A stretch of DNA of 47,799 nucleotides from Candidatus Pelagibacter sp. Lineage in GTDB: Bacteria > Pseudomonadota > Alphaproteobacteria > Pelagibacterales > Pelagibacteraceae. The DNA is taken from contig JADHPA010000002.1 of the NCBI GenBank assembly GCA_016778675.1, positions 1-47,799 on the forward strand, in the 5' to 3' direction. Below the pieces are notes generated by a model. That model worked only from the letters and a program-made list of their open reading frames with translations. It was not told the DNA's origin and did not search any database. Positions 1 to 47,799 of this stretch are shown here, piece by piece. Both the position numbers and the translations under genes were made by a program. How positions within the stretch are numbered: the first letter of the stretch is position 1; each line of letters opens with the position of its first letter.

Positions 1-212
1 TTATATAAGTGATAGTTGCCACCTAAAATTCCATCACCAGGATGCATCAATTCAATTCTCATTAATACTGAAAAAGCTGTACCAATAATTCCTGCAACAA
101 TTGCAAAAATTAAATACATTGTACCAATGTCTTTGTGGTTAGTTGAGTAAGCCCAACGTTTCCAACCTGTTGGCGTGTGGTGATCGTCGTGTGATGCTGT
201 TTGTGTGTACAT
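1..212 (-). CDS. coxA: Cytochrome c oxidase subunit I, N-terminal part (runs off the window)
   Basis: Only the first 70 or so codons are present; the gene continues beyond the left edge. The reverse strand opens with ATG at 212 and reads [20 protein letters not shown], then [15 protein letters not shown], the conserved entry into the first membrane helix of haem-copper oxidase subunit I. This subunit carries the haem a and haem a3-CuB centres of the terminal oxidase in the inner membrane. It follows coxB by two bases, so the two are surely co-transcribed in the order coxB-coxA. The His-rich leader before the first helix is common in alphaproteobacterial aa3 oxidases. Nothing can be said about the catalytic residues, which lie outside the window. 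Confidence 0.95.
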
Positions 213-214
213 TA

Positions 215-1030
215 TTATTTACTCGCTATTTTTTTATATTCATTTTCTGTAATTGGCTCTTTAGCAAATTTCATTTTTGCCTCTGTTAACCATATCGCAT
301 ATTCTTCATCTGTCACAACTTTTACTGTAATAGGCATAAAAGCATGCTCTATTCCACAAAGTTCAGAACATTGACCGTAGTACGTTCCAACTTTTTCAGC
401 TTTAAACCAAGTTTCATTAATTCTTCCAGGAACAGCATCTCTCTTAACCCCAAATGACGGTAATGCCCAAGCATGCAAAACATCATTAGCTGTAATTAAA
501 ACTTTAACCACTTTATTAACTGGAACGATAACTTCATTATCAACAGTTAGTAATCTTGGTTGGTTTTCTTTTAGGTCTTCATCTTTGATCATATATGATT
601 CAAAAATAATATTTTCATCAGGGTACTCATATCCCCAGTACCACTGGTAACCTACAGCTTTAATTGTTAGGTCAGCTTTTGGAATCGTATCTTGTTTATA
701 TAAAATTTTAAATGATGGAACAGCCATCACTATTAAAATTAAACATGGAATTAATGTCCATAAAACTTCCACAGCAACATTATGAGTAGTTTTTGATGGG
801 TTAGGATTGTTTGACGCTCTAAACCTTATACAAACGTAAATCATTAGGAATAAAACAAAAACGCTAATAGCAATAATTACAGGAAGAAGAATATTGTTAT
901 GAAAACTAACAATCTCAGTCATACTTTGAGAGGCTGAATCTTGAAAGCCTAGTTGCCAGTTTTTAGGCTGATCCGCCCAAGCACTAGTCATTAACATTGT
1001 AGCTATAATTGTTATTAAAAATTTTTTCAT
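215..1030 (-). CDS. coxB: Cytochrome c oxidase subunit II
   Basis: Subunit II of the aa3-type oxidase takes electrons from cytochrome c through its CuA centre and passes them to subunit I. The 271-residue product has a signal-like start ending near Ala19, two membrane helices at about 47-68 and 88-106, and a periplasmic cupredoxin domain. The CuA ligands are visible: His186 in LHAWALP and the block [14 protein letters not shown] with Cys221, Cys225, His229 and Met232. The aromatic patch YQWYWGYEY around residues 128-136 is the usual electron entry site. No fused cytochrome c domain is present. It lies directly before coxA; rsmE lies upstream on the same strand with a 61-base gap that probably holds its promoter. 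Confidence 0.96.
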
Positions 1031-1091
1031 TTGTTACACACTATATAAAGTGTCTTTAAAAAAATTACACTTTAGTTTTCGCGACAAAATA

Positions 1092-1793
1092 TCAATTAAT
1101 TGCATAATTAACAATTGATAACGCTGAAATTACAGCAGTTTCTGACCTAAGTATATTGTCATTTATCTTAATTGGCTGAACCCCATCAAAACCAAGAATC
1201 TCCTTCCTTTCCTCTTCAGAAAAATCTCCTTCTGGACCAATAATTACACACGTTGGATTATGAGTTAATTTATTTAATCTTAATTTTTTATTTTCAGAGT
1301 TTAAATCTGTAAATATTAAATCCATTTTTTTTTCCTTTAAAAAATTTTGCAAAGATTGAGGATCTTCAACAAAAGGGACGTTAATACGATTAGATTGTTC
1401 AGCAGCTTCTATGATTATCTTTTCTAATCTATCTTTGTTAATTTTTCTTACAATTGTTCTGTCAAATATTATTGGAAGAAATTTTGTGACACCCAGTTCT
1501 GTTGCTTTTTGAATCATAAAATTAAAATAGTTTGATTTGATGGGTGAAAAAGCTAACCAAAATTCATTTAAAGTCTCTTTTTGTCTTAATTGTTTCGTTA
1601 TATTAAATTCAACTATACTTTTTGAAATAGTTAAAATTTTTGCTTCCCACTCTCCATTGCTATTAAATAATGAAAAAATTTCACCCACTTCAATCCTCAT
1701 AACTTTGTTTACGTAGTGAGATTGTGATTTATTAAGTTTAGCAGTTAAATTAAGTGATAAACTTTCTTTAAAAAATAATCTAATATTACTCAT
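1092..1793 (-). CDS. rsmE: 16S rRNA (uracil-1498-N3)-methyltransferase
   Basis: RsmE methylates N3 of U1498 in 16S rRNA using S-adenosylmethionine. The 233-residue length is normal for the family. The C-terminal half shows the SPOUT-fold knot motifs: IGPEGDFSEEE, which shapes the SAM pocket, and LRSETAVISALSIVNY near the end. MIQKATELGV near the middle is another family block. The N-terminal part is the small PUA-like RNA-binding domain. It is divergent from the HAD gene at 1811 with only 17 bases between the starts, so their promoters must overlap coding sequence or each other. Confidence 0.93.
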   Translation of the reverse strand: MSNIRLFFKESLSLNLTAKLNKSQSHYVNKVMRIEVGEIFSLFNSNGEWEAKILTISKSIVEFNITKQLRQKETLNEFWLAFSPIKSNYFNFMIQKATELGVTKFLPIIFDRTIVRKINKDRLEKIIIEAAEQSNRINVPFVEDPQSLQNFLKEKKMDLIFTDLNSENKKLRLNKLTHNPTCVIIGPEGDFSEEERKEILGFDGVQPIKINDNILRSETAVISALSIVNYAIN

Positions 1794-1810
1794 TAATATT
1801 AAGTTAAATT

Positions 1811-2473
1811 ATGAAAAATATTAAAGCAATAATTTTTGATGCATATGGCACTTTATTTGATGTCAATTCAGCTGCAGAAAAATGTAAAGATAAAATTGGT
1901 GATAAATGGGAAGGCTTTGCTAATTATTGGCGAACTACTCAACTTGAATACACTTGGCTTAGAAGTCTAATGAATAGACATAAGGACTTTTGGCAAGTGA
2001 CTGAAGATAGTTTGGTGAAATCTATGAAGGCTTACGAAATAGATTCATCAATGAGAAAAGAATTATTAAATCTTTATAAGGTTCTCTCACCTTTTCCTGA
2101 GGTACCTGAGGTTTTAAAAAGATTAAAAGAAAAAAATTATAAATTAGGTATTCTTTCAAATGGAACACCCTCTCTTCTTGATGAATTAGTTAAGAGTAAT
2201 AATCTAGATAATATATTTGATGATATTTTTTCAATTGAAGAAGTTGGAATTTATAAACCAGACGCAAAAGTTTATGACTTGCCAATTAAAAAATACAAAA
2301 TACAAAAAGAAGAAGTTGCATTTTTAAGTGCTAACACTTGGGATGTTTCTGGTGGTGGGAATTATGGTTACAGTTCTATTTGGGTAAATAGAAATAATAA
2401 TATTTTTGATAATCTTGATTATAAACCTAAAGATGAAGTTAAAAACTTAAAACAATTACTTGATATTATTTAA
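1811..2473 (+). CDS. HAD hydrolase, type II haloacid dehalogenase-like
   Basis: The product is 220 residues, typical for L-2-haloacid dehalogenases. It opens with IIFDAYGTLFDV, holding the nucleophile Asp of HAD motif I. SNGTP near residue 117 is motif II, and the Lys of YKPDAKVYDLP fits motif III. The late block SANTWDVSGGGNYGYSS followed by WVNR is the characteristic motif IV of type II haloacid dehalogenases. It probably hydrolyses a 2-haloacid or a phosphate-like ester in the cytoplasm; substrate cannot be told from sequence, and many family members are general HAD phosphatases. Its stop overlaps the end of the convergent HxlR gene by 8 bases. Confidence 0.85.
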   Translation: MKNIKAIIFDAYGTLFDVNSAAEKCKDKIGDKWEGFANYWRTTQLEYTWLRSLMNRHKDFWQVTEDSLVKSMKAYEIDSSMRKELLNLYKVLSPFPEVPEVLKRLKEKNYKLGILSNGTPSLLDELVKSNNLDNIFDDIFSIEEVGIYKPDAKVYDLPIKKYKIQKEEVAFLSANTWDVSGGGNYGYSSIWVNRNNNIFDNLDYKPKDEVKNLKQLLDII

Positions 2474-2824
2474 TTCTATTCTCTTCAAAATTCTTATTTA
2501 GTTTTACTGAAATAGTTCGAGTATTTTTTTTGTTCCATTCAGAAAAAGATTTTAAAATAGGCATAGCTGAAAGACCAAATTCAGTAAGTGAATACTCAAC
2601 ATTTGGAGGCATTATTTGAATAACTTTTCTACTAATTATACCATGAGCCTCTAACTCTTTAAGCTGCTTAGATAACATTTGTTGTGTAATAGTTTTTAAT
2701 GCTTTTTTAAACTCACCAAATCTCATTTTTTTCTTTGTAGTAAACCAAACAAGATCCTAATTTTCCATTTACCTCCAAGAAAGTAGACGGCTCTTTCAGC
2801 TGGACAATCTATTAAATTTTTCAT
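2466..2824 (-). CDS. HxlR-family regulator, reading frame broken by one base in an A7 tract
   Basis: The track gives only an 86-residue ORF starting MRFGEFKKALKTI, which lacks the first part of the winged-helix domain. Upstream, in another frame, an ATG at 2824 opens MKNLIDCPAERAVYFLGGKW and continues KIRILFGLLQRKK before a TGA. CPAER plus GGKW is the standard HxlR N-terminus, with the Cys used for redox sensing in several members. The two parts join exactly if the run of seven A (2726-2732 on the reverse strand) had eight: LLQRKK-MRFGEF. The span is 359 bases, one short of 120 codons. Either a sequencing error, a recent inactivating slip, or expression by slippage. HxlR proteins such as YodB, QorR and HypR sense quinones, aldehydes or disulfide stress and control neighbouring reductases, which fits the divergent CDGSH-pirin-qor genes. 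Confidence 0.85.
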
Positions 2825-2851
2825 GGTATGATTTTATATACTGGTATGATT
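2824..2851. promoter_or_regulatory. Candidate HxlR operator: tandem TGGTATGATT direct repeats
   Basis: Two exact copies of TGGTATGATT lie at 2824-2833 and 2842-2851, 18 bases apart centre to centre. The first touches the reconstructed start codon of the HxlR gene and both lie in the divergent spacer before the CDGSH gene. This placement suits an autoregulated operator controlling both directions. The assignment is inference: no known HxlR operator consensus was matched, and short AT-rich repeats can arise by chance. Confidence 0.4.
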
Positions 2852-2918
2852 ATATTGCCTTATTGCATTATTCATAACAAAGTATTAAATACAGTTCAAT
2901 CAAATTGAAAGGTTAATA

Positions 2919-3155
2919 ATGACAAAAGCACAAAGAGCAGGAGATGCACCGATTGCAGTAGAGGTTGAAAAAGATAAATCTTATTATTGGTGTGCTTGTG
3001 GAAAAAGTTCAAAACAACCATTATGTGATGGTTCTCACAAAGGCTCTGAATTTACTCCTCTAGCTTATAAAGCTGAAGAGACAAAAAAAGTTTTTTTTTG
3101 TACATGCAAAGCAACAAACAATCAGCCTCTTTGTGATGGCTCTCATAATAAGTAA
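2919..3155 (+). CDS. CDGSH iron-sulfur domain protein (two CDGSH motifs)
   Basis: The 78-residue protein carries two CDGSH iron-sulfur motifs in tandem: CACGKSSKQPLCDGSH at about residues 26-41 and CTCKATNNQPLCDGSH at about 61-76. Each gives the three Cys and one His that bind a 2Fe-2S cluster in the mitoNEET/CISD family. Two-motif bacterial forms resemble the CISD3 (Miner1) class, which fold as a monomer with two clusters. The clusters are redox active and labile, used in electron transfer or stress sensing; no specific partner is known here. It starts the plus-strand run CDGSH-pirin-qor, 8 bases before the pirin gene, and probably shares the promoter region with the divergent HxlR regulator. 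Confidence 0.93.
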   Translation: MTKAQRAGDAPIAVEVEKDKSYYWCACGKSSKQPLCDGSHKGSEFTPLAYKAEETKKVFFCTCKATNNQPLCDGSHNK

Positions 3156-3163
3156 TTTAGAAA

Positions 3164-4003
3164 ATGGCAAATATTGAAGTTGAAAAGATAATAGAACCAG
3201 TTTCAGCATCAGATGGTGCTGGTGTTAAATTAAAAAGAAGTATTGGTACTCACCTTATTGATTATCACGATCCTTTTTTAATGTTGGATGAGTTTGGTTC
3301 TGAAAATAAAGAAGATTACATTGGAGGCTTTCCTCCCCACCCTCACAGAGGAATTGAAACAGTAACGTATATGCTGGCTGGTGACTTTGAACATAAAGAC
3401 AGTACAGGTGGTGAAGGAATAATGACAGCTGGAGATGTTCAGTGGATGAAAACTGGAAGTGGCATCATTCATTCAGAAATGCCCGCAATGAAAGAAGGTA
3501 AGCTTCATGGATTTCAATTATGGGTAAACATGCCTGCTAAATTGAAAATGACTAAGCCAGAGTATATTTACATTGATGCAGATAAAATGAGTACTCACAA
3601 GGATGATGATAAAACAGTTAAAGTAATTGCTGGAAAATTTGAGGATGCAGAAGGACCTGTTAAAGGTCATAATGTTGAACCTGTTTATTTTGATGTAGAT
3701 TTAGAAAAAGGAAAAGAATTTAATTTTGATCTTCCCTCTACTCACAATTCATTAATTTATTTAGTTGAAGGTGAAATTAAAGTTGGTGATCAAGATCATG
3801 ATACCGTTAAAGATTCTACTTTAATTATTTTGACTAGAGGAGAAAAATTAAAAGTTTTTAGCTTAACTAAAGCTAAGTTTTTATTGATATCTGGAAAACC
3901 AATTGGTGAGCCTATTGCTAGAGGGGGTCCATTTGTAATGAATACCAAAGCTGAGATCTTGCAAGCAGTTCAAGATTATCATAATGATACCTTTGTAAAA
4001 TAA
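3164..4003 (+). CDS. Pirin family cupin protein
   Basis: Pirins are two-domain cupins with one metal site in the N-terminal barrel; several bacterial members act as quercetin dioxygenases, others are described as redox-sensing cofactors. The 279-residue protein shows the pirin block FPPHPHRGIETVTYML and later GSGIIHSEMP, giving metal ligands His59, His61, His103 and Glu105. The C-terminal cupin (about 170-275) lacks an obvious metal site, as usual. The stop overlaps the qor start (TAATG), so translation is probably coupled. Placement between a CDGSH protein and a quinone reductase, opposite an HxlR regulator, suggests a role in quinone or flavonoid-type electrophile handling; this is inference. 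Confidence 0.93.
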   Translation: MANIEVEKIIEPVSASDGAGVKLKRSIGTHLIDYHDPFLMLDEFGSENKEDYIGGFPPHPHRGIETVTYMLAGDFEHKDSTGGEGIMTAGDVQWMKTGSGIIHSEMPAMKEGKLHGFQLWVNMPAKLKMTKPEYIYIDADKMSTHKDDDKTVKVIAGKFEDAEGPVKGHNVEPVYFDVDLEKGKEFNFDLPSTHNSLIYLVEGEIKVGDQDHDTVKDSTLIILTRGEKLKVFSLTKAKFLLISGKPIGEPIARGGPFVMNTKAEILQAVQDYHNDTFVK

Positions 4004-4977
4004 TGAAAAAAATTCAAATAGAAAAATTTGGTAGTCCTGAAGTCTTAAAAGTTAAGGATATTGAAATTGGAAAACCAGGCGCAAAAGAAGTTTTGATAAA
4101 AAACTTATCAATTGGACTTAACTATATTGATGTTTATCACCGAACAGGTTTGTACCCTATTCCTTTACCAAGTGGAATTGGTCTTGAGGCATGTGGAGTA
4201 ATTGAAGAAGTTGGTTCTGATGTTGATCTATTTAAAGTTGGTGATAGAGTTGCTCACTCTTCAATGCCAATTGGAAGTTATTCAGAAAAACAATTATTTC
4301 CCCAAGAAAAACTAGTTTTAGTTCCAGAAGGTATTTCAGATGAAATTGCATCTTGCATTATGCTTAAAGGAATAACTGCAGAATATTTATTACACAGAGC
4401 TTATCCAATTAAAAAAGGTGACAAAATATTATACCACGCAGCTGCTGGCGGTGTTGGCCAAATATTATGTCAGTGGGCTAATGCATTAGGAGCTGAAGTT
4501 ATTGGAACTGTTGGCTCTAAAGAAAAAGAGGCTATTGCTAAAAAAAATGGATGTCATCATGTAATCAATTATACAGATACAAATTTTGTTGAAGAGGTAG
4601 AAAAAATTGCAGGTAAAAATGGAGTTGATGTTGTCTATGACGGTGTTGGTATTAAAACATTTGATGGATCAATTGAAACATTAAAAGTTAGAGGCATGAT
4701 GGTCGCTTTTGGTAATGCATCAGGGTACGTTGATACTATAGATGTTAAAAAACATATTAATGCAAAAGGATTATTTTTTACTCGTCCCTCAATTGCTCAT
4801 TACACAATGACGAGGGAAGAATTGGTTGAGTCTGCTAAAAAAGTTTTTGATGCAATCTTGTCTGGAAAATTTAAAGTTGAAATTTCAAAAAAATATGCTC
4901 TTGATGATGCAAAAAAGGCTCATGAAGAATTAGAAGCAAGACTATTAACTGGCCCTGCAGTTATTATTCCTAATTAA
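4003..4977 (+). CDS. qor: Quinone oxidoreductase, zinc-free MDR family
   Basis: The 324-residue protein is a medium-chain dehydrogenase/reductase of the NADPH:quinone reductase (Qor) type. It opens with the typical FGSPEVLKV block, has NYIDVYHRTGLY near residues 40-51, and the Rossmann motif HAAAGGVGQILCQWA at about 145-159. The zinc ligands of alcohol dehydrogenases are absent, as in true Qor. NYTDTNF and DVVYDGVG are further family blocks. It reduces quinones or enones with NADPH in the cytoplasm. It is the last gene of the CDGSH-pirin-qor run and its TAA interlocks with the stop of the convergent DUF2721 gene through TTAA. Confidence 0.9.
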   Translation: MKKIQIEKFGSPEVLKVKDIEIGKPGAKEVLIKNLSIGLNYIDVYHRTGLYPIPLPSGIGLEACGVIEEVGSDVDLFKVGDRVAHSSMPIGSYSEKQLFPQEKLVLVPEGISDEIASCIMLKGITAEYLLHRAYPIKKGDKILYHAAAGGVGQILCQWANALGAEVIGTVGSKEKEAIAKKNGCHHVINYTDTNFVEEVEKIAGKNGVDVVYDGVGIKTFDGSIETLKVRGMMVAFGNASGYVDTIDVKKHINAKGLFFTRPSIAHYTMTREELVESAKKVFDAILSGKFKVEISKKYALDDAKKAHEELEARLLTGPAVIIPN

Positions 4978-5387
4978 TCTAAATCAACATTCATATCAGA
5001 CATATGCAATTTTAATGCATTTGTTGATACTTGAATTTCTCTCATAAAAACAATAATTGAAATCATCATCGATAAACAGCATGACCCAAAGATTATTCTT
5101 GCAGCAAAAATCTCATTTAGGTAAAGAGCAAAGACAGTCAGCATATTAAATAAGAAACCAAATGCAGCAAACATAATAGTCCACTTTAAAAGAACAATTC
5201 TTCCATTTAAATTTATAAACTGTTTTTTCCACTCAGGAGGAATATGATTTTCATACACATGTTCATCATGAAGCTGTCTAATAAGCTTACTCAAAGAGTG
5301 AAATCTGTTGCTATATACACTCATCAATAGAGGAATGGCTGGAAACATCAATGCTGTAACTGTGTAATCTATATTCATACGAATCAA
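4974..5387 (-). CDS. DUF2721 family membrane protein
   Basis: The 137-residue product matches DUF2721: an N-terminal helix with MFPAIPLLMSVYSNRFHSL, a charged stretch SKLIRQLHDEHVYEN, a segment beginning FINLNGRIVLLKWT, then two further hydrophobic segments. It is an inner-membrane protein with three probable helices and no known biochemical activity. The start at MIRM or the internal MNIDYT three codons later cannot be decided from the sequence. It ends in a 4-base convergent overlap with qor and has no operon partner; ubiA starts divergently 43 bases away. Confidence 0.8.
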   Translation of the reverse strand: MIRMNIDYTVTALMFPAIPLLMSVYSNRFHSLSKLIRQLHDEHVYENHIPPEWKKQFINLNGRIVLLKWTIMFAAFGFLFNMLTVFALYLNEIFAARIIFGSCCLSMMISIIVFMREIQVSTNALKLHMSDMNVDLD

Positions 5388-5430
5388 TTTGATTATGAAA
5401 CTAGCCTTTGTTATTTACAAGTAAAATATT

Positions 5431-6294
5431 ATGAAGCAATTAAATCTCTTTATCGAATTAACTAGATTAAAAAAGCCTATTGGCTTTATGCTATTATTTT
5501 GGCCTTGTGCATGGGGTTTAACACTTGCCTATGATTTTTCAAATTCACTCAATAATTATTTTTTTTGTTTATTTTTATTTTTTATAGGATCAGTTCTAAT
5601 GCGTTCTGCAGGCTGCATTGTAAATGATATTTCTGATAAAGAATTTGATAAAAAGGTAGAGAGAACTAAAAATAGACCGATCGCTTCAGGTAATATCTCT
5701 GTTAAATTGGGATTGCTCTATACTATTATTTTGTGTTCGATTGCTTTTTTAGTTTTAATTAATTTTAATAATTTAACAATTATTCTAGCCCTTGGTTCTA
5801 TGCCTTTAGCATTTACTTATCCATTGATGAAAAGGTTTACTTATTGGCCTCAACTATTTTTAGGAATAACATTCAATTATGGTTTGGTTCTTGGATGGAC
5901 AGCAATACAAGGGGAAATAAATGCTGTAGCTATTATCTTTTATTTTGGAGCCATATTTTGGACACTGGGATATGACACAATTTATGGGTTTCAAGATATT
6001 AAAGATGATGAAATTATAGGTGTAAAATCAACTTCAATAAAATTTAAAAAAAAACCAAAATTATTTTTAACAACATGTTATTTACTCTTTTTAATTTCTT
6101 TAATTTTAGTAAGTTTTATTATGAAGCTTAATTCAATGTCTTATTTTTTTATTCTTATTTCAGCTGCACATTTATTTTTTTTTCAAATCTATAATTTTAA
6201 TTATCAAGATCCAAAAACTTGTTTGAAAATTTTTAAAAGTAATAATTTTTTTGGTGCTATAGTTTTGTGTAATATTTTGATTGGAAAACTTTAA
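5431..6294 (+). CDS. ubiA: 4-hydroxybenzoate polyprenyltransferase
   Basis: UbiA attaches a polyprenyl chain to 4-hydroxybenzoate, the first membrane step of ubiquinone synthesis. The 287-residue protein shows ELTRLKKPIGFMLLFWPCAW at the start and both Asp-rich metal sites: NDISDKEFDKKVERTKNRP near 70 and YGFQDIKDDEIIGVKST near 190. Around eight or nine membrane helices are visible as hydrophobic runs. The length is normal. It ends immediately before the msbA-like start (6294/6295), so it probably heads the transcript that continues through the lipid A genes. Confidence 0.95.
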   Translation: MKQLNLFIELTRLKKPIGFMLLFWPCAWGLTLAYDFSNSLNNYFFCLFLFFIGSVLMRSAGCIVNDISDKEFDKKVERTKNRPIASGNISVKLGLLYTIILCSIAFLVLINFNNLTIILALGSMPLAFTYPLMKRFTYWPQLFLGITFNYGLVLGWTAIQGEINAVAIIFYFGAIFWTLGYDTIYGFQDIKDDEIIGVKSTSIKFKKKPKLFLTTCYLLFLISLILVSFIMKLNSMSYFFILISAAHLFFFQIYNFNYQDPKTCLKIFKSNNFFGAIVLCNILIGKL

Positions 6295-8037
6295 ATGAAT
6301 AAAATTGATATTATAAAAAGACTTTTTTTTGATTATACAAAAAAACATATTAATAAAATAATATTGTCTGTATTTTTTGCCTTACTTGTAGCTGGTAGTA
6401 CTTCAGCCATTGCCTATCTTTTAGATCCAGCAATAAAAAAAATATTTATTGAAAAAGATCAAGCTTTAATAATTATCATTCCAATTTTCATCATTGCTGC
6501 TTTTGCAATAAAAGGCTTTTCATTGTATATAGCAAAATCTCTTATGATAGGTGTTTCAGAAGAGGTAAGAAAAGACCTTCAATGTGATATGTTAAATAAC
6601 TTGGTTGAGGCTGACACAAAATTAATTGATGGAAAACATACTGGAAAATTTATATCCAATATAACTAATGATGTAAATCATATTACCAACTTAATCAGCA
6701 CTGCGGTTTTAAATATTTTCAAAGATAGTTTAACTTTAATTGGATTATTGATTGTAATGTTTTTTCAAAATTGGAAGCTTTCTTTGGTGGCAATTATAAT
6801 GATACCTCTAGCAACTTTTGCAGCAAGAACCTTAGGTAAAAGAATAGGTAAGGTTGCAACAGAACAAATGTTAAGAGCTGGAATTCTTAATACATATTTA
6901 ATTGAACTTTTTAAAAATCATAAACTTATTAAAATTTTTCAACAGGAAAAATATGAAAAAATAAGAGCAGAAAAGTTCATAAATGATGTTAAAGAAAAAA
7001 GTATAAAAATTGCAACTGTCTACGTTAGAGCATCACCAATAATGGAAACCTTAACAGGTATTATGATAGCAGTTTTAATTTTTTACTCTGGAAAGCTAGT
7101 TTTAAAGAATGAGATTGATATAAATAATTTTTTCTCTTTTCTTGCAGCTATGATGCTAGCATATCAACCGGTTAGATCACTTGCTACATTGAATATAACA
7201 ATTAGCCAAGGGCTTTCAGCTGCAAAAAGAATTTTGCCTGTTATTGACGAAAAATCTGAACTTGTTCAAAACAAAGATAGCTCTGAAATAAAAGTTGATA
7301 CAGGCAATATTGAATTTAAAAATGTATCTTTCAAGTATGAAAAAGAAAAAGAAATCAGAACCTTAAATTCAGTAAGTTTAAAAATGTTAGGTGGAAAAAT
7401 GACTTCAATTGTTGGTCATAGTGGTGCTGGTAAATCAACAATATTAAATTTAATTCCAAGGTTTTATGATACAATTTCAGGAGATATACAGATAGATAAT
7501 CAATCTATCTATAAATGTACCATACAATCTTTAAGAAAAAATATTTCGCTAGTTAGTCAAGATACTACTTTATTTGATGATACAATTAGAAATAATATTG
7601 CTTATGCAAACCTACATGCAAGTCAGAAAGAAATTGAGGAAGCGGCAAAATATTCTTTTGCAAGTGAATTTATAGAAAAACTTCCAAATAAGTATGAAAC
7701 TATTATTGGTGAAAATGGCACTAGATTATCTGGTGGAGAAAAACAAAGACTTTCAATAGCAAGAGCAATGCTGAAAAAAAGTCAAATTATTTTATTGGAC
7801 GAAGCAACATCATCACTAGATGCGGAAACGGAAAATAAAATTCAAGATGCTATAAATTTCTTAACTAAAGATAGAACAACAATAGTGATAGCCCACAGAT
7901 TATCAACAATTTTAAATTCAGATAAAATTTATGTAATTGACTCAGGGAGAGTTGTTGATGAAGGAAATCACGAACAACTACTCGCAAACTCAAAGGTTTA
8001 TAAAAACTTCTACGAAAAACAAATTAAGAAAATTTAA
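6295..8037 (+). CDS. msbA: MsbA-like lipid A export ABC transporter (fused membrane and ATPase domains)
   Basis: A half-transporter of 580 residues: a six-helix ABC membrane domain (about 15-310) followed by an ATPase domain. The ATPase motifs are intact: Walker A GHSGAGKST near 375, signature LSGGEKQRLS near 480, Walker B IILLDEATSSLD near 500, and switch AHRLS near 535. As a homodimer it would flip lipid A-core across the inner membrane. The assignment as MsbA rests on the sequence type and strongly on the neighbours waaA, lpxK and an LpxL-type acyltransferase. The stop overlaps the waaA start as TAATG. Confidence 0.9.
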   Translation: MNKIDIIKRLFFDYTKKHINKIILSVFFALLVAGSTSAIAYLLDPAIKKIFIEKDQALIIIIPIFIIAAFAIKGFSLYIAKSLMIGVSEEVRKDLQCDMLNNLVEADTKLIDGKHTGKFISNITNDVNHITNLISTAVLNIFKDSLTLIGLLIVMFFQNWKLSLVAIIMIPLATFAARTLGKRIGKVATEQMLRAGILNTYLIELFKNHKLIKIFQQEKYEKIRAEKFINDVKEKSIKIATVYVRASPIMETLTGIMIAVLIFYSGKLVLKNEIDINNFFSFLAAMMLAYQPVRSLATLNITISQGLSAAKRILPVIDEKSELVQNKDSSEIKVDTGNIEFKNVSFKYEKEKEIRTLNSVSLKMLGGKMTSIVGHSGAGKSTILNLIPRFYDTISGDIQIDNQSIYKCTIQSLRKNISLVSQDTTLFDDTIRNNIAYANLHASQKEIEEAAKYSFASEFIEKLPNKYETIIGENGTRLSGGEKQRLSIARAMLKKSQIILLDEATSSLDAETENKIQDAINFLTKDRTTIVIAHRLSTILNSDKIYVIDSGRVVDEGNHEQLLANSKVYKNFYEKQIKKI

Positions 8038-9287
8038 TGTTTTTTTTTTACAGGATTCTGATAAATTTAGTTTTTATTTTATCACCTATAATTGTAATAA
8101 TAAGATTATTCCAAAAAAAAGAAGATCCATCAAGATTTAGAGAAAAGCTAGGTTTTTTTTCAAAAAAAAAGACTAAAGGGAATTTGATATGGTTTCATGG
8201 TGCAAGTGTTGGGGAAATCTTAAGTGTGGTTCCTCTAATAGAAAAACTAGAAAAAAATAATAAAATAAAACAAATTTTAGTAACTTCAAACACTCTAAGT
8301 TCCTCTAAGATTTTATCAAAATTAAAATTAAAAAAAACTATCCATCAATTTTTTCCAATAGATACAAACTATAATGCTCACAAATTTTTAGAATATTGGG
8401 ATCCGTCTATTGCAATATTTATAGACTCTGAAATATGGCCAAATATGCTTACAAATATAAAAAAAAAATCAATATCATTAATGTTAATTAACGCAAGAAT
8501 AACTGAGAAATCTTTTAAGAAATGGAAGTTTTTTTCCTCCTCTGCTAAAACGATATTCCAAAATTTTGACATGTGCATATCATCAAGCTTGGCGTCTAAG
8601 AATTATTTAAGATTACTTGGGGCAAAAAAAATTTCGTATTTTGGTAATTTAAAATTTACCCAAAGCAAACAAACTACAAATGAATTAGGTAAAAATTTAA
8701 ATAAGTTTTTTTTAACAAAAAAAATATGGTGCGCATCTAGCACACATGGAATTGAAGAAAAAATATGTGCAAATACACATAAAAAACTTAAAGTTAAGTA
8801 TAAAAACTTATTAACAATTATAATACCAAGACATATTCATAGAGTTAAAAAAATTCTCCAAGATATAAAGGAAATGAATTTAAAAATTCACTTGCACGGC
8901 TCTAAAAAAAAGATTGATAAAAAAACAGATATATACTTAGTAAATACTTTTGGACAAACCCAATCCTTTTTTAAGATTAGTAAAACTGTTTTTTTAGGAG
9001 GCTCAATTATTAAACATGGAGGGCAAAATCCTTTGGAGGCAGCAAAGTATGGGTGTCAAATATTACATGGCCCAAATATATGGAATTTTAAAGAAATTTA
9101 TAACCTTTTAAAAGCTAATGGAGCATCACATAAAGTTATCACACCCAATCAGTTAACTCTTAAAGTTAATAAGATACTGAACAATAAAAGCAACTCTAAA
9201 AAACTTCAATTAAAAATAAAAAATCTTAGTTCTAAAATTTTAAACTCAACCTTAAATGAGATAAACTTTTATATAAAGAAAAAATGA
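8037..9287 (+). CDS. waaA: 3-deoxy-D-manno-octulosonic acid (Kdo) transferase
   Basis: WaaA/KdtA transfers Kdo from CMP-Kdo to lipid IVA at the cytoplasmic face of the inner membrane. The 416-residue protein has an N-terminal anchor helix, then the GT30 signature WFHGASVGEILSVVPLI with the catalytic Glu near residue 62. SEIWPNML, CASSTHGIEEK and GGSIIKHGGQNPLEAAKYG are the other family blocks and bind the nucleotide sugar. The length is normal. It overlaps msbA at the start and lpxK by 4 bases at the end, so the whole cassette is translationally linked. Confidence 0.95.
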   Translation: MFFFYRILINLVFILSPIIVIIRLFQKKEDPSRFREKLGFFSKKKTKGNLIWFHGASVGEILSVVPLIEKLEKNNKIKQILVTSNTLSSSKILSKLKLKKTIHQFFPIDTNYNAHKFLEYWDPSIAIFIDSEIWPNMLTNIKKKSISLMLINARITEKSFKKWKFFSSSAKTIFQNFDMCISSSLASKNYLRLLGAKKISYFGNLKFTQSKQTTNELGKNLNKFFLTKKIWCASSTHGIEEKICANTHKKLKVKYKNLLTIIIPRHIHRVKKILQDIKEMNLKIHLHGSKKKIDKKTDIYLVNTFGQTQSFFKISKTVFLGGSIIKHGGQNPLEAAKYGCQILHGPNIWNFKEIYNLLKANGASHKVITPNQLTLKVNKILNNKSNSKKLQLKIKNLSSKILNSTLNEINFYIKKK

Positions 9288-10225
9288 AATTTAAAAAACC
9301 AAAATTTTGGGACTATCAACGTCCAAATTTATTGTCATACATTTTGTTGCCACTAACTTTTCCTCTAATTTTAAATAATTTTCTCTTAAATAAAAAAAAA
9401 GATAAAAAAGAAGATCATAGGCCTAAAAAAATTTGTGTAGGAAATATATACGTAGGTGGCACAGCAAAAACACCATTGACAATAAAAATTTATCAAATTT
9501 TAAATAAACTTGACATTAATGCTTGCACTATAAAAAAGTTTTACAAAAGCCATTATGATGAACAAAAAATGCTAGCTGAAAAAACTATACTTTACTGTGA
9601 AAAAAATAGAATTGATGGACTTAATAAAGCAATTCTAGAAAACAAAGATGTGGCAATTTTTGATGATGGTCTACAAGATAGCTCAATAAATTACGATCTA
9701 AAAATTGTTTGCTTCAATGACTTAAAATTAATTGGAAATGGTTTTTTAATTCCTGCTGGACCTCTAAGAGAAAAAATAAATAGTATTTCAAAGTACGACA
9801 TGGCTTTTATTAATGGAAATGAGGTAGATAACTCTAAACTAAAGTTACTATTAAAAAGTTATAATGCTAATATTGAAATATTTGAGACCAACTATAGAGC
9901 TATAAATATTAAAGAATTTAATATTAACGATGAATATATTGTTTTTTCAGGCATAGGTAATCCTGATAGTTTTAAACAAACATTAATCAATAATAATATT
10001 AAGATAGCAAAAGAAATGATTTTTCCTGATCATTATAATTATACTCATAAGGATATTGACCAAATAAAATATCAGGCAAGAAAACTTAACTTAAAGATAT
10101 TAACTACTGAAAAAGATTATATTAAGATTAAATCAATCGATAGTAATGATATTAAATATTTAAAATTAGAGCTAGATATCAAGAATGAAGATAAGCTAAT
10201 AAATCATTTAAAAAAATATATATGA
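9284..10225 (+). CDS. lpxK: Tetraacyldisaccharide 4'-kinase with an altered Walker A
   Basis: LpxK phosphorylates the 4' position of the lipid A disaccharide to give lipid IVA. The 313-residue product has the N-terminal membrane helix, FWDYQRPNLLSYILLPLT, the nucleotide motif VGNIYVGGTAKTP, DDGLQD with the acidic pair needed for metal and catalysis, and IPAGPLRE. The P-loop is unusual: the Gly normally just before the Lys is Ala61 (AK instead of GK). The rest of the family pattern, including VFSGIGNPDSF and FPDHYNYTHKDI with the conserved His, is kept. The context between waaA and an acyltransferase supports function. Confidence 0.92.
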   Translation: MKFKKPKFWDYQRPNLLSYILLPLTFPLILNNFLLNKKKDKKEDHRPKKICVGNIYVGGTAKTPLTIKIYQILNKLDINACTIKKFYKSHYDEQKMLAEKTILYCEKNRIDGLNKAILENKDVAIFDDGLQDSSINYDLKIVCFNDLKLIGNGFLIPAGPLREKINSISKYDMAFINGNEVDNSKLKLLLKSYNANIEIFETNYRAINIKEFNINDEYIVFSGIGNPDSFKQTLINNNIKIAKEMIFPDHYNYTHKDIDQIKYQARKLNLKILTTEKDYIKIKSIDSNDIKYLKLELDIKNEDKLINHLKKYI

Positions 10226-11082
10226 AATTAATAAAATATTTTTTTCAATTTATAATTATAATAACACTTCTTCTTTTATTTAGAATTTTGGGGCTTAAAA
10301 TTGCTTCATTTATCTCTAATAAAATTGCATCAAGTTTTGGACCTTTTTTTAGATCTAAAAATTTAATTAAATCAAATATTCTTAAAGCACTTCCACATTT
10401 AAGTCCTGAGGAATTAGATAAAATTTCAAAAAAGATGTGGGAAAATTATGGAAGAATACTTGCTGAATACGTTTTTATAAAAAATTTTAGAGGGCCCAAA
10501 TTTAATAATAATATAAAAGTTAAAGGTCAAGATGTGCTTGAAAAAATTAAGAAAGATAATGAGCCTGTTATATTTGTTTCAGGACATTTCAATAACTTTG
10601 AATTGATGGCTCTACATATTGAAAAATCAGGAATTAACCTCGCAGCAATTTATAGACCACTTAATAATAAATTTCTTAACTATATAATGGAGAGGGTTAG
10701 AAAAAAATATATTTGTAAAAATCAAATCAAAAAAGGAATTTCAGGTACTAAAAAATTGCTTAGTTTTTTCAAACAAAAAACTTCTATAGCGCTCATGATT
10801 GATCAAAGAGTTTCTCAAGGTATTAAGGCTAAATTATTTAATGATGAATGTTTTACAACTACTATTCCTGCACAATTTGTTAAAAAATTTAAATGCAAAA
10901 TAATCCCTGTTTATATTGAAAGAATACAGGGCACAAATTTCCAAATTACTATACATCAGCCAATAAATTTTTCAGGTGATGAAACAATTGAGTCGATAAC
11001 TTTAAACTTAAACGGTTTGTTAGAAAAAATGATTTTAAAAAATCCCGAACAATGGATTTGGTCTCATAATCGATGGAAATAA
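10222..11082 (+). CDS. lpxL: LpxL-type lipid A acyltransferase
   Basis: A 286-residue member of the LpxL/LpxM (HtrB) acyltransferase family, which adds secondary acyl chains to Kdo-lipid IVA at the inner membrane. An N-terminal helix (residues 5-27) anchors it. The catalytic HX4E motif is visible in SGHFNNFELM near residues 120-128. Later blocks are IYRPLNNKF, LMIDQR, and the C-terminal PEQWIWSHNRWK, which is very typical. It starts 4 bases inside lpxK. Whether the donor is lauroyl-ACP or another chain cannot be told from sequence. Confidence 0.92.
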   Translation: MKLIKYFFQFIIIITLLLLFRILGLKIASFISNKIASSFGPFFRSKNLIKSNILKALPHLSPEELDKISKKMWENYGRILAEYVFIKNFRGPKFNNNIKVKGQDVLEKIKKDNEPVIFVSGHFNNFELMALHIEKSGINLAAIYRPLNNKFLNYIMERVRKKYICKNQIKKGISGTKKLLSFFKQKTSIALMIDQRVSQGIKAKLFNDECFTTTIPAQFVKKFKCKIIPVYIERIQGTNFQITIHQPINFSGDETIESITLNLNGLLEKMILKNPEQWIWSHNRWK

Positions 11083-11095
11083 GAGTTCTTTAAAG

Positions 11096-11284
11096 TTATT
11101 CACTTTCTCTTTTTTTTGCTGCCTCAACGTAAGAATAATATGGTTCTTGCAAATCCACATTCCAATAATTCAAAGTATTTAGATCAATCTTCTTGCCAGA
11201 TACTGCACAAATTACATGATCGCCCTCTTCAATAACTTCAAAATTATTTGGTAAATATCTTATTTTAGCTAATTTTTTATTCAT
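11096..11284 (-). CDS. DUF2093 family small protein
   Basis: A 62-residue protein starting at MNKKLAKIRYLPNNFEV, the usual start of DUF2093 proteins; CAVSGKKIDLNTLNYWNVD and QEPYYSYVEAAKK are the other conserved blocks. The family is small, cytoplasmic and confined mostly to alphaproteobacteria, with no known function. The track extends the ORF to 11344, but those 20 residues have no family match and would run into divergent purD, so the ATG at 11284 is preferred. That leaves 21 bases between the divergent starts. Confidence 0.85.
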   Translation of the reverse strand: MNKKLAKIRYLPNNFEVIEEGDHVICAVSGKKIDLNTLNYWNVDLQEPYYSYVEAAKKRESE

Positions 11285-11305
11285 TTTTAGTTTATATATT
11301 CTTAC

Positions 11306-12571
11306 ATGAATGTTGGAATAATTGGAAGCGGTGGAAGAGAACATGCAATGTGTAAAGAAATTAAGAGATCCTCAAAAGTAAACAAAATTTATTGTTTTCC
11401 AGGAAATGCTGGCACATCTGAACTAGCAGAAAATATTGAAATAGATATTTCTGATTTTATTAGAATTAAAGAATTTTCACTTTCTAATAAAATAAAATTA
11501 ATTATAGTTGGTCCTGAAAAACCATTAGTTGATGGAATAGTTGATTTTTTCAAGAATACAAAAATAAATATTTTTGGTCCTGACAGAATATCATCTCAGC
11601 TTGAGGGCTCTAAGATATTTACCAAAAAAATCTGTGAAACTTATAAAATTCCTACTGCTAAGTTTGGTGTTTTTAAAAATTCTAGTGAGGCTATTACATT
11701 TTTAAATAAAACCTCATTTCCAATTGTAATTAAAGCAGATGGGCTTGCATCTGGTAAAGGTGTTTATATTTGTGAAAATAAGAGTGAAGGCAATATTGCT
11801 ATTGAAGAAATATTTAATGGAAAATTTGGAGTAGCTAAAAACTTATTAATTGAAGAATTTCTCAAGGGTGAAGAAATGAGTTTTTTTGTAATTAGTGATG
11901 GTAAGGAAATTAAAAATTTTGAAACAGCACAAGATCATAAAAGAGTACTTGAAGGCGACAAAGGGAGCAATACTGGAGGCATGGGGGCTTATTCTCCATC
12001 ACGATTAATTAATGAAAAACTTGAAAAAAAAATTTTAACAAAAATAATAAAGCCAACAATTAATGCATTAAAAGACATGGGTTCTAATTACAAAGGATTT
12101 TTGTATGCAGGATTGATGATAGTTGATGGAGAACCATTTTTAATAGAATATAATGTTAGAATGGGAGATCCTGAGTGCCAAACTATTTTACCAAAATTGA
12201 AAACAGATTTTTTAGAAATTATAGAAGCATGCTGTAATGAAAACTTAAGAAGTTTGAAGATAGAATGGCATGACCAGAAAAGTTTATGTATTGTGCTTTG
12301 CTCAAAAGGTTATCCTAATGAGTATAATAAAAACATATTGATTGAAAATTTTGATAAACTTAATTTAAATAAGGGAGACTTTATTTATCATGCAGGCACA
12401 AAAAAAATTAATGATAAAATATATTCTAACGGTGGTAGAGTTATGAACTTTGTAAGTTTATCTTCTAGCTTTAAGGAAAGTAGAAATAGAATATACAGTC
12501 ATATTAAAGCACTAAATTGGAACAGTGGTTTTTTTAGGAAAGATATTGGATATAAAGTAATTAATGAATGA
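11306..12571 (+). CDS. purD: Phosphoribosylamine-glycine ligase
   Basis: PurD joins glycine to phosphoribosylamine with ATP, the second step of purine synthesis. The 421-residue enzyme begins MNVGIIGSGGREHAMCKEI, with the PRA-binding GGREH. The ATP-grasp core follows: IVIKADGLASGKGVYI near 140, QDHKRVLEGDKGSNTGGMGA near 210, and EYNVRMGDPECQ near 285, holding the metal ligands. Length is normal. Its stop overlaps the rsmD start by 4 bases, so the two genes are co-translated. Confidence 0.97.
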   Translation: MNVGIIGSGGREHAMCKEIKRSSKVNKIYCFPGNAGTSELAENIEIDISDFIRIKEFSLSNKIKLIIVGPEKPLVDGIVDFFKNTKINIFGPDRISSQLEGSKIFTKKICETYKIPTAKFGVFKNSSEAITFLNKTSFPIVIKADGLASGKGVYICENKSEGNIAIEEIFNGKFGVAKNLLIEEFLKGEEMSFFVISDGKEIKNFETAQDHKRVLEGDKGSNTGGMGAYSPSRLINEKLEKKILTKIIKPTINALKDMGSNYKGFLYAGLMIVDGEPFLIEYNVRMGDPECQTILPKLKTDFLEIIEACCNENLRSLKIEWHDQKSLCIVLCSKGYPNEYNKNILIENFDKLNLNKGDFIYHAGTKKINDKIYSNGGRVMNFVSLSSSFKESRNRIYSHIKALNWNSGFFRKDIGYKVINE

Positions 12572-13134
12572 GAATTATTTCAGGTAACCTCAAAGGTAAA
12601 AAAATTTTATCCCCTAAAAATGAATTAACAAGACCTCTTAAGGATTTAACTAAAGAGTCAATTTTCAATTTAATTAAACATTCAAAGTTATTAGATTGTA
12701 AACTTGAAAATGCAAATGTACTTGATTTATTTGCTGGAGTGGGCTCATTTGGTCTCGAGTGTTTATCTAGAGGAGCTCAATCAGTTACTTTTTTTGAGAA
12801 TTATAAAGAAGCATTAATTATTTTAAAAAAAAACATAAGTATCATGAAGCAACAAAATTTTTCAGAAGTTATTGAAAAAAATATTTTTTTAGAAAATACG
12901 TTTAAATATTTAAACAAAAAATATGATATAATATTTATGGATCCTCCTTATAAAGAAAAAAAAGTGCCCGATATTCTGAATAAAATCATCAAATTAAATT
13001 TATTAAAAGAAAATGGGGTAATAATAATTCATAGGCATAAAAAGGAAAAAGACTTATTTCCCAAAGAGTTCAAAATCATAATAAGTAAAATTTATGGTAT
13101 TTCAAAAATTATCTTTGGTAATAAATTAGATTAA
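12568..13134 (+). CDS. rsmD: 16S rRNA (guanine-966-N2)-methyltransferase
   Basis: RsmD methylates N2 of G966 in 16S rRNA. The 188-residue length is normal. It begins MRIISGNLKGKKILSP and TRPLKDLTKESIFNLI, both strongly conserved in RsmD. The SAM-binding Rossmann motif is VLDLFAGVGSFGLECLSRGA near residue 50, and the catalytic motif is IFMDPPYKE near 120 (D/NPPY). It overlaps purD at the start and the convergent pgi by 9 bases at the end. Confidence 0.94.
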   Translation: MRIISGNLKGKKILSPKNELTRPLKDLTKESIFNLIKHSKLLDCKLENANVLDLFAGVGSFGLECLSRGAQSVTFFENYKEALIILKKNISIMKQQNFSEVIEKNIFLENTFKYLNKKYDIIFMDPPYKEKKVPDILNKIIKLNLLKENGVIIIHRHKKEKDLFPKEFKIIISKIYGISKIIFGNKLD

Positions 13135-14283
13135 TATTTTTTTTGTTTCTTTTTTTATTAATTCAACAGAGGGTTGATCAAAAGGATTAACGTTTAAAGA
13201 TCTTCCTAATAAAATTGTTTCCAAAATAAAAAAACAGAAAAGTTCACCTAGTGATTTTTCATCTCGTTTTAAAACTTTAAAACTTCTAAATGGAATTTTT
13301 CTTTTATTAAAAACTTTTTCACTAGCAAGCATTTGGGAGTGTTTAATTTTTTGTATTGATTGATTTTTTAAATATCTATGGCTAGATAAAATATTATTAT
13401 TATCTATTTTTACATCTTTGTTATCTAAAGTATTAAAAAAAGTATAAAAACTTTTTTTGGGACCATCTAAATAAAGTTGCATTAGACTATGATTGTCTTT
13501 TGGCATGGACGATACAACAGGCAACAGCCCTTTTGATTTTTTACCTAAACTTTCAGCTATTAACTGTTGGTACCATTTAAATAAATTTTCTGATTGTTCA
13601 TCATAATTCAAAATTATAGACGCAAACTTACCATTATTAATAAAATGCAAGGTTGCTACTACGTTATTAATGAGATTATTAATGAAAATTTTATTTTTAA
13701 TAATATTATTAAACTGTTTAAATTTATTTTCATTTAAATTCATTAATTCTGCAGGCAGCATTCCAACCTCTGACAGTACGGAATATCTTCCACCTATATA
13801 ATTCTTATGTTCAAATATTTCAGATTTTAATTGCCCCACCAGGTTTGTTAGGTAACTTTTTTTATCCTCAGTAATTATGATATTGTGATCTTTATTTTTT
13901 ATTAATGTATTTGAATTTACTATTGTTTCTAAAGTGTTTCCAGATTTGGATATAATTAAATTTAAATTAATTTTTTTATTTTTTAAATAATTTTCACTAT
14001 TTTTTAAATCATTTACAAAATAAAAATTTTTTTTAATTTTTTTTTTTAGAAAACTATGAATTGCTTCTGAACCAAGTATTGATCCTCCCATACCAATAAT
14101 TCTTATATTGGAAAATTTTTTATACTTAACAAGTGTTTTTTTTGAATAACTATATTTATAATTTGGTTTTAATGTTTCTAAAAATGAAGGCTGATTTTTT
14201 AATAGGTTCTTAAAAAGATTTTTAACTATCTTGTTTTTTTTGAATTTTTTAAAATTTTTAAAATTAATATTCTTAGTTAGCAT
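13126..14283 (-). CDS. pgi: Glucose-6-phosphate isomerase, short form
   Basis: Pgi interconverts glucose-6-phosphate and fructose-6-phosphate. The protein is only 385 residues against about 550 in the E. coli type. It keeps the core: IIGMGGSILGSEAIHSFL near 65, SGNTLET near 115, GGRYSVLSEVGMLPAEL near 163 and the C-terminal signature GRSLNVNPFDQPSVELIKK. The catalytic Glu/His/Lys neighbourhoods (LFKWYQQLIAESLGKKSKG, NHSLMQLYLDGPK) are present, so it should be active. It starts at the last base of the DUF3035 lipoprotein gene's stop. Very Lys/Asn-rich linkers reflect the base bias. Confidence 0.93.
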   Translation of the reverse strand: MLTKNINFKNFKKFKKNKIVKNLFKNLLKNQPSFLETLKPNYKYSYSKKTLVKYKKFSNIRIIGMGGSILGSEAIHSFLKKKIKKNFYFVNDLKNSENYLKNKKINLNLIISKSGNTLETIVNSNTLIKNKDHNIIITEDKKSYLTNLVGQLKSEIFEHKNYIGGRYSVLSEVGMLPAELMNLNENKFKQFNNIIKNKIFINNLINNVVATLHFINNGKFASIILNYDEQSENLFKWYQQLIAESLGKKSKGLLPVVSSMPKDNHSLMQLYLDGPKKSFYTFFNTLDNKDVKIDNNNILSSHRYLKNQSIQKIKHSQMLASEKVFNKRKIPFRSFKVLKRDEKSLGELFCFFILETILLGRSLNVNPFDQPSVELIKKETKKILI

Positions 14284-14600
14284 TAATTATTCTTAATATT
14301 TTTTAATACAAAATCCTCTGCCGTTTTATTTGATTTATTTGTTTCACTAATAGTTTGACTTTTAATGCTTAAAATTTTTTCTATATCTATCTCTTCCTCT
14401 AATTGTATATTTTCTTCATCTTTATCTTTTGGTTGTGGTAGTTCTAAAAATTTTGGTGGTAAAACTAGTGGACTTTTTTTTTGAACCAAAAACTCATCAC
14501 TATTTTCAGATTTTTTACCACTAAGTCCATCTTTGATTGACTGACAAGAAAGTCCAACTAGTGCAACTAAAAGAATTAAAATTATATTATTTATTTTCAT
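14283..14600 (-). CDS. DUF3035-like lipoprotein
   Basis: A 105-residue protein with a lipoprotein signal: hydrophobic run IILILLVALVGL then SCQS, giving a lipobox at LSC with lipidated Cys19. The block DEFLVQKKSPLVLPPKFLELPQP matches the DUF3035 pattern (DEF-PLV-PP-F). The rest is acidic and low complexity. DUF3035 genes usually sit beside lspA in alphaproteobacteria, and lspA is directly upstream here with a 14-base overlap, so the lipoprotein and the peptidase that matures it are co-expressed. Function is unknown; probably inner or outer membrane periplasmic side. Confidence 0.78.
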   Translation of the reverse strand: MKINNIILILLVALVGLSCQSIKDGLSGKKSENSDEFLVQKKSPLVLPPKFLELPQPKDKDEENIQLEEEIDIEKILSIKSQTISETNKSNKTAEDFVLKNIKNN

Positions 14601-15087
14601 TTTTTAAATGTTTATCTAAAATTATTTCTACTAAAATAAGGCAAATTACCCCAAAAGAAATAAAAATATCTGCCACATTAAAAATAAACCAATGAAAATT
14701 ATTTACATGAAAGTCAATGAAATCTGGTACTGCAGAGTAATATAACCTATCAAATAAGTTGCTAATTGCACCTCCAAATATAAAGGAAAAAAAGTAAACC
14801 CTCATATCTTTTGTTTTTATAATGATGAATAAAATAACAATGGAAATTATTACAATCAATCCTGTAATTAAGTTATATATTTGGCTTTGCTCAAAGTTTA
14901 ACAATCCAAATGCTATTCCTTTATTCCAAACTAGATATATGTTGAAAAAAGATGTTATAAAAATATCTACATGATTGTGTATTTCGGCTAAGCTTAAAAC
15001 ATATAATTTTGTAAACCTATCTAGCAAAAAAATAGTTAAAATTATTATTCCACAATAAAATAGTTTCTTTTTATTGGCTTGCATCAT
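14587..15087 (-). CDS. lspA: Lipoprotein signal peptidase (signal peptidase II)
   Basis: LspA cleaves signal peptides of prolipoproteins after lipidation. The 166-residue protein has four membrane helices and the two aspartate motifs of the active site: GGAISNLFDRLYY with the first Asp near 115 and FNVADIFISFGV with the second near 140. NKGIAFGLL is a further conserved block. It lies 2 bases after ileS, the classic ileS-lspA pairing, and overlaps the DUF3035 lipoprotein gene downstream. Confidence 0.96.
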   Translation of the reverse strand: MMQANKKKLFYCGIIILTIFLLDRFTKLYVLSLAEIHNHVDIFITSFFNIYLVWNKGIAFGLLNFEQSQIYNLITGLIVIISIVILFIIIKTKDMRVYFFSFIFGGAISNLFDRLYYSAVPDFIDFHVNNFHWFIFNVADIFISFGVICLILVEIILDKHLKNENK

Positions 15088-15089
15088 TT

Positions 15090-17807
15090 TTAATTTTTAT
15101 GTCTAAGACAGCCATTTTTAATAATTTTCCAGCAAACAACACATTTTTCTCCTACTGCTTTTTTGGTTTGTACAGTTGTTTCATTGTTTGTGCTTTCAAT
15201 AATTTCTACTGCTGAGGTTATACAAAGTTCAGACATGTCAATATCCTTTGTTAATTCCTTCAGGTTTTTATTAAGATTTATTACAAGATTTGCTTCTAAA
15301 CTTGAGCCTATTTCTTTACTTGCTCTTTTTGTTTCAATGCTAACATTACAAACATCTCTTATTTTCTTTAATTCAATCCACTTTTTATTTAATTGATCGT
15401 TTTCAAAAAATTTTGGAAATTTCATGAATTTTTCAAGATGAATACTTTTTTCATCTTTATTAATTAATTTGAAAATTTCTTCAGTTGTAAATGATAAAAT
15501 TGGCGCAAACCATTTGCTTAAAGACTCAAGCAATATATTCAAAACTATAATACAACTTTTTCTTCTATCTGAGTCTTTGCTATCACAATACAAAGCATCT
15601 TTTCTGATATCAAAATAAAATGCAGATAAATCTACAGTACAAAAATTCAATAGTTCTTTGTAAAGATTATGAAAATCATATGATTTAAAATAATTATTAA
15701 AGTTTTTATTTAATTCAAAAACTCTATGAAGGATGTATTGCTCTAATTCTGGCAATTGATTCAAATCTAATTTTTCTAAATCTACTTTTTTAAAATTATC
15801 ATTTAAATTTCCTAATAAATATCTAAAGGTATTTCTAATTTTTCTATAAGAGTCTGCGTGTTGTTCTAAAATTGAATAATCTATTCTTAAATCTTCTGCA
15901 TAATTTGATGACGCAACCCAAATTCTTAAAATATCTGCACCATATTTTTTTAATATATCTTCAGGTGCAATTACATTTCCTAAAGATTTAGACATTTTAA
16001 GTCCCTTGCCGTCGACTACGAATCCATGTGATAAAATAGCTTCATAAGGAGCTCTACCTCTAGTTCCACAAGACTCTAATAATGACGAATGAAACCAACC
16101 CCTATGTTGATCAGAACCTTCAAGATACATTGAAGCGGGCCATTGCAAATCTTCTCTTTTTTCTAAAACAAATGAGTGGGTGCAGCCACTATCAAACCAA
16201 ACCTCAACAATATCACTCATCTTATCATAATCTTCTGCCTTATACTTGCTGCCCAAAAATCTTTGTGGGTTGTCTGAAAACCAACAGTCAGAACCTTCTT
16301 TTTCATAGATGCTTGCAATATTTTCGTTTACTTCATCATCAACCAAAACTTCTTTGGTGGTTTTATGAATAAATATTGGTAGAGGTACTCCCCATACTCT
16401 TTGTCTTGATACACACCAATCTGGCCTCGTCTCAATCATTGCTTTTATCCGCTCTCTTCCTTTATCTGGATAGAAAGTAGTGTCATCTAAAGCTTTTAAT
16501 GCTTTCTTTCTAAGTCCATGGCTTTCCATTGAGATAAACCATTGAGGAGTTGCTCTATGAACAAGAGGTGCTTTCGATCTCCATGAATGTGGATATGAAT
16601 GAATTAATTCTCCACTAGATAACAATTTTTTTTCTGCTTTTAACTTTTCAATTACAATTGGGTTAGCTTTAAAAATGTGAATACCATCAAATAAAGGTAG
16701 GTTCTTAGTATATTTTCCATCGCCATCGACAGTCTCTATTGCTTTAATTCCATGATTTAAACAAAGATTAAAATCGTCTGGTCCATGACTTGGCGCACAG
16801 TGTACAATTCCTGTTCCTTGTTCTGTTGTAACAAATCTAGCCTCAAGCATTGGAACATCATAGTTATAACCAAGTGCTAAAAAAGGATGACTACAAATTG
16901 TGTCTTTAAAATCACTTCCCTTAATTTTTTTTAGTTCTTTATAGTCATTAATATTACAGTCTTTAATAACAGACTCTAGTAAGGCTTCTGCTACCACTAT
17001 TTTTTTACCTTTAAAATCACCTTCATTATTTAATTGAATGATTAGATAATCGAGAGCCTCGTTATAAGCTAAAGCCTTATTTGCTGGTATGGTCCAAGGT
17101 GTTGTTGTCCAAATTATAATTTGAGCTCCTTCTAGTTCTTTTAAATTTGTTTTTACAACTGGAAAGGCTGTATAAATTGTATCAGATTTATGATCTTGAT
17201 ACTCTACCTCAGCATCAGCCAATGCAGTTTTTTCAACAGTTGACCAAAGAACAGGCTTAAAGCCTTTATATAAACTTCCTTCTTTTAAAAACTTTCCTAA
17301 TTCTCTTACAATTTGAGCTTCAGCTTCAAAACTCATTGTTGCATAATGGTTGTCCCAATCTCCAACAACGCCTAATCTTTTAAATTGTGTTTTGTGCACT
17401 TCAATCCATTTTTCAGCAAACTCTCTACATTCTTTTCTAAATTCAGTAATTGGAACTTCATTTTTGTTTTTTTTGTTTTTTTTGTATTGCTCTTCAATTT
17501 TCCATTCGATGGGTAGTCCATGACAATCCCAACCTGGAACATATACTGAGTCTTTTCCATCCATTTGATGAAATTTAACAATAATATCTTTTAATATTTT
17601 ATTTAGAGCAGTACCCATATGAATATTGCCATTTGCATATGGTGGTCCATCATGAAGAATAAATTTTTCTTTTCCTTTGTTGGATTTTCTTAACTCTTTA
17701 TAGAGATCAATTTTTTTCCAATATTCTAAAATTTCAGGCTCTTTATTTTGTAAATTAGCTTTCATTGAGAAAGCTGTTTTTGGTAAATTGATATGTTCTT
17801 TACTCAT
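15090..17807 (-). CDS. ileS: Isoleucyl-tRNA synthetase
   Basis: A class Ia synthetase of about 905 residues. The HIGH-type motif is GPPYANGNIHMGTALNKILK and the KMSKS motif is LKMSKSLGNVIAP. The editing domain shows IIWTTTPWTIPANKALAY, and VPGWDCHGLPIEWKIE is also strongly conserved. The start is taken at ATG 17807 (MSKEHINLPKTAF); the track's extra five residues use a TTG that lies inside ribF. The C-terminal zinc knuckle is reduced: CVVCWKIIKNGCLRH then KN and stop, a C-x2-C-x7-C-x2-H pattern in place of the usual two CxxC pairs. It sits in the run ribF-ileS-lspA. Confidence 0.97.
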   Translation of the reverse strand: MSKEHINLPKTAFSMKANLQNKEPEILEYWKKIDLYKELRKSNKGKEKFILHDGPPYANGNIHMGTALNKILKDIIVKFHQMDGKDSVYVPGWDCHGLPIEWKIEEQYKKNKKNKNEVPITEFRKECREFAEKWIEVHKTQFKRLGVVGDWDNHYATMSFEAEAQIVRELGKFLKEGSLYKGFKPVLWSTVEKTALADAEVEYQDHKSDTIYTAFPVVKTNLKELEGAQIIIWTTTPWTIPANKALAYNEALDYLIIQLNNEGDFKGKKIVVAEALLESVIKDCNINDYKELKKIKGSDFKDTICSHPFLALGYNYDVPMLEARFVTTEQGTGIVHCAPSHGPDDFNLCLNHGIKAIETVDGDGKYTKNLPLFDGIHIFKANPIVIEKLKAEKKLLSSGELIHSYPHSWRSKAPLVHRATPQWFISMESHGLRKKALKALDDTTFYPDKGRERIKAMIETRPDWCVSRQRVWGVPLPIFIHKTTKEVLVDDEVNENIASIYEKEGSDCWFSDNPQRFLGSKYKAEDYDKMSDIVEVWFDSGCTHSFVLEKREDLQWPASMYLEGSDQHRGWFHSSLLESCGTRGRAPYEAILSHGFVVDGKGLKMSKSLGNVIAPEDILKKYGADILRIWVASSNYAEDLRIDYSILEQHADSYRKIRNTFRYLLGNLNDNFKKVDLEKLDLNQLPELEQYILHRVFELNKNFNNYFKSYDFHNLYKELLNFCTVDLSAFYFDIRKDALYCDSKDSDRRKSCIIVLNILLESLSKWFAPILSFTTEEIFKLINKDEKSIHLEKFMKFPKFFENDQLNKKWIELKKIRDVCNVSIETKRASKEIGSSLEANLVINLNKNLKELTKDIDMSELCITSAVEIIESTNNETTVQTKKAVGEKCVVCWKIIKNGCLRHKN

Positions 17808-17808
17808 T

Positions 17809-18723
17809 TTAACTTTTAGCAACTTTTAAATCACTTTGAATTTGTTTTTTTAATTGATCAACTTTTTTGAACTTTTTTTCTTTTCTTATAAATTTTGTGA
17901 ACTCCACTGATAAGTGCTTATTATAAAGATTTCCAGAAAAATTAAAAATATGAACTTCTAATAATATTTTTTTTTGGTTAAAAGTTGGCCTATATCCCAG
18001 ATTAGCTATAGCTTTAAGAGATTTTTTTGAATTTTTTTGCTTCACATTAACCGCATAAACCCCCGGCATTGATATGACATAATCTTTTATATCTATGTTG
18101 CATGTTGGAAATCCAATTTTTTTTCCTTGTTGTCTTCCTTTTTGAACTATTCCTTCAATTGACCAATTTCTACTTAAAAACTTGTTAGCTTTTTTTAAAT
18201 CTCCTTTTTCTAAAAGAGATCGAATGTAGGTTGATGAGATAACTTTTTTATTTAAAATTAATGGTTGAGGTTTGACTATTTTGTAGTGATATTTTTTTTC
18301 ATTTTTTATTAGTTGCTTTACGTTACCCTCTCTTTTATTACCAAACCTAAAGTTATCACTTACGAATATATATTTTGCTTTCAATTTTTTTGACAAAATT
18401 TCTTTTATAAAAAAATCAGATTTTATTAATGAAAATTTTTTATCAAATTTTTTAGTTATAATAAAATCTACCCCTAGATTTTCTAAAATTATATTTTTTT
18501 GATTTATGTTTGAAATTCTAAAATTTTTAAAACCTTTATTAAAAAACATTTTGGGCATTGGCTCAAAAGTTAAAACCCCAATTTTTAAATTAAATTTTTT
18601 TTTATAATTATTAGCTTGTTTAAATAATTTTTGATGTCCCAAATGAACCCCATCAAAATTTCCAATCAAAATGATTGAATTTTTATGATTATTAGAAACA
18701 TTAAAATTTTTATATAGCTTCAT
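17809..18723 (-). CDS. ribF: Bifunctional riboflavin kinase / FMN adenylyltransferase
   Basis: RibF makes FMN from riboflavin and then FAD. The 304-residue protein has the N-terminal adenylyltransferase domain with IGNFDGVHLGHQKLF (HxGH type) near residue 22 and SSTYIRSLLEKGDL near 165. The C-terminal kinase domain shows GRQQGKKIGFPTCNI near 195, ANLGYRPTF near 240 and LLEVHIFNF. FVSDNFRFGNKREG is the usual NFRFG block. It is followed within two bases by ileS and preceded by the HAD gene, all on the minus strand. Confidence 0.95.
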   Translation of the reverse strand: MKLYKNFNVSNNHKNSIILIGNFDGVHLGHQKLFKQANNYKKKFNLKIGVLTFEPMPKMFFNKGFKNFRISNINQKNIILENLGVDFIITKKFDKKFSLIKSDFFIKEILSKKLKAKYIFVSDNFRFGNKREGNVKQLIKNEKKYHYKIVKPQPLILNKKVISSTYIRSLLEKGDLKKANKFLSRNWSIEGIVQKGRQQGKKIGFPTCNIDIKDYVISMPGVYAVNVKQKNSKKSLKAIANLGYRPTFNQKKILLEVHIFNFSGNLYNKHLSVEFTKFIRKEKKFKKVDQLKKQIQSDLKVAKS

Positions 18724-18726
18724 ATT

Positions 18727-19545
18727 TTACCATTTTAATTCTGTTTGGATGAAGTTTACAATAACCTCATATTTCTTTGAAACCAAATCTATACCTTCTT
18801 TTTTAATTTCATCTTTATGAATACCATTTGCTATAATTAAAGAATCATAATTTAAAAGATTTGCACCTTTAATATCAGTATTTAAATTATCACCGATTGA
18901 TAATACTTTTTTTCCCTGATTGTTAATTGCTTGATTATATACTTCAGGAAATGGTTTTCCAAAATATATAACCTCACCACCCAATTTTTCAAAAACTAAT
19001 GCTACTGATCCTGCACACAATTCTCTTTTGTGACCTCTATCTACAATCAAGTCAGGATTTGTACATATCATTTTTTTATTAATCTGATCTTTAAATAGTT
19101 CTTTATAAAAATTTAAATTGTCACCCTGCTCTTCAAACAAACCTGTGCAAAGCAAATATTTGCTTTCTTCAATTTCTAATGTCTTATTTTTTTTAAAGTC
19201 TAAGAATAAATCAAAATCTCTTGGTGGACCAACATGATAAAACTTATCTTCTAATAAATTTTTTTTTAAATAATTTAATGATGCTTCTCCAGATGAATAA
19301 ACTTTTTTTCTTATTTCTTTATTCATACCCATCTTTTCTAGAAATGAATTTACCGTCTTATTGGGTCTTGGTGCATTAGTCAAAAGCACATAATCTTTTT
19401 TTGATTTAGTAATTTGCTTTAACGTTTTAACTGCTTCCTTATGAAGGGTGATGCCATTATGTACTACGCCCCATAAATCAATATAAAAAATATCATAATT
19501 CTCAACAATTGAACTCAATCCCTCTTTATCTAAATTCTTAGCCAT
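18727..19545 (-). CDS. HAD superfamily subfamily IIA hydrolase (TIGR01459 type)
   Basis: The 272-residue protein begins with IFYIDLWGVVHNGI, the DxWGV form of HAD motif I seen in the alphaproteobacterial TIGR01459 family. LLTNAPRPN is motif II, FGKPFPEVYNQAI holds the Lys of motif III and LSIGDNLNTDIKGANLLNYD is motif IV. A C2-type cap lies between motifs II and III. It is probably a small phosphatase of the NagD-like group; substrate unknown. The gene leads the run HAD-ribF-ileS and is divergent from groES with a 123-base spacer. Confidence 0.88.
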   Translation of the reverse strand: MAKNLDKEGLSSIVENYDIFYIDLWGVVHNGITLHKEAVKTLKQITKSKKDYVLLTNAPRPNKTVNSFLEKMGMNKEIRKKVYSSGEASLNYLKKNLLEDKFYHVGPPRDFDLFLDFKKNKTLEIEESKYLLCTGLFEEQGDNLNFYKELFKDQINKKMICTNPDLIVDRGHKRELCAGSVALVFEKLGGEVIYFGKPFPEVYNQAINNQGKKVLSIGDNLNTDIKGANLLNYDSLIIANGIHKDEIKKEGIDLVSKKYEVIVNFIQTELKW

Positions 19546-19615
19546 AATGGGAGGTATAGCTTATTAAAATCACAATTTCTCTCGTTTTTTGACCCACATA
19601 TTTTTTTAACCAAAC

Positions 19616-19643
19616 CTTGAAATAGTTAGCCTAATAGCTATAT
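19616..19643 (+). promoter_or_regulatory. Heat-shock (RpoH-type) promoter of groES-groEL
   Basis: CTTGAAA at 19616-19622, a 15-base spacer, then CTATAT at 19638-19643. This fits the alphaproteobacterial sigma-32 pattern (CTTGAA-type -35 and CYTATNT-like -10). The same arrangement with identical spacing stands before hsp20 at 38928. Transcription would start near 19650, leaving a leader of only about 20 bases before the groES ATG. No CIRCE inverted repeat is present. Confidence 0.72.
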
Positions 19644-19668
19644 GAGTCGCACAATAAAAGGAGAATTT

Positions 19669-19959
19669 ATGAAATTTAAACCGTTACACGATAGAGTTTT
19701 AATAGAAGTCTTAGACGGCAGTGAAAAAACTGCTGGAGGAATAATTATCCCTGATACAGCTCAAGAAAAGCCTCAAGAAGGTAAAGTAATTGCTGTTGGT
19801 GGTGGTGCAAAAACTGAAGATGGAAAATTAATTCCAATGGATGTGAAAGTTGGTGACAAAGTTCTTTTTGGCAAATGGTCAGGAACTGAAATCAAAATAG
19901 ATGGCAAAGAATACAGCATAATGAAAGAATCTGACATTATGGGTATTTCGGGAAAATAA
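19669..19959 (+). CDS. groES: Co-chaperonin GroES
   Basis: The heptameric lid of the GroEL chamber. The start is set at ATG 19669 because it is preceded by a strong AAAGGAG (19657-19663) at good spacing and begins [17 protein letters not shown], the usual GroES start; the track start 27 bases upstream lies in the leader and overlaps the promoter -10. The 96-residue length is then normal. The mobile loop [18 protein letters not shown] and the end [19 protein letters not shown] are conserved. It forms an operon with groEL 24 bases downstream. Confidence 0.97.
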
Positions 19960-19968
19960 TTAAATTAA

Positions 19969-21648
<1,680 letters not shown>

Positions 21649-21673
21649 TCCCACTCTTTCTAAATAAATTTAT

Positions 21674-21707
21674 AAAAGGCCATCTTTTTAGGTGGCCTTT
21701 TTTTTTA
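21674..21707 (+). terminator. Rho-independent terminator after groEL
   Basis: GGCCATC and GGTGGCC flank a TTTTTA loop, giving a 7-pair stem with one G-U pair, preceded by A's and followed by nine T's. It begins 26 bases after the groEL stop and closes the groES-groEL operon. Confidence 0.88.
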
Positions 21708-21730
21708 TTAAGCTGTTATAAGATTAAGAT

Positions 21731-21844
21731 ATGTCAAAAAGATACAGCGGAAAATCATTTAAAGATTCAAGTACTGCGAAAAAGCCAAAATTAAGCTTGA
21801 AAGAGAAAAGAAAACAAAAAAAAGAAAAGACTAAAAAATCTTAA
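21731..21844 (+). CDS. Possible 37-residue Lys-rich small protein
   Basis: ATG at 21731 opens an ORF of 37 codons reading MSKRYSGKSFKDSSTAKKPK and continuing with a run of Lys, Arg, Gln and Glu to a TAA at 21844. It fills the gap between the groEL terminator and the end of the DEAD-box helicase, ending 2 bases before the latter's stop. The N-terminal half is not simply poly-Lys and uses varied codons (AGC, GCG, TAC), which argues for coding. There is no good ribosome-binding site and Lys runs come easily in this base composition. I do not recognise the family; it is below the length cut of the ORF track. Confidence 0.42.
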   Translation: MSKRYSGKSFKDSSTAKKPKLSLKEKRKQKKEKTKKS

Positions 21845-21846
21845 AA

Positions 21847-23391
21847 TTAGGTTCTTTTTTGACTATGTTTTTTAAAAGTAAAACTTTTAGGTCTATCACT
21901 TCTACTCTTAAACTTTTTTTTACCTTTAAAAGTAAAGTCTTTCTTTTTTGTGCTTGATCCTAAACTTTCAGATGGTTTTTTTCCAAAATATTTTGGGTTA
22001 TTTGTAAAACCAGATGGTTTTGACTTGTCACCAAAACTAGATTTTCCTTTGTAACCGAAACTTTTTTTTTCTCCATCTCTTGATGATCTATCAGGTCTTC
22101 CGTAACCAGATGGTTTTGACTTGTCACCAAAACTAGATTTTCCTTTGTAACCGAAACTTTTTTTTTCTCCATCTCTTGATGATCTATCAGGTCTTCCTTT
22201 ACTAAAAAATTTTTTTTCATCTCTAAATTTTCTTTTTTTATTGTAAGGAGCTTTTCCTCTTTTTTTTCCTCTTGAGTCTCCTCTTGCACCACGTGGTGAA
22301 GGTTTAAAATTTGGATCAATTAATTTACTAATTTCATTCCACATCGATCTATCATCAGGTGTTAAAAAAGTTAAAGCAGAACCTTCTGTTCCAGCTCTAG
22401 CAGTTCTTCCAATTCTGTGAACGTAATCTTCTGGAACTTGTGGAAGATCAAAATTAATAACGTGCTGGATTAAAGGAATATCCAGTCCTCTTGCAGCAAC
22501 ATCAGTTGCTATTAATATTCTTTTAAGACCTTTTCTAAATGAATTAATTACACGGTCTCTTTTACTTTGACGAAGATCTCCATGAATAGCATCAGCTGAA
22601 TGGCCCTCTTCTTTAAGACGCTTAACCATTTTATCAGCACCTCTTTTAGTTTTAACAAAAACTAAAATTGATCCTTTTCTTGCTATAAATTGGTCTACTA
22701 GTTGATCGTATTTATTTTCTTTAAAAACCTGAAGAGTTTCTTGCTTAATTTTTGCGATTGGTACTGATGTTGACCCTGTTGAAATTCTTTCAGGCTTATT
22801 TAGATATCTTTCAGAAATTCTAACAATATTCTGAGGTAGTGTTGCAGAAAATAATAAAGTTTGATGATCTTTTGGAACAAATTTTAAAATTAATTCTATT
22901 TGAGGGGTAAAACCCATATCTAACATTCTATCAGTTTCATCTAATACTAGATATTTGGTAGCTGATAAATTTAAGCTTTTCCTTTTTAAGTGGTCATTAA
23001 TTCTTCCAGGAGTTCCAACTATTATTCTTGATCTATTACTTAGTTGCCTAAGTTGTTTTTGCATTGCCTCTCCACCAATAAGTAAGGCAGTTTTAATATT
23101 AATTTTATCGCTAATAATACTTTTTATTGCAGCCATTACTTGAGTTGCAAGCTCTCTAGTTGGACACATAACTAATGCAAATGCATTTTTATCTAATATT
23201 AATTTATTTATTAGAGGAATACTGAATGCCAATGTTTTTCCAGTTCCTGTTTGGGCTGTTCCTAAAATATCTTTTCCCTCTAAAGCAACAGGAATTGCCA
23301 TTGCCTGAATTGGAGTTGGTTTCGTAAACTTCATTTTTTCCAATGAATTCTTTAACGAATCTTCTATTTTTAATAATTTAAAATTTTCCAT
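21847..23391 (-). CDS. DEAD-box RNA helicase with repeated basic tail
   Basis: An RhlE/DeaD-like ATP-dependent RNA helicase of 514 residues. All core motifs are present: Q motif FTKPTPIQAMAIP, Walker A AQTGTGKT, PTRELA, VGTPGR, LDETDRMLDMGF (DETD in place of the more common DEAD), FSATLP, VFVKTKRGAD, ATDVAARGLDIP and HRIGRTARAG. From about residue 370 the protein becomes a Lys/Arg/Ser/Gly-rich tail that should bind RNA. It holds two 32-residue units, GRPDRSSRDGEKKSFGYKGK plus SSFGDKSKPSG, exact at the DNA level. The helicase is divergent from typA; both families matter for ribosome assembly in the cold. Confidence 0.94.
   Translation of the reverse strand: MENFKLLKIEDSLKNSLEKMKFTKPTPIQAMAIPVALEGKDILGTAQTGTGKTLAFSIPLINKLILDKNAFALVMCPTRELATQVMAAIKSIISDKINIKTALLIGGEAMQKQLRQLSNRSRIIVGTPGRINDHLKRKSLNLSATKYLVLDETDRMLDMGFTPQIELILKFVPKDHQTLLFSATLPQNIVRISERYLNKPERISTGSTSVPIAKIKQETLQVFKENKYDQLVDQFIARKGSILVFVKTKRGADKMVKRLKEEGHSADAIHGDLRQSKRDRVINSFRKGLKRILIATDVAARGLDIPLIQHVINFDLPQVPEDYVHRIGRTARAGTEGSALTFLTPDDRSMWNEISKLIDPNFKPSPRGARGDSRGKKRGKAPYNKKRKFRDEKKFFSKGRPDRSSRDGEKKSFGYKGKSSFGDKSKPSGYGRPDRSSRDGEKKSFGYKGKSSFGDKSKPSGFTNNPKYFGKKPSESLGSSTKKKDFTFKGKKKFKSRSDRPKSFTFKKHSQKRT
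22008..22198 (-). repeat. Tandem 96-bp direct repeat inside the helicase gene
   Basis: Two back-to-back copies of a 96-base unit, 22008-22103 and 22104-22198, appear identical except at the outer junction. 96 is 32 codons, so copy number can change without loss of frame. It encodes the repeated Ser/Arg/Gly/Lys-rich unit in the tail. Identity including third codon positions points to a recent duplication or ongoing homogenisation. Confidence 0.9.
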
Positions 23392-23586
23392 TTAGGTATT
23401 TAGATTTTTTAAAATTTAAGGAGATGTGCTCTTAATCCTTTAATACGTCTAATTTATATAGGGATATCTATACGTTTTTATAACAATCACAAGAAGTCAA
23501 TTTTTAGAATAATTAATTTAAATGAGTAAATATTGATTTTTTTTAAGTTTTCAAATGACTCAATTAATGTATAAGAGCGTCAAATT

Positions 23587-25413
23587 ATGAGTAACAATAT
23601 TCGAAACATCACAATTATCGCTCACGTTGACCATGGCAAGACAACTATGATCGACAACTTAATGAAGCAAAGTGGTTCATTTAGAGAAAATGAAGTTGTA
23701 GATGAAAGGCTGATGGATTCTGGAGAATTAGAAAAAGAAAGAGGAATTACTATCTTAGCTAAACCTGCTTCTATAGATTGGCAAAACACTAGGATTAATA
23801 TTATTGATACTCCAGGTCACAGAGATTTCGCTGCTGAAGTTGAACGTGTTTTAAGTATGGCTGATGGCGCCTTATTATTAATAGACTCAGCTGAGGGTGT
23901 TATGCCTCAAACAAAATTCGTATTAGCTAAAGCACTTAAACAGGGGCTAAAGCCAATAGTTGTAATAAATAAGTTAGATAAAACAGATCAAAGAGCTGAT
24001 GAAGTTTTAGATGAAACATTCGATTTATTTGTAAGTTTAGATGCAAATGAAGAGCAGTTAGATTTTCCAGTTATGTATGCAAGTGGTAGATCTGGGTGGG
24101 CAGATAAAGAAGTAGATGGTCCAAGAGAAAATTTACATCCTTTATTAGATCTAATTATAGAGCATGTTAAACCTGCTGAACTTGATAAAACCAAACCTTT
24201 CGCAATGCTATCTACTCTTTTATATGCAGATAGTTTTTTAGGTAGAAGTTTAGTTGGTAAAATATCTCAAGGTACTGCTAAAGCCAATCAGCCCATAAAA
24301 GCAATAAATCTTAAGGGTGAGAAAGTTGATGAAGGCAGATTAACTAAAATTTTTAGATATGAAGGAACAAAAAAAGTACCCATCGAAGTTGGTGAAGCAG
24401 GAGATATTGTAGTAATTGCTGGTTTAGAAAAAGCTAACGTAGCGGATACAATTTGTGATCTTGAAGTAAACGATCCAATTCCAGCAACTCCAATAGATCC
24501 TCCAACAATGTCTATTACTATAAGTGTGAATAGTTCACCTTTAGCTGGAACAGAAGGTAAAAAATTAACAAGTACTCAAATCAGAGATAGACTGATTACT
24601 GAAGCACAAAATAATGTTGGAATTTCTTTTTCCCAGAACAAAAATGTTGATGCTTTTGTAATTAGTGGTCGTGGCGAGTTAATGCTTGAAATTCTACTGA
24701 CACAAATGAGACGTGAGGGTTTTGAAATGACTGTAAGTCCTCCAAAAGTTTTATACCAAAAAGATGATAATGGTAACAGACTAGAACCAATTGAAGAGAT
24801 TACTGTTGATGTAGATGAAGAGTTTTCATCAAAGATTATTGACTCCATGAATAGAAGAAAAGGTAAATTACTTGATCTTAAAGATACAGGAAAAGATAAA
24901 AAAAGATTAATCTTTCATGCACCAACAAGAGGCTTGATGGGTTACACAAGTAGATTTTTAACTTTAACAAAAGGAACTGGTGTAATTAACAGAATTTTTC
25001 ATGGTTATGGAAAATTTGAAGGTGAAATGGATGGCAGAAAAAATGGTGCTTTAATTTCAATGGCAAACGGAAAAGCTGTTGCGTTTGCAATATTTAACCT
25101 TCAGGCAAGAGGTGAAATGTTTGTTACACATAATGATCCTGTTTATGAAGGAATGATTGTTGGCTTAGCACCAAAACCTGGAGATATGATTATAAATGTC
25201 ATGAAAGGTAAACAATTAACTAATATGAGAACTCAAGGAACTGACGAAAATGTTGTACTTACTCCAGTAAGACAAATGTCAATTGCAGAACAATTAAGTA
25301 TGTTGAATACCGATGAAGCTTTAGAGATTACCCCAAAATCTCTTAGACTGAGAAAAGCTATTCTTAATCCTACAGAGAGAAAAAAGAACGAAAAATCTGG
25401 GACACCTCTTTAA
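23587..25413 (+). CDS. typA: GTP-binding ribosome-associated protein TypA/BipA
   Basis: BipA is an EF-G-like GTPase that acts on the 50S subunit, mainly in assembly at low temperature and stress. The 608-residue protein has IAHVDHGKTTMIDNL (G1), RGITI (G2), DTPGHRDFAAEVERVL (G3) and NKLDK (G4). The C-terminal BipA-specific part shows GRGELMLEILLTQMRREG, RGLMGYTSRFLTLTKG and LTNMRTQGTDENVVLTP. Length is normal. It has a 195-base divergent spacer shared with the RNA helicase and ends in a 4-base convergent overlap. Confidence 0.96.
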   Translation: MSNNIRNITIIAHVDHGKTTMIDNLMKQSGSFRENEVVDERLMDSGELEKERGITILAKPASIDWQNTRINIIDTPGHRDFAAEVERVLSMADGALLLIDSAEGVMPQTKFVLAKALKQGLKPIVVINKLDKTDQRADEVLDETFDLFVSLDANEEQLDFPVMYASGRSGWADKEVDGPRENLHPLLDLIIEHVKPAELDKTKPFAMLSTLLYADSFLGRSLVGKISQGTAKANQPIKAINLKGEKVDEGRLTKIFRYEGTKKVPIEVGEAGDIVVIAGLEKANVADTICDLEVNDPIPATPIDPPTMSITISVNSSPLAGTEGKKLTSTQIRDRLITEAQNNVGISFSQNKNVDAFVISGRGELMLEILLTQMRREGFEMTVSPPKVLYQKDDNGNRLEPIEEITVDVDEEFSSKIIDSMNRRKGKLLDLKDTGKDKKRLIFHAPTRGLMGYTSRFLTLTKGTGVINRIFHGYGKFEGEMDGRKNGALISMANGKAVAFAIFNLQARGEMFVTHNDPVYEGMIVGLAPKPGDMIINVMKGKQLTNMRTQGTDENVVLTPVRQMSIAEQLSMLNTDEALEITPKSLRLRKAILNPTERKKNEKSGTPL

Positions 25414-26060
25414 TTACTAAAAATTTTTCCAACAAGATATAATCCTAAAGCAACCGCAGGTCCTATTCCAAAAGCAAACAATAAAGTTCCAAGTCCCACT
25501 ATCCCTCCAAGATACCAACCTACAGACATTACGGTAATTTCAATAGCGCCTCTTACTAATGCAATTGGTAAATTAGTTTTTTTTTGTAAACCCACCATTA
25601 GCCCATCTCTTGGCCCTGCTCCTAAATTTGCAACAAGGTAGATACCACCACCCAACCCAACGATAAGCACAGCAGCAATAGCTAAAAGAACTTGATTAAT
25701 ATAATTTTCTGGAGTTGGTACAAAATTAATACAAACATCAATCATTAATCCAATAATAATCGCATTCAAAATTGTTCCAATTCCAGGTTTCTGTTTTAAA
25801 GGTAACCAAAGAAGTAAAACTCCTATGCTTACAAAAATAGTTATTATTCCTGTTGAAAAATTAACATTTAATGAAATACCTTGGGCAAGAACACTCCAGG
25901 GTGAAGCTCCTGCAAATGATACAATTAATAATCCCTCACCTAAACCGAACAAAATAAGACCAAACACTAAAAAAAAAAGTGAGGAAAATTTTGGTTTGAG
26001 ATTTAAAGGTTTTTCAGAACTCCATGATACTTTAGGAATATTTTTAATATATAAAAACAT
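25410..26060 (-). CDS. YczE/YitT-like integral membrane protein
   Basis: A 216-residue protein with five or six membrane segments: FFLVFGLILFGLGEGLLIVS, a stretch around TIFVSIGVLLLWLPLK, LAIAAVLIVGLGGGIYLV, and others. GAGPRDGLMVGLQKKTNLPIA is the conserved loop seen in the YczE group (GxGPxD-x-L). These are small bacterial membrane proteins of unknown function, sometimes proposed as transporters. It stands alone between typA (convergent, 4-base overlap) and the DUF6134-like gene (divergent). Confidence 0.78.
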   Translation of the reverse strand: MFLYIKNIPKVSWSSEKPLNLKPKFSSLFFLVFGLILFGLGEGLLIVSFAGASPWSVLAQGISLNVNFSTGIITIFVSIGVLLLWLPLKQKPGIGTILNAIIIGLMIDVCINFVPTPENYINQVLLAIAAVLIVGLGGGIYLVANLGAGPRDGLMVGLQKKTNLPIALVRGAIEITVMSVGWYLGGIVGLGTLLFAFGIGPAVALGLYLVGKIFSN

Positions 26061-26129
26061 ACAATAATATTTTATGTATTTTATACTTATCTAATTTACA
26101 AGATTATTGTTATCAAAAATTTATTTAGG

Positions 26130-26160
26130 AGTGTAAGCAACATTATAATGTTTTTTACTC
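26130..26160. other. Imperfect inverted repeat around a 14-base palindrome
   Basis: AACATTATAATGTT at 26139-26152 is a perfect palindrome, extended with mismatches by GAGT and ACTC at 26130 and 26160. It lies in the 157-base spacer between two divergent genes and is followed by T's on the plus strand. It could be an operator or part of a transcript end; sequence alone does not decide. Confidence 0.35.
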
Positions 26161-26217
26161 ATTTTATAAATTAAAGACTTTCTTCAAAAAAAAAGAGGTC
26201 TAATATTCTAATTTATA

Positions 26218-26901
26218 ATGAAAAAATTATTAATATTTATTTTTACACTGGTAGTGCTTACTTCAAACCTTTACGCACACACATCTCATTACAAAGACTT
26301 TAAAAAGATAGAGATGGAAATTTTAAAAGATGGAAAAGTGATTGGGTATAATTATTATTTTTTTGAAAAAGTTGATGACATATTGATAATTAAAAATCAA
26401 ATTCAATTTAAAGTAAACCTATTTGGCATTGAAGTTTTTAATCTCGAGGGGTATGGAGTAGAAAAACATAAAGATGATAAACTGATATCATACGAGTCAA
26501 AGACTTTACAGAATGATAGAGAGAAATTTGTAAATCTCATTTATGATTCTAAATCAGATAAATTCAAAATTAATGGATCATCTTATATTGGTCTTGCAGA
26601 TACTAAAAATATAATAGGAAATTGGTGGAACCATCAGATATTACAAGCAGAGTCGCAAATTAGCCCTATATCAGGCAGTATAAAAGAACAGGTTGTAAAT
26701 TTTTTAGGTAAAGAAAAAATTGAATTATATGGAAGTATAATTGAGGTCGACCACTTTAAATTGACATCAAAAGATATGACCATTCCTAAAGATAAAAGAC
26801 TAGATTTCGATGTTTGGTACGATAGAGAAAAAGCAATGATTGTAAAAGTTGCTTATTCAAGACTTGGAAACTGGGAGTATAGATTAAAGAGCTACAAATA
26901 A
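26218..26901 (+). CDS. Secreted DUF6134-like protein
   Basis: The 227-residue product has a clear signal peptide, LLIFIFTLVVLTSNLYA, cleaved before HTSHYKDF. The mature part is beta-rich, with the phrases KDGKVIGYNYYFFEKVDD and DFDVWYDREKAMIVKVAYSR close to its end; overall it resembles the DUF6134 group of periplasmic proteins. Related proteins look like single-domain beta-barrel or lipocalin-like folds, with no proven activity. It is monocistronic, convergent with the FAD oxidoreductase 6 bases downstream. The family match is from pattern memory and is moderate. Confidence 0.65.
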   Translation: MKKLLIFIFTLVVLTSNLYAHTSHYKDFKKIEMEILKDGKVIGYNYYFFEKVDDILIIKNQIQFKVNLFGIEVFNLEGYGVEKHKDDKLISYESKTLQNDREKFVNLIYDSKSDKFKINGSSYIGLADTKNIIGNWWNHQILQAESQISPISGSIKEQVVNFLGKEKIELYGSIIEVDHFKLTSKDMTIPKDKRLDFDVWYDREKAMIVKVAYSRLGNWEYRLKSYK

Positions 26902-26907
26902 AATTTA

Positions 26908-27876
26908 TTATTTAATTTTAAGAGATAAATCTTTTGCACTTAGCCATCCTGACTCAAGTCTTGATCCAACAAACCAGTCTGCGCATACACCCAATCTTAA
27001 AGAACTATTCCAGTAACTTTTTATTTTAAGTGGGTTTGAATTAAACGCATACTTCCATCCATGATTTTTTGAATGTAAAATTTTACTTTTTTTAAAACCT
27101 GTAAGTTTAAAAAATTTGTCTATTAATATTTTGGAATTTTGTAATTTATTAATTCTATTATTATTAATGACTTTGTTTGCCCATTTAGGAGTACTTTGAA
27201 GAGTCCATAAATCATAATTGCTCTTAAATCTTTTTTTACTATTTTCATAAGCAGCCCACCCTAGAACTGAGTCTGAGAAAAAATAACTACTGATTTTTGA
27301 TCCTAAATTTTTAACAACCATCATAATTGTTATATTGGCTTCCATTTTAATTTTCTGATTGATAAAAGAATTTTTAATATATTTTTTTGATAATTTTTTT
27401 AGTTGAGGAAATGGACATGTTAAAATTATTGATTTGTAAAATTTCTTAGAACCATCATTAAAAGTAAGCTGCCAAATACTATTTTTGTGTAAAATATTGG
27501 TAACCTCACTATTAAAAAAACAATTAATATCTTTTAAGAGGTATTTGCTGATGGCATTATTGCCATTCTTACCAATTATTTTGATATGTTTTTTATTTTC
27601 TTTGATATTTTCTTTTAAAAAAAGATGTTTACCAGGCCATTTTTTTAAAATTTTTTTTGAAATTAAATTATCTACAAACCTTTTAAATTTGATATTTTTT
27701 GGAGAAATATATTGAGCCCCATGATCAAAGCTTTCTTTGAGATTAAATTTTTTATTTGATGCTCTTCCACCAGCACCTCTAGCTTTATCATATACATCTA
27801 CAATATATTTTTTACTTAGATGATTTGCTATTGTTGCGCCTGATATGCCTGAACCAATAACACAAAAATCTTTCAT
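26908..27876 (-). CDS. FAD-dependent amine oxidase-like oxidoreductase (renalase-like)
   Basis: The 322-residue protein begins with CVIGSGISGATIANHLSKKY, the FAD-binding GxGxxG, followed by the acidic residue in VDVYDKARGAGGRASNKK, which matches the GG-doublet motif of the renalase/amine oxidase family. DHGAQYISPKN follows as in that group. The C-terminal LRLGVCADWFVGSRLESGWLSAK is the second FAD contact region. The physiological substrate is unknown; renalase itself oxidises wrongly reduced NAD(P)H isomers. It overlaps the tldE stop as ATGA and is the last gene of the tldD-tldE run. Confidence 0.83.
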   Translation of the reverse strand: MKDFCVIGSGISGATIANHLSKKYIVDVYDKARGAGGRASNKKFNLKESFDHGAQYISPKNIKFKRFVDNLISKKILKKWPGKHLFLKENIKENKKHIKIIGKNGNNAISKYLLKDINCFFNSEVTNILHKNSIWQLTFNDGSKKFYKSIILTCPFPQLKKLSKKYIKNSFINQKIKMEANITIMMVVKNLGSKISSYFFSDSVLGWAAYENSKKRFKSNYDLWTLQSTPKWANKVINNNRINKLQNSKILIDKFFKLTGFKKSKILHSKNHGWKYAFNSNPLKIKSYWNSSLRLGVCADWFVGSRLESGWLSAKDLSLKIK

Positions 27877-29192
27877 TTACCGGCAACTACCATGCCTTCA
27901 ATTAATATTGTTGGTGCATTTGTTGAATATTTAAACTCTAGATCATCTGCTAAAGTAATATTTTTGAATATATCTTTAAAATTTCCTGCAATAGTAATTT
28001 CACTTACGGGATATTTAAATATTCCATCTTCGATCATAAAACCATTTGCACCCACTGAATAATCTCCTGTAACTAAGTTACTCCCATGACCAATTGTTTC
28101 AGTAATATACAATACTCTTTTATTAAGTTTTAAAAGCTCCCTATATGAAACTGAGCCTTTTTCAAAAAATAAATTACTTGTTCCACCAGATCTACCATTA
28201 GATTTTAGGTTTAATTTTTTTCCATTATAGGTGTCCACTAAATAATGTTTTAAAACACCACAATCAACTAACTTTAATTCTTCAGTTTTAACACCCTCAG
28301 AATCAAAATATCTTGAGCCCAATCCTTTAACAATATCAGGTTTGTCATAAATGTTGATTGAAGATGAAAATATTTCTTCATCAATTTTACCTTTCAAGAA
28401 AGATGTGCCTCTTGCAATAGATGATGCTGATATAGCATTTGCTAAAACACCTAATATCCCTTTTGAAATTCTTCTATCAAAGATAATGCTAATTTTTTCA
28501 CTTTCTATTTTTTTTGGATTTAATTTCTGTATTGTTTTTTTTGCAGCAACTGATCCAATTTGTTGAGGTCTAATCATATCCTGTAAATGACAAGTGCTTG
28601 TAAATTCATAATCTCTTTCCATTTTGTCATTTGCATCTTTGGCAACAGCAACACATGATGCTGAAAAAGATGAAGATTTATAACCATTTATAAATCCATT
28701 ACTATTTGCTAATATAAAATTAGACTTAGATTCAGTAAAACCTGTTTCAGTATTAATAATTTCTTTTTTTTGAAGTGCTGCTTCTTCGGCTTCTTTTAAA
28801 TATTCAATTTTTTCATCATTTTCGATATGATCGTCATCATATAAGTTTAGGTCATTAATTTTATCAGCCAGCAATTCTTTGTCTGGTAAAGAATTATACT
28901 CATCCTCTGGTGTAATTTTTGTTGTCTCAATGCATCGCTCAATTAAAGTTTCTATATTATCATCATTAAGATTTGATGATGTAATGCTAGATTTTTTTTT
29001 TCCAATATAAGTTGTTAAACTTATAGCTAAGCTGTCTGACCTATCAGACTCGTCTAACTTTTTATTTCTGTAATTAACTGTCTCTGATATAGAGTGCATA
29101 ACAGCAGCACTGCTTTCTGTAGCACCTAACTTTTTAGCTAAATCAATACAAAATGAGGCTTTTTTTTTTAAATATTCCTGATCTTTTACCAT
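27873..29192 (-). CDS. pmbA: TldE/PmbA subunit of the TldD-TldE protease
   Basis: TldE pairs with TldD to form a metalloprotease that digests unfolded or modified peptides; in E. coli it matures microcin B17 and degrades CcdA. The 439-residue protein is of normal length. KISIIFDRRISKGILGVLANAISA and GVLKHYLVDTYNGKKLNLKSNG are typical of this subunit, as is GDYSVGANGFMIEDG near the end. It lacks the HExxxH of TldD, as expected. It starts 5 bases after tldD. Confidence 0.94.
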   Translation of the reverse strand: MVKDQEYLKKKASFCIDLAKKLGATESSAAVMHSISETVNYRNKKLDESDRSDSLAISLTTYIGKKKSSITSSNLNDDNIETLIERCIETTKITPEDEYNSLPDKELLADKINDLNLYDDDHIENDEKIEYLKEAEEAALQKKEIINTETGFTESKSNFILANSNGFINGYKSSSFSASCVAVAKDANDKMERDYEFTSTCHLQDMIRPQQIGSVAAKKTIQKLNPKKIESEKISIIFDRRISKGILGVLANAISASSIARGTSFLKGKIDEEIFSSSINIYDKPDIVKGLGSRYFDSEGVKTEELKLVDCGVLKHYLVDTYNGKKLNLKSNGRSGGTSNLFFEKGSVSYRELLKLNKRVLYITETIGHGSNLVTGDYSVGANGFMIEDGIFKYPVSEITIAGNFKDIFKNITLADDLEFKYSTNAPTILIEGMVVAGK

Positions 29193-29197
29193 TTATA

Positions 29198-30610
29198 TTA
29201 TAATTGAGTTCCACCAACAGTCATTTTGTCAATTAAGATTGAGGGTTGCGCAACACCAACGGGAACGCCTTGACCCGCTTTACCACATGTTCCAATACCT
29301 GGATCAAGCATCATATTATTTCCAACCAATGAAACTTCTTTTAAAATAGATGGTCCATCACCAATTAAAGTTGCACCCTTAATAGGAGAGCCTATTTTTC
29401 CATTTATAATTTCGTAAGCTTCAGTGCAATTGAATACAAATTTTCCTGAAGTAATATCAACTTGTCCTCCACCAAAACTTACAGCAAATATTCCCTTATC
29501 AACTGACTTAATCATTTCCTCTTGAGAATATTTTCCATTCATCATCATGGTATTTCTCATTCTTGGAAGGACAACATGCTTGTAACTTTCTCTTCTACCA
29601 CTACCTGTAGATCTTGTATTCATTAATCTTGCATTTAATCGATCTTGCATAAAATTTTTTAATATTCCATTTTCAATTAAGACTGTTTTTTCAGTTGGTG
29701 TGCCCTCGTCATCAATTGTTAGACTACCTCTTCTGTTATGAAGTGTTCCGTCATCAATAATTGTTACACCTTCACTAGCCACTCTTTGGCCCATTAAGTT
29801 ATGAAATGCAGATGTTTTTTTTCTATTAAAGTCACCTTCTAATCCGTGTCCTATTGCTTCATGTATCAATATTGCAGGCCAACCTGATCCTAAAACAACT
29901 TTCATCTCTCCTGCGGGGGCTGGTTTGCTATCAAGGTTTACTGATGCAATTCTAAAGGCTTCATCACATACATTTTTCCAATTGTCATCTTTTAAATATT
30001 CATCATAGGATTGTCTTCCTCCAATTCCATAAACACCAGTTTCTTTCTTTCCATTTTTCTCAAGCATTACCGAAACATTAAAACGAATTAATGGTCTAAC
30101 ATCAGTTAATACCTCTCCACCTGACCTTATGATTTCTATAGATTTATATTCTCCTGCAAAACTAGCAGTGACCTGCTGAACTATTCCACCTTTTGCTCTA
30201 GTATAACTATTAACTTTTTTTAAAAGCTCTAATTTAGACTCAAGTGATTTTTCATCTATCGGATTAATATCTTTATAAAGTTTTTCATTGGTCTTGGGAA
30301 TTTCATGATTATAAATACCTTTTTGTGATTTAAGAGTTGAACTTAAATTGTTAGCAGACTGCTTTAACGAATTTCTTGAAATCTCATTAGAATGAGAATA
30401 AGCAACTACCTCACCTGTAACTGCTCTTAAACCATATCCTAAATCAGAGCTATAACTTGAGCTCTTAATTTTATCATCATCCAGTACAATTGACTCACTC
30501 TTTGAATTTTCTAAATATAGCTCACCGTCATCACAATTATTTAAAGTCTCAGAAATAATATTTTCTGCATCTTTTCTAGATAAATCTGTTTTAGTAAAAA
30601 AATCACTCAC
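29198..30610 (-). CDS. tldD: TldD metalloprotease catalytic subunit
   Basis: The catalytic partner of TldE. The 470-residue protein shows the zinc-binding HExxxH in ILIHEAIGHGLEGDFNRKK near residue 252, plus the third ligand region with GFGGGQVD-like SFGGGQVDITSGKF. The C-terminal block MMLDPGIGTCGKAGQGVPVG is strongly conserved. GSLTIDDEGTPTEKTVLIE is another family block. It heads the operon tldD-tldE-FAD oxidoreductase. The 106-base divergent spacer to the rhodanese gene should contain its promoter. Confidence 0.95.
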   Translation of the reverse strand: MSDFFTKTDLSRKDAENIISETLNNCDDGELYLENSKSESIVLDDDKIKSSSYSSDLGYGLRAVTGEVVAYSHSNEISRNSLKQSANNLSSTLKSQKGIYNHEIPKTNEKLYKDINPIDEKSLESKLELLKKVNSYTRAKGGIVQQVTASFAGEYKSIEIIRSGGEVLTDVRPLIRFNVSVMLEKNGKKETGVYGIGGRQSYDEYLKDDNWKNVCDEAFRIASVNLDSKPAPAGEMKVVLGSGWPAILIHEAIGHGLEGDFNRKKTSAFHNLMGQRVASEGVTIIDDGTLHNRRGSLTIDDEGTPTEKTVLIENGILKNFMQDRLNARLMNTRSTGSGRRESYKHVVLPRMRNTMMMNGKYSQEEMIKSVDKGIFAVSFGGGQVDITSGKFVFNCTEAYEIINGKIGSPIKGATLIGDGPSILKEVSLVGNNMMLDPGIGTCGKAGQGVPVGVAQPSILIDKMTVGGTQL

Positions 30611-30716
30611 ATGTAATAGATAATAGGTATATTTATATTTTCAATCTGCGTATTTCACGCATATACAAAATGATTGATTATGTGTAATTTTATTTTTTAA
30701 CAAAAATAAGGATAAA

Positions 30717-31079
30717 ATGAAAAAATTTGATGAATTAATGAGCGTTTCCAATGAAATAACTAATATCTCTGTAGATGAAGCAAGAGAAAAATTAAAGGAC
30801 CCAAATGTTCAATTTATTGATGTTAGGGACAAAAGTAGTTTTGATTCAGGGACTATAGGAAATGCAATTAATCTTGAAAGAGGCTTGCTTGAATTTTATT
30901 TAGCAGAAGGTAGTCCTTTAGAAAATGAAAATTTTAAAAACAACCCTGATAAAGAATATATAGTTTTTTGTGGTCTTGGTGGCCAAAGTACTCTTGCAAC
31001 AAAAACGATGCAAGAAATGGGAATAAAGAATGTAAAAAATATGACAGGTGGAATTAAGGCTTGGAAAGAAGATAAATAA
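30717..31079 (+). CDS. Single-domain rhodanese (sulfurtransferase)
   Basis: A 120-residue rhodanese domain. VQFIDVRDKSSFDSGTIGNA is the CH2A-like start and VFCGLGGQSTLATKTMQEMG holds the active-site Cys in a seven-member loop CGLGGQS, followed by NMTGGIKAWKE. The loop length suits sulfur rather than phosphate substrates. The product is cytoplasmic with no signal. It is followed 3 bases later by a DUF393 thiol protein, hinting at a shared thiol/sulfur function. Confidence 0.9.
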   Translation: MKKFDELMSVSNEITNISVDEAREKLKDPNVQFIDVRDKSSFDSGTIGNAINLERGLLEFYLAEGSPLENENFKNNPDKEYIVFCGLGGQSTLATKTMQEMGIKNVKNMTGGIKAWKEDK

Positions 31080-31082
31080 TTC

Positions 31083-31430
31083 GTGAAAGTGTATTTTAAT
31101 AATTCCTGTAAAATTTGCCGAACAGAGATTAATCTGTATAAAAAACAAAACATAAAAAATATTGAATGGGTTGATATCACAGACAATGAAACAGCAGAAA
31201 TAGAAACTCAGAAAGATGCAAAAAGTCTTTTAAGAAGACTTCATATTAAAGATGGTGAAAATGTTATTGAGGGTGCAGAAGCTTTCTTATTAATCTGGAA
31301 AAATATTCCTAAATATAGATTTCTCTACAAAGTTTTAAAAAAACCTATAATCTTTAATTTATTTTCATTTTTTTATGAAATTGTTGCATTTTTTTTATTC
31401 CTAAAAAATAAAAACCAGCTTTTAAAGTAG
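31083..31430 (+). CDS. DUF393 (DCC family) thiol-disulfide oxidoreductase-like protein
   Basis: The 115-residue protein starts with a GTG codon and reads VYFNNSCKICRTEINLYKK, where the CxxC at residues 9-12 replaces the DxxCxxC of classical DCC proteins. RLHIKDGENVIEGAEAFLLIWK is the second family block. The C-terminal third has a hydrophobic segment near IFNLFSFFYEIVAFFLFL. DCC proteins are thioredoxin-like and of unclear role. It is 3 bases after the rhodanese gene and clearly co-transcribed. Confidence 0.84.
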   Translation: MKVYFNNSCKICRTEINLYKKQNIKNIEWVDITDNETAEIETQKDAKSLLRRLHIKDGENVIEGAEAFLLIWKNIPKYRFLYKVLKKPIIFNLFSFFYEIVAFFLFLKNKNQLLK

Positions 31431-31484
31431 AAATTAGGTTTTTTTATTCTTGAGAATAAATATTGAATAAAATATCTTTTGCAA

Positions 31485-32027
31485 ATGAGAGTTTTAATAT
31501 TAGTTATATTATTTTTAAACCTTTCTTATTCTACCAGTTTTGCAGAAAAAAAAATTCTAAATAATCTATTCGATCAACTTAGAGATGTTACTAACCCAAA
31601 AACTGCTGAGTTACTGGAAAGAAAGATCTGGGATATTTGGAACGAACATCCAAATAATACGGAATTAACACAAAAATTAGAATTAGGAACAGAGCTTATG
31701 CAATATGGAGATTATAATTATGCACTGAAAGTTTTTAGTAATGTCATAGATAGTGATCCTGAGTGGTCTGAAGCATGGAATAAAAGAGCAACTGTATATT
31801 TTTTAATGAGTCAGTTTACAGAGTCTTTAAGTGATATTGATAAAGTTTTAAGTATAGAGCCTAGGCATTTCGGAGCTTTATCTGGACAAGCAAGAATTTA
31901 TATAAATTTAAAAAAGTATGAAAAAGCGATTAAAAGTATTGAAGAAGCATTAAAATTTCATCCTACATTTAAAAATCAAAAACTAATACCTGAAATTCAA
32001 AGGCTTATTAACGAAGAAAGTGTTTAA
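31485..32027 (+). CDS. TPR-repeat periplasmic protein
   Basis: The start is set at ATG 31485, since the track start is a TTG two codons earlier; this gives a signal peptide MRVLILVILFLNLSYSTSFA. The mature part has three TPR units, visible as ELMQYGDYNYALKVFSNVID, WNKRATVYFLMSQFTESLSD and ALSGQARIYINLKKYEKAIK. TPRs mediate protein contacts; the protein probably scaffolds something in the periplasm or inner membrane face. The partner is not evident. It ends 1 base from the convergent coiled-coil gene. Confidence 0.85.
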   Translation: MRVLILVILFLNLSYSTSFAEKKILNNLFDQLRDVTNPKTAELLERKIWDIWNEHPNNTELTQKLELGTELMQYGDYNYALKVFSNVIDSDPEWSEAWNKRATVYFLMSQFTESLSDIDKVLSIEPRHFGALSGQARIYINLKKYEKAIKSIEEALKFHPTFKNQKLIPEIQRLINEESV

Positions 32028-32028
32028 C

Positions 32029-33201
32029 TTAATCTTTTTTAGCTCTTATTCTCGAAATTAATTGAGTTAATGAATCCACCATTAAGTCTGATGCTTTAAA
32101 TATTTCATTGGCCTTAAATTCATGAGAAATATTTTTTTCTGGATTTGATTTATCTTCAATAACAATTCCTTCTTCTGGAGAATTATTCTTTATATAAATT
32201 AATAACAACCATTCTTCATCTGGAGCTTCATCCCATTTGATAAATATTTCTCCCGTTTCAAATCTTTGGTCAATACATCTAAAAATAGACATATGTCTTG
32301 TAATATGTCTTTTGTTAAGTTGAAAAACCAAACTACTTGCACTTCTATAGAAACTCTCAAGAGATAGTTCAATTTTTTGTCTAGCAATTTTATAGTCTCT
32401 TTCTTTTTGAAGTAGAGTTTCTCTATCTTCATTACCTTGAATTTCAACACCTAAAGCTTCTACTCTTTCTCTAATTTTTTGATCTCGTATAATTCTATAT
32501 TTATCTTTTAATTTTTCTATTCTTGCCTGAAGGCCTGTATAATCATCTCTTTTTTCCTTTAATGAAATTTTTTCAAGTTTTTCTAATTCTTTAATTTCTC
32601 TTATTCTGAATTTTTCAATTTGTTTATCTAGCTGTAACTGTTTTAAAAATTGTTTTTGTCTTTCAGCATGTTCAATTCTTATTAATACTTGTTCCTTTCG
32701 TAAAAATAACTTTATATCTCTTGCTCTTTCTTTCTCAAGTCTAGCCTCTTCCTTTAAAGCTTTCTCCTTAAGTTTGGTTTGTTCTTCCTCTTCTTTGATT
32801 TTTTGTTTTTGAATTAATAGTTTTTCTTTTTCTTTTTTTTCAATTTCTTCTATTTTTTTTCTTTTTTTTTCTTCAGCTTTTAAAATCTTATATTCAACTA
32901 TTCTATTAGCTATGCCATCAAAAAAGGCTTGTATATATTTTTCTAAACTAAAATTAATTTTAAAATTAAATTCTGGCTTTAAAGATTGTTGAAACCTAAC
33001 TATTTGTGAAACAAGGCTTATTTTTTTTTTATAACTAAATTTTTGTTTTTTAATTAATTTTTTTGAAATATTTTTTATTTTTTTTTTGTTATTAATTTTT
33101 CTCTTTTTTTTTAAATTTTTATATTTTTTCTTAATACTTTTTTTTACCTTATTTTTTTTTGAAGGTTTGTTTTTGATATTTTTTTTTTTTATTTTTTTCA
33201 T
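32029..33201 (-). CDS. Orphan Lys-rich coiled-coil protein with a C-terminal domain
   Basis: I do not recognise a family. The 390 residues fall into three parts: an extremely basic N-terminus (about 1-60, nearly all Lys with Asn and Ile), a long charged alternating Glu/Lys stretch (about 100-270) with heptad-like character as in LKEKALKEEARLEKERARDIK, and a C-terminal part with normal composition, including RHMSIFRCIDQRFETGEIFI and WDEAPDEEWLLLIYIKNN. The N-terminus would bind nucleic acid or acidic lipid; the C-terminal part looks folded, with aromatic residues. It follows cfa and the DapA-like gene on the minus strand, 29 bases after cfa, with its start inside a T-rich tract. Confidence 0.75.
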   Translation of the reverse strand: MKKIKKKNIKNKPSKKNKVKKSIKKKYKNLKKKRKINNKKKIKNISKKLIKKQKFSYKKKISLVSQIVRFQQSLKPEFNFKINFSLEKYIQAFFDGIANRIVEYKILKAEEKKRKKIEEIEKKEKEKLLIQKQKIKEEEEQTKLKEKALKEEARLEKERARDIKLFLRKEQVLIRIEHAERQKQFLKQLQLDKQIEKFRIREIKELEKLEKISLKEKRDDYTGLQARIEKLKDKYRIIRDQKIRERVEALGVEIQGNEDRETLLQKERDYKIARQKIELSLESFYRSASSLVFQLNKRHITRHMSIFRCIDQRFETGEIFIKWDEAPDEEWLLLIYIKNNSPEEGIVIEDKSNPEKNISHEFKANEIFKASDLMVDSLTQLISRIRAKKD

Positions 33202-33230
33202 ACTTTAAAAAGATTAGATTTATCAATTAA

Positions 33231-34421
33231 TTACTGATAAATATAGTCTCTTGTAGTAGGTGTTGAAGTGTAATTTTTAGCTAGTTGAAACTGGTAAACT
33301 ACCTGATCACCATATTTAAAAGCAATCTCACAAGATGTTAAGTAGAACTCCCACATTCTAAAAAATTTTTCATCAAACATCGATATTACTTTATTCTTAT
33401 TGCTTAAAAACCTTTCTTTCCAATGTCTTAAAGTTAATGAGTAATGAAGCTTTAAAACCTCAACATCAGATACAATTAAGCCTGATTTTTCTATTGGTTT
33501 TGTCATCTCACTCATGCTTGGTGTGTACCCTCCAGGGAATATATACTTATTAATCCATGGCTGAGGGTCTCTTGGGGGATCAACTGAGCCTATAGTATGA
33601 ACTATTGCTACTCCATTTTCGTCTAGTAAATTAAATATCTGATCAAAAAATTTTTTATAATATTTACGGCCAACATGCTCAAACATACCTACACTTACCA
33701 CTCTATCAAATTTATCATTAATTTGTCGGTAATCTAATAATTTGAAACGAACTTTTTTTTCTAAACCTAAATCCTTAATCTTTTTTAAACTAAAATTATA
33801 TTGATTTTCTGAAAGCGTAATTCCTGTAACATCACAATCTATGCTTTTAGCAATATCGATAGCGAGCGAACCCCAACCACTTCCTATATCGAGTATCCTT
33901 TGACCAGACTTAATATTTAATTTTTTTATGATATGATTAATTTTGTTATTTTGCGCAGTTTCTAAAGTATCATCTTCATTCTTAAAATAAGCACATGAGT
34001 ATTGTTTTTTTTGATCAAGAAATAAGTCATATAACTCATCAGAAATATCATAATGATGAGCAACATTCATTTTAGATTTTTTTATAAAATTAAAATTAGT
34101 TAAATATCTATAAGATCCTCTTAATTTATTTAAAATTTTATTAAATATATTTATATCTGTTCTGCCAATATTCATTAATGCGATATTTAAAAAATCAGTC
34201 AAAGATCCATTTTCAATCTCAATATCTCCTTCAGCATAAGCCTCTCCAAAATATAAATCTGGATAAAATAATAGTTTATAGTGTAGTTTTTTATTTAGTA
34301 GTCTAACAACTATAGGGTCCTTGTTAAATGGTGTGCCTATTATATATTTATTAGAAAAAGCATCAATTAATACAAAGCCATCCTTTTTAAAAATATTATT
34401 TAAAAATCTTGCTAATTGCAT
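33231..34421 (-). CDS. cfa: Cyclopropane-fatty-acyl-phospholipid synthase
   Basis: Cfa transfers a methylene from S-adenosylmethionine to unsaturated acyl chains of membrane phospholipids. The 396-residue protein has an N-terminal domain with YFGEAYAEGDIEIENGSL and a methyltransferase domain with NVAHHYDISDELYDLFLDQ, SCAYFKNEDDTLETAQNNK, and motif I ILDIGSGWGSLAIDIAKS near 160. FDRVVSVGMFEHVGRKYY and IFPGGYTPSMSEM are further Cfa signatures. It starts directly after the DapA-like stop with no gap, so translation is coupled. Confidence 0.93.
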   Translation of the reverse strand: MQLARFLNNIFKKDGFVLIDAFSNKYIIGTPFNKDPIVVRLLNKKLHYKLLFYPDLYFGEAYAEGDIEIENGSLTDFLNIALMNIGRTDINIFNKILNKLRGSYRYLTNFNFIKKSKMNVAHHYDISDELYDLFLDQKKQYSCAYFKNEDDTLETAQNNKINHIIKKLNIKSGQRILDIGSGWGSLAIDIAKSIDCDVTGITLSENQYNFSLKKIKDLGLEKKVRFKLLDYRQINDKFDRVVSVGMFEHVGRKYYKKFFDQIFNLLDENGVAIVHTIGSVDPPRDPQPWINKYIFPGGYTPSMSEMTKPIEKSGLIVSDVEVLKLHYSLTLRHWKERFLSNKNKVISMFDEKFFRMWEFYLTSCEIAFKYGDQVVYQFQLAKNYTSTPTTRDYIYQ

Positions 34422-35306
34422 TTAAGCTGCCTCTAATGCCTCTAATTTAAAATTGAGCTTATTAAGATCATCAACAAGTTGTTTTTTTTCTTTTTCATTT
34501 AAAAGACTCATAGGGGGTATAACATTTTTATAATTATCGTCTTGATCAGAAATCAATGAATGTAATCCAGAAATTAAATTATATTGGTCAAATACACCTC
34601 TAACTTTACATAGAGTTTCATTGACTGTTTGCTTTTCTTTTTTACTGAAATCATCATAAACTTTTCTAGCTAAATTAGCTGTGACATTGCAAGTTGCAGT
34701 AATTATACCATCACATCCATTCTCAAGTCCTCTTAAAAGTTTCAATTCTGATCCTGGCATGACAGAAAAATTATCAATTTTCAAATTTTCATAAAGGTTA
34801 TATGAGCTATCTTTTACTCCAATTATTTGTTTTGGAAATTTTTCAACAAGTTTTTCAACACAACTGATGCTAAATTTATATCCACACAATTTTTCAAAAT
34901 TATATAAAACAATCCTACTATCTGGCACGGCATCTATTAATCTTGAATAAAATTCAACTACTTCACTATCACCATACTTATAATAAGCAGGAGGCATTAT
35001 TAAAAATTCATTAAATTTTAAAGAATTAGCAATCTTCATTAAATTTATAGTTTCATTTAAGGAATTAAGACCAGTTCCAATTAAGTATTTATCTTTATAA
35101 ACACTTTTTGATAATTTATTTAATAAACTAATTTTTTCACTAATTGGAATAAGTTGTGCTTGACCAGTGCTTCCAAAAATTGCAACTCCATGGCATCCCT
35201 GATCTATGATTTTTTCAGCATGGGCAATAGTTTTTTCAATATTTAGACTTAAATCATCGTTAAGAACTGACATTGAAGCTGCATAAATACCCTTAATTTT
35301 ACCCAT
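34422..35306 (-). CDS. DapA-family aldolase (dihydrodipicolinate synthase / N-acetylneuraminate lyase fold)
   Basis: A 294-residue class I aldolase of the DHDPS superfamily. GVAIFGSTGQAQLIPISEK holds the pyruvate-binding GxTG segment, RIVLYNFEKLCGYKFS the catalytic Tyr, and IIGVKDSSYNLYEN the Schiff-base Lys near residue 160. True DapA shows YNVPxRT; here it is YNFEKLC, so it is probably not the lysine-pathway enzyme but a paralogue cleaving a pyruvate-derived aldol. The zero-gap junction with cfa suggests co-regulation rather than common chemistry. Confidence 0.85.
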   Translation of the reverse strand: MGKIKGIYAASMSVLNDDLSLNIEKTIAHAEKIIDQGCHGVAIFGSTGQAQLIPISEKISLLNKLSKSVYKDKYLIGTGLNSLNETINLMKIANSLKFNEFLIMPPAYYKYGDSEVVEFYSRLIDAVPDSRIVLYNFEKLCGYKFSISCVEKLVEKFPKQIIGVKDSSYNLYENLKIDNFSVMPGSELKLLRGLENGCDGIITATCNVTANLARKVYDDFSKKEKQTVNETLCKVRGVFDQYNLISGLHSLISDQDDNYKNVIPPMSLLNEKEKKQLVDDLNKLNFKLEALEAA

Positions 35307-35356
35307 AACTAAAATTTATATAAAAAAAAAGTTTAGTAAAGGTATAAAAGCCTAAT

Positions 35357-36322
35357 ATGAAAATTTTAATAGTACAAAATAAAATGGGGATTGGAGATAT
35401 GGTAATCTATTTGCCATTTATAAATGCTATATCTAAAAAATTTAATACACCTGTTAACATCCTTGTTAAAGAAAGTTCAAAAGCTGAAAAAATTTTAAAA
35501 GATGATAAGTCAATAGATAAAATAATAATTCTAAAACAGGGTAATAAACAAAAAAATGCTGAGCATCAAGGCTTCAAAGGTTTTTTTAAATTAGTAAGGG
35601 AGCTAAAGGAATACAAATTTGATAAAATTTTTATTTTTAATTCATCATTAAGGTTTAATTTGATTGCAAAATTTGCTGGAATCAAGAATGTTTATCAATA
35701 CCCTTTATTTAACAAAAAAGAACAAAATATTATTGATGCCCCGAAAAAACTTTTAAAAAAAAAATTAAATATAGATATACAAGAAAATCCAAAAATTTTA
35801 CTTAATGAAAAATCTATTTTTGAAGCAAAACTAAAATTTAGAATTAAAAATGATGAAAAAAATATTTTACTTGGTATTGGAGGATCGGGTCCAACAAAAA
35901 GAATTCCTGCTAAAACATTTATAGAGCTTATTCGACTAACATCTAATACTCTTCGTTGTAAATTTTTTTTAGCCACTGGGAAAAATCAAGATGAACAAGA
36001 AATTCTAAAAGAAATATTGAATTCAGAGTTTAAGGATAAATGTATTCCTTTAGATGATCTAGACATTTATGAAATTTTAGGAATAATTAAAAATTGTGAT
36101 ATTTCTATTTGTAATGACTCAAGTTTCAGTCATCTTTCTTCGGGTCTTGGTATTAAAACAATTGTTTTAATGGCAGACACGCCATTAGTATATGGAAGTT
36201 ATAATACCTTGATGTACCCAATTCTGCCAGATGGAGAAAGCTTTGTAACGCATAACACTTTAGGTAAAGATAAAATCAATCCAATAAAAATTTTTAGTCA
36301 ATTAAAACAGATTTTAAATTAA
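35357..36322 (+). CDS. Glycosyltransferase family 9 (heptosyltransferase-like)
   Basis: The 321-residue protein opens with ILIVQNKMGIGDMVIYLPFI, the GT9 start with the nucleotide-sugar GD motif. LLGIGGSGPTKRIPAKTFIEL lies at the start of the C-terminal Rossmann domain, and CDISICNDSSFSHLSSGLGI is the ADP-heptose binding region. GT9 enzymes extend the inner core of lipopolysaccharide or related glycans. It is not next to the lipid A cassette, standing alone between two minus-strand genes. Sugar donor and acceptor cannot be told. Confidence 0.85.
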   Translation: MKILIVQNKMGIGDMVIYLPFINAISKKFNTPVNILVKESSKAEKILKDDKSIDKIIILKQGNKQKNAEHQGFKGFFKLVRELKEYKFDKIFIFNSSLRFNLIAKFAGIKNVYQYPLFNKKEQNIIDAPKKLLKKKLNIDIQENPKILLNEKSIFEAKLKFRIKNDEKNILLGIGGSGPTKRIPAKTFIELIRLTSNTLRCKFFLATGKNQDEQEILKEILNSEFKDKCIPLDDLDIYEILGIIKNCDISICNDSSFSHLSSGLGIKTIVLMADTPLVYGSYNTLMYPILPDGESFVTHNTLGKDKINPIKIFSQLKQILN

Positions 36323-36825
36323 GAAATATTTTTTAAGACTAGATCCTTCGCTTCATTTACAATTGAAGATAGTCTGGCTGTTTCTGGGGAAATATCAGGG
36401 TGAATTTTTTTTTGAATCTTGATATGAGCTTTTTGAACATCATCTTTTGTTACTCTTTTATGAATATCTAGATTTAATATTTTATAAGCCTCTTCTAGTG
36501 ACAATGTTGAATGATTCTTAATATTTTGATTTTGATTAAACGAAAATCTTCCTGATCTTCTAAGAGTTTGAATAAGTCTAAATAATCCAATTAATTGAAA
36601 TATTGAAAGACCTTTTAATTTAACTACAGCCAAACTCAAAAGGGTCAAGGGCACACTTAGTAAAAATTTCCCACCTATGAATAGAATTATAGCCAAGATA
36701 ATTGATCCAATAAAAATTAATTTTCTTAAATGTTTTGATATTTTTTTTGAAGAAGCATTGGCTAAAAATTTTAATAAAAGATAAATAATTCCTAAAAAAA
36801 CTAGTATATATATAATAATATTCAT
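36319..36825 (-). CDS. Membrane-anchored J-domain protein (DjlA/Tim14-like layout)
   Basis: The 168-residue protein has N-terminal membrane helices (IIYILVFLGIIYLLLKFL and FIGSIILAIILFIGGKFLL) and a C-terminal J domain from about 108, with SLEEAYKILNLD and KIQKKIHPDISPET, where HPD is the DnaK-activating triad. There is no Gly/Phe or zinc domain. It should recruit DnaK to the inner membrane. The layout of anchor plus short J domain resembles Pam18/Tim14 of mitochondria and related alphaproteobacterial proteins. It overlaps the convergent GT9 gene by 4 bases. Confidence 0.84.
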   Translation of the reverse strand: MNIIIYILVFLGIIYLLLKFLANASSKKISKHLRKLIFIGSIILAIILFIGGKFLLSVPLTLLSLAVVKLKGLSIFQLIGLFRLIQTLRRSGRFSFNQNQNIKNHSTLSLEEAYKILNLDIHKRVTKDDVQKAHIKIQKKIHPDISPETARLSSIVNEAKDLVLKNIS

Positions 36826-36842
36826 ATATTTAATTTGTCTTC

Positions 36843-38918
36843 ATGAAAATACCACAACTCAAAAAAAAATCAGAAATAAAAACGTGTCACAATGTCAGTT
36901 GGGAAGATAACTATAGCTGGATTCATCAGGCAGACATTCTAGAAGTTCTAAAAGATAATACAAAACTTAATCCAGAGGTTAGAAAATATCTTGAAGAAGA
37001 AAATTCATATACTGATTTTCACTTGTCTGACACCAAAGAAATACAAAAAAAATTATTTGATGAAATTAAAGGTAGAATAAAATTAGATGATGAGTCTCTT
37101 CCATTTAAAGATTTTGATTATGAATACTGGTCAAAGACCACCGCAAAAGGAAATTATTCTATAAAATTAAGAAAAAAAATTGGAACTAATAATATTGAGG
37201 AAATTTGGAATGGTGATGAAGAAAAAGAAAAACTTAACGTTGAATATTTTGGTGTTGGCGATTTAGAAGTTAGTTTTAATGATAAATATTTAGGATACTC
37301 TTTAGATACAAAGGGTTCAGAGTACTACACAATATATATTAGAGATATAAACACAAAAAAATTAATTACTGAAAAAATAGAAGAGACATCTGGTGGTATA
37401 ACATTTAGCTTAGATGATAAATATATATTTTATTCAAAGCTTGATGAAAACCATAGACCAAGAAAAATTTATCGACACAAATTAGGAGCCTCTATTAAAG
37501 AAGATCAGTTAATATTTGAAGAAAAAAGTGAAGCTTTTACTGTTAGTATAAGTTTGAGTTCTGATGATAAATACTTTTTTATTAGCTCTTCAGACCATAA
37601 TACCTCGGAACAGTATTACTTTGAAGTAAATGAAATAAATCCTAAGCCTAAATTAATAAAAAAAAGGCAAAGAGGAGTTTTATATTCTGTCAACTCTTGG
37701 GATGGCAAATTTTATAATCATACCAATGAAAATGCTGAAGATTTTAAGGTAGATATTAGTAATAGTTTAGATAAACCCAATTGGAAAACTTTTATATCTG
37801 CAAAGGCTGAAGTTTTAATTGGTGGATTAACTTTTTTAAAAAACTGGATCATTAGATCTGAAACATCTGATGCTTTAGATAAATTATTTGTAAAAAATAT
37901 TAATACAGGAATAGAAGAAGAATTAATTTTTTCTGACGAAACTGTGTATGTGCCTGGTGTATCTTTAAAACAAAGAGATAAAAATACTGATGAGATATAC
38001 TTAAGTTATTCTTCACCAAAAACACAGTCTAGAGTTTATTCTTATAATCTAACTACAAAAGTAAAAAGATTAGTTAAAGAACAAGAGATTCCTTCTGGTC
38101 ATAATCCTAATGATTACATAGTTGATAGAATTGATTGCAAATCTCATGATGGAAAATTGGTTCCTCTTACAATAACAAGACATAAAAATACTAAATTAGA
38201 TGGATCTGCACATTTATTACTCTATGGTTATGGCTCTTATGGCAGTTCAATGAGTCCAGGGTTTTCTTCAACTAAATTAAGTTTAATCAATCGAGATATA
38301 ATTTGGGTTACCGCTCATATAAGAGGTGGCATGGAAAGAGGGATGAAATGGTGGAAAGATGGAAAACTACTTAACAAAAAAAATACATTTGAGGACTATA
38401 TTGCGTCCGCAAGATTTTTAATTGAAAATAAATATACTTCAAAAAATAAAATAATTGGGATGGGTGGTTCTGCTGGGGGGCTTCTTATGGGTGCTGTAGT
38501 TAACCTAGCGCCAGAACTTTTTTTAGGAATTATAATGGCTGTACCATTTGTAGACTCTTTAACTACAAACCTTGATCACTCCTTACCTTTAACTGTTGGA
38601 GAGTTTGACGAGTTTGGTAATGCAAAAGATAAAAAAGATCATTTTGATTATATATATTCTTACGCACCTTATAATAATATTAAAAAGATGGACTATCCTC
38701 ATATGCTCATAACAACTAGTTTAAGTGACAATAGAGTTTTATTTGATGAGCCAGCAAAATTTACAGCTAAACTTAGAGAATATAAAACCGATAATAATTT
38801 ATTACTTTTAAAAACTGAAATGAATGCGGGCCATGGTGGTAAATCTGGGCGTGATGGTGCTATTGAAGAAATTGCATTAGATTATGCATTTGCCTTAAAA
38901 ATTTGTAAAAAAATTTAA
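36843..38918 (+). CDS. ptrB: Oligopeptidase B (S9A serine peptidase)
   Basis: A prolyl-oligopeptidase-family enzyme of 691 residues that cleaves short peptides, in this subfamily after Lys/Arg. The N-terminal beta-propeller (about 70-400) is followed by the alpha/beta hydrolase domain. The catalytic Ser is in MGGSAGGLLMGAVVN near 543, the Asp in SLSDNRVLFDEPAKF and the His in MNAGHGGKSGRDG. LLYGYGSYGSSMSPGF and AHIRGGMERGMKWWKDGKL are typical oligopeptidase B blocks. It lies 17 bases from the divergent J-domain gene. The heat-shock promoter of hsp20 begins 10 bases after its stop. Confidence 0.92.
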   Translation: MKIPQLKKKSEIKTCHNVSWEDNYSWIHQADILEVLKDNTKLNPEVRKYLEEENSYTDFHLSDTKEIQKKLFDEIKGRIKLDDESLPFKDFDYEYWSKTTAKGNYSIKLRKKIGTNNIEEIWNGDEEKEKLNVEYFGVGDLEVSFNDKYLGYSLDTKGSEYYTIYIRDINTKKLITEKIEETSGGITFSLDDKYIFYSKLDENHRPRKIYRHKLGASIKEDQLIFEEKSEAFTVSISLSSDDKYFFISSSDHNTSEQYYFEVNEINPKPKLIKKRQRGVLYSVNSWDGKFYNHTNENAEDFKVDISNSLDKPNWKTFISAKAEVLIGGLTFLKNWIIRSETSDALDKLFVKNINTGIEEELIFSDETVYVPGVSLKQRDKNTDEIYLSYSSPKTQSRVYSYNLTTKVKRLVKEQEIPSGHNPNDYIVDRIDCKSHDGKLVPLTITRHKNTKLDGSAHLLLYGYGSYGSSMSPGFSSTKLSLINRDIIWVTAHIRGGMERGMKWWKDGKLLNKKNTFEDYIASARFLIENKYTSKNKIIGMGGSAGGLLMGAVVNLAPELFLGIIMAVPFVDSLTTNLDHSLPLTVGEFDEFGNAKDKKDHFDYIYSYAPYNNIKKMDYPHMLITTSLSDNRVLFDEPAKFTAKLREYKTDNNLLLLKTEMNAGHGGKSGRDGAIEEIALDYAFALKICKKI

Positions 38919-38927
38919 TTATCCCAT

Positions 38928-38955
38928 CTTGAAATTTGCAGACTAGTTCCTAAAT
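38928..38955 (+). promoter_or_regulatory. Heat-shock (RpoH-type) promoter of hsp20
   Basis: CTTGAAA at 38928-38934, a 15-base spacer and CTAAAT at 38950-38955. The -35 element and the spacing are the same as in the groES promoter at 19616. Start of transcription is expected near 38961, giving a 55-base leader. Confidence 0.7.
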
Positions 38956-38960
38956 ATCAA

Positions 38961-39019
38961 CTGTACGTCGCCTAATGGGGCTTACTAAATTAACCTTGCT
39001 AACAAAGGAGGAAACTATG
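38961..39019 (+). promoter_or_regulatory. Candidate ROSE-type RNA thermometer in the hsp20 leader
   Basis: CCTTGCT (38994-39000) can pair with AGGAGG (39006-39011), the ribosome-binding site, across a 5-base loop AACAA: C-G, C-G, U-A, U-G, bulged G, C-G, U-A. A YGCU segment with a bulged G opposite the Shine-Dalgarno is the hallmark of ROSE elements before small heat-shock genes. A second small hairpin, GTA...GCC with GGC...TAC (38963-38985), precedes it, as in ROSE leaders. Not folded by computation; the melting behaviour is inferred. Confidence 0.6.
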
Positions 39020-39463
39020 ACAAGTAGGGATTTATCTATATTTAACACTCTAAGACCTTTTTCAATTGGTTTTGACGATATGTTTGACCAATTTGAAAAT
39101 ATGCTAGGAAATGGAGGGTTAACCATGCAGTCCAATTACCCACCTTACAACATTAGAAAAACTGGCAAAGACAATTACGCTATTGAAGTTGCTCTGGCTG
39201 GATTTAATAAAAATGATGTTGAGGTTGAGTTTGAGGATAATTTATTAACTGTTAGAACTAAACAAGTTGATAAATCAGAAAACAAATCTGATGATGGTGA
39301 AATTATTCATAAAGGTATTTCACAAAGACAATTTGCCAGATCATTTACAATTGCGGAGGATGTGAGAGTGAATGGTGCTGAATTAAAAGATGGTCTTTTG
39401 ACAATCGCCTGTGAAAGAATTGTACCTGAGTATAAGAAGAAGAAACTTATTGAAATTAAATAA
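39017..39463 (+). CDS. Small heat-shock protein Hsp20
   Basis: An alpha-crystallin-type holdase. The start at ATG 39017 is chosen because it follows AAAGGAGG at 5 bases and begins MTSRDLSIFNTLRPFSIGFD, the usual IbpA-like start; the track start at 38975 lies inside the structured leader. The product is 148 residues. The crystallin domain spans about 35-130, with YAIEVALAGFNKNDVEVEF, FARSFTIAEDVRVNGAEL and DGLLTIACER. The C-terminus KKLIEIK lacks a clear IxI but is close. It binds unfolding proteins and hands them to DnaK. Confidence 0.95.
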   Translation: MTSRDLSIFNTLRPFSIGFDDMFDQFENMLGNGGLTMQSNYPPYNIRKTGKDNYAIEVALAGFNKNDVEVEFEDNLLTVRTKQVDKSENKSDDGEIIHKGISQRQFARSFTIAEDVRVNGAELKDGLLTIACERIVPEYKKKKLIEIK

Positions 39464-39473
39464 TTCAAAACTT

Positions 39474-39498
39474 ACTTGCGGGGAATTTCCTCGCAAGT
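39474..39498. terminator. Hairpin terminator between hsp20 and the small lipoprotein
   Basis: ACTTGCGGGG and CCTCGCAAGT form a 10-pair stem with one G-U pair around the loop AATTT, 11 bases after the hsp20 stop. The flanks are A/T-rich but lack a long T run, so efficiency is uncertain. It lies between convergent genes and may serve both. Confidence 0.65.
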
Positions 39499-39508
39499 AT
39501 TACAAGTT

Positions 39509-39823
39509 TTAAAAACATCCTTTAGAAGAAAAACCAATTACTCTATCAGTTTGGTCAATTTCAAAACGTCTTTCACATTGAATTCCATATTTTTTAGATT
39601 TGTAATATACTAATTTAAACGGACTCTCAGGCTCATCATGTATTACTTCAATATCGGGTTTGCCCATTTTAATTTTTAAATTTTCATACGTCATACCAAG
39701 ATATTGATTAAGATTTTTATTTTCTTTTTCAACAATATTATCAGTTTTGTCTTTAATTGTTTGGCAGCTACTCATTAAGGTTAAAAAAAATAAACTTATT
39801 AAAATATAATTTAATTTTTGCAT
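39509..39823 (-). CDS. Small lipoprotein, BamE/SmpA-like
   Basis: The 104-residue product has a lipoprotein signal YILISLFFLTLMSSC with the lipidated Cys at residue 20. The mature part contains LGMTYENLKIKMGKPDIEV and VYYKSKKYGIQCERRFEIDQ, a helix then beta strands arrangement resembling the SmpA/BamE fold (helix followed by LG-P turn). It may be an outer membrane accessory protein, but the similarity is loose and the name should not be fixed. Monocistronic; promoter faces the NCS2 permease across 130 bases. Confidence 0.72.
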   Translation of the reverse strand: MQKLNYILISLFFLTLMSSCQTIKDKTDNIVEKENKNLNQYLGMTYENLKIKMGKPDIEVIHDEPESPFKLVYYKSKKYGIQCERRFEIDQTDRVIGFSSKGCF

Positions 39824-39953
39824 AAATTGATATTAGCACCAAAAATATGGCTTAAATATAACTTATAAGTTGAATTATGTTAATAAACCTTGGTTTTAAA
39901 GAGAATTAGTAAAAAAATTCTAATATTAATCTAACATAATCTTAGGAGGATAA

Positions 39954-41264
39954 ATGTTAGATAAATATTTTAACTACAAAAAACACAAGACAGATTTTAA
40001 AACAGAAGTAATAGCTGGTGTAACAACATTTTTGACAATGGCCTACATTATGTTTTTAAATCCATTTATATTATCAGGTGAATTTGCTGGACCAGAAAAA
40101 GGTTTCTTCGAATTTGGCGCAGTTTATACGGCAACAATTGTTGCTACAGCACTTGCTTGTTTCATAATGGCATTTTATGGAAAAACATGGCCAATAGGTT
40201 TGGCTCCTGGTATGGGAATTAATGCGTTTGTTGCATTTGGTGTTTGTGCTGGAATGGGCTATACGCCTCAAGAAGCTTTGGGTGCTGTATTGGTTGCGGG
40301 AGTTTTATTCTTAATCATCTCTTTAACACCTATCAGAGCTTGGTTAATTAATTCAATTCCAAGAAGTTTAAAATTAGGAATTGGTGCTGGTATTGGACTG
40401 TTCCTTGCAATAATTGGTCTTCAAATAATGGAAGTTGTTGTTGATAACCCAGTCACATTAGTTCAACTAGGTAACTTAAGTGATCCACTTGTTCTATTAG
40501 GTTGTGCTGCATTTATTTTAATGGTGGTTCTTGAAAAAATGAAAATTAAAGGAAACATTATAATTGGAATTTTATTATTTAGTATAATTGCATGGGCTAC
40601 TGGACTTGCTAAATTTAATGGGATTGCAAGCTCACCCCCTCCAATGACTTATCTATTTGATTTTGATTTATCAGCAGCATTAACAGCAGGTATGACAACT
40701 GTTATATTTACTTTATTATTTATTGATTTTTTTGATACCGCAGGAACATTGACTTCTGTAGCTAACGTTGCTGGCAAGGTTGATAAAAATGGAAAAGTTC
40801 AAGACATAGAAAAAGCAATGATGGCCGACAGTGTTGGAACCGTTGCTGGTGCAATGATGGGAACAACAACTGTTACAAGTTATGTTGAATCTGGAGCTGG
40901 TGTAAAAGCTGGTGGAAAAACAGGAATGACCTCTTTAGTAATTGGTCTACTATTTTTAGCCTGCATATTCTTTGCTCCTTTAGCAACAAGTTTACCTAAG
41001 CAAATTGATGGTGCAGCCTTATTATTTGTTTCTGTTCTTTTTGTTAGAAACATAACTGATATTGAATGGGATGATATTGGTGAAGCAGCCCCTGCTATTC
41101 TTGCAATGATAGCTATGCCACTAACATACAGTATTAGTAATGGTATTGCTTTAGCTTTTGTATCTTATGCATTAATCAGATTATTTACTGGTAAGTTTTC
41201 TTCAACTTCTCCAGCAATATGGGTTATTGCAATACTAAGTTTTATTAGCTTTGTAGTTGCTTAA
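39954..41264 (+). CDS. NCS2-family purine permease (AzgA type)
   Basis: A 436-residue membrane transporter with 12 or more helices. GVTTFLTMAYIMFLNPFIL and GLAPGMGINAFVAFGV are the signatures of the AzgA-like hypoxanthine/guanine/adenine permeases; FIDFFDTAGTLTSVANVAG and GTTTVTSYVESGAGV are further conserved blocks. It takes up purine bases by proton symport. An AGGAGG at 39944-39949 is a strong ribosome-binding site. A convergent purine phosphoribosyltransferase gene lies downstream, forming a salvage pair. Confidence 0.92.
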   Translation: MLDKYFNYKKHKTDFKTEVIAGVTTFLTMAYIMFLNPFILSGEFAGPEKGFFEFGAVYTATIVATALACFIMAFYGKTWPIGLAPGMGINAFVAFGVCAGMGYTPQEALGAVLVAGVLFLIISLTPIRAWLINSIPRSLKLGIGAGIGLFLAIIGLQIMEVVVDNPVTLVQLGNLSDPLVLLGCAAFILMVVLEKMKIKGNIIIGILLFSIIAWATGLAKFNGIASSPPPMTYLFDFDLSAALTAGMTTVIFTLLFIDFFDTAGTLTSVANVAGKVDKNGKVQDIEKAMMADSVGTVAGAMMGTTTVTSYVESGAGVKAGGKTGMTSLVIGLLFLACIFFAPLATSLPKQIDGAALLFVSVLFVRNITDIEWDDIGEAAPAILAMIAMPLTYSISNGIALAFVSYALIRLFTGKFSSTSPAIWVIAILSFISFVVA

Positions 41265-41276
41265 AATATAATTTTT

Positions 41277-41299
41277 AGGGCTGGATTAATTCCAGCCCT
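41277..41299. terminator. Bidirectional terminator between the purine permease and phosphoribosyltransferase
   Basis: AGGGCTGGA and TCCAGCCCT form a perfect 9-pair stem around TTAAT. T-rich stretches stand on both sides (TTTTT before, TATTTATTT after), so it can end transcripts from both convergent genes. The right arm overlaps the TAG of the minus-strand gene. Confidence 0.85.
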
Positions 41300-41834
41300 A
41301 TTTATTTCTCTTAATTATTTCTTCCATAGATAATTCTTCATAATGTTCAGTTGGCTGAACAATCCATGGATCAGAATCTAATTTTACTGGACAAAAATCA
41401 GGCTCAAATGTAGAAGATTTTTTCTTCCACAAGCAGGCGGTTTTAACTTCATTAATATAATTTTTTGTTGGTTCATATTTTTTCAACCATTCAATGCTTT
41501 TATTTAGAGTTAGACCAGTATCTGAAAGATCATCAACTAATAACACTTTATCAAAATCTTTGTTTTCTGCTAAAGAACTGATCTCTCTAGAAAACATTAA
41601 TTGACCTTGTTTATCCTCCATTCCTTTTCCTGAATAGCTCTGGATAACAATATAAGCGATTGGTAATTTTAAAATTCTAGAAAGAATATCCAATATAGGT
41701 GCTGCACCTCTCATAATTCCAACTAATACTGTTGGTTTATAACTTTTATGAATTTCTATTGCTAATTTTTCAACAATTTTTGTATACTGGTCAAAATTGA
41801 TAATTAATTTGTCAGCCATAAATTTTATTATCAT
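41298..41834 (-). CDS. Purine phosphoribosyltransferase (Gpt-like)
   Basis: A type I phosphoribosyltransferase of 178 residues. The PRPP-binding motif is VLLVDDLSDTGLTLNKS near residue 98, preceded by the TVLVGIMRGAAPIL strand. LPIAYIVIQSYSG fits the flexible loop and purine-specific part, close to xanthine/guanine phosphoribosyltransferase Gpt. It salvages purine bases to nucleotides. The true start may be the second Met (MADKLIINFDQYT, 41819). It converges on the NCS2 permease with a shared terminator. Confidence 0.84.
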   Translation of the reverse strand: MIIKFMADKLIINFDQYTKIVEKLAIEIHKSYKPTVLVGIMRGAAPILDILSRILKLPIAYIVIQSYSGKGMEDKQGQLMFSREISSLAENKDFDKVLLVDDLSDTGLTLNKSIEWLKKYEPTKNYINEVKTACLWKKKSSTFEPDFCPVKLDSDPWIVQPTEHYEELSMEEIIKRNK

Positions 41835-41867
41835 ATTAAAAGAATTTAAAAAGAAATAAAAAAAATT

Positions 41868-42764
41868 ATGAAAATATTTGATTGTTTTATGTTTTATGAT
41901 GAAGAGCTTTTACTTGATATAAGATTAAATATTCTAGATAAATACGTTGATTTCTTTGTAATAGTTGAAAGTCAATTTTATCATAATGGTGTTAAAAGAC
42001 AGTTAAAATTTGACATTAAAAAATTTAATAAATTTAAAGATAAGATTATTTATATACAGCATAAAAATGAACCTGATCAAATTTCTAAATTAAATGAAAC
42101 AGATAATGAAAGTATAAAATCCTACAAATTAATACATAATGCTCATTTGAGAGAAAATGACCAAAGAAACCATATATTAAATGGATTAAAAAAAGCAAAA
42201 AATGATGACCTAATATTAATTTCTGATGTGGATGAAATACCAAACTTTAATTCAATAAATTTATCAAAAATAAAAAATCAAATTATCATGTTTGAGCAAG
42301 AAATATTTTACTATAAATTTAACAGGTACCTTACAAATTTTAAATGGTTTGGAACAAAAGCTTGTAGAAAAAAAGATCTGCAAAGTCCTCAGTGGCTAAG
42401 AAATATTAAAAATAAAAAATATCCTTTCTGGCGTATAGATACATTTTTTTCTAAAAATAAATATATCAATAAAATTTATATAAAAAATGGAGGTTGGCAT
42501 TTTTCAAATATTAAAGACGCTGAAGATATTGAATTAAAATTAAAATCATATTTACATCATAGAGACTATGAGGTTGAAGAGCTTGGTAGTAATAAAATAA
42601 AAGAATTAATTAAAAGTAACAAAACAATTTATGATATGTTTGGTGATAAAAAGTCAAAGAAGTATGGTGATGAAAAAAGAAAAATACTAGAAAAATATGA
42701 TTTAAATAAATTGCCTCAATTTATTCAAGAAAATCAAAATAAACTTAAAAAATGGATGGACTAA
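41868..42764 (+). CDS. Glycosyltransferase family 17 protein
   Basis: The 298-residue protein opens with IFDCFMFYDEELLLDIRLNI and FFVIVESQFYHNGVKRQLK, the recognisable start of GT17 enzymes, named after eukaryotic N-acetylglucosaminyltransferase III. DDLILISDVDEIPN carries the DxD metal site near residue 120. NGGWHFSNIKDAEDIELKL is the conserved later block. It likely adds a sugar to a surface glycan. The predicted protein lacks a signal or anchor. Followed after one base by the DUF1330 gene. Confidence 0.87.
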   Translation: MKIFDCFMFYDEELLLDIRLNILDKYVDFFVIVESQFYHNGVKRQLKFDIKKFNKFKDKIIYIQHKNEPDQISKLNETDNESIKSYKLIHNAHLRENDQRNHILNGLKKAKNDDLILISDVDEIPNFNSINLSKIKNQIIMFEQEIFYYKFNRYLTNFKWFGTKACRKKDLQSPQWLRNIKNKKYPFWRIDTFFSKNKYINKIYIKNGGWHFSNIKDAEDIELKLKSYLHHRDYEVEELGSNKIKELIKSNKTIYDMFGDKKSKKYGDEKRKILEKYDLNKLPQFIQENQNKLKKWMD

Positions 42765-42765
42765 T

Positions 42766-43062
42766 ATGAAAGTATACTGGATAGCTTTATACAAAAAAAT
42801 AGAAAGCCAAGAAAATATTAAAAATTATGGAAAAAAAGTTACAGAAATTTTAAAAAATTATGGTGGAAAACCACTAGTTAGAGGTGGAAAATTTCAAACC
42901 CTAGAAGGTGAGGATTATCCAAGGACTGTCATTTGGGAATTTCCAAGCTATGAGCAAGCTATCAAATGTCATGACTCAAAAGAATATCAAGCTGGATGGG
43001 CTTTAGCAAAAGATACCACTGAAAGAAATTTACAAATTATAGAGGGCGTTAATATTGAATAG
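42766..43062 (+). CDS. DUF1330 family protein
   Basis: A 98-residue ferredoxin-like alpha/beta-barrel dimer of the ABM superfamily. VYWIALYKKIESQENIKNYG, KPLVRGGKFQTLEGEDYPRTVIWEFPSYEQA and the C-terminal SKEYQAG are the family blocks. No catalytic role is known. It is co-transcribed with the GT17 gene (1 base apart) and overlaps the convergent AlkA-like gene by 14 bases. Confidence 0.9.
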   Translation: MKVYWIALYKKIESQENIKNYGKKVTEILKNYGGKPLVRGGKFQTLEGEDYPRTVIWEFPSYEQAIKCHDSKEYQAGWALAKDTTERNLQIIEGVNIE

Positions 43063-43684
43063 GCTCTGGATCAATACTTCTCCATAGATACCAGGTAGCA
43101 ACAGAACAATAAGGTGTAAATCTTTTATTCAATAATCTTACATAAGATTCTGGTGGAAAATATTTTTTTTTATAATTTTTTGAAATTGCTCTAAGAAGTC
43201 CAATATCTTGAATTGGCCAAATATTCGAACGATTATAAGTAAACAATAAAATCATTTCTGCTGACCATCTACCTATTTGTCTTAAGTTAGACAAATAGAC
43301 AATAGCTTCCTCATCAGACATTTTTGGAATTAATTTTGGATTAAATGATTTATCAAGAGTTTGTTTTGCTAAACTTTTAATTCCTATGGCTTTTAGTCTG
43401 CTCAAACCACAACTTCTAAGCTGTGTAACTGATAATTTGGAAATTGTTTTTGCCGTTATTTTATTTTTACATCTTTTTTTAAATTTTAAAAAAACTGAGT
43501 TTGCCGCCATAACACTTATCTGTTGTCCAATAATACTTTTACATAATGAAAAAAAAATATCTTTTCTGGAAGTGAGTATGGTTTCAGATGGAGACTTATA
43601 TTTGATTATTAACTTTTTCATAATTTTATCTTTTTTAGATAAATATTTTTTAGCATTATTCCAATATATTGGAGTTTTAGTCAT
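43049..43684 (-). CDS. DNA-3-methyladenine glycosylase II-like (HhH-GPD)
   Basis: A 211-residue helix-hairpin-helix glycosylase close to the AlkA core. SLCKSIIGQQISVMAANSVF opens the domain. LRQIGRWSAEMILLFTY is the hairpin, followed by WPIQDIGLLRA with the catalytic Asp. It removes alkylated bases from DNA. The N-terminal domain of E. coli AlkA is missing, giving the short form common in small genomes. It overlaps the DMT exporter start by 8 bases upstream. Confidence 0.88.
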   Translation of the reverse strand: MTKTPIYWNNAKKYLSKKDKIMKKLIIKYKSPSETILTSRKDIFFSLCKSIIGQQISVMAANSVFLKFKKRCKNKITAKTISKLSVTQLRSCGLSRLKAIGIKSLAKQTLDKSFNPKLIPKMSDEEAIVYLSNLRQIGRWSAEMILLFTYNRSNIWPIQDIGLLRAISKNYKKKYFPPESYVRLLNKRFTPYCSVATWYLWRSIDPEPIQY

Positions 43685-44561
43685 GTCTGATGTTTGAAAG
43701 TATTTTTTGTTTATAGTAAATTTCCCTTCTAAAAATTACAAGGGAAGATATTATTACTAGTGATGCACCAATTAATGTTTTAAAAGTTGGTATCTCATTC
43801 CACATCATGTAACCAAAAAATATAGCAAAAACTAATGACAAATATTTTAGTGGAGCAACCAAAGATACTTCAGAGAGCTTATAGGATTGAGTTAGTAATA
43901 AATTTGCAGTACCTCCAGTAACTCCAATTAAAGCTAAAAGAATAAAATCTTGAAAATTAGGCATTATCCAGCCCAATGGAATTGTTGCTAAGCCTGCAAG
44001 AGATATTGTAATTGTAAAAAAAATAGAAATAAGCCAAATTGGCTCTGTTGTAGATAATTTTCGAATTGTGATAGTTACAAATGCCATTCCAATGCAAAAA
44101 ATTATTGGTAGAAAATAAAGAAAATTCATTTCAATAAACCCTGGTTCAGAAATTACAACCACTCCAATAAAGCCCACAATAACTGCTGCCCATCTAAAAA
44201 TACCAACCTTTTCACTTAATAAAAAAATTGATAAAATAGTAATGAAGAGTGGAGCAGCATAAGAAAGACTTACCACTACAGCAAGAGGTAGTTCTCTCAA
44301 TGCTATTACTATCGCAACTAGTGCAATTAAACCCATAACACATCTAAAAATATGTTCAGTGGGTCTTTTGGTTTTATAAAAAGTTCTTAATTGATCCCTT
44401 GGTATTAAAAAGTAAGTAGGGAGGAGACCAAAAAAACCTCTAAAGAAGAGAACTTGTCCAGTAGGGTAATCCCCTGACCATTTTACAAGCAAATCCATTA
44501 TAGAAAAAGTACAAACAGACAAAAACATGTACAATAAACCTAATTGATTTTTAGTTAACAT
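43677..44561 (-). CDS. DMT/EamA-family transporter
   Basis: A 294-residue protein with ten membrane helices in two EamA repeats. LLYMFLSVCTFSIMDLLVKW and VLFFRGFFGLLPTYFLIP mark the first repeat, FVTITIRKLSTTEPIWLIS and YLSLVFAIFFGYMMWNEIP the second. It belongs to the drug/metabolite exporter superfamily. Substrate unknown. The start codon lies 35 bases from the divergent msrA and its end overlaps the glycosylase gene. Confidence 0.9.
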   Translation of the reverse strand: MLTKNQLGLLYMFLSVCTFSIMDLLVKWSGDYPTGQVLFFRGFFGLLPTYFLIPRDQLRTFYKTKRPTEHIFRCVMGLIALVAIVIALRELPLAVVVSLSYAAPLFITILSIFLLSEKVGIFRWAAVIVGFIGVVVISEPGFIEMNFLYFLPIIFCIGMAFVTITIRKLSTTEPIWLISIFFTITISLAGLATIPLGWIMPNFQDFILLALIGVTGGTANLLLTQSYKLSEVSLVAPLKYLSLVFAIFFGYMMWNEIPTFKTLIGASLVIISSLVIFRREIYYKQKILSNIRHD

Positions 44562-44596
44562 AGGAATAATTTGTAGATCAAATTAAAGGATAATCA

Positions 44597-45040
44597 ATGG
44601 AAATAGCTGTTTTAGGATTAGGATGTTTTTGGGGGCCTGAGATAAAATTTAGTAAACTCGAAGGTATTATAAAAACTGAAGTTGGATATTGTGGTGGTGA
44701 CAAAAAGGAAACAAATTATAGAGAAGTTTGTGAAGGAAATACCAATCATGCTGAAGTCGTTAAATTAGATTTTGATCCAAACGTTATTTCTTATGAAAGA
44801 ATTTTAGAATATTTTTTTGAAATACATGATCCAACAACATTAAACTCGCAAGGGCCTGATTTTGGTACACAATATAGAAGTGAAATTTTTTACCTCAATG
44901 ATAAGCAAAAAGAAATTGCCAAACAGATAATTGATAAAGAAAATTCAAGGTTATCTGGTAAAGTAGTTACAAAGATTTCTTTAGTAAAAAATTATTGTCC
45001 AGCTGAAGAATATCATCAACGGTATTTAGAAAAAAGATAA
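44597..45040 (+). CDS. msrA: Peptide-methionine (S)-S-oxide reductase, short form
   Basis: MsrA repairs oxidised methionine. The 147-residue protein is shorter than the usual 170-210. GLGCFWGPE near residues 7-15 holds the catalytic Cys in GCFWG. VGYCGGDKKETNYREVCEGN and GPDFGTQYRSEIFY are the other family blocks. KNYCPAEEYHQRYLEKR near the end carries a Cys that may be the resolving one. It is 1 base before the sulfurtransferase gene, so both would be expressed together. Confidence 0.93.
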   Translation: MEIAVLGLGCFWGPEIKFSKLEGIIKTEVGYCGGDKKETNYREVCEGNTNHAEVVKLDFDPNVISYERILEYFFEIHDPTTLNSQGPDFGTQYRSEIFYLNDKQKEIAKQIIDKENSRLSGKVVTKISLVKNYCPAEEYHQRYLEKR

Positions 45041-45041
45041 G

Positions 45042-45854
45042 ATGTCATTAGTAAGTACTGATTGGTTGATGGCAAATCTTGATAAAGTAAAAATTATTGA
45101 TTGTTCATGGCACATGCCTCAAACCAAAAGAAATGGTTTCGAAGAGTATAAAAAACAACATATAAAAAATGCAATTTATTTTGATTTAGATAAAAATTCA
45201 AAAAAAGATACTGACCTACCCCATATGCTAATTGATAAAAAATCCTGGGAGAATATTGTTTCAAATATGGGCATTAAAAATGATGATCAGATTATTGTTT
45301 ATGATAACTCAGATGTAATTAGCTCATGTAGATGTTGGTATAATTTCATTTATTTTGGACATAATCCAAACTTGATAAAAGTATTAGACGGTGGTTTAAA
45401 AAAATGGGTTAATGAAAAAAAACCTACTACAAATGATATAGTAAATATCAAACCTTCTCATTATTCTGCTAATGAAAAAATAGAATTAGTAAAAAATAAA
45501 GCCCAAATTAATGAAAATATTTTAACAAAAGAATTTTTAGTTATTGATGCAAGAAGTAAAGAGAGATTTGAAGGTGTGGTACCTGAGCCAAGAAAAGGCT
45601 TAAAAAGTGGTTCTATAAATAATTCTTATTGCCTTCCATTTTCTGAACTTATAAATGCTGATCATACTTTTATTGATAAAAAAAAAATTTTTCAAAAGTT
45701 TAGCTCAATAAAAAGTAGCCTAGATAAAAACATTGTATTTACATGCGGATCTGGCGTTACTGCTGCTGTTTTGGCACTTGCTTATTCTTTAATAGATAAT
45801 AAATATAATCCAGTAATCTATGATGGTTCATGGAGTGAATACGGAAAAAGCTAA
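45042..45854 (+). CDS. sseA: 3-mercaptopyruvate sulfurtransferase (two rhodanese domains)
   Basis: The 270-residue protein has two rhodanese domains; only the second has the active Cys, in VFTCGSGVTAAVLAL. The six-residue loop CGSGVT is typical for 3-mercaptopyruvate rather than thiosulfate. VIDARSKERFEGVVPEPRKG and SGSINNSYCLPFSELI are typical SseA blocks, as is RCWYNFIYFGH in the first domain. Cytoplasmic, sulfur transfer from mercaptopyruvate. Lies between msrA and the RND genes, 3 bases before the adaptor. Confidence 0.93.
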   Translation: MSLVSTDWLMANLDKVKIIDCSWHMPQTKRNGFEEYKKQHIKNAIYFDLDKNSKKDTDLPHMLIDKKSWENIVSNMGIKNDDQIIVYDNSDVISSCRCWYNFIYFGHNPNLIKVLDGGLKKWVNEKKPTTNDIVNIKPSHYSANEKIELVKNKAQINENILTKEFLVIDARSKERFEGVVPEPRKGLKSGSINNSYCLPFSELINADHTFIDKKKIFQKFSSIKSSLDKNIVFTCGSGVTAAVLALAYSLIDNKYNPVIYDGSWSEYGKS

Positions 45855-45857
45855 AAT

Positions 45858-46727
45858 ATGAAAAGATCAACAAAAATTACTTCAGCAATCATTTCTTTCT
45901 TTTTAATTATTACAATTGTGATTGTTGGAAGAACAATGATTGGTAACCATTTTGCGAAAAAGTTTAGTAAAAGACCGCCTCCAGGAATAATCGTTAAAGA
46001 AGTTTCATATAAAGATTTTTCTGAAAAAATTGAAAGTTATGGTACTGCAGTCTCAAAAAGAACTGAGTCTTTTAGAATTAAAAAAGATGATTTAACTGGT
46101 GAATTAACTTTAAAAGATAATGTAAAAAAAGGAGATTTAATAGTTCAGCTTAAAGATAGAAACATTGTTGCTCCATTTGATGGTGTGCTTGGATATAGAG
46201 GTATTACAGGAGATATTCTTGGCTCAGATAATTCTATTATTATAACATTAGATGATAATTCAATTTTATATTCTGATATTAAAATCCCTGAAACATTTGC
46301 TTCTTTTATCAAAAAAGATTTACCTGTTAAGGCAAAATTCTCAGGTATGAAAAATAAAGTATATGATGGAAAAATATATGCTGTTTCAAGTAGAATTAAT
46401 GCTGAAACAAGAAGTTTATTAACAAGAGTTATAATTCAAAATGAAAATTCTGAATTAATTCCAGGGTCCCTTCTAGAAATCAATGTTAATTACAATGAAA
46501 GAAACTCTCTTGGGATTCCAGATACAAGCATGATGGTAGAGGGTAGCAAGTATTTTGTTTATAAAGTGTCTGAAGATAATATTGCAAATAAAATTGAAAT
46601 AGAAATTGGAATTAGAAATAATGGATTTATTGAAATCGTATCAGGTCTTGATGAAGGAGAAATTATTGTTGCTGAAGGGCTAAAGAAAGTAAGACCTAAA
46701 GGTGAAATTAAACCAATTAAAAAATAA
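45858..46727 (+). CDS. RND efflux periplasmic adaptor (membrane fusion protein)
   Basis: A 289-residue membrane fusion protein, on the short side for the family. A helix at about 8-26 anchors it. NVKKGDLIVQLKDRNIVAPFDGVLGYRGIT is reminiscent of the lipoyl-like half motif, in which the hairpin is shortened; then the beta-barrel (IPETFASFIKKDLPVKAKF) and the membrane-proximal domain (IVSGLDEGEIIVAEGLKKV). It would link the RND pump downstream to an outer membrane channel, but no channel gene is visible here. Stop and next start overlap as TAATG. Confidence 0.88.
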   Translation: MKRSTKITSAIISFFLIITIVIVGRTMIGNHFAKKFSKRPPPGIIVKEVSYKDFSEKIESYGTAVSKRTESFRIKKDDLTGELTLKDNVKKGDLIVQLKDRNIVAPFDGVLGYRGITGDILGSDNSIIITLDDNSILYSDIKIPETFASFIKKDLPVKAKFSGMKNKVYDGKIYAVSSRINAETRSLLTRVIIQNENSELIPGSLLEINVNYNERNSLGIPDTSMMVEGSKYFVYKVSEDNIANKIEIEIGIRNNGFIEIVSGLDEGEIIVAEGLKKVRPKGEIKPIKK

Positions 46728-47799
46728 TGTATATAACAGAAGTAAGTATAAGAAGACCAGTTATTGCGTGGGTAATGTCTCTTATATTAGTTGTATTTGG
46801 TATTTTTGTTTTTTTTGAATTACCTGTTAGAGAAAATCCTGATGGCTTACAACCACCTGTGGTACAGGTTAGAGTGGATTATAAATCAGCATCTGCATCA
46901 ATCATTAATCAGGAAATCACTCAAGTAATCGAAGATATTATTGGAGGAGCTGAAGGAATAAAGAATATAGACTCTTCATCTGAAAATGGGAGTAGTTCTG
47001 TTAATATTGAATTTAATACTGATATAGATTTAGACGACGCTGCAAATGATATCAGAGAAAGAGTTGCAAGAGTTGTTGATAATCTTCCAAGTGAAGCAAA
47101 TGCTCCTCAGATATTAAAACAATCTGCTGGGTTTACTACCACAATGTGGTTAGCAGTAACTTCTAATAATTGGAGTGATTTAGAGCTTGGAGATTACACA
47201 GAAAGATATTTGGTTGACCAGTTTTCAAGCGTTAAAAATGTTGGTAGAATTAGAACTGGAGGATTAAGAGAATTAAGTGTTAGAGTTTGGATAGACCCTA
47301 TAAAACTAGCTGCAAACAATCTAACAATTCAAGAGGTTGAGAGGGCATTAAGAAATGAAAATGTAAGTTTACCTGCTGGTACACTTGAGGCAAACAACAT
47401 AGATTTAACTTTAAATTTAGATAAGTCTTATAATAATATTAATTCCATCAAAGAGTTACCAATTAAAATGTTAAAAGATAGCATTGTTAAACTTTCTGAT
47501 GTCGCAGTTGTGGAATTTGGACCAGTTTCTGAAAAAACATTATTTAAGGCTCAAACAAAAGAAGCTTTAAATTTAAAAACCGTAGGTATTGGTATTTATG
47601 CAAAAAGTGGCGCTTCAACAGTAGAACTATCAAAAGCAATTAAAAAAAAAATAACTGAAGTTAAAAAAACATTACCTGAAGGAGTTAACATTGAAGTTGC
47701 TTTTAATAGAGCTGACTATGTTTCTTCAGCTATTAATGAAGTTTACAAAACCCTTCTGGTAGCTTTTATTTTAGTTGTAATAATTATTTATTTATTTCT
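46727..47799 (+). CDS. RND efflux permease, HAE1/AcrB type, N-terminal part (runs off the window)
   Basis: Absent from the track because it has no stop in the window. ATG at 46727 opens MYITEVSIRRPVIAWVMSLI and an ORF that stays open to the right edge (357 codons). The first helix, then periplasmic porter domain blocks such as PPVVQVRVDYKSASASIINQ and NDIRERVARVVDNLP, and the start of the second helix after NRADYVSSAINEVYKTLL match the HAE1/AcrB family of proton-driven efflux pumps. Substrate range cannot be told. It overlaps the adaptor stop by one base. Confidence 0.93.
   Translation, partial: MYITEVSIRRPVIAWVMSLILVVFGIFVFFELPVRENPDGLQPPVVQVRVDYKSASASIINQEITQVIEDIIGGAEGIKNIDSSSENGSSSVNIEFNTDIDLDDAANDIRERVARVVDNLPSEANAPQILKQSAGFTTTMWLAVTSNNWSDLELGDYTERYLVDQFSSVKNVGRIRTGGLRELSVRVWIDPIKLAANNLTIQEVERALRNENVSLPAGTLEANNIDLTLNLDKSYNNINSIKELPIKMLKDSIVKLSDVAVVEFGPVSEKTLFKAQTKEALNLKTVGIGIYAKSGASTVELSKAIKKKITEVKKTLPEGVNIEVAFNRADYVSSAINEVYKTLLVAFILVVIIIYLF

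Follow-up and report, generated by a model that had tools for sequence, protein, structure and literature searches.

A putative two-hairpin ROSE-type RNA thermometer ahead of hsp20 in SAR11 bacteria, and the frozen codons that follow it

We propose that the leader of the small heat-shock gene hsp20 in a Candidatus Pelagibacter genome is a two-hairpin RNA thermometer of the ROSE type, a reading to which we give a probability of about 0.8. The window, i.e. the whole stretch of DNA that was analysed, is 47,799 nucleotides long, and all features of the hsp20 locus described below lie on its + strand. Such a thermometer had been put forward in an earlier, sequence-only reading of this DNA, and comparative evidence supports it: the alignment of related leaders bears out the promoter as well as both hairpins and shows that they are conserved in evolution, and thermosensing itself is predicted, in that warming would, by analogy with characterised ROSE elements, open the second hairpin and raise translation. 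The ROSE part alone is of a known kind; the new aspect is a frozen coding segment immediately downstream of the start codon, unless that segment proves unrelated to the leader. SAR11 bacteria count among Earth's most abundant cells and have very few regulators. If the proposal is correct, the hsp20 leader would let them sense warming directly and without a protein, in addition to RpoH.

The hsp20 gene, its leader and its promoter

The coding sequence of hsp20 (39017-39463) specifies 148 amino acids and matches Pfam family PF00011 with an E-value of 1.5e-16. Relatives of the protein are found in the Pelagibacteraceae, including single-cell genomes of Candidatus Pelagibacter ubique, and for this reason the label 'SAR11-like genome' previously attached to the DNA is correct. 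The start codon is at 39017 and the leader is about 55 bases long; from 5′ to 3′ one encounters the promoter, hairpin 1, a variable A+T-rich linker, the segment CCTTGCT, the loop AACAA, the Shine-Dalgarno (SD) sequence AGGAGG and the start codon. As expected of a ROSE element, this is the 5′ UTR of a small heat-shock gene, as indicated by the HSP20 Pfam match and the RpoH promoter. An in-frame upstream ATG at 38975, within hairpin 1, gives a reading frame of 162 amino acids (38975-39463), and gene callers that pick it would hide the leader.

The promoter consists of a RpoH-type -35 box, CTTGAAA (38928-38934), conserved in 137 leaders, and of a CCCATAT-like -10 box, CCTAAATA in the window (38949-38956) and CCCATATA in relatives. 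The two boxes are separated by 14 bases in the window (N14) and in 125 of the 137 leaders, for which the mean RpoH-type score is 12.4 out of 14, against 9.1 for shuffled sequences. The heat-shock promoter that had been taken to bound the 55-base leader is thus a conserved one of the RpoH type, and transcription is expected to start near 38962, just before hairpin 1. The genome also has an rpoH match above the curated cut-off; since RpoH is encoded, control of hsp20 at two layers, by RpoH and by RNA melting, is plausible. At two loci of another family, L152 and L153 of f10, the ROSE motif is retained in the leader, but the promoter region has TTGACAT and TGACA repeats together with a TATATTA box in place of a RpoH-type promoter.

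The two hairpins compared among relatives

In hairpin 2, the anti-SD strand CCTTGCT (38994-39000), which contains the ROSE motif U(U/C)GCU, faces the SD sequence AGGAGG (39006-39011) across the loop AACAA (39001-39005). The possible pairs are C38994-G39011, C38995-G39010, T38996-A39009, T38997-G39008, C38999-G39007 and T39000-A39006, with G38998 bulged; the pairing capacity described beforehand, with one bulged G and a five-base loop, is exactly what the sequence contains. Among 139 hsp20 leaders drawn from one SAR11 family, which are related sequences and hence non-independent observations, CTYGCT is present in all 139 and is followed by AGGAG in 138. The linker and the loop vary in this family while CTYGCT and AGGAG stay, and CTYGCT is missing from the equivalent place at each of 27 other SD-bearing starts taken from these sequences.

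Beyond conservation, changes in hairpin 2 are coupled. Where the outer C is present, its partner is a G in 54 leaders out of 54, while in leaders without that C this base is T or A in 26 of 125 (Fisher p 5e-5). Among 191 unique leaders, 125 carry ACUUGCUU and 55 carry CCUUGCUA, loss of the outer pair going together with gain of an inner pair through about 4-6 changes on the tree. The longer form, CCUUGCUU, is seen in none of the 191; the outer pair is therefore traded for the inner one and the helix keeps a constant length, as a tuned melting point would require. In addition, the U.G pair beside the bulge becomes C-G in leaders of the CTCGCT type and, in one leader (L041), an inner U-A pair is turned into A-U. 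Covariation in this hairpin is limited because the SD sequence is held fixed by the ribosome. The motif counts and the coupled changes together indicate the pairing typical of ROSE elements, U(U/C)GCU against the SD sequence with a single bulged G.

The small hairpin said to precede CCTTGCT is present as well, at 38963-38985, with arms 38963-38972 and 38977-38985, a bulged G at 38970 and the loop TAAT; in the window itself one inner pair, C38966/T38982, is mismatched. In a structure-blind MAFFT alignment of 63 non-redundant leaders, hairpin 1 pairs in 95.7% of the cells and shows double-sided changes in seven of its nine pairs, and RNAalifold recovers it unaided. Its GCC and GGG blocks are, besides CT(T/C)GCT and AGGAG, the sole other invariant or nearly invariant blocks of the leader. 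ROSE elements have at least one stable 5′ hairpin ahead of the SD hairpin, and hairpin 1 occupies that place. For the structure as a whole, the covariation score is 0.305 against 0.189 for shuffled alignments and is reached by none of 500 shuffles; the percentage of paired cells, 90.8%, is also above all 500, and both values exceed those of every slid control. Absence of conservation or of compensatory changes in close relatives would have spoken against the sequence-only reading; the changes in hairpin 1, together with the coupled changes in hairpin 2, are of the kind that it called for.

By analogy with characterised elements, the leader most likely operates as follows. RpoH would transcribe hsp20 into an RNA beginning just before hairpin 1, which would act as a stable 5′ scaffold and remain folded. 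In the cold, hairpin 2 would pair the SD sequence with C(C)UUGCU(U), one G being bulged, and ribosomes would be excluded; warmth would melt its weak helix, free the SD sequence and allow translation to begin.

The case rests on comparison rather than on stability, because the leader taken by itself has an unremarkable fold energy (z 0.12). Nearest-neighbour folding of the window's RNA ending at the AUG predicts that the SD sequence is open with a probability of 0.05 at 10°C and 0.26 at 37°C. When 15 coding bases are included, it is open at about 0.6 at all temperatures, because the modelled anti-SD strand then prefers codons 3-5. In the model, a ribosome-binding site closed at low temperature, as the sequence-only reading demands, is thus obtained only if the transcript ends near the start codon; with codons 2-5 included, the anti-SD strand of the window favours the coding region. 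Predicted SD opening at 20°C does not distinguish hsp20 from control genes (0.34 versus 0.38, p 0.76), and the cost of opening, 12.6 kcal/mol against 10.6 for other genes (p 0.03), makes hsp20 slightly harder to open. The energy model may underestimate the ROSE helix, since it counts the full penalty for the bulged G, a base that pairs with a G in the NMR structure from Bradyrhizobium, as cited in PMC11342760. Thermosensing by the SAR11 leader is predicted by analogy rather than from these energies.

Frozen codons and competing explanations

Downstream of the start codon, synonymous sites are frozen in codons 2-4 and the first base of codon 5 (39020-39029), which read ACA AGT AGG G in the window and ACA AGT AAG G in most relatives. 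In SAR11 genes of the MTSKD type that keep those amino acids, codons 2-4 are ACA AGT AAG without exception, although elsewhere in hsp20 these codons account for 45, 10 and 19%, respectively, of the use of their amino acid. Across a tree built from 184 unique sequences, codons 2-4 show no synonymous change, against a median of 16.5 for 104 comparable codons, none of the others having two or fewer. At 80 loci the start had been located by a search pattern in which part of codon 3 is prescribed, and all 80 matched; the same result was obtained with 115 genes collected without that pattern. A freeze of codons 2-8 is absent from groES, groEL, a permease and two other genes of the same genus, and these five controls rule out a general early-codon freeze in SAR11. 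The synonymous constraint on codons 2-4 is solid.

As a separate observation, the proline codon 5 of groES (19672-19947 in the window; L296-L325) takes the form CCG in 23 of 30 genomes, whereas CCG accounts for about 3% of the gene's other proline codons; early groES mRNA is possibly under constraint as well.

The most economical, though not proven, reason for the frozen codons is pairing with the anti-SD strand, as positions 39023-39029 are complementary to 38994-39000. Hairpin 1 was considered as their partner and rejected, its arms being variable while the codons are not. We tentatively suggest, as a possibility clearly weaker than the thermometer itself, that codons 2-5 constitute a second partner of the anti-SD strand, yielding a bistable or doubly clamped thermosensor in which these codons cannot be silently changed. 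In MTSKD-type genes the strand would alternate between the SD sequence, with the bulged G, and codons 2-5, with seven contiguous pairs; the coding segment would set the share of the ROSE state and either aid release of the SD sequence on warming or clamp the entire start region into a closed loop in the cold. Such an arrangement would modify the thermometer, not replace it.

The absence of synonymous change, although each codon is a minority choice, and of any similar constraint in the five control genes fits this suggestion. So does the extent of complementarity: the frozen stretch plus the next base, AAGUAAGG, complements the anti-SD strand over seven bases in almost every one of the 114 MTSKD genes, a helix of 6-8 pairs can be drawn in all 114, and one of seven pairs in all eight MSNAL genes. 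The G bulged in the ROSE pairing would form a G.U pair with the coding segment, and most amino-acid exceptions (AGG, GGT), among them the window's own arginine codon AGG at position 4, retain pairing through G.U. At 37°C the codon helix is predicted to be more stable than the ROSE helix (-6.2 and -4.1 against -2.4 and -0.6 kcal/mol in two leader types).

However, both strands are invariant, so covariation cannot prove that they pair. AGC is never seen, although it would make a better pair than AGT, the threonine codon is still ACA when the base lacks a counterpart, and about 4 of the 48 Thr-Ser-Lys encodings would pair equally well by chance. Complementarity between codons and anti-SD strand does not exceed five bases outside SAR11 and is missing in the majority of the divergent SAR11 genera; it is thus dispensable for a ROSE element. 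The pattern suggests that the element was extended into the coding region as a derived state. The extra helix may, judging from the model, either help to open or help to close hsp20, because the wild-type codons expose the SD sequence yet, compared with random synonymous ones, raise the cost of opening the whole start region by some 0.6-1.2 kcal/mol. The frozen codons are a clear test case for a thermometer recruiting coding sequence, and early codons of heat-shock genes may hold regulatory information.

Another explanation for the frozen codons is an internal SD-like site, UAAGGA, spanning codons 3-5 and holding a standby 30S subunit near a closed start. UAAGGA is complementary to the 3′ end of 16S rRNA and is contained in AGU AAG GA, which would account for AAG and for AGT rather than AGC. 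We consider this improbable, because it leaves unexplained both the invariant ACA and the choice of AGY over TCN for serine, and because the forms with arginine at codon 4 (AGG, AGA) weaken it.

For the leader itself, one alternative is a binding site for a protein, either Hsp20, as with IbpA of E. coli, or another; self-repression by IbpA via the 5′ UTR has been reported in gamma-proteobacteria (PMC10474464). CUUGCU and the GCC/GGG blocks of hairpin 1 are strongly conserved in sequence, which would suit such a site. We nevertheless judge it unlikely as the explanation, since the stem sequence of hairpin 1 varies freely with pairing retained and the coupled changes in hairpin 2 track base pairing to the SD sequence. 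The E. coli ibpA leader is itself also a ROSE element and does both, so protein binding may coexist with the ROSE structure. Finally, that the pairing arose by chance or that the feature acts in DNA and has no role in RNA, with which the ordinary fold energy of the leader would agree, is very improbable in view of the conservation, the covariation and the class-wide position ahead of hsp20.

Distribution of the element and comparison with known thermometers

A covariance model (R1) built solely from the window's SAR11 family (f1) gave 75.9 bits for the hsp20 leader in the window's genome and 19.4 for the next match, and this search found no further copy above noise in that genome. In 8 of 20 genomes of the same class that had been held out and lie outside the order, the best genome-wide match was again the hsp20 leader, with scores from 52 down to 22.6 bits. 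U(U/C)GCU was also found ahead of the hsp20 SD sequence at 33 loci of the order (sister family) and class. Given these matches and motifs at hsp20 across the class, the SAR11 element is, on sequence grounds, one version of a feature found class-wide and probably inherited. In the sister family f2 of the same order (L178-L187), hsp20 leaders are longer, with extra possible hairpins before TAATCGCTTAAGGAGGATTA, and the SD hairpin is more symmetric than in the window's family. No hsp20 match was obtained, at the thresholds used, in three SAR11 genomes with a completeness of at least 95% (G001, G012 and G040), and the gene appears to have been lost in some SAR11 genera; weak R1 matches in G012, which has no close hsp20, do not lie upstream of a heat-shock gene.

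The proposed search with the Rfam ROSE models had a mixed outcome. The best match of the window leader is ROSE_3 (RF02523), as it is for three relatives (L062, L151 and L160; 26-29 bits), and all these matches are full length, on the correct strand and correctly placed. But the window scores 17.2 bits, below the gathering score of 43, so that no Rfam match is obtained in the window at gathering level and the leader is not filed as a member of RF02523. This cut-off says little here, because none of 20 other alphaproteobacterial hsp20 loci, at order and class level, reaches the gathering score of a ROSE family; most of them nonetheless carry U(U/C)GCU ahead of the SD sequence. The Rfam ROSE models look too narrow.

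Our literature search found no paper describing ROSE in SAR11; the main text of a survey of strain HIMB5 (PMC6429828) lists one 'possible RNA thermometer' among its candidates, with the gene unnamed. The closest characterised system is the two-hairpin ROSE-like element of Pseudomonas ibpA, which has been probed and tested with reporters, and in which hairpin 1 keeps its fold while hairpin 2 melts on warming (PMC3669281). It shares with the SAR11 form a leader of about 60 nucleotides, a stable hairpin 1, a hairpin 2 that sets U(U/C)GCU against the SD sequence and a small heat-shock gene downstream. In contrast, the SAR11 form is A+T-rich, has a weaker helix 2 and is known from sequence comparison, and its codons 2-4 are in addition frozen and complementary to the anti-SD strand. 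ROSE_3 likewise has a bulged G in hairpins 1 and 2 and ends at the start codon, but the window leader attains 17.2 bits and one relative 26.2 bits at a gathering score of 43. Classical ROSE elements (Bradyrhizobium hspA, Sinorhizobium ibpA; RF00435) are, like ours, alphaproteobacterial, precede small heat-shock genes and display U(U/C)GCU with a bulged G; they contain three to four hairpins (PMC3669281) instead of two, the f2 leaders being longer. The ROSE-like elements ahead of ABC transporter genes (PMC11342760) have the same SD-blocking motif as the SAR11 leader, but they serve other genes and have no link to hsp20.
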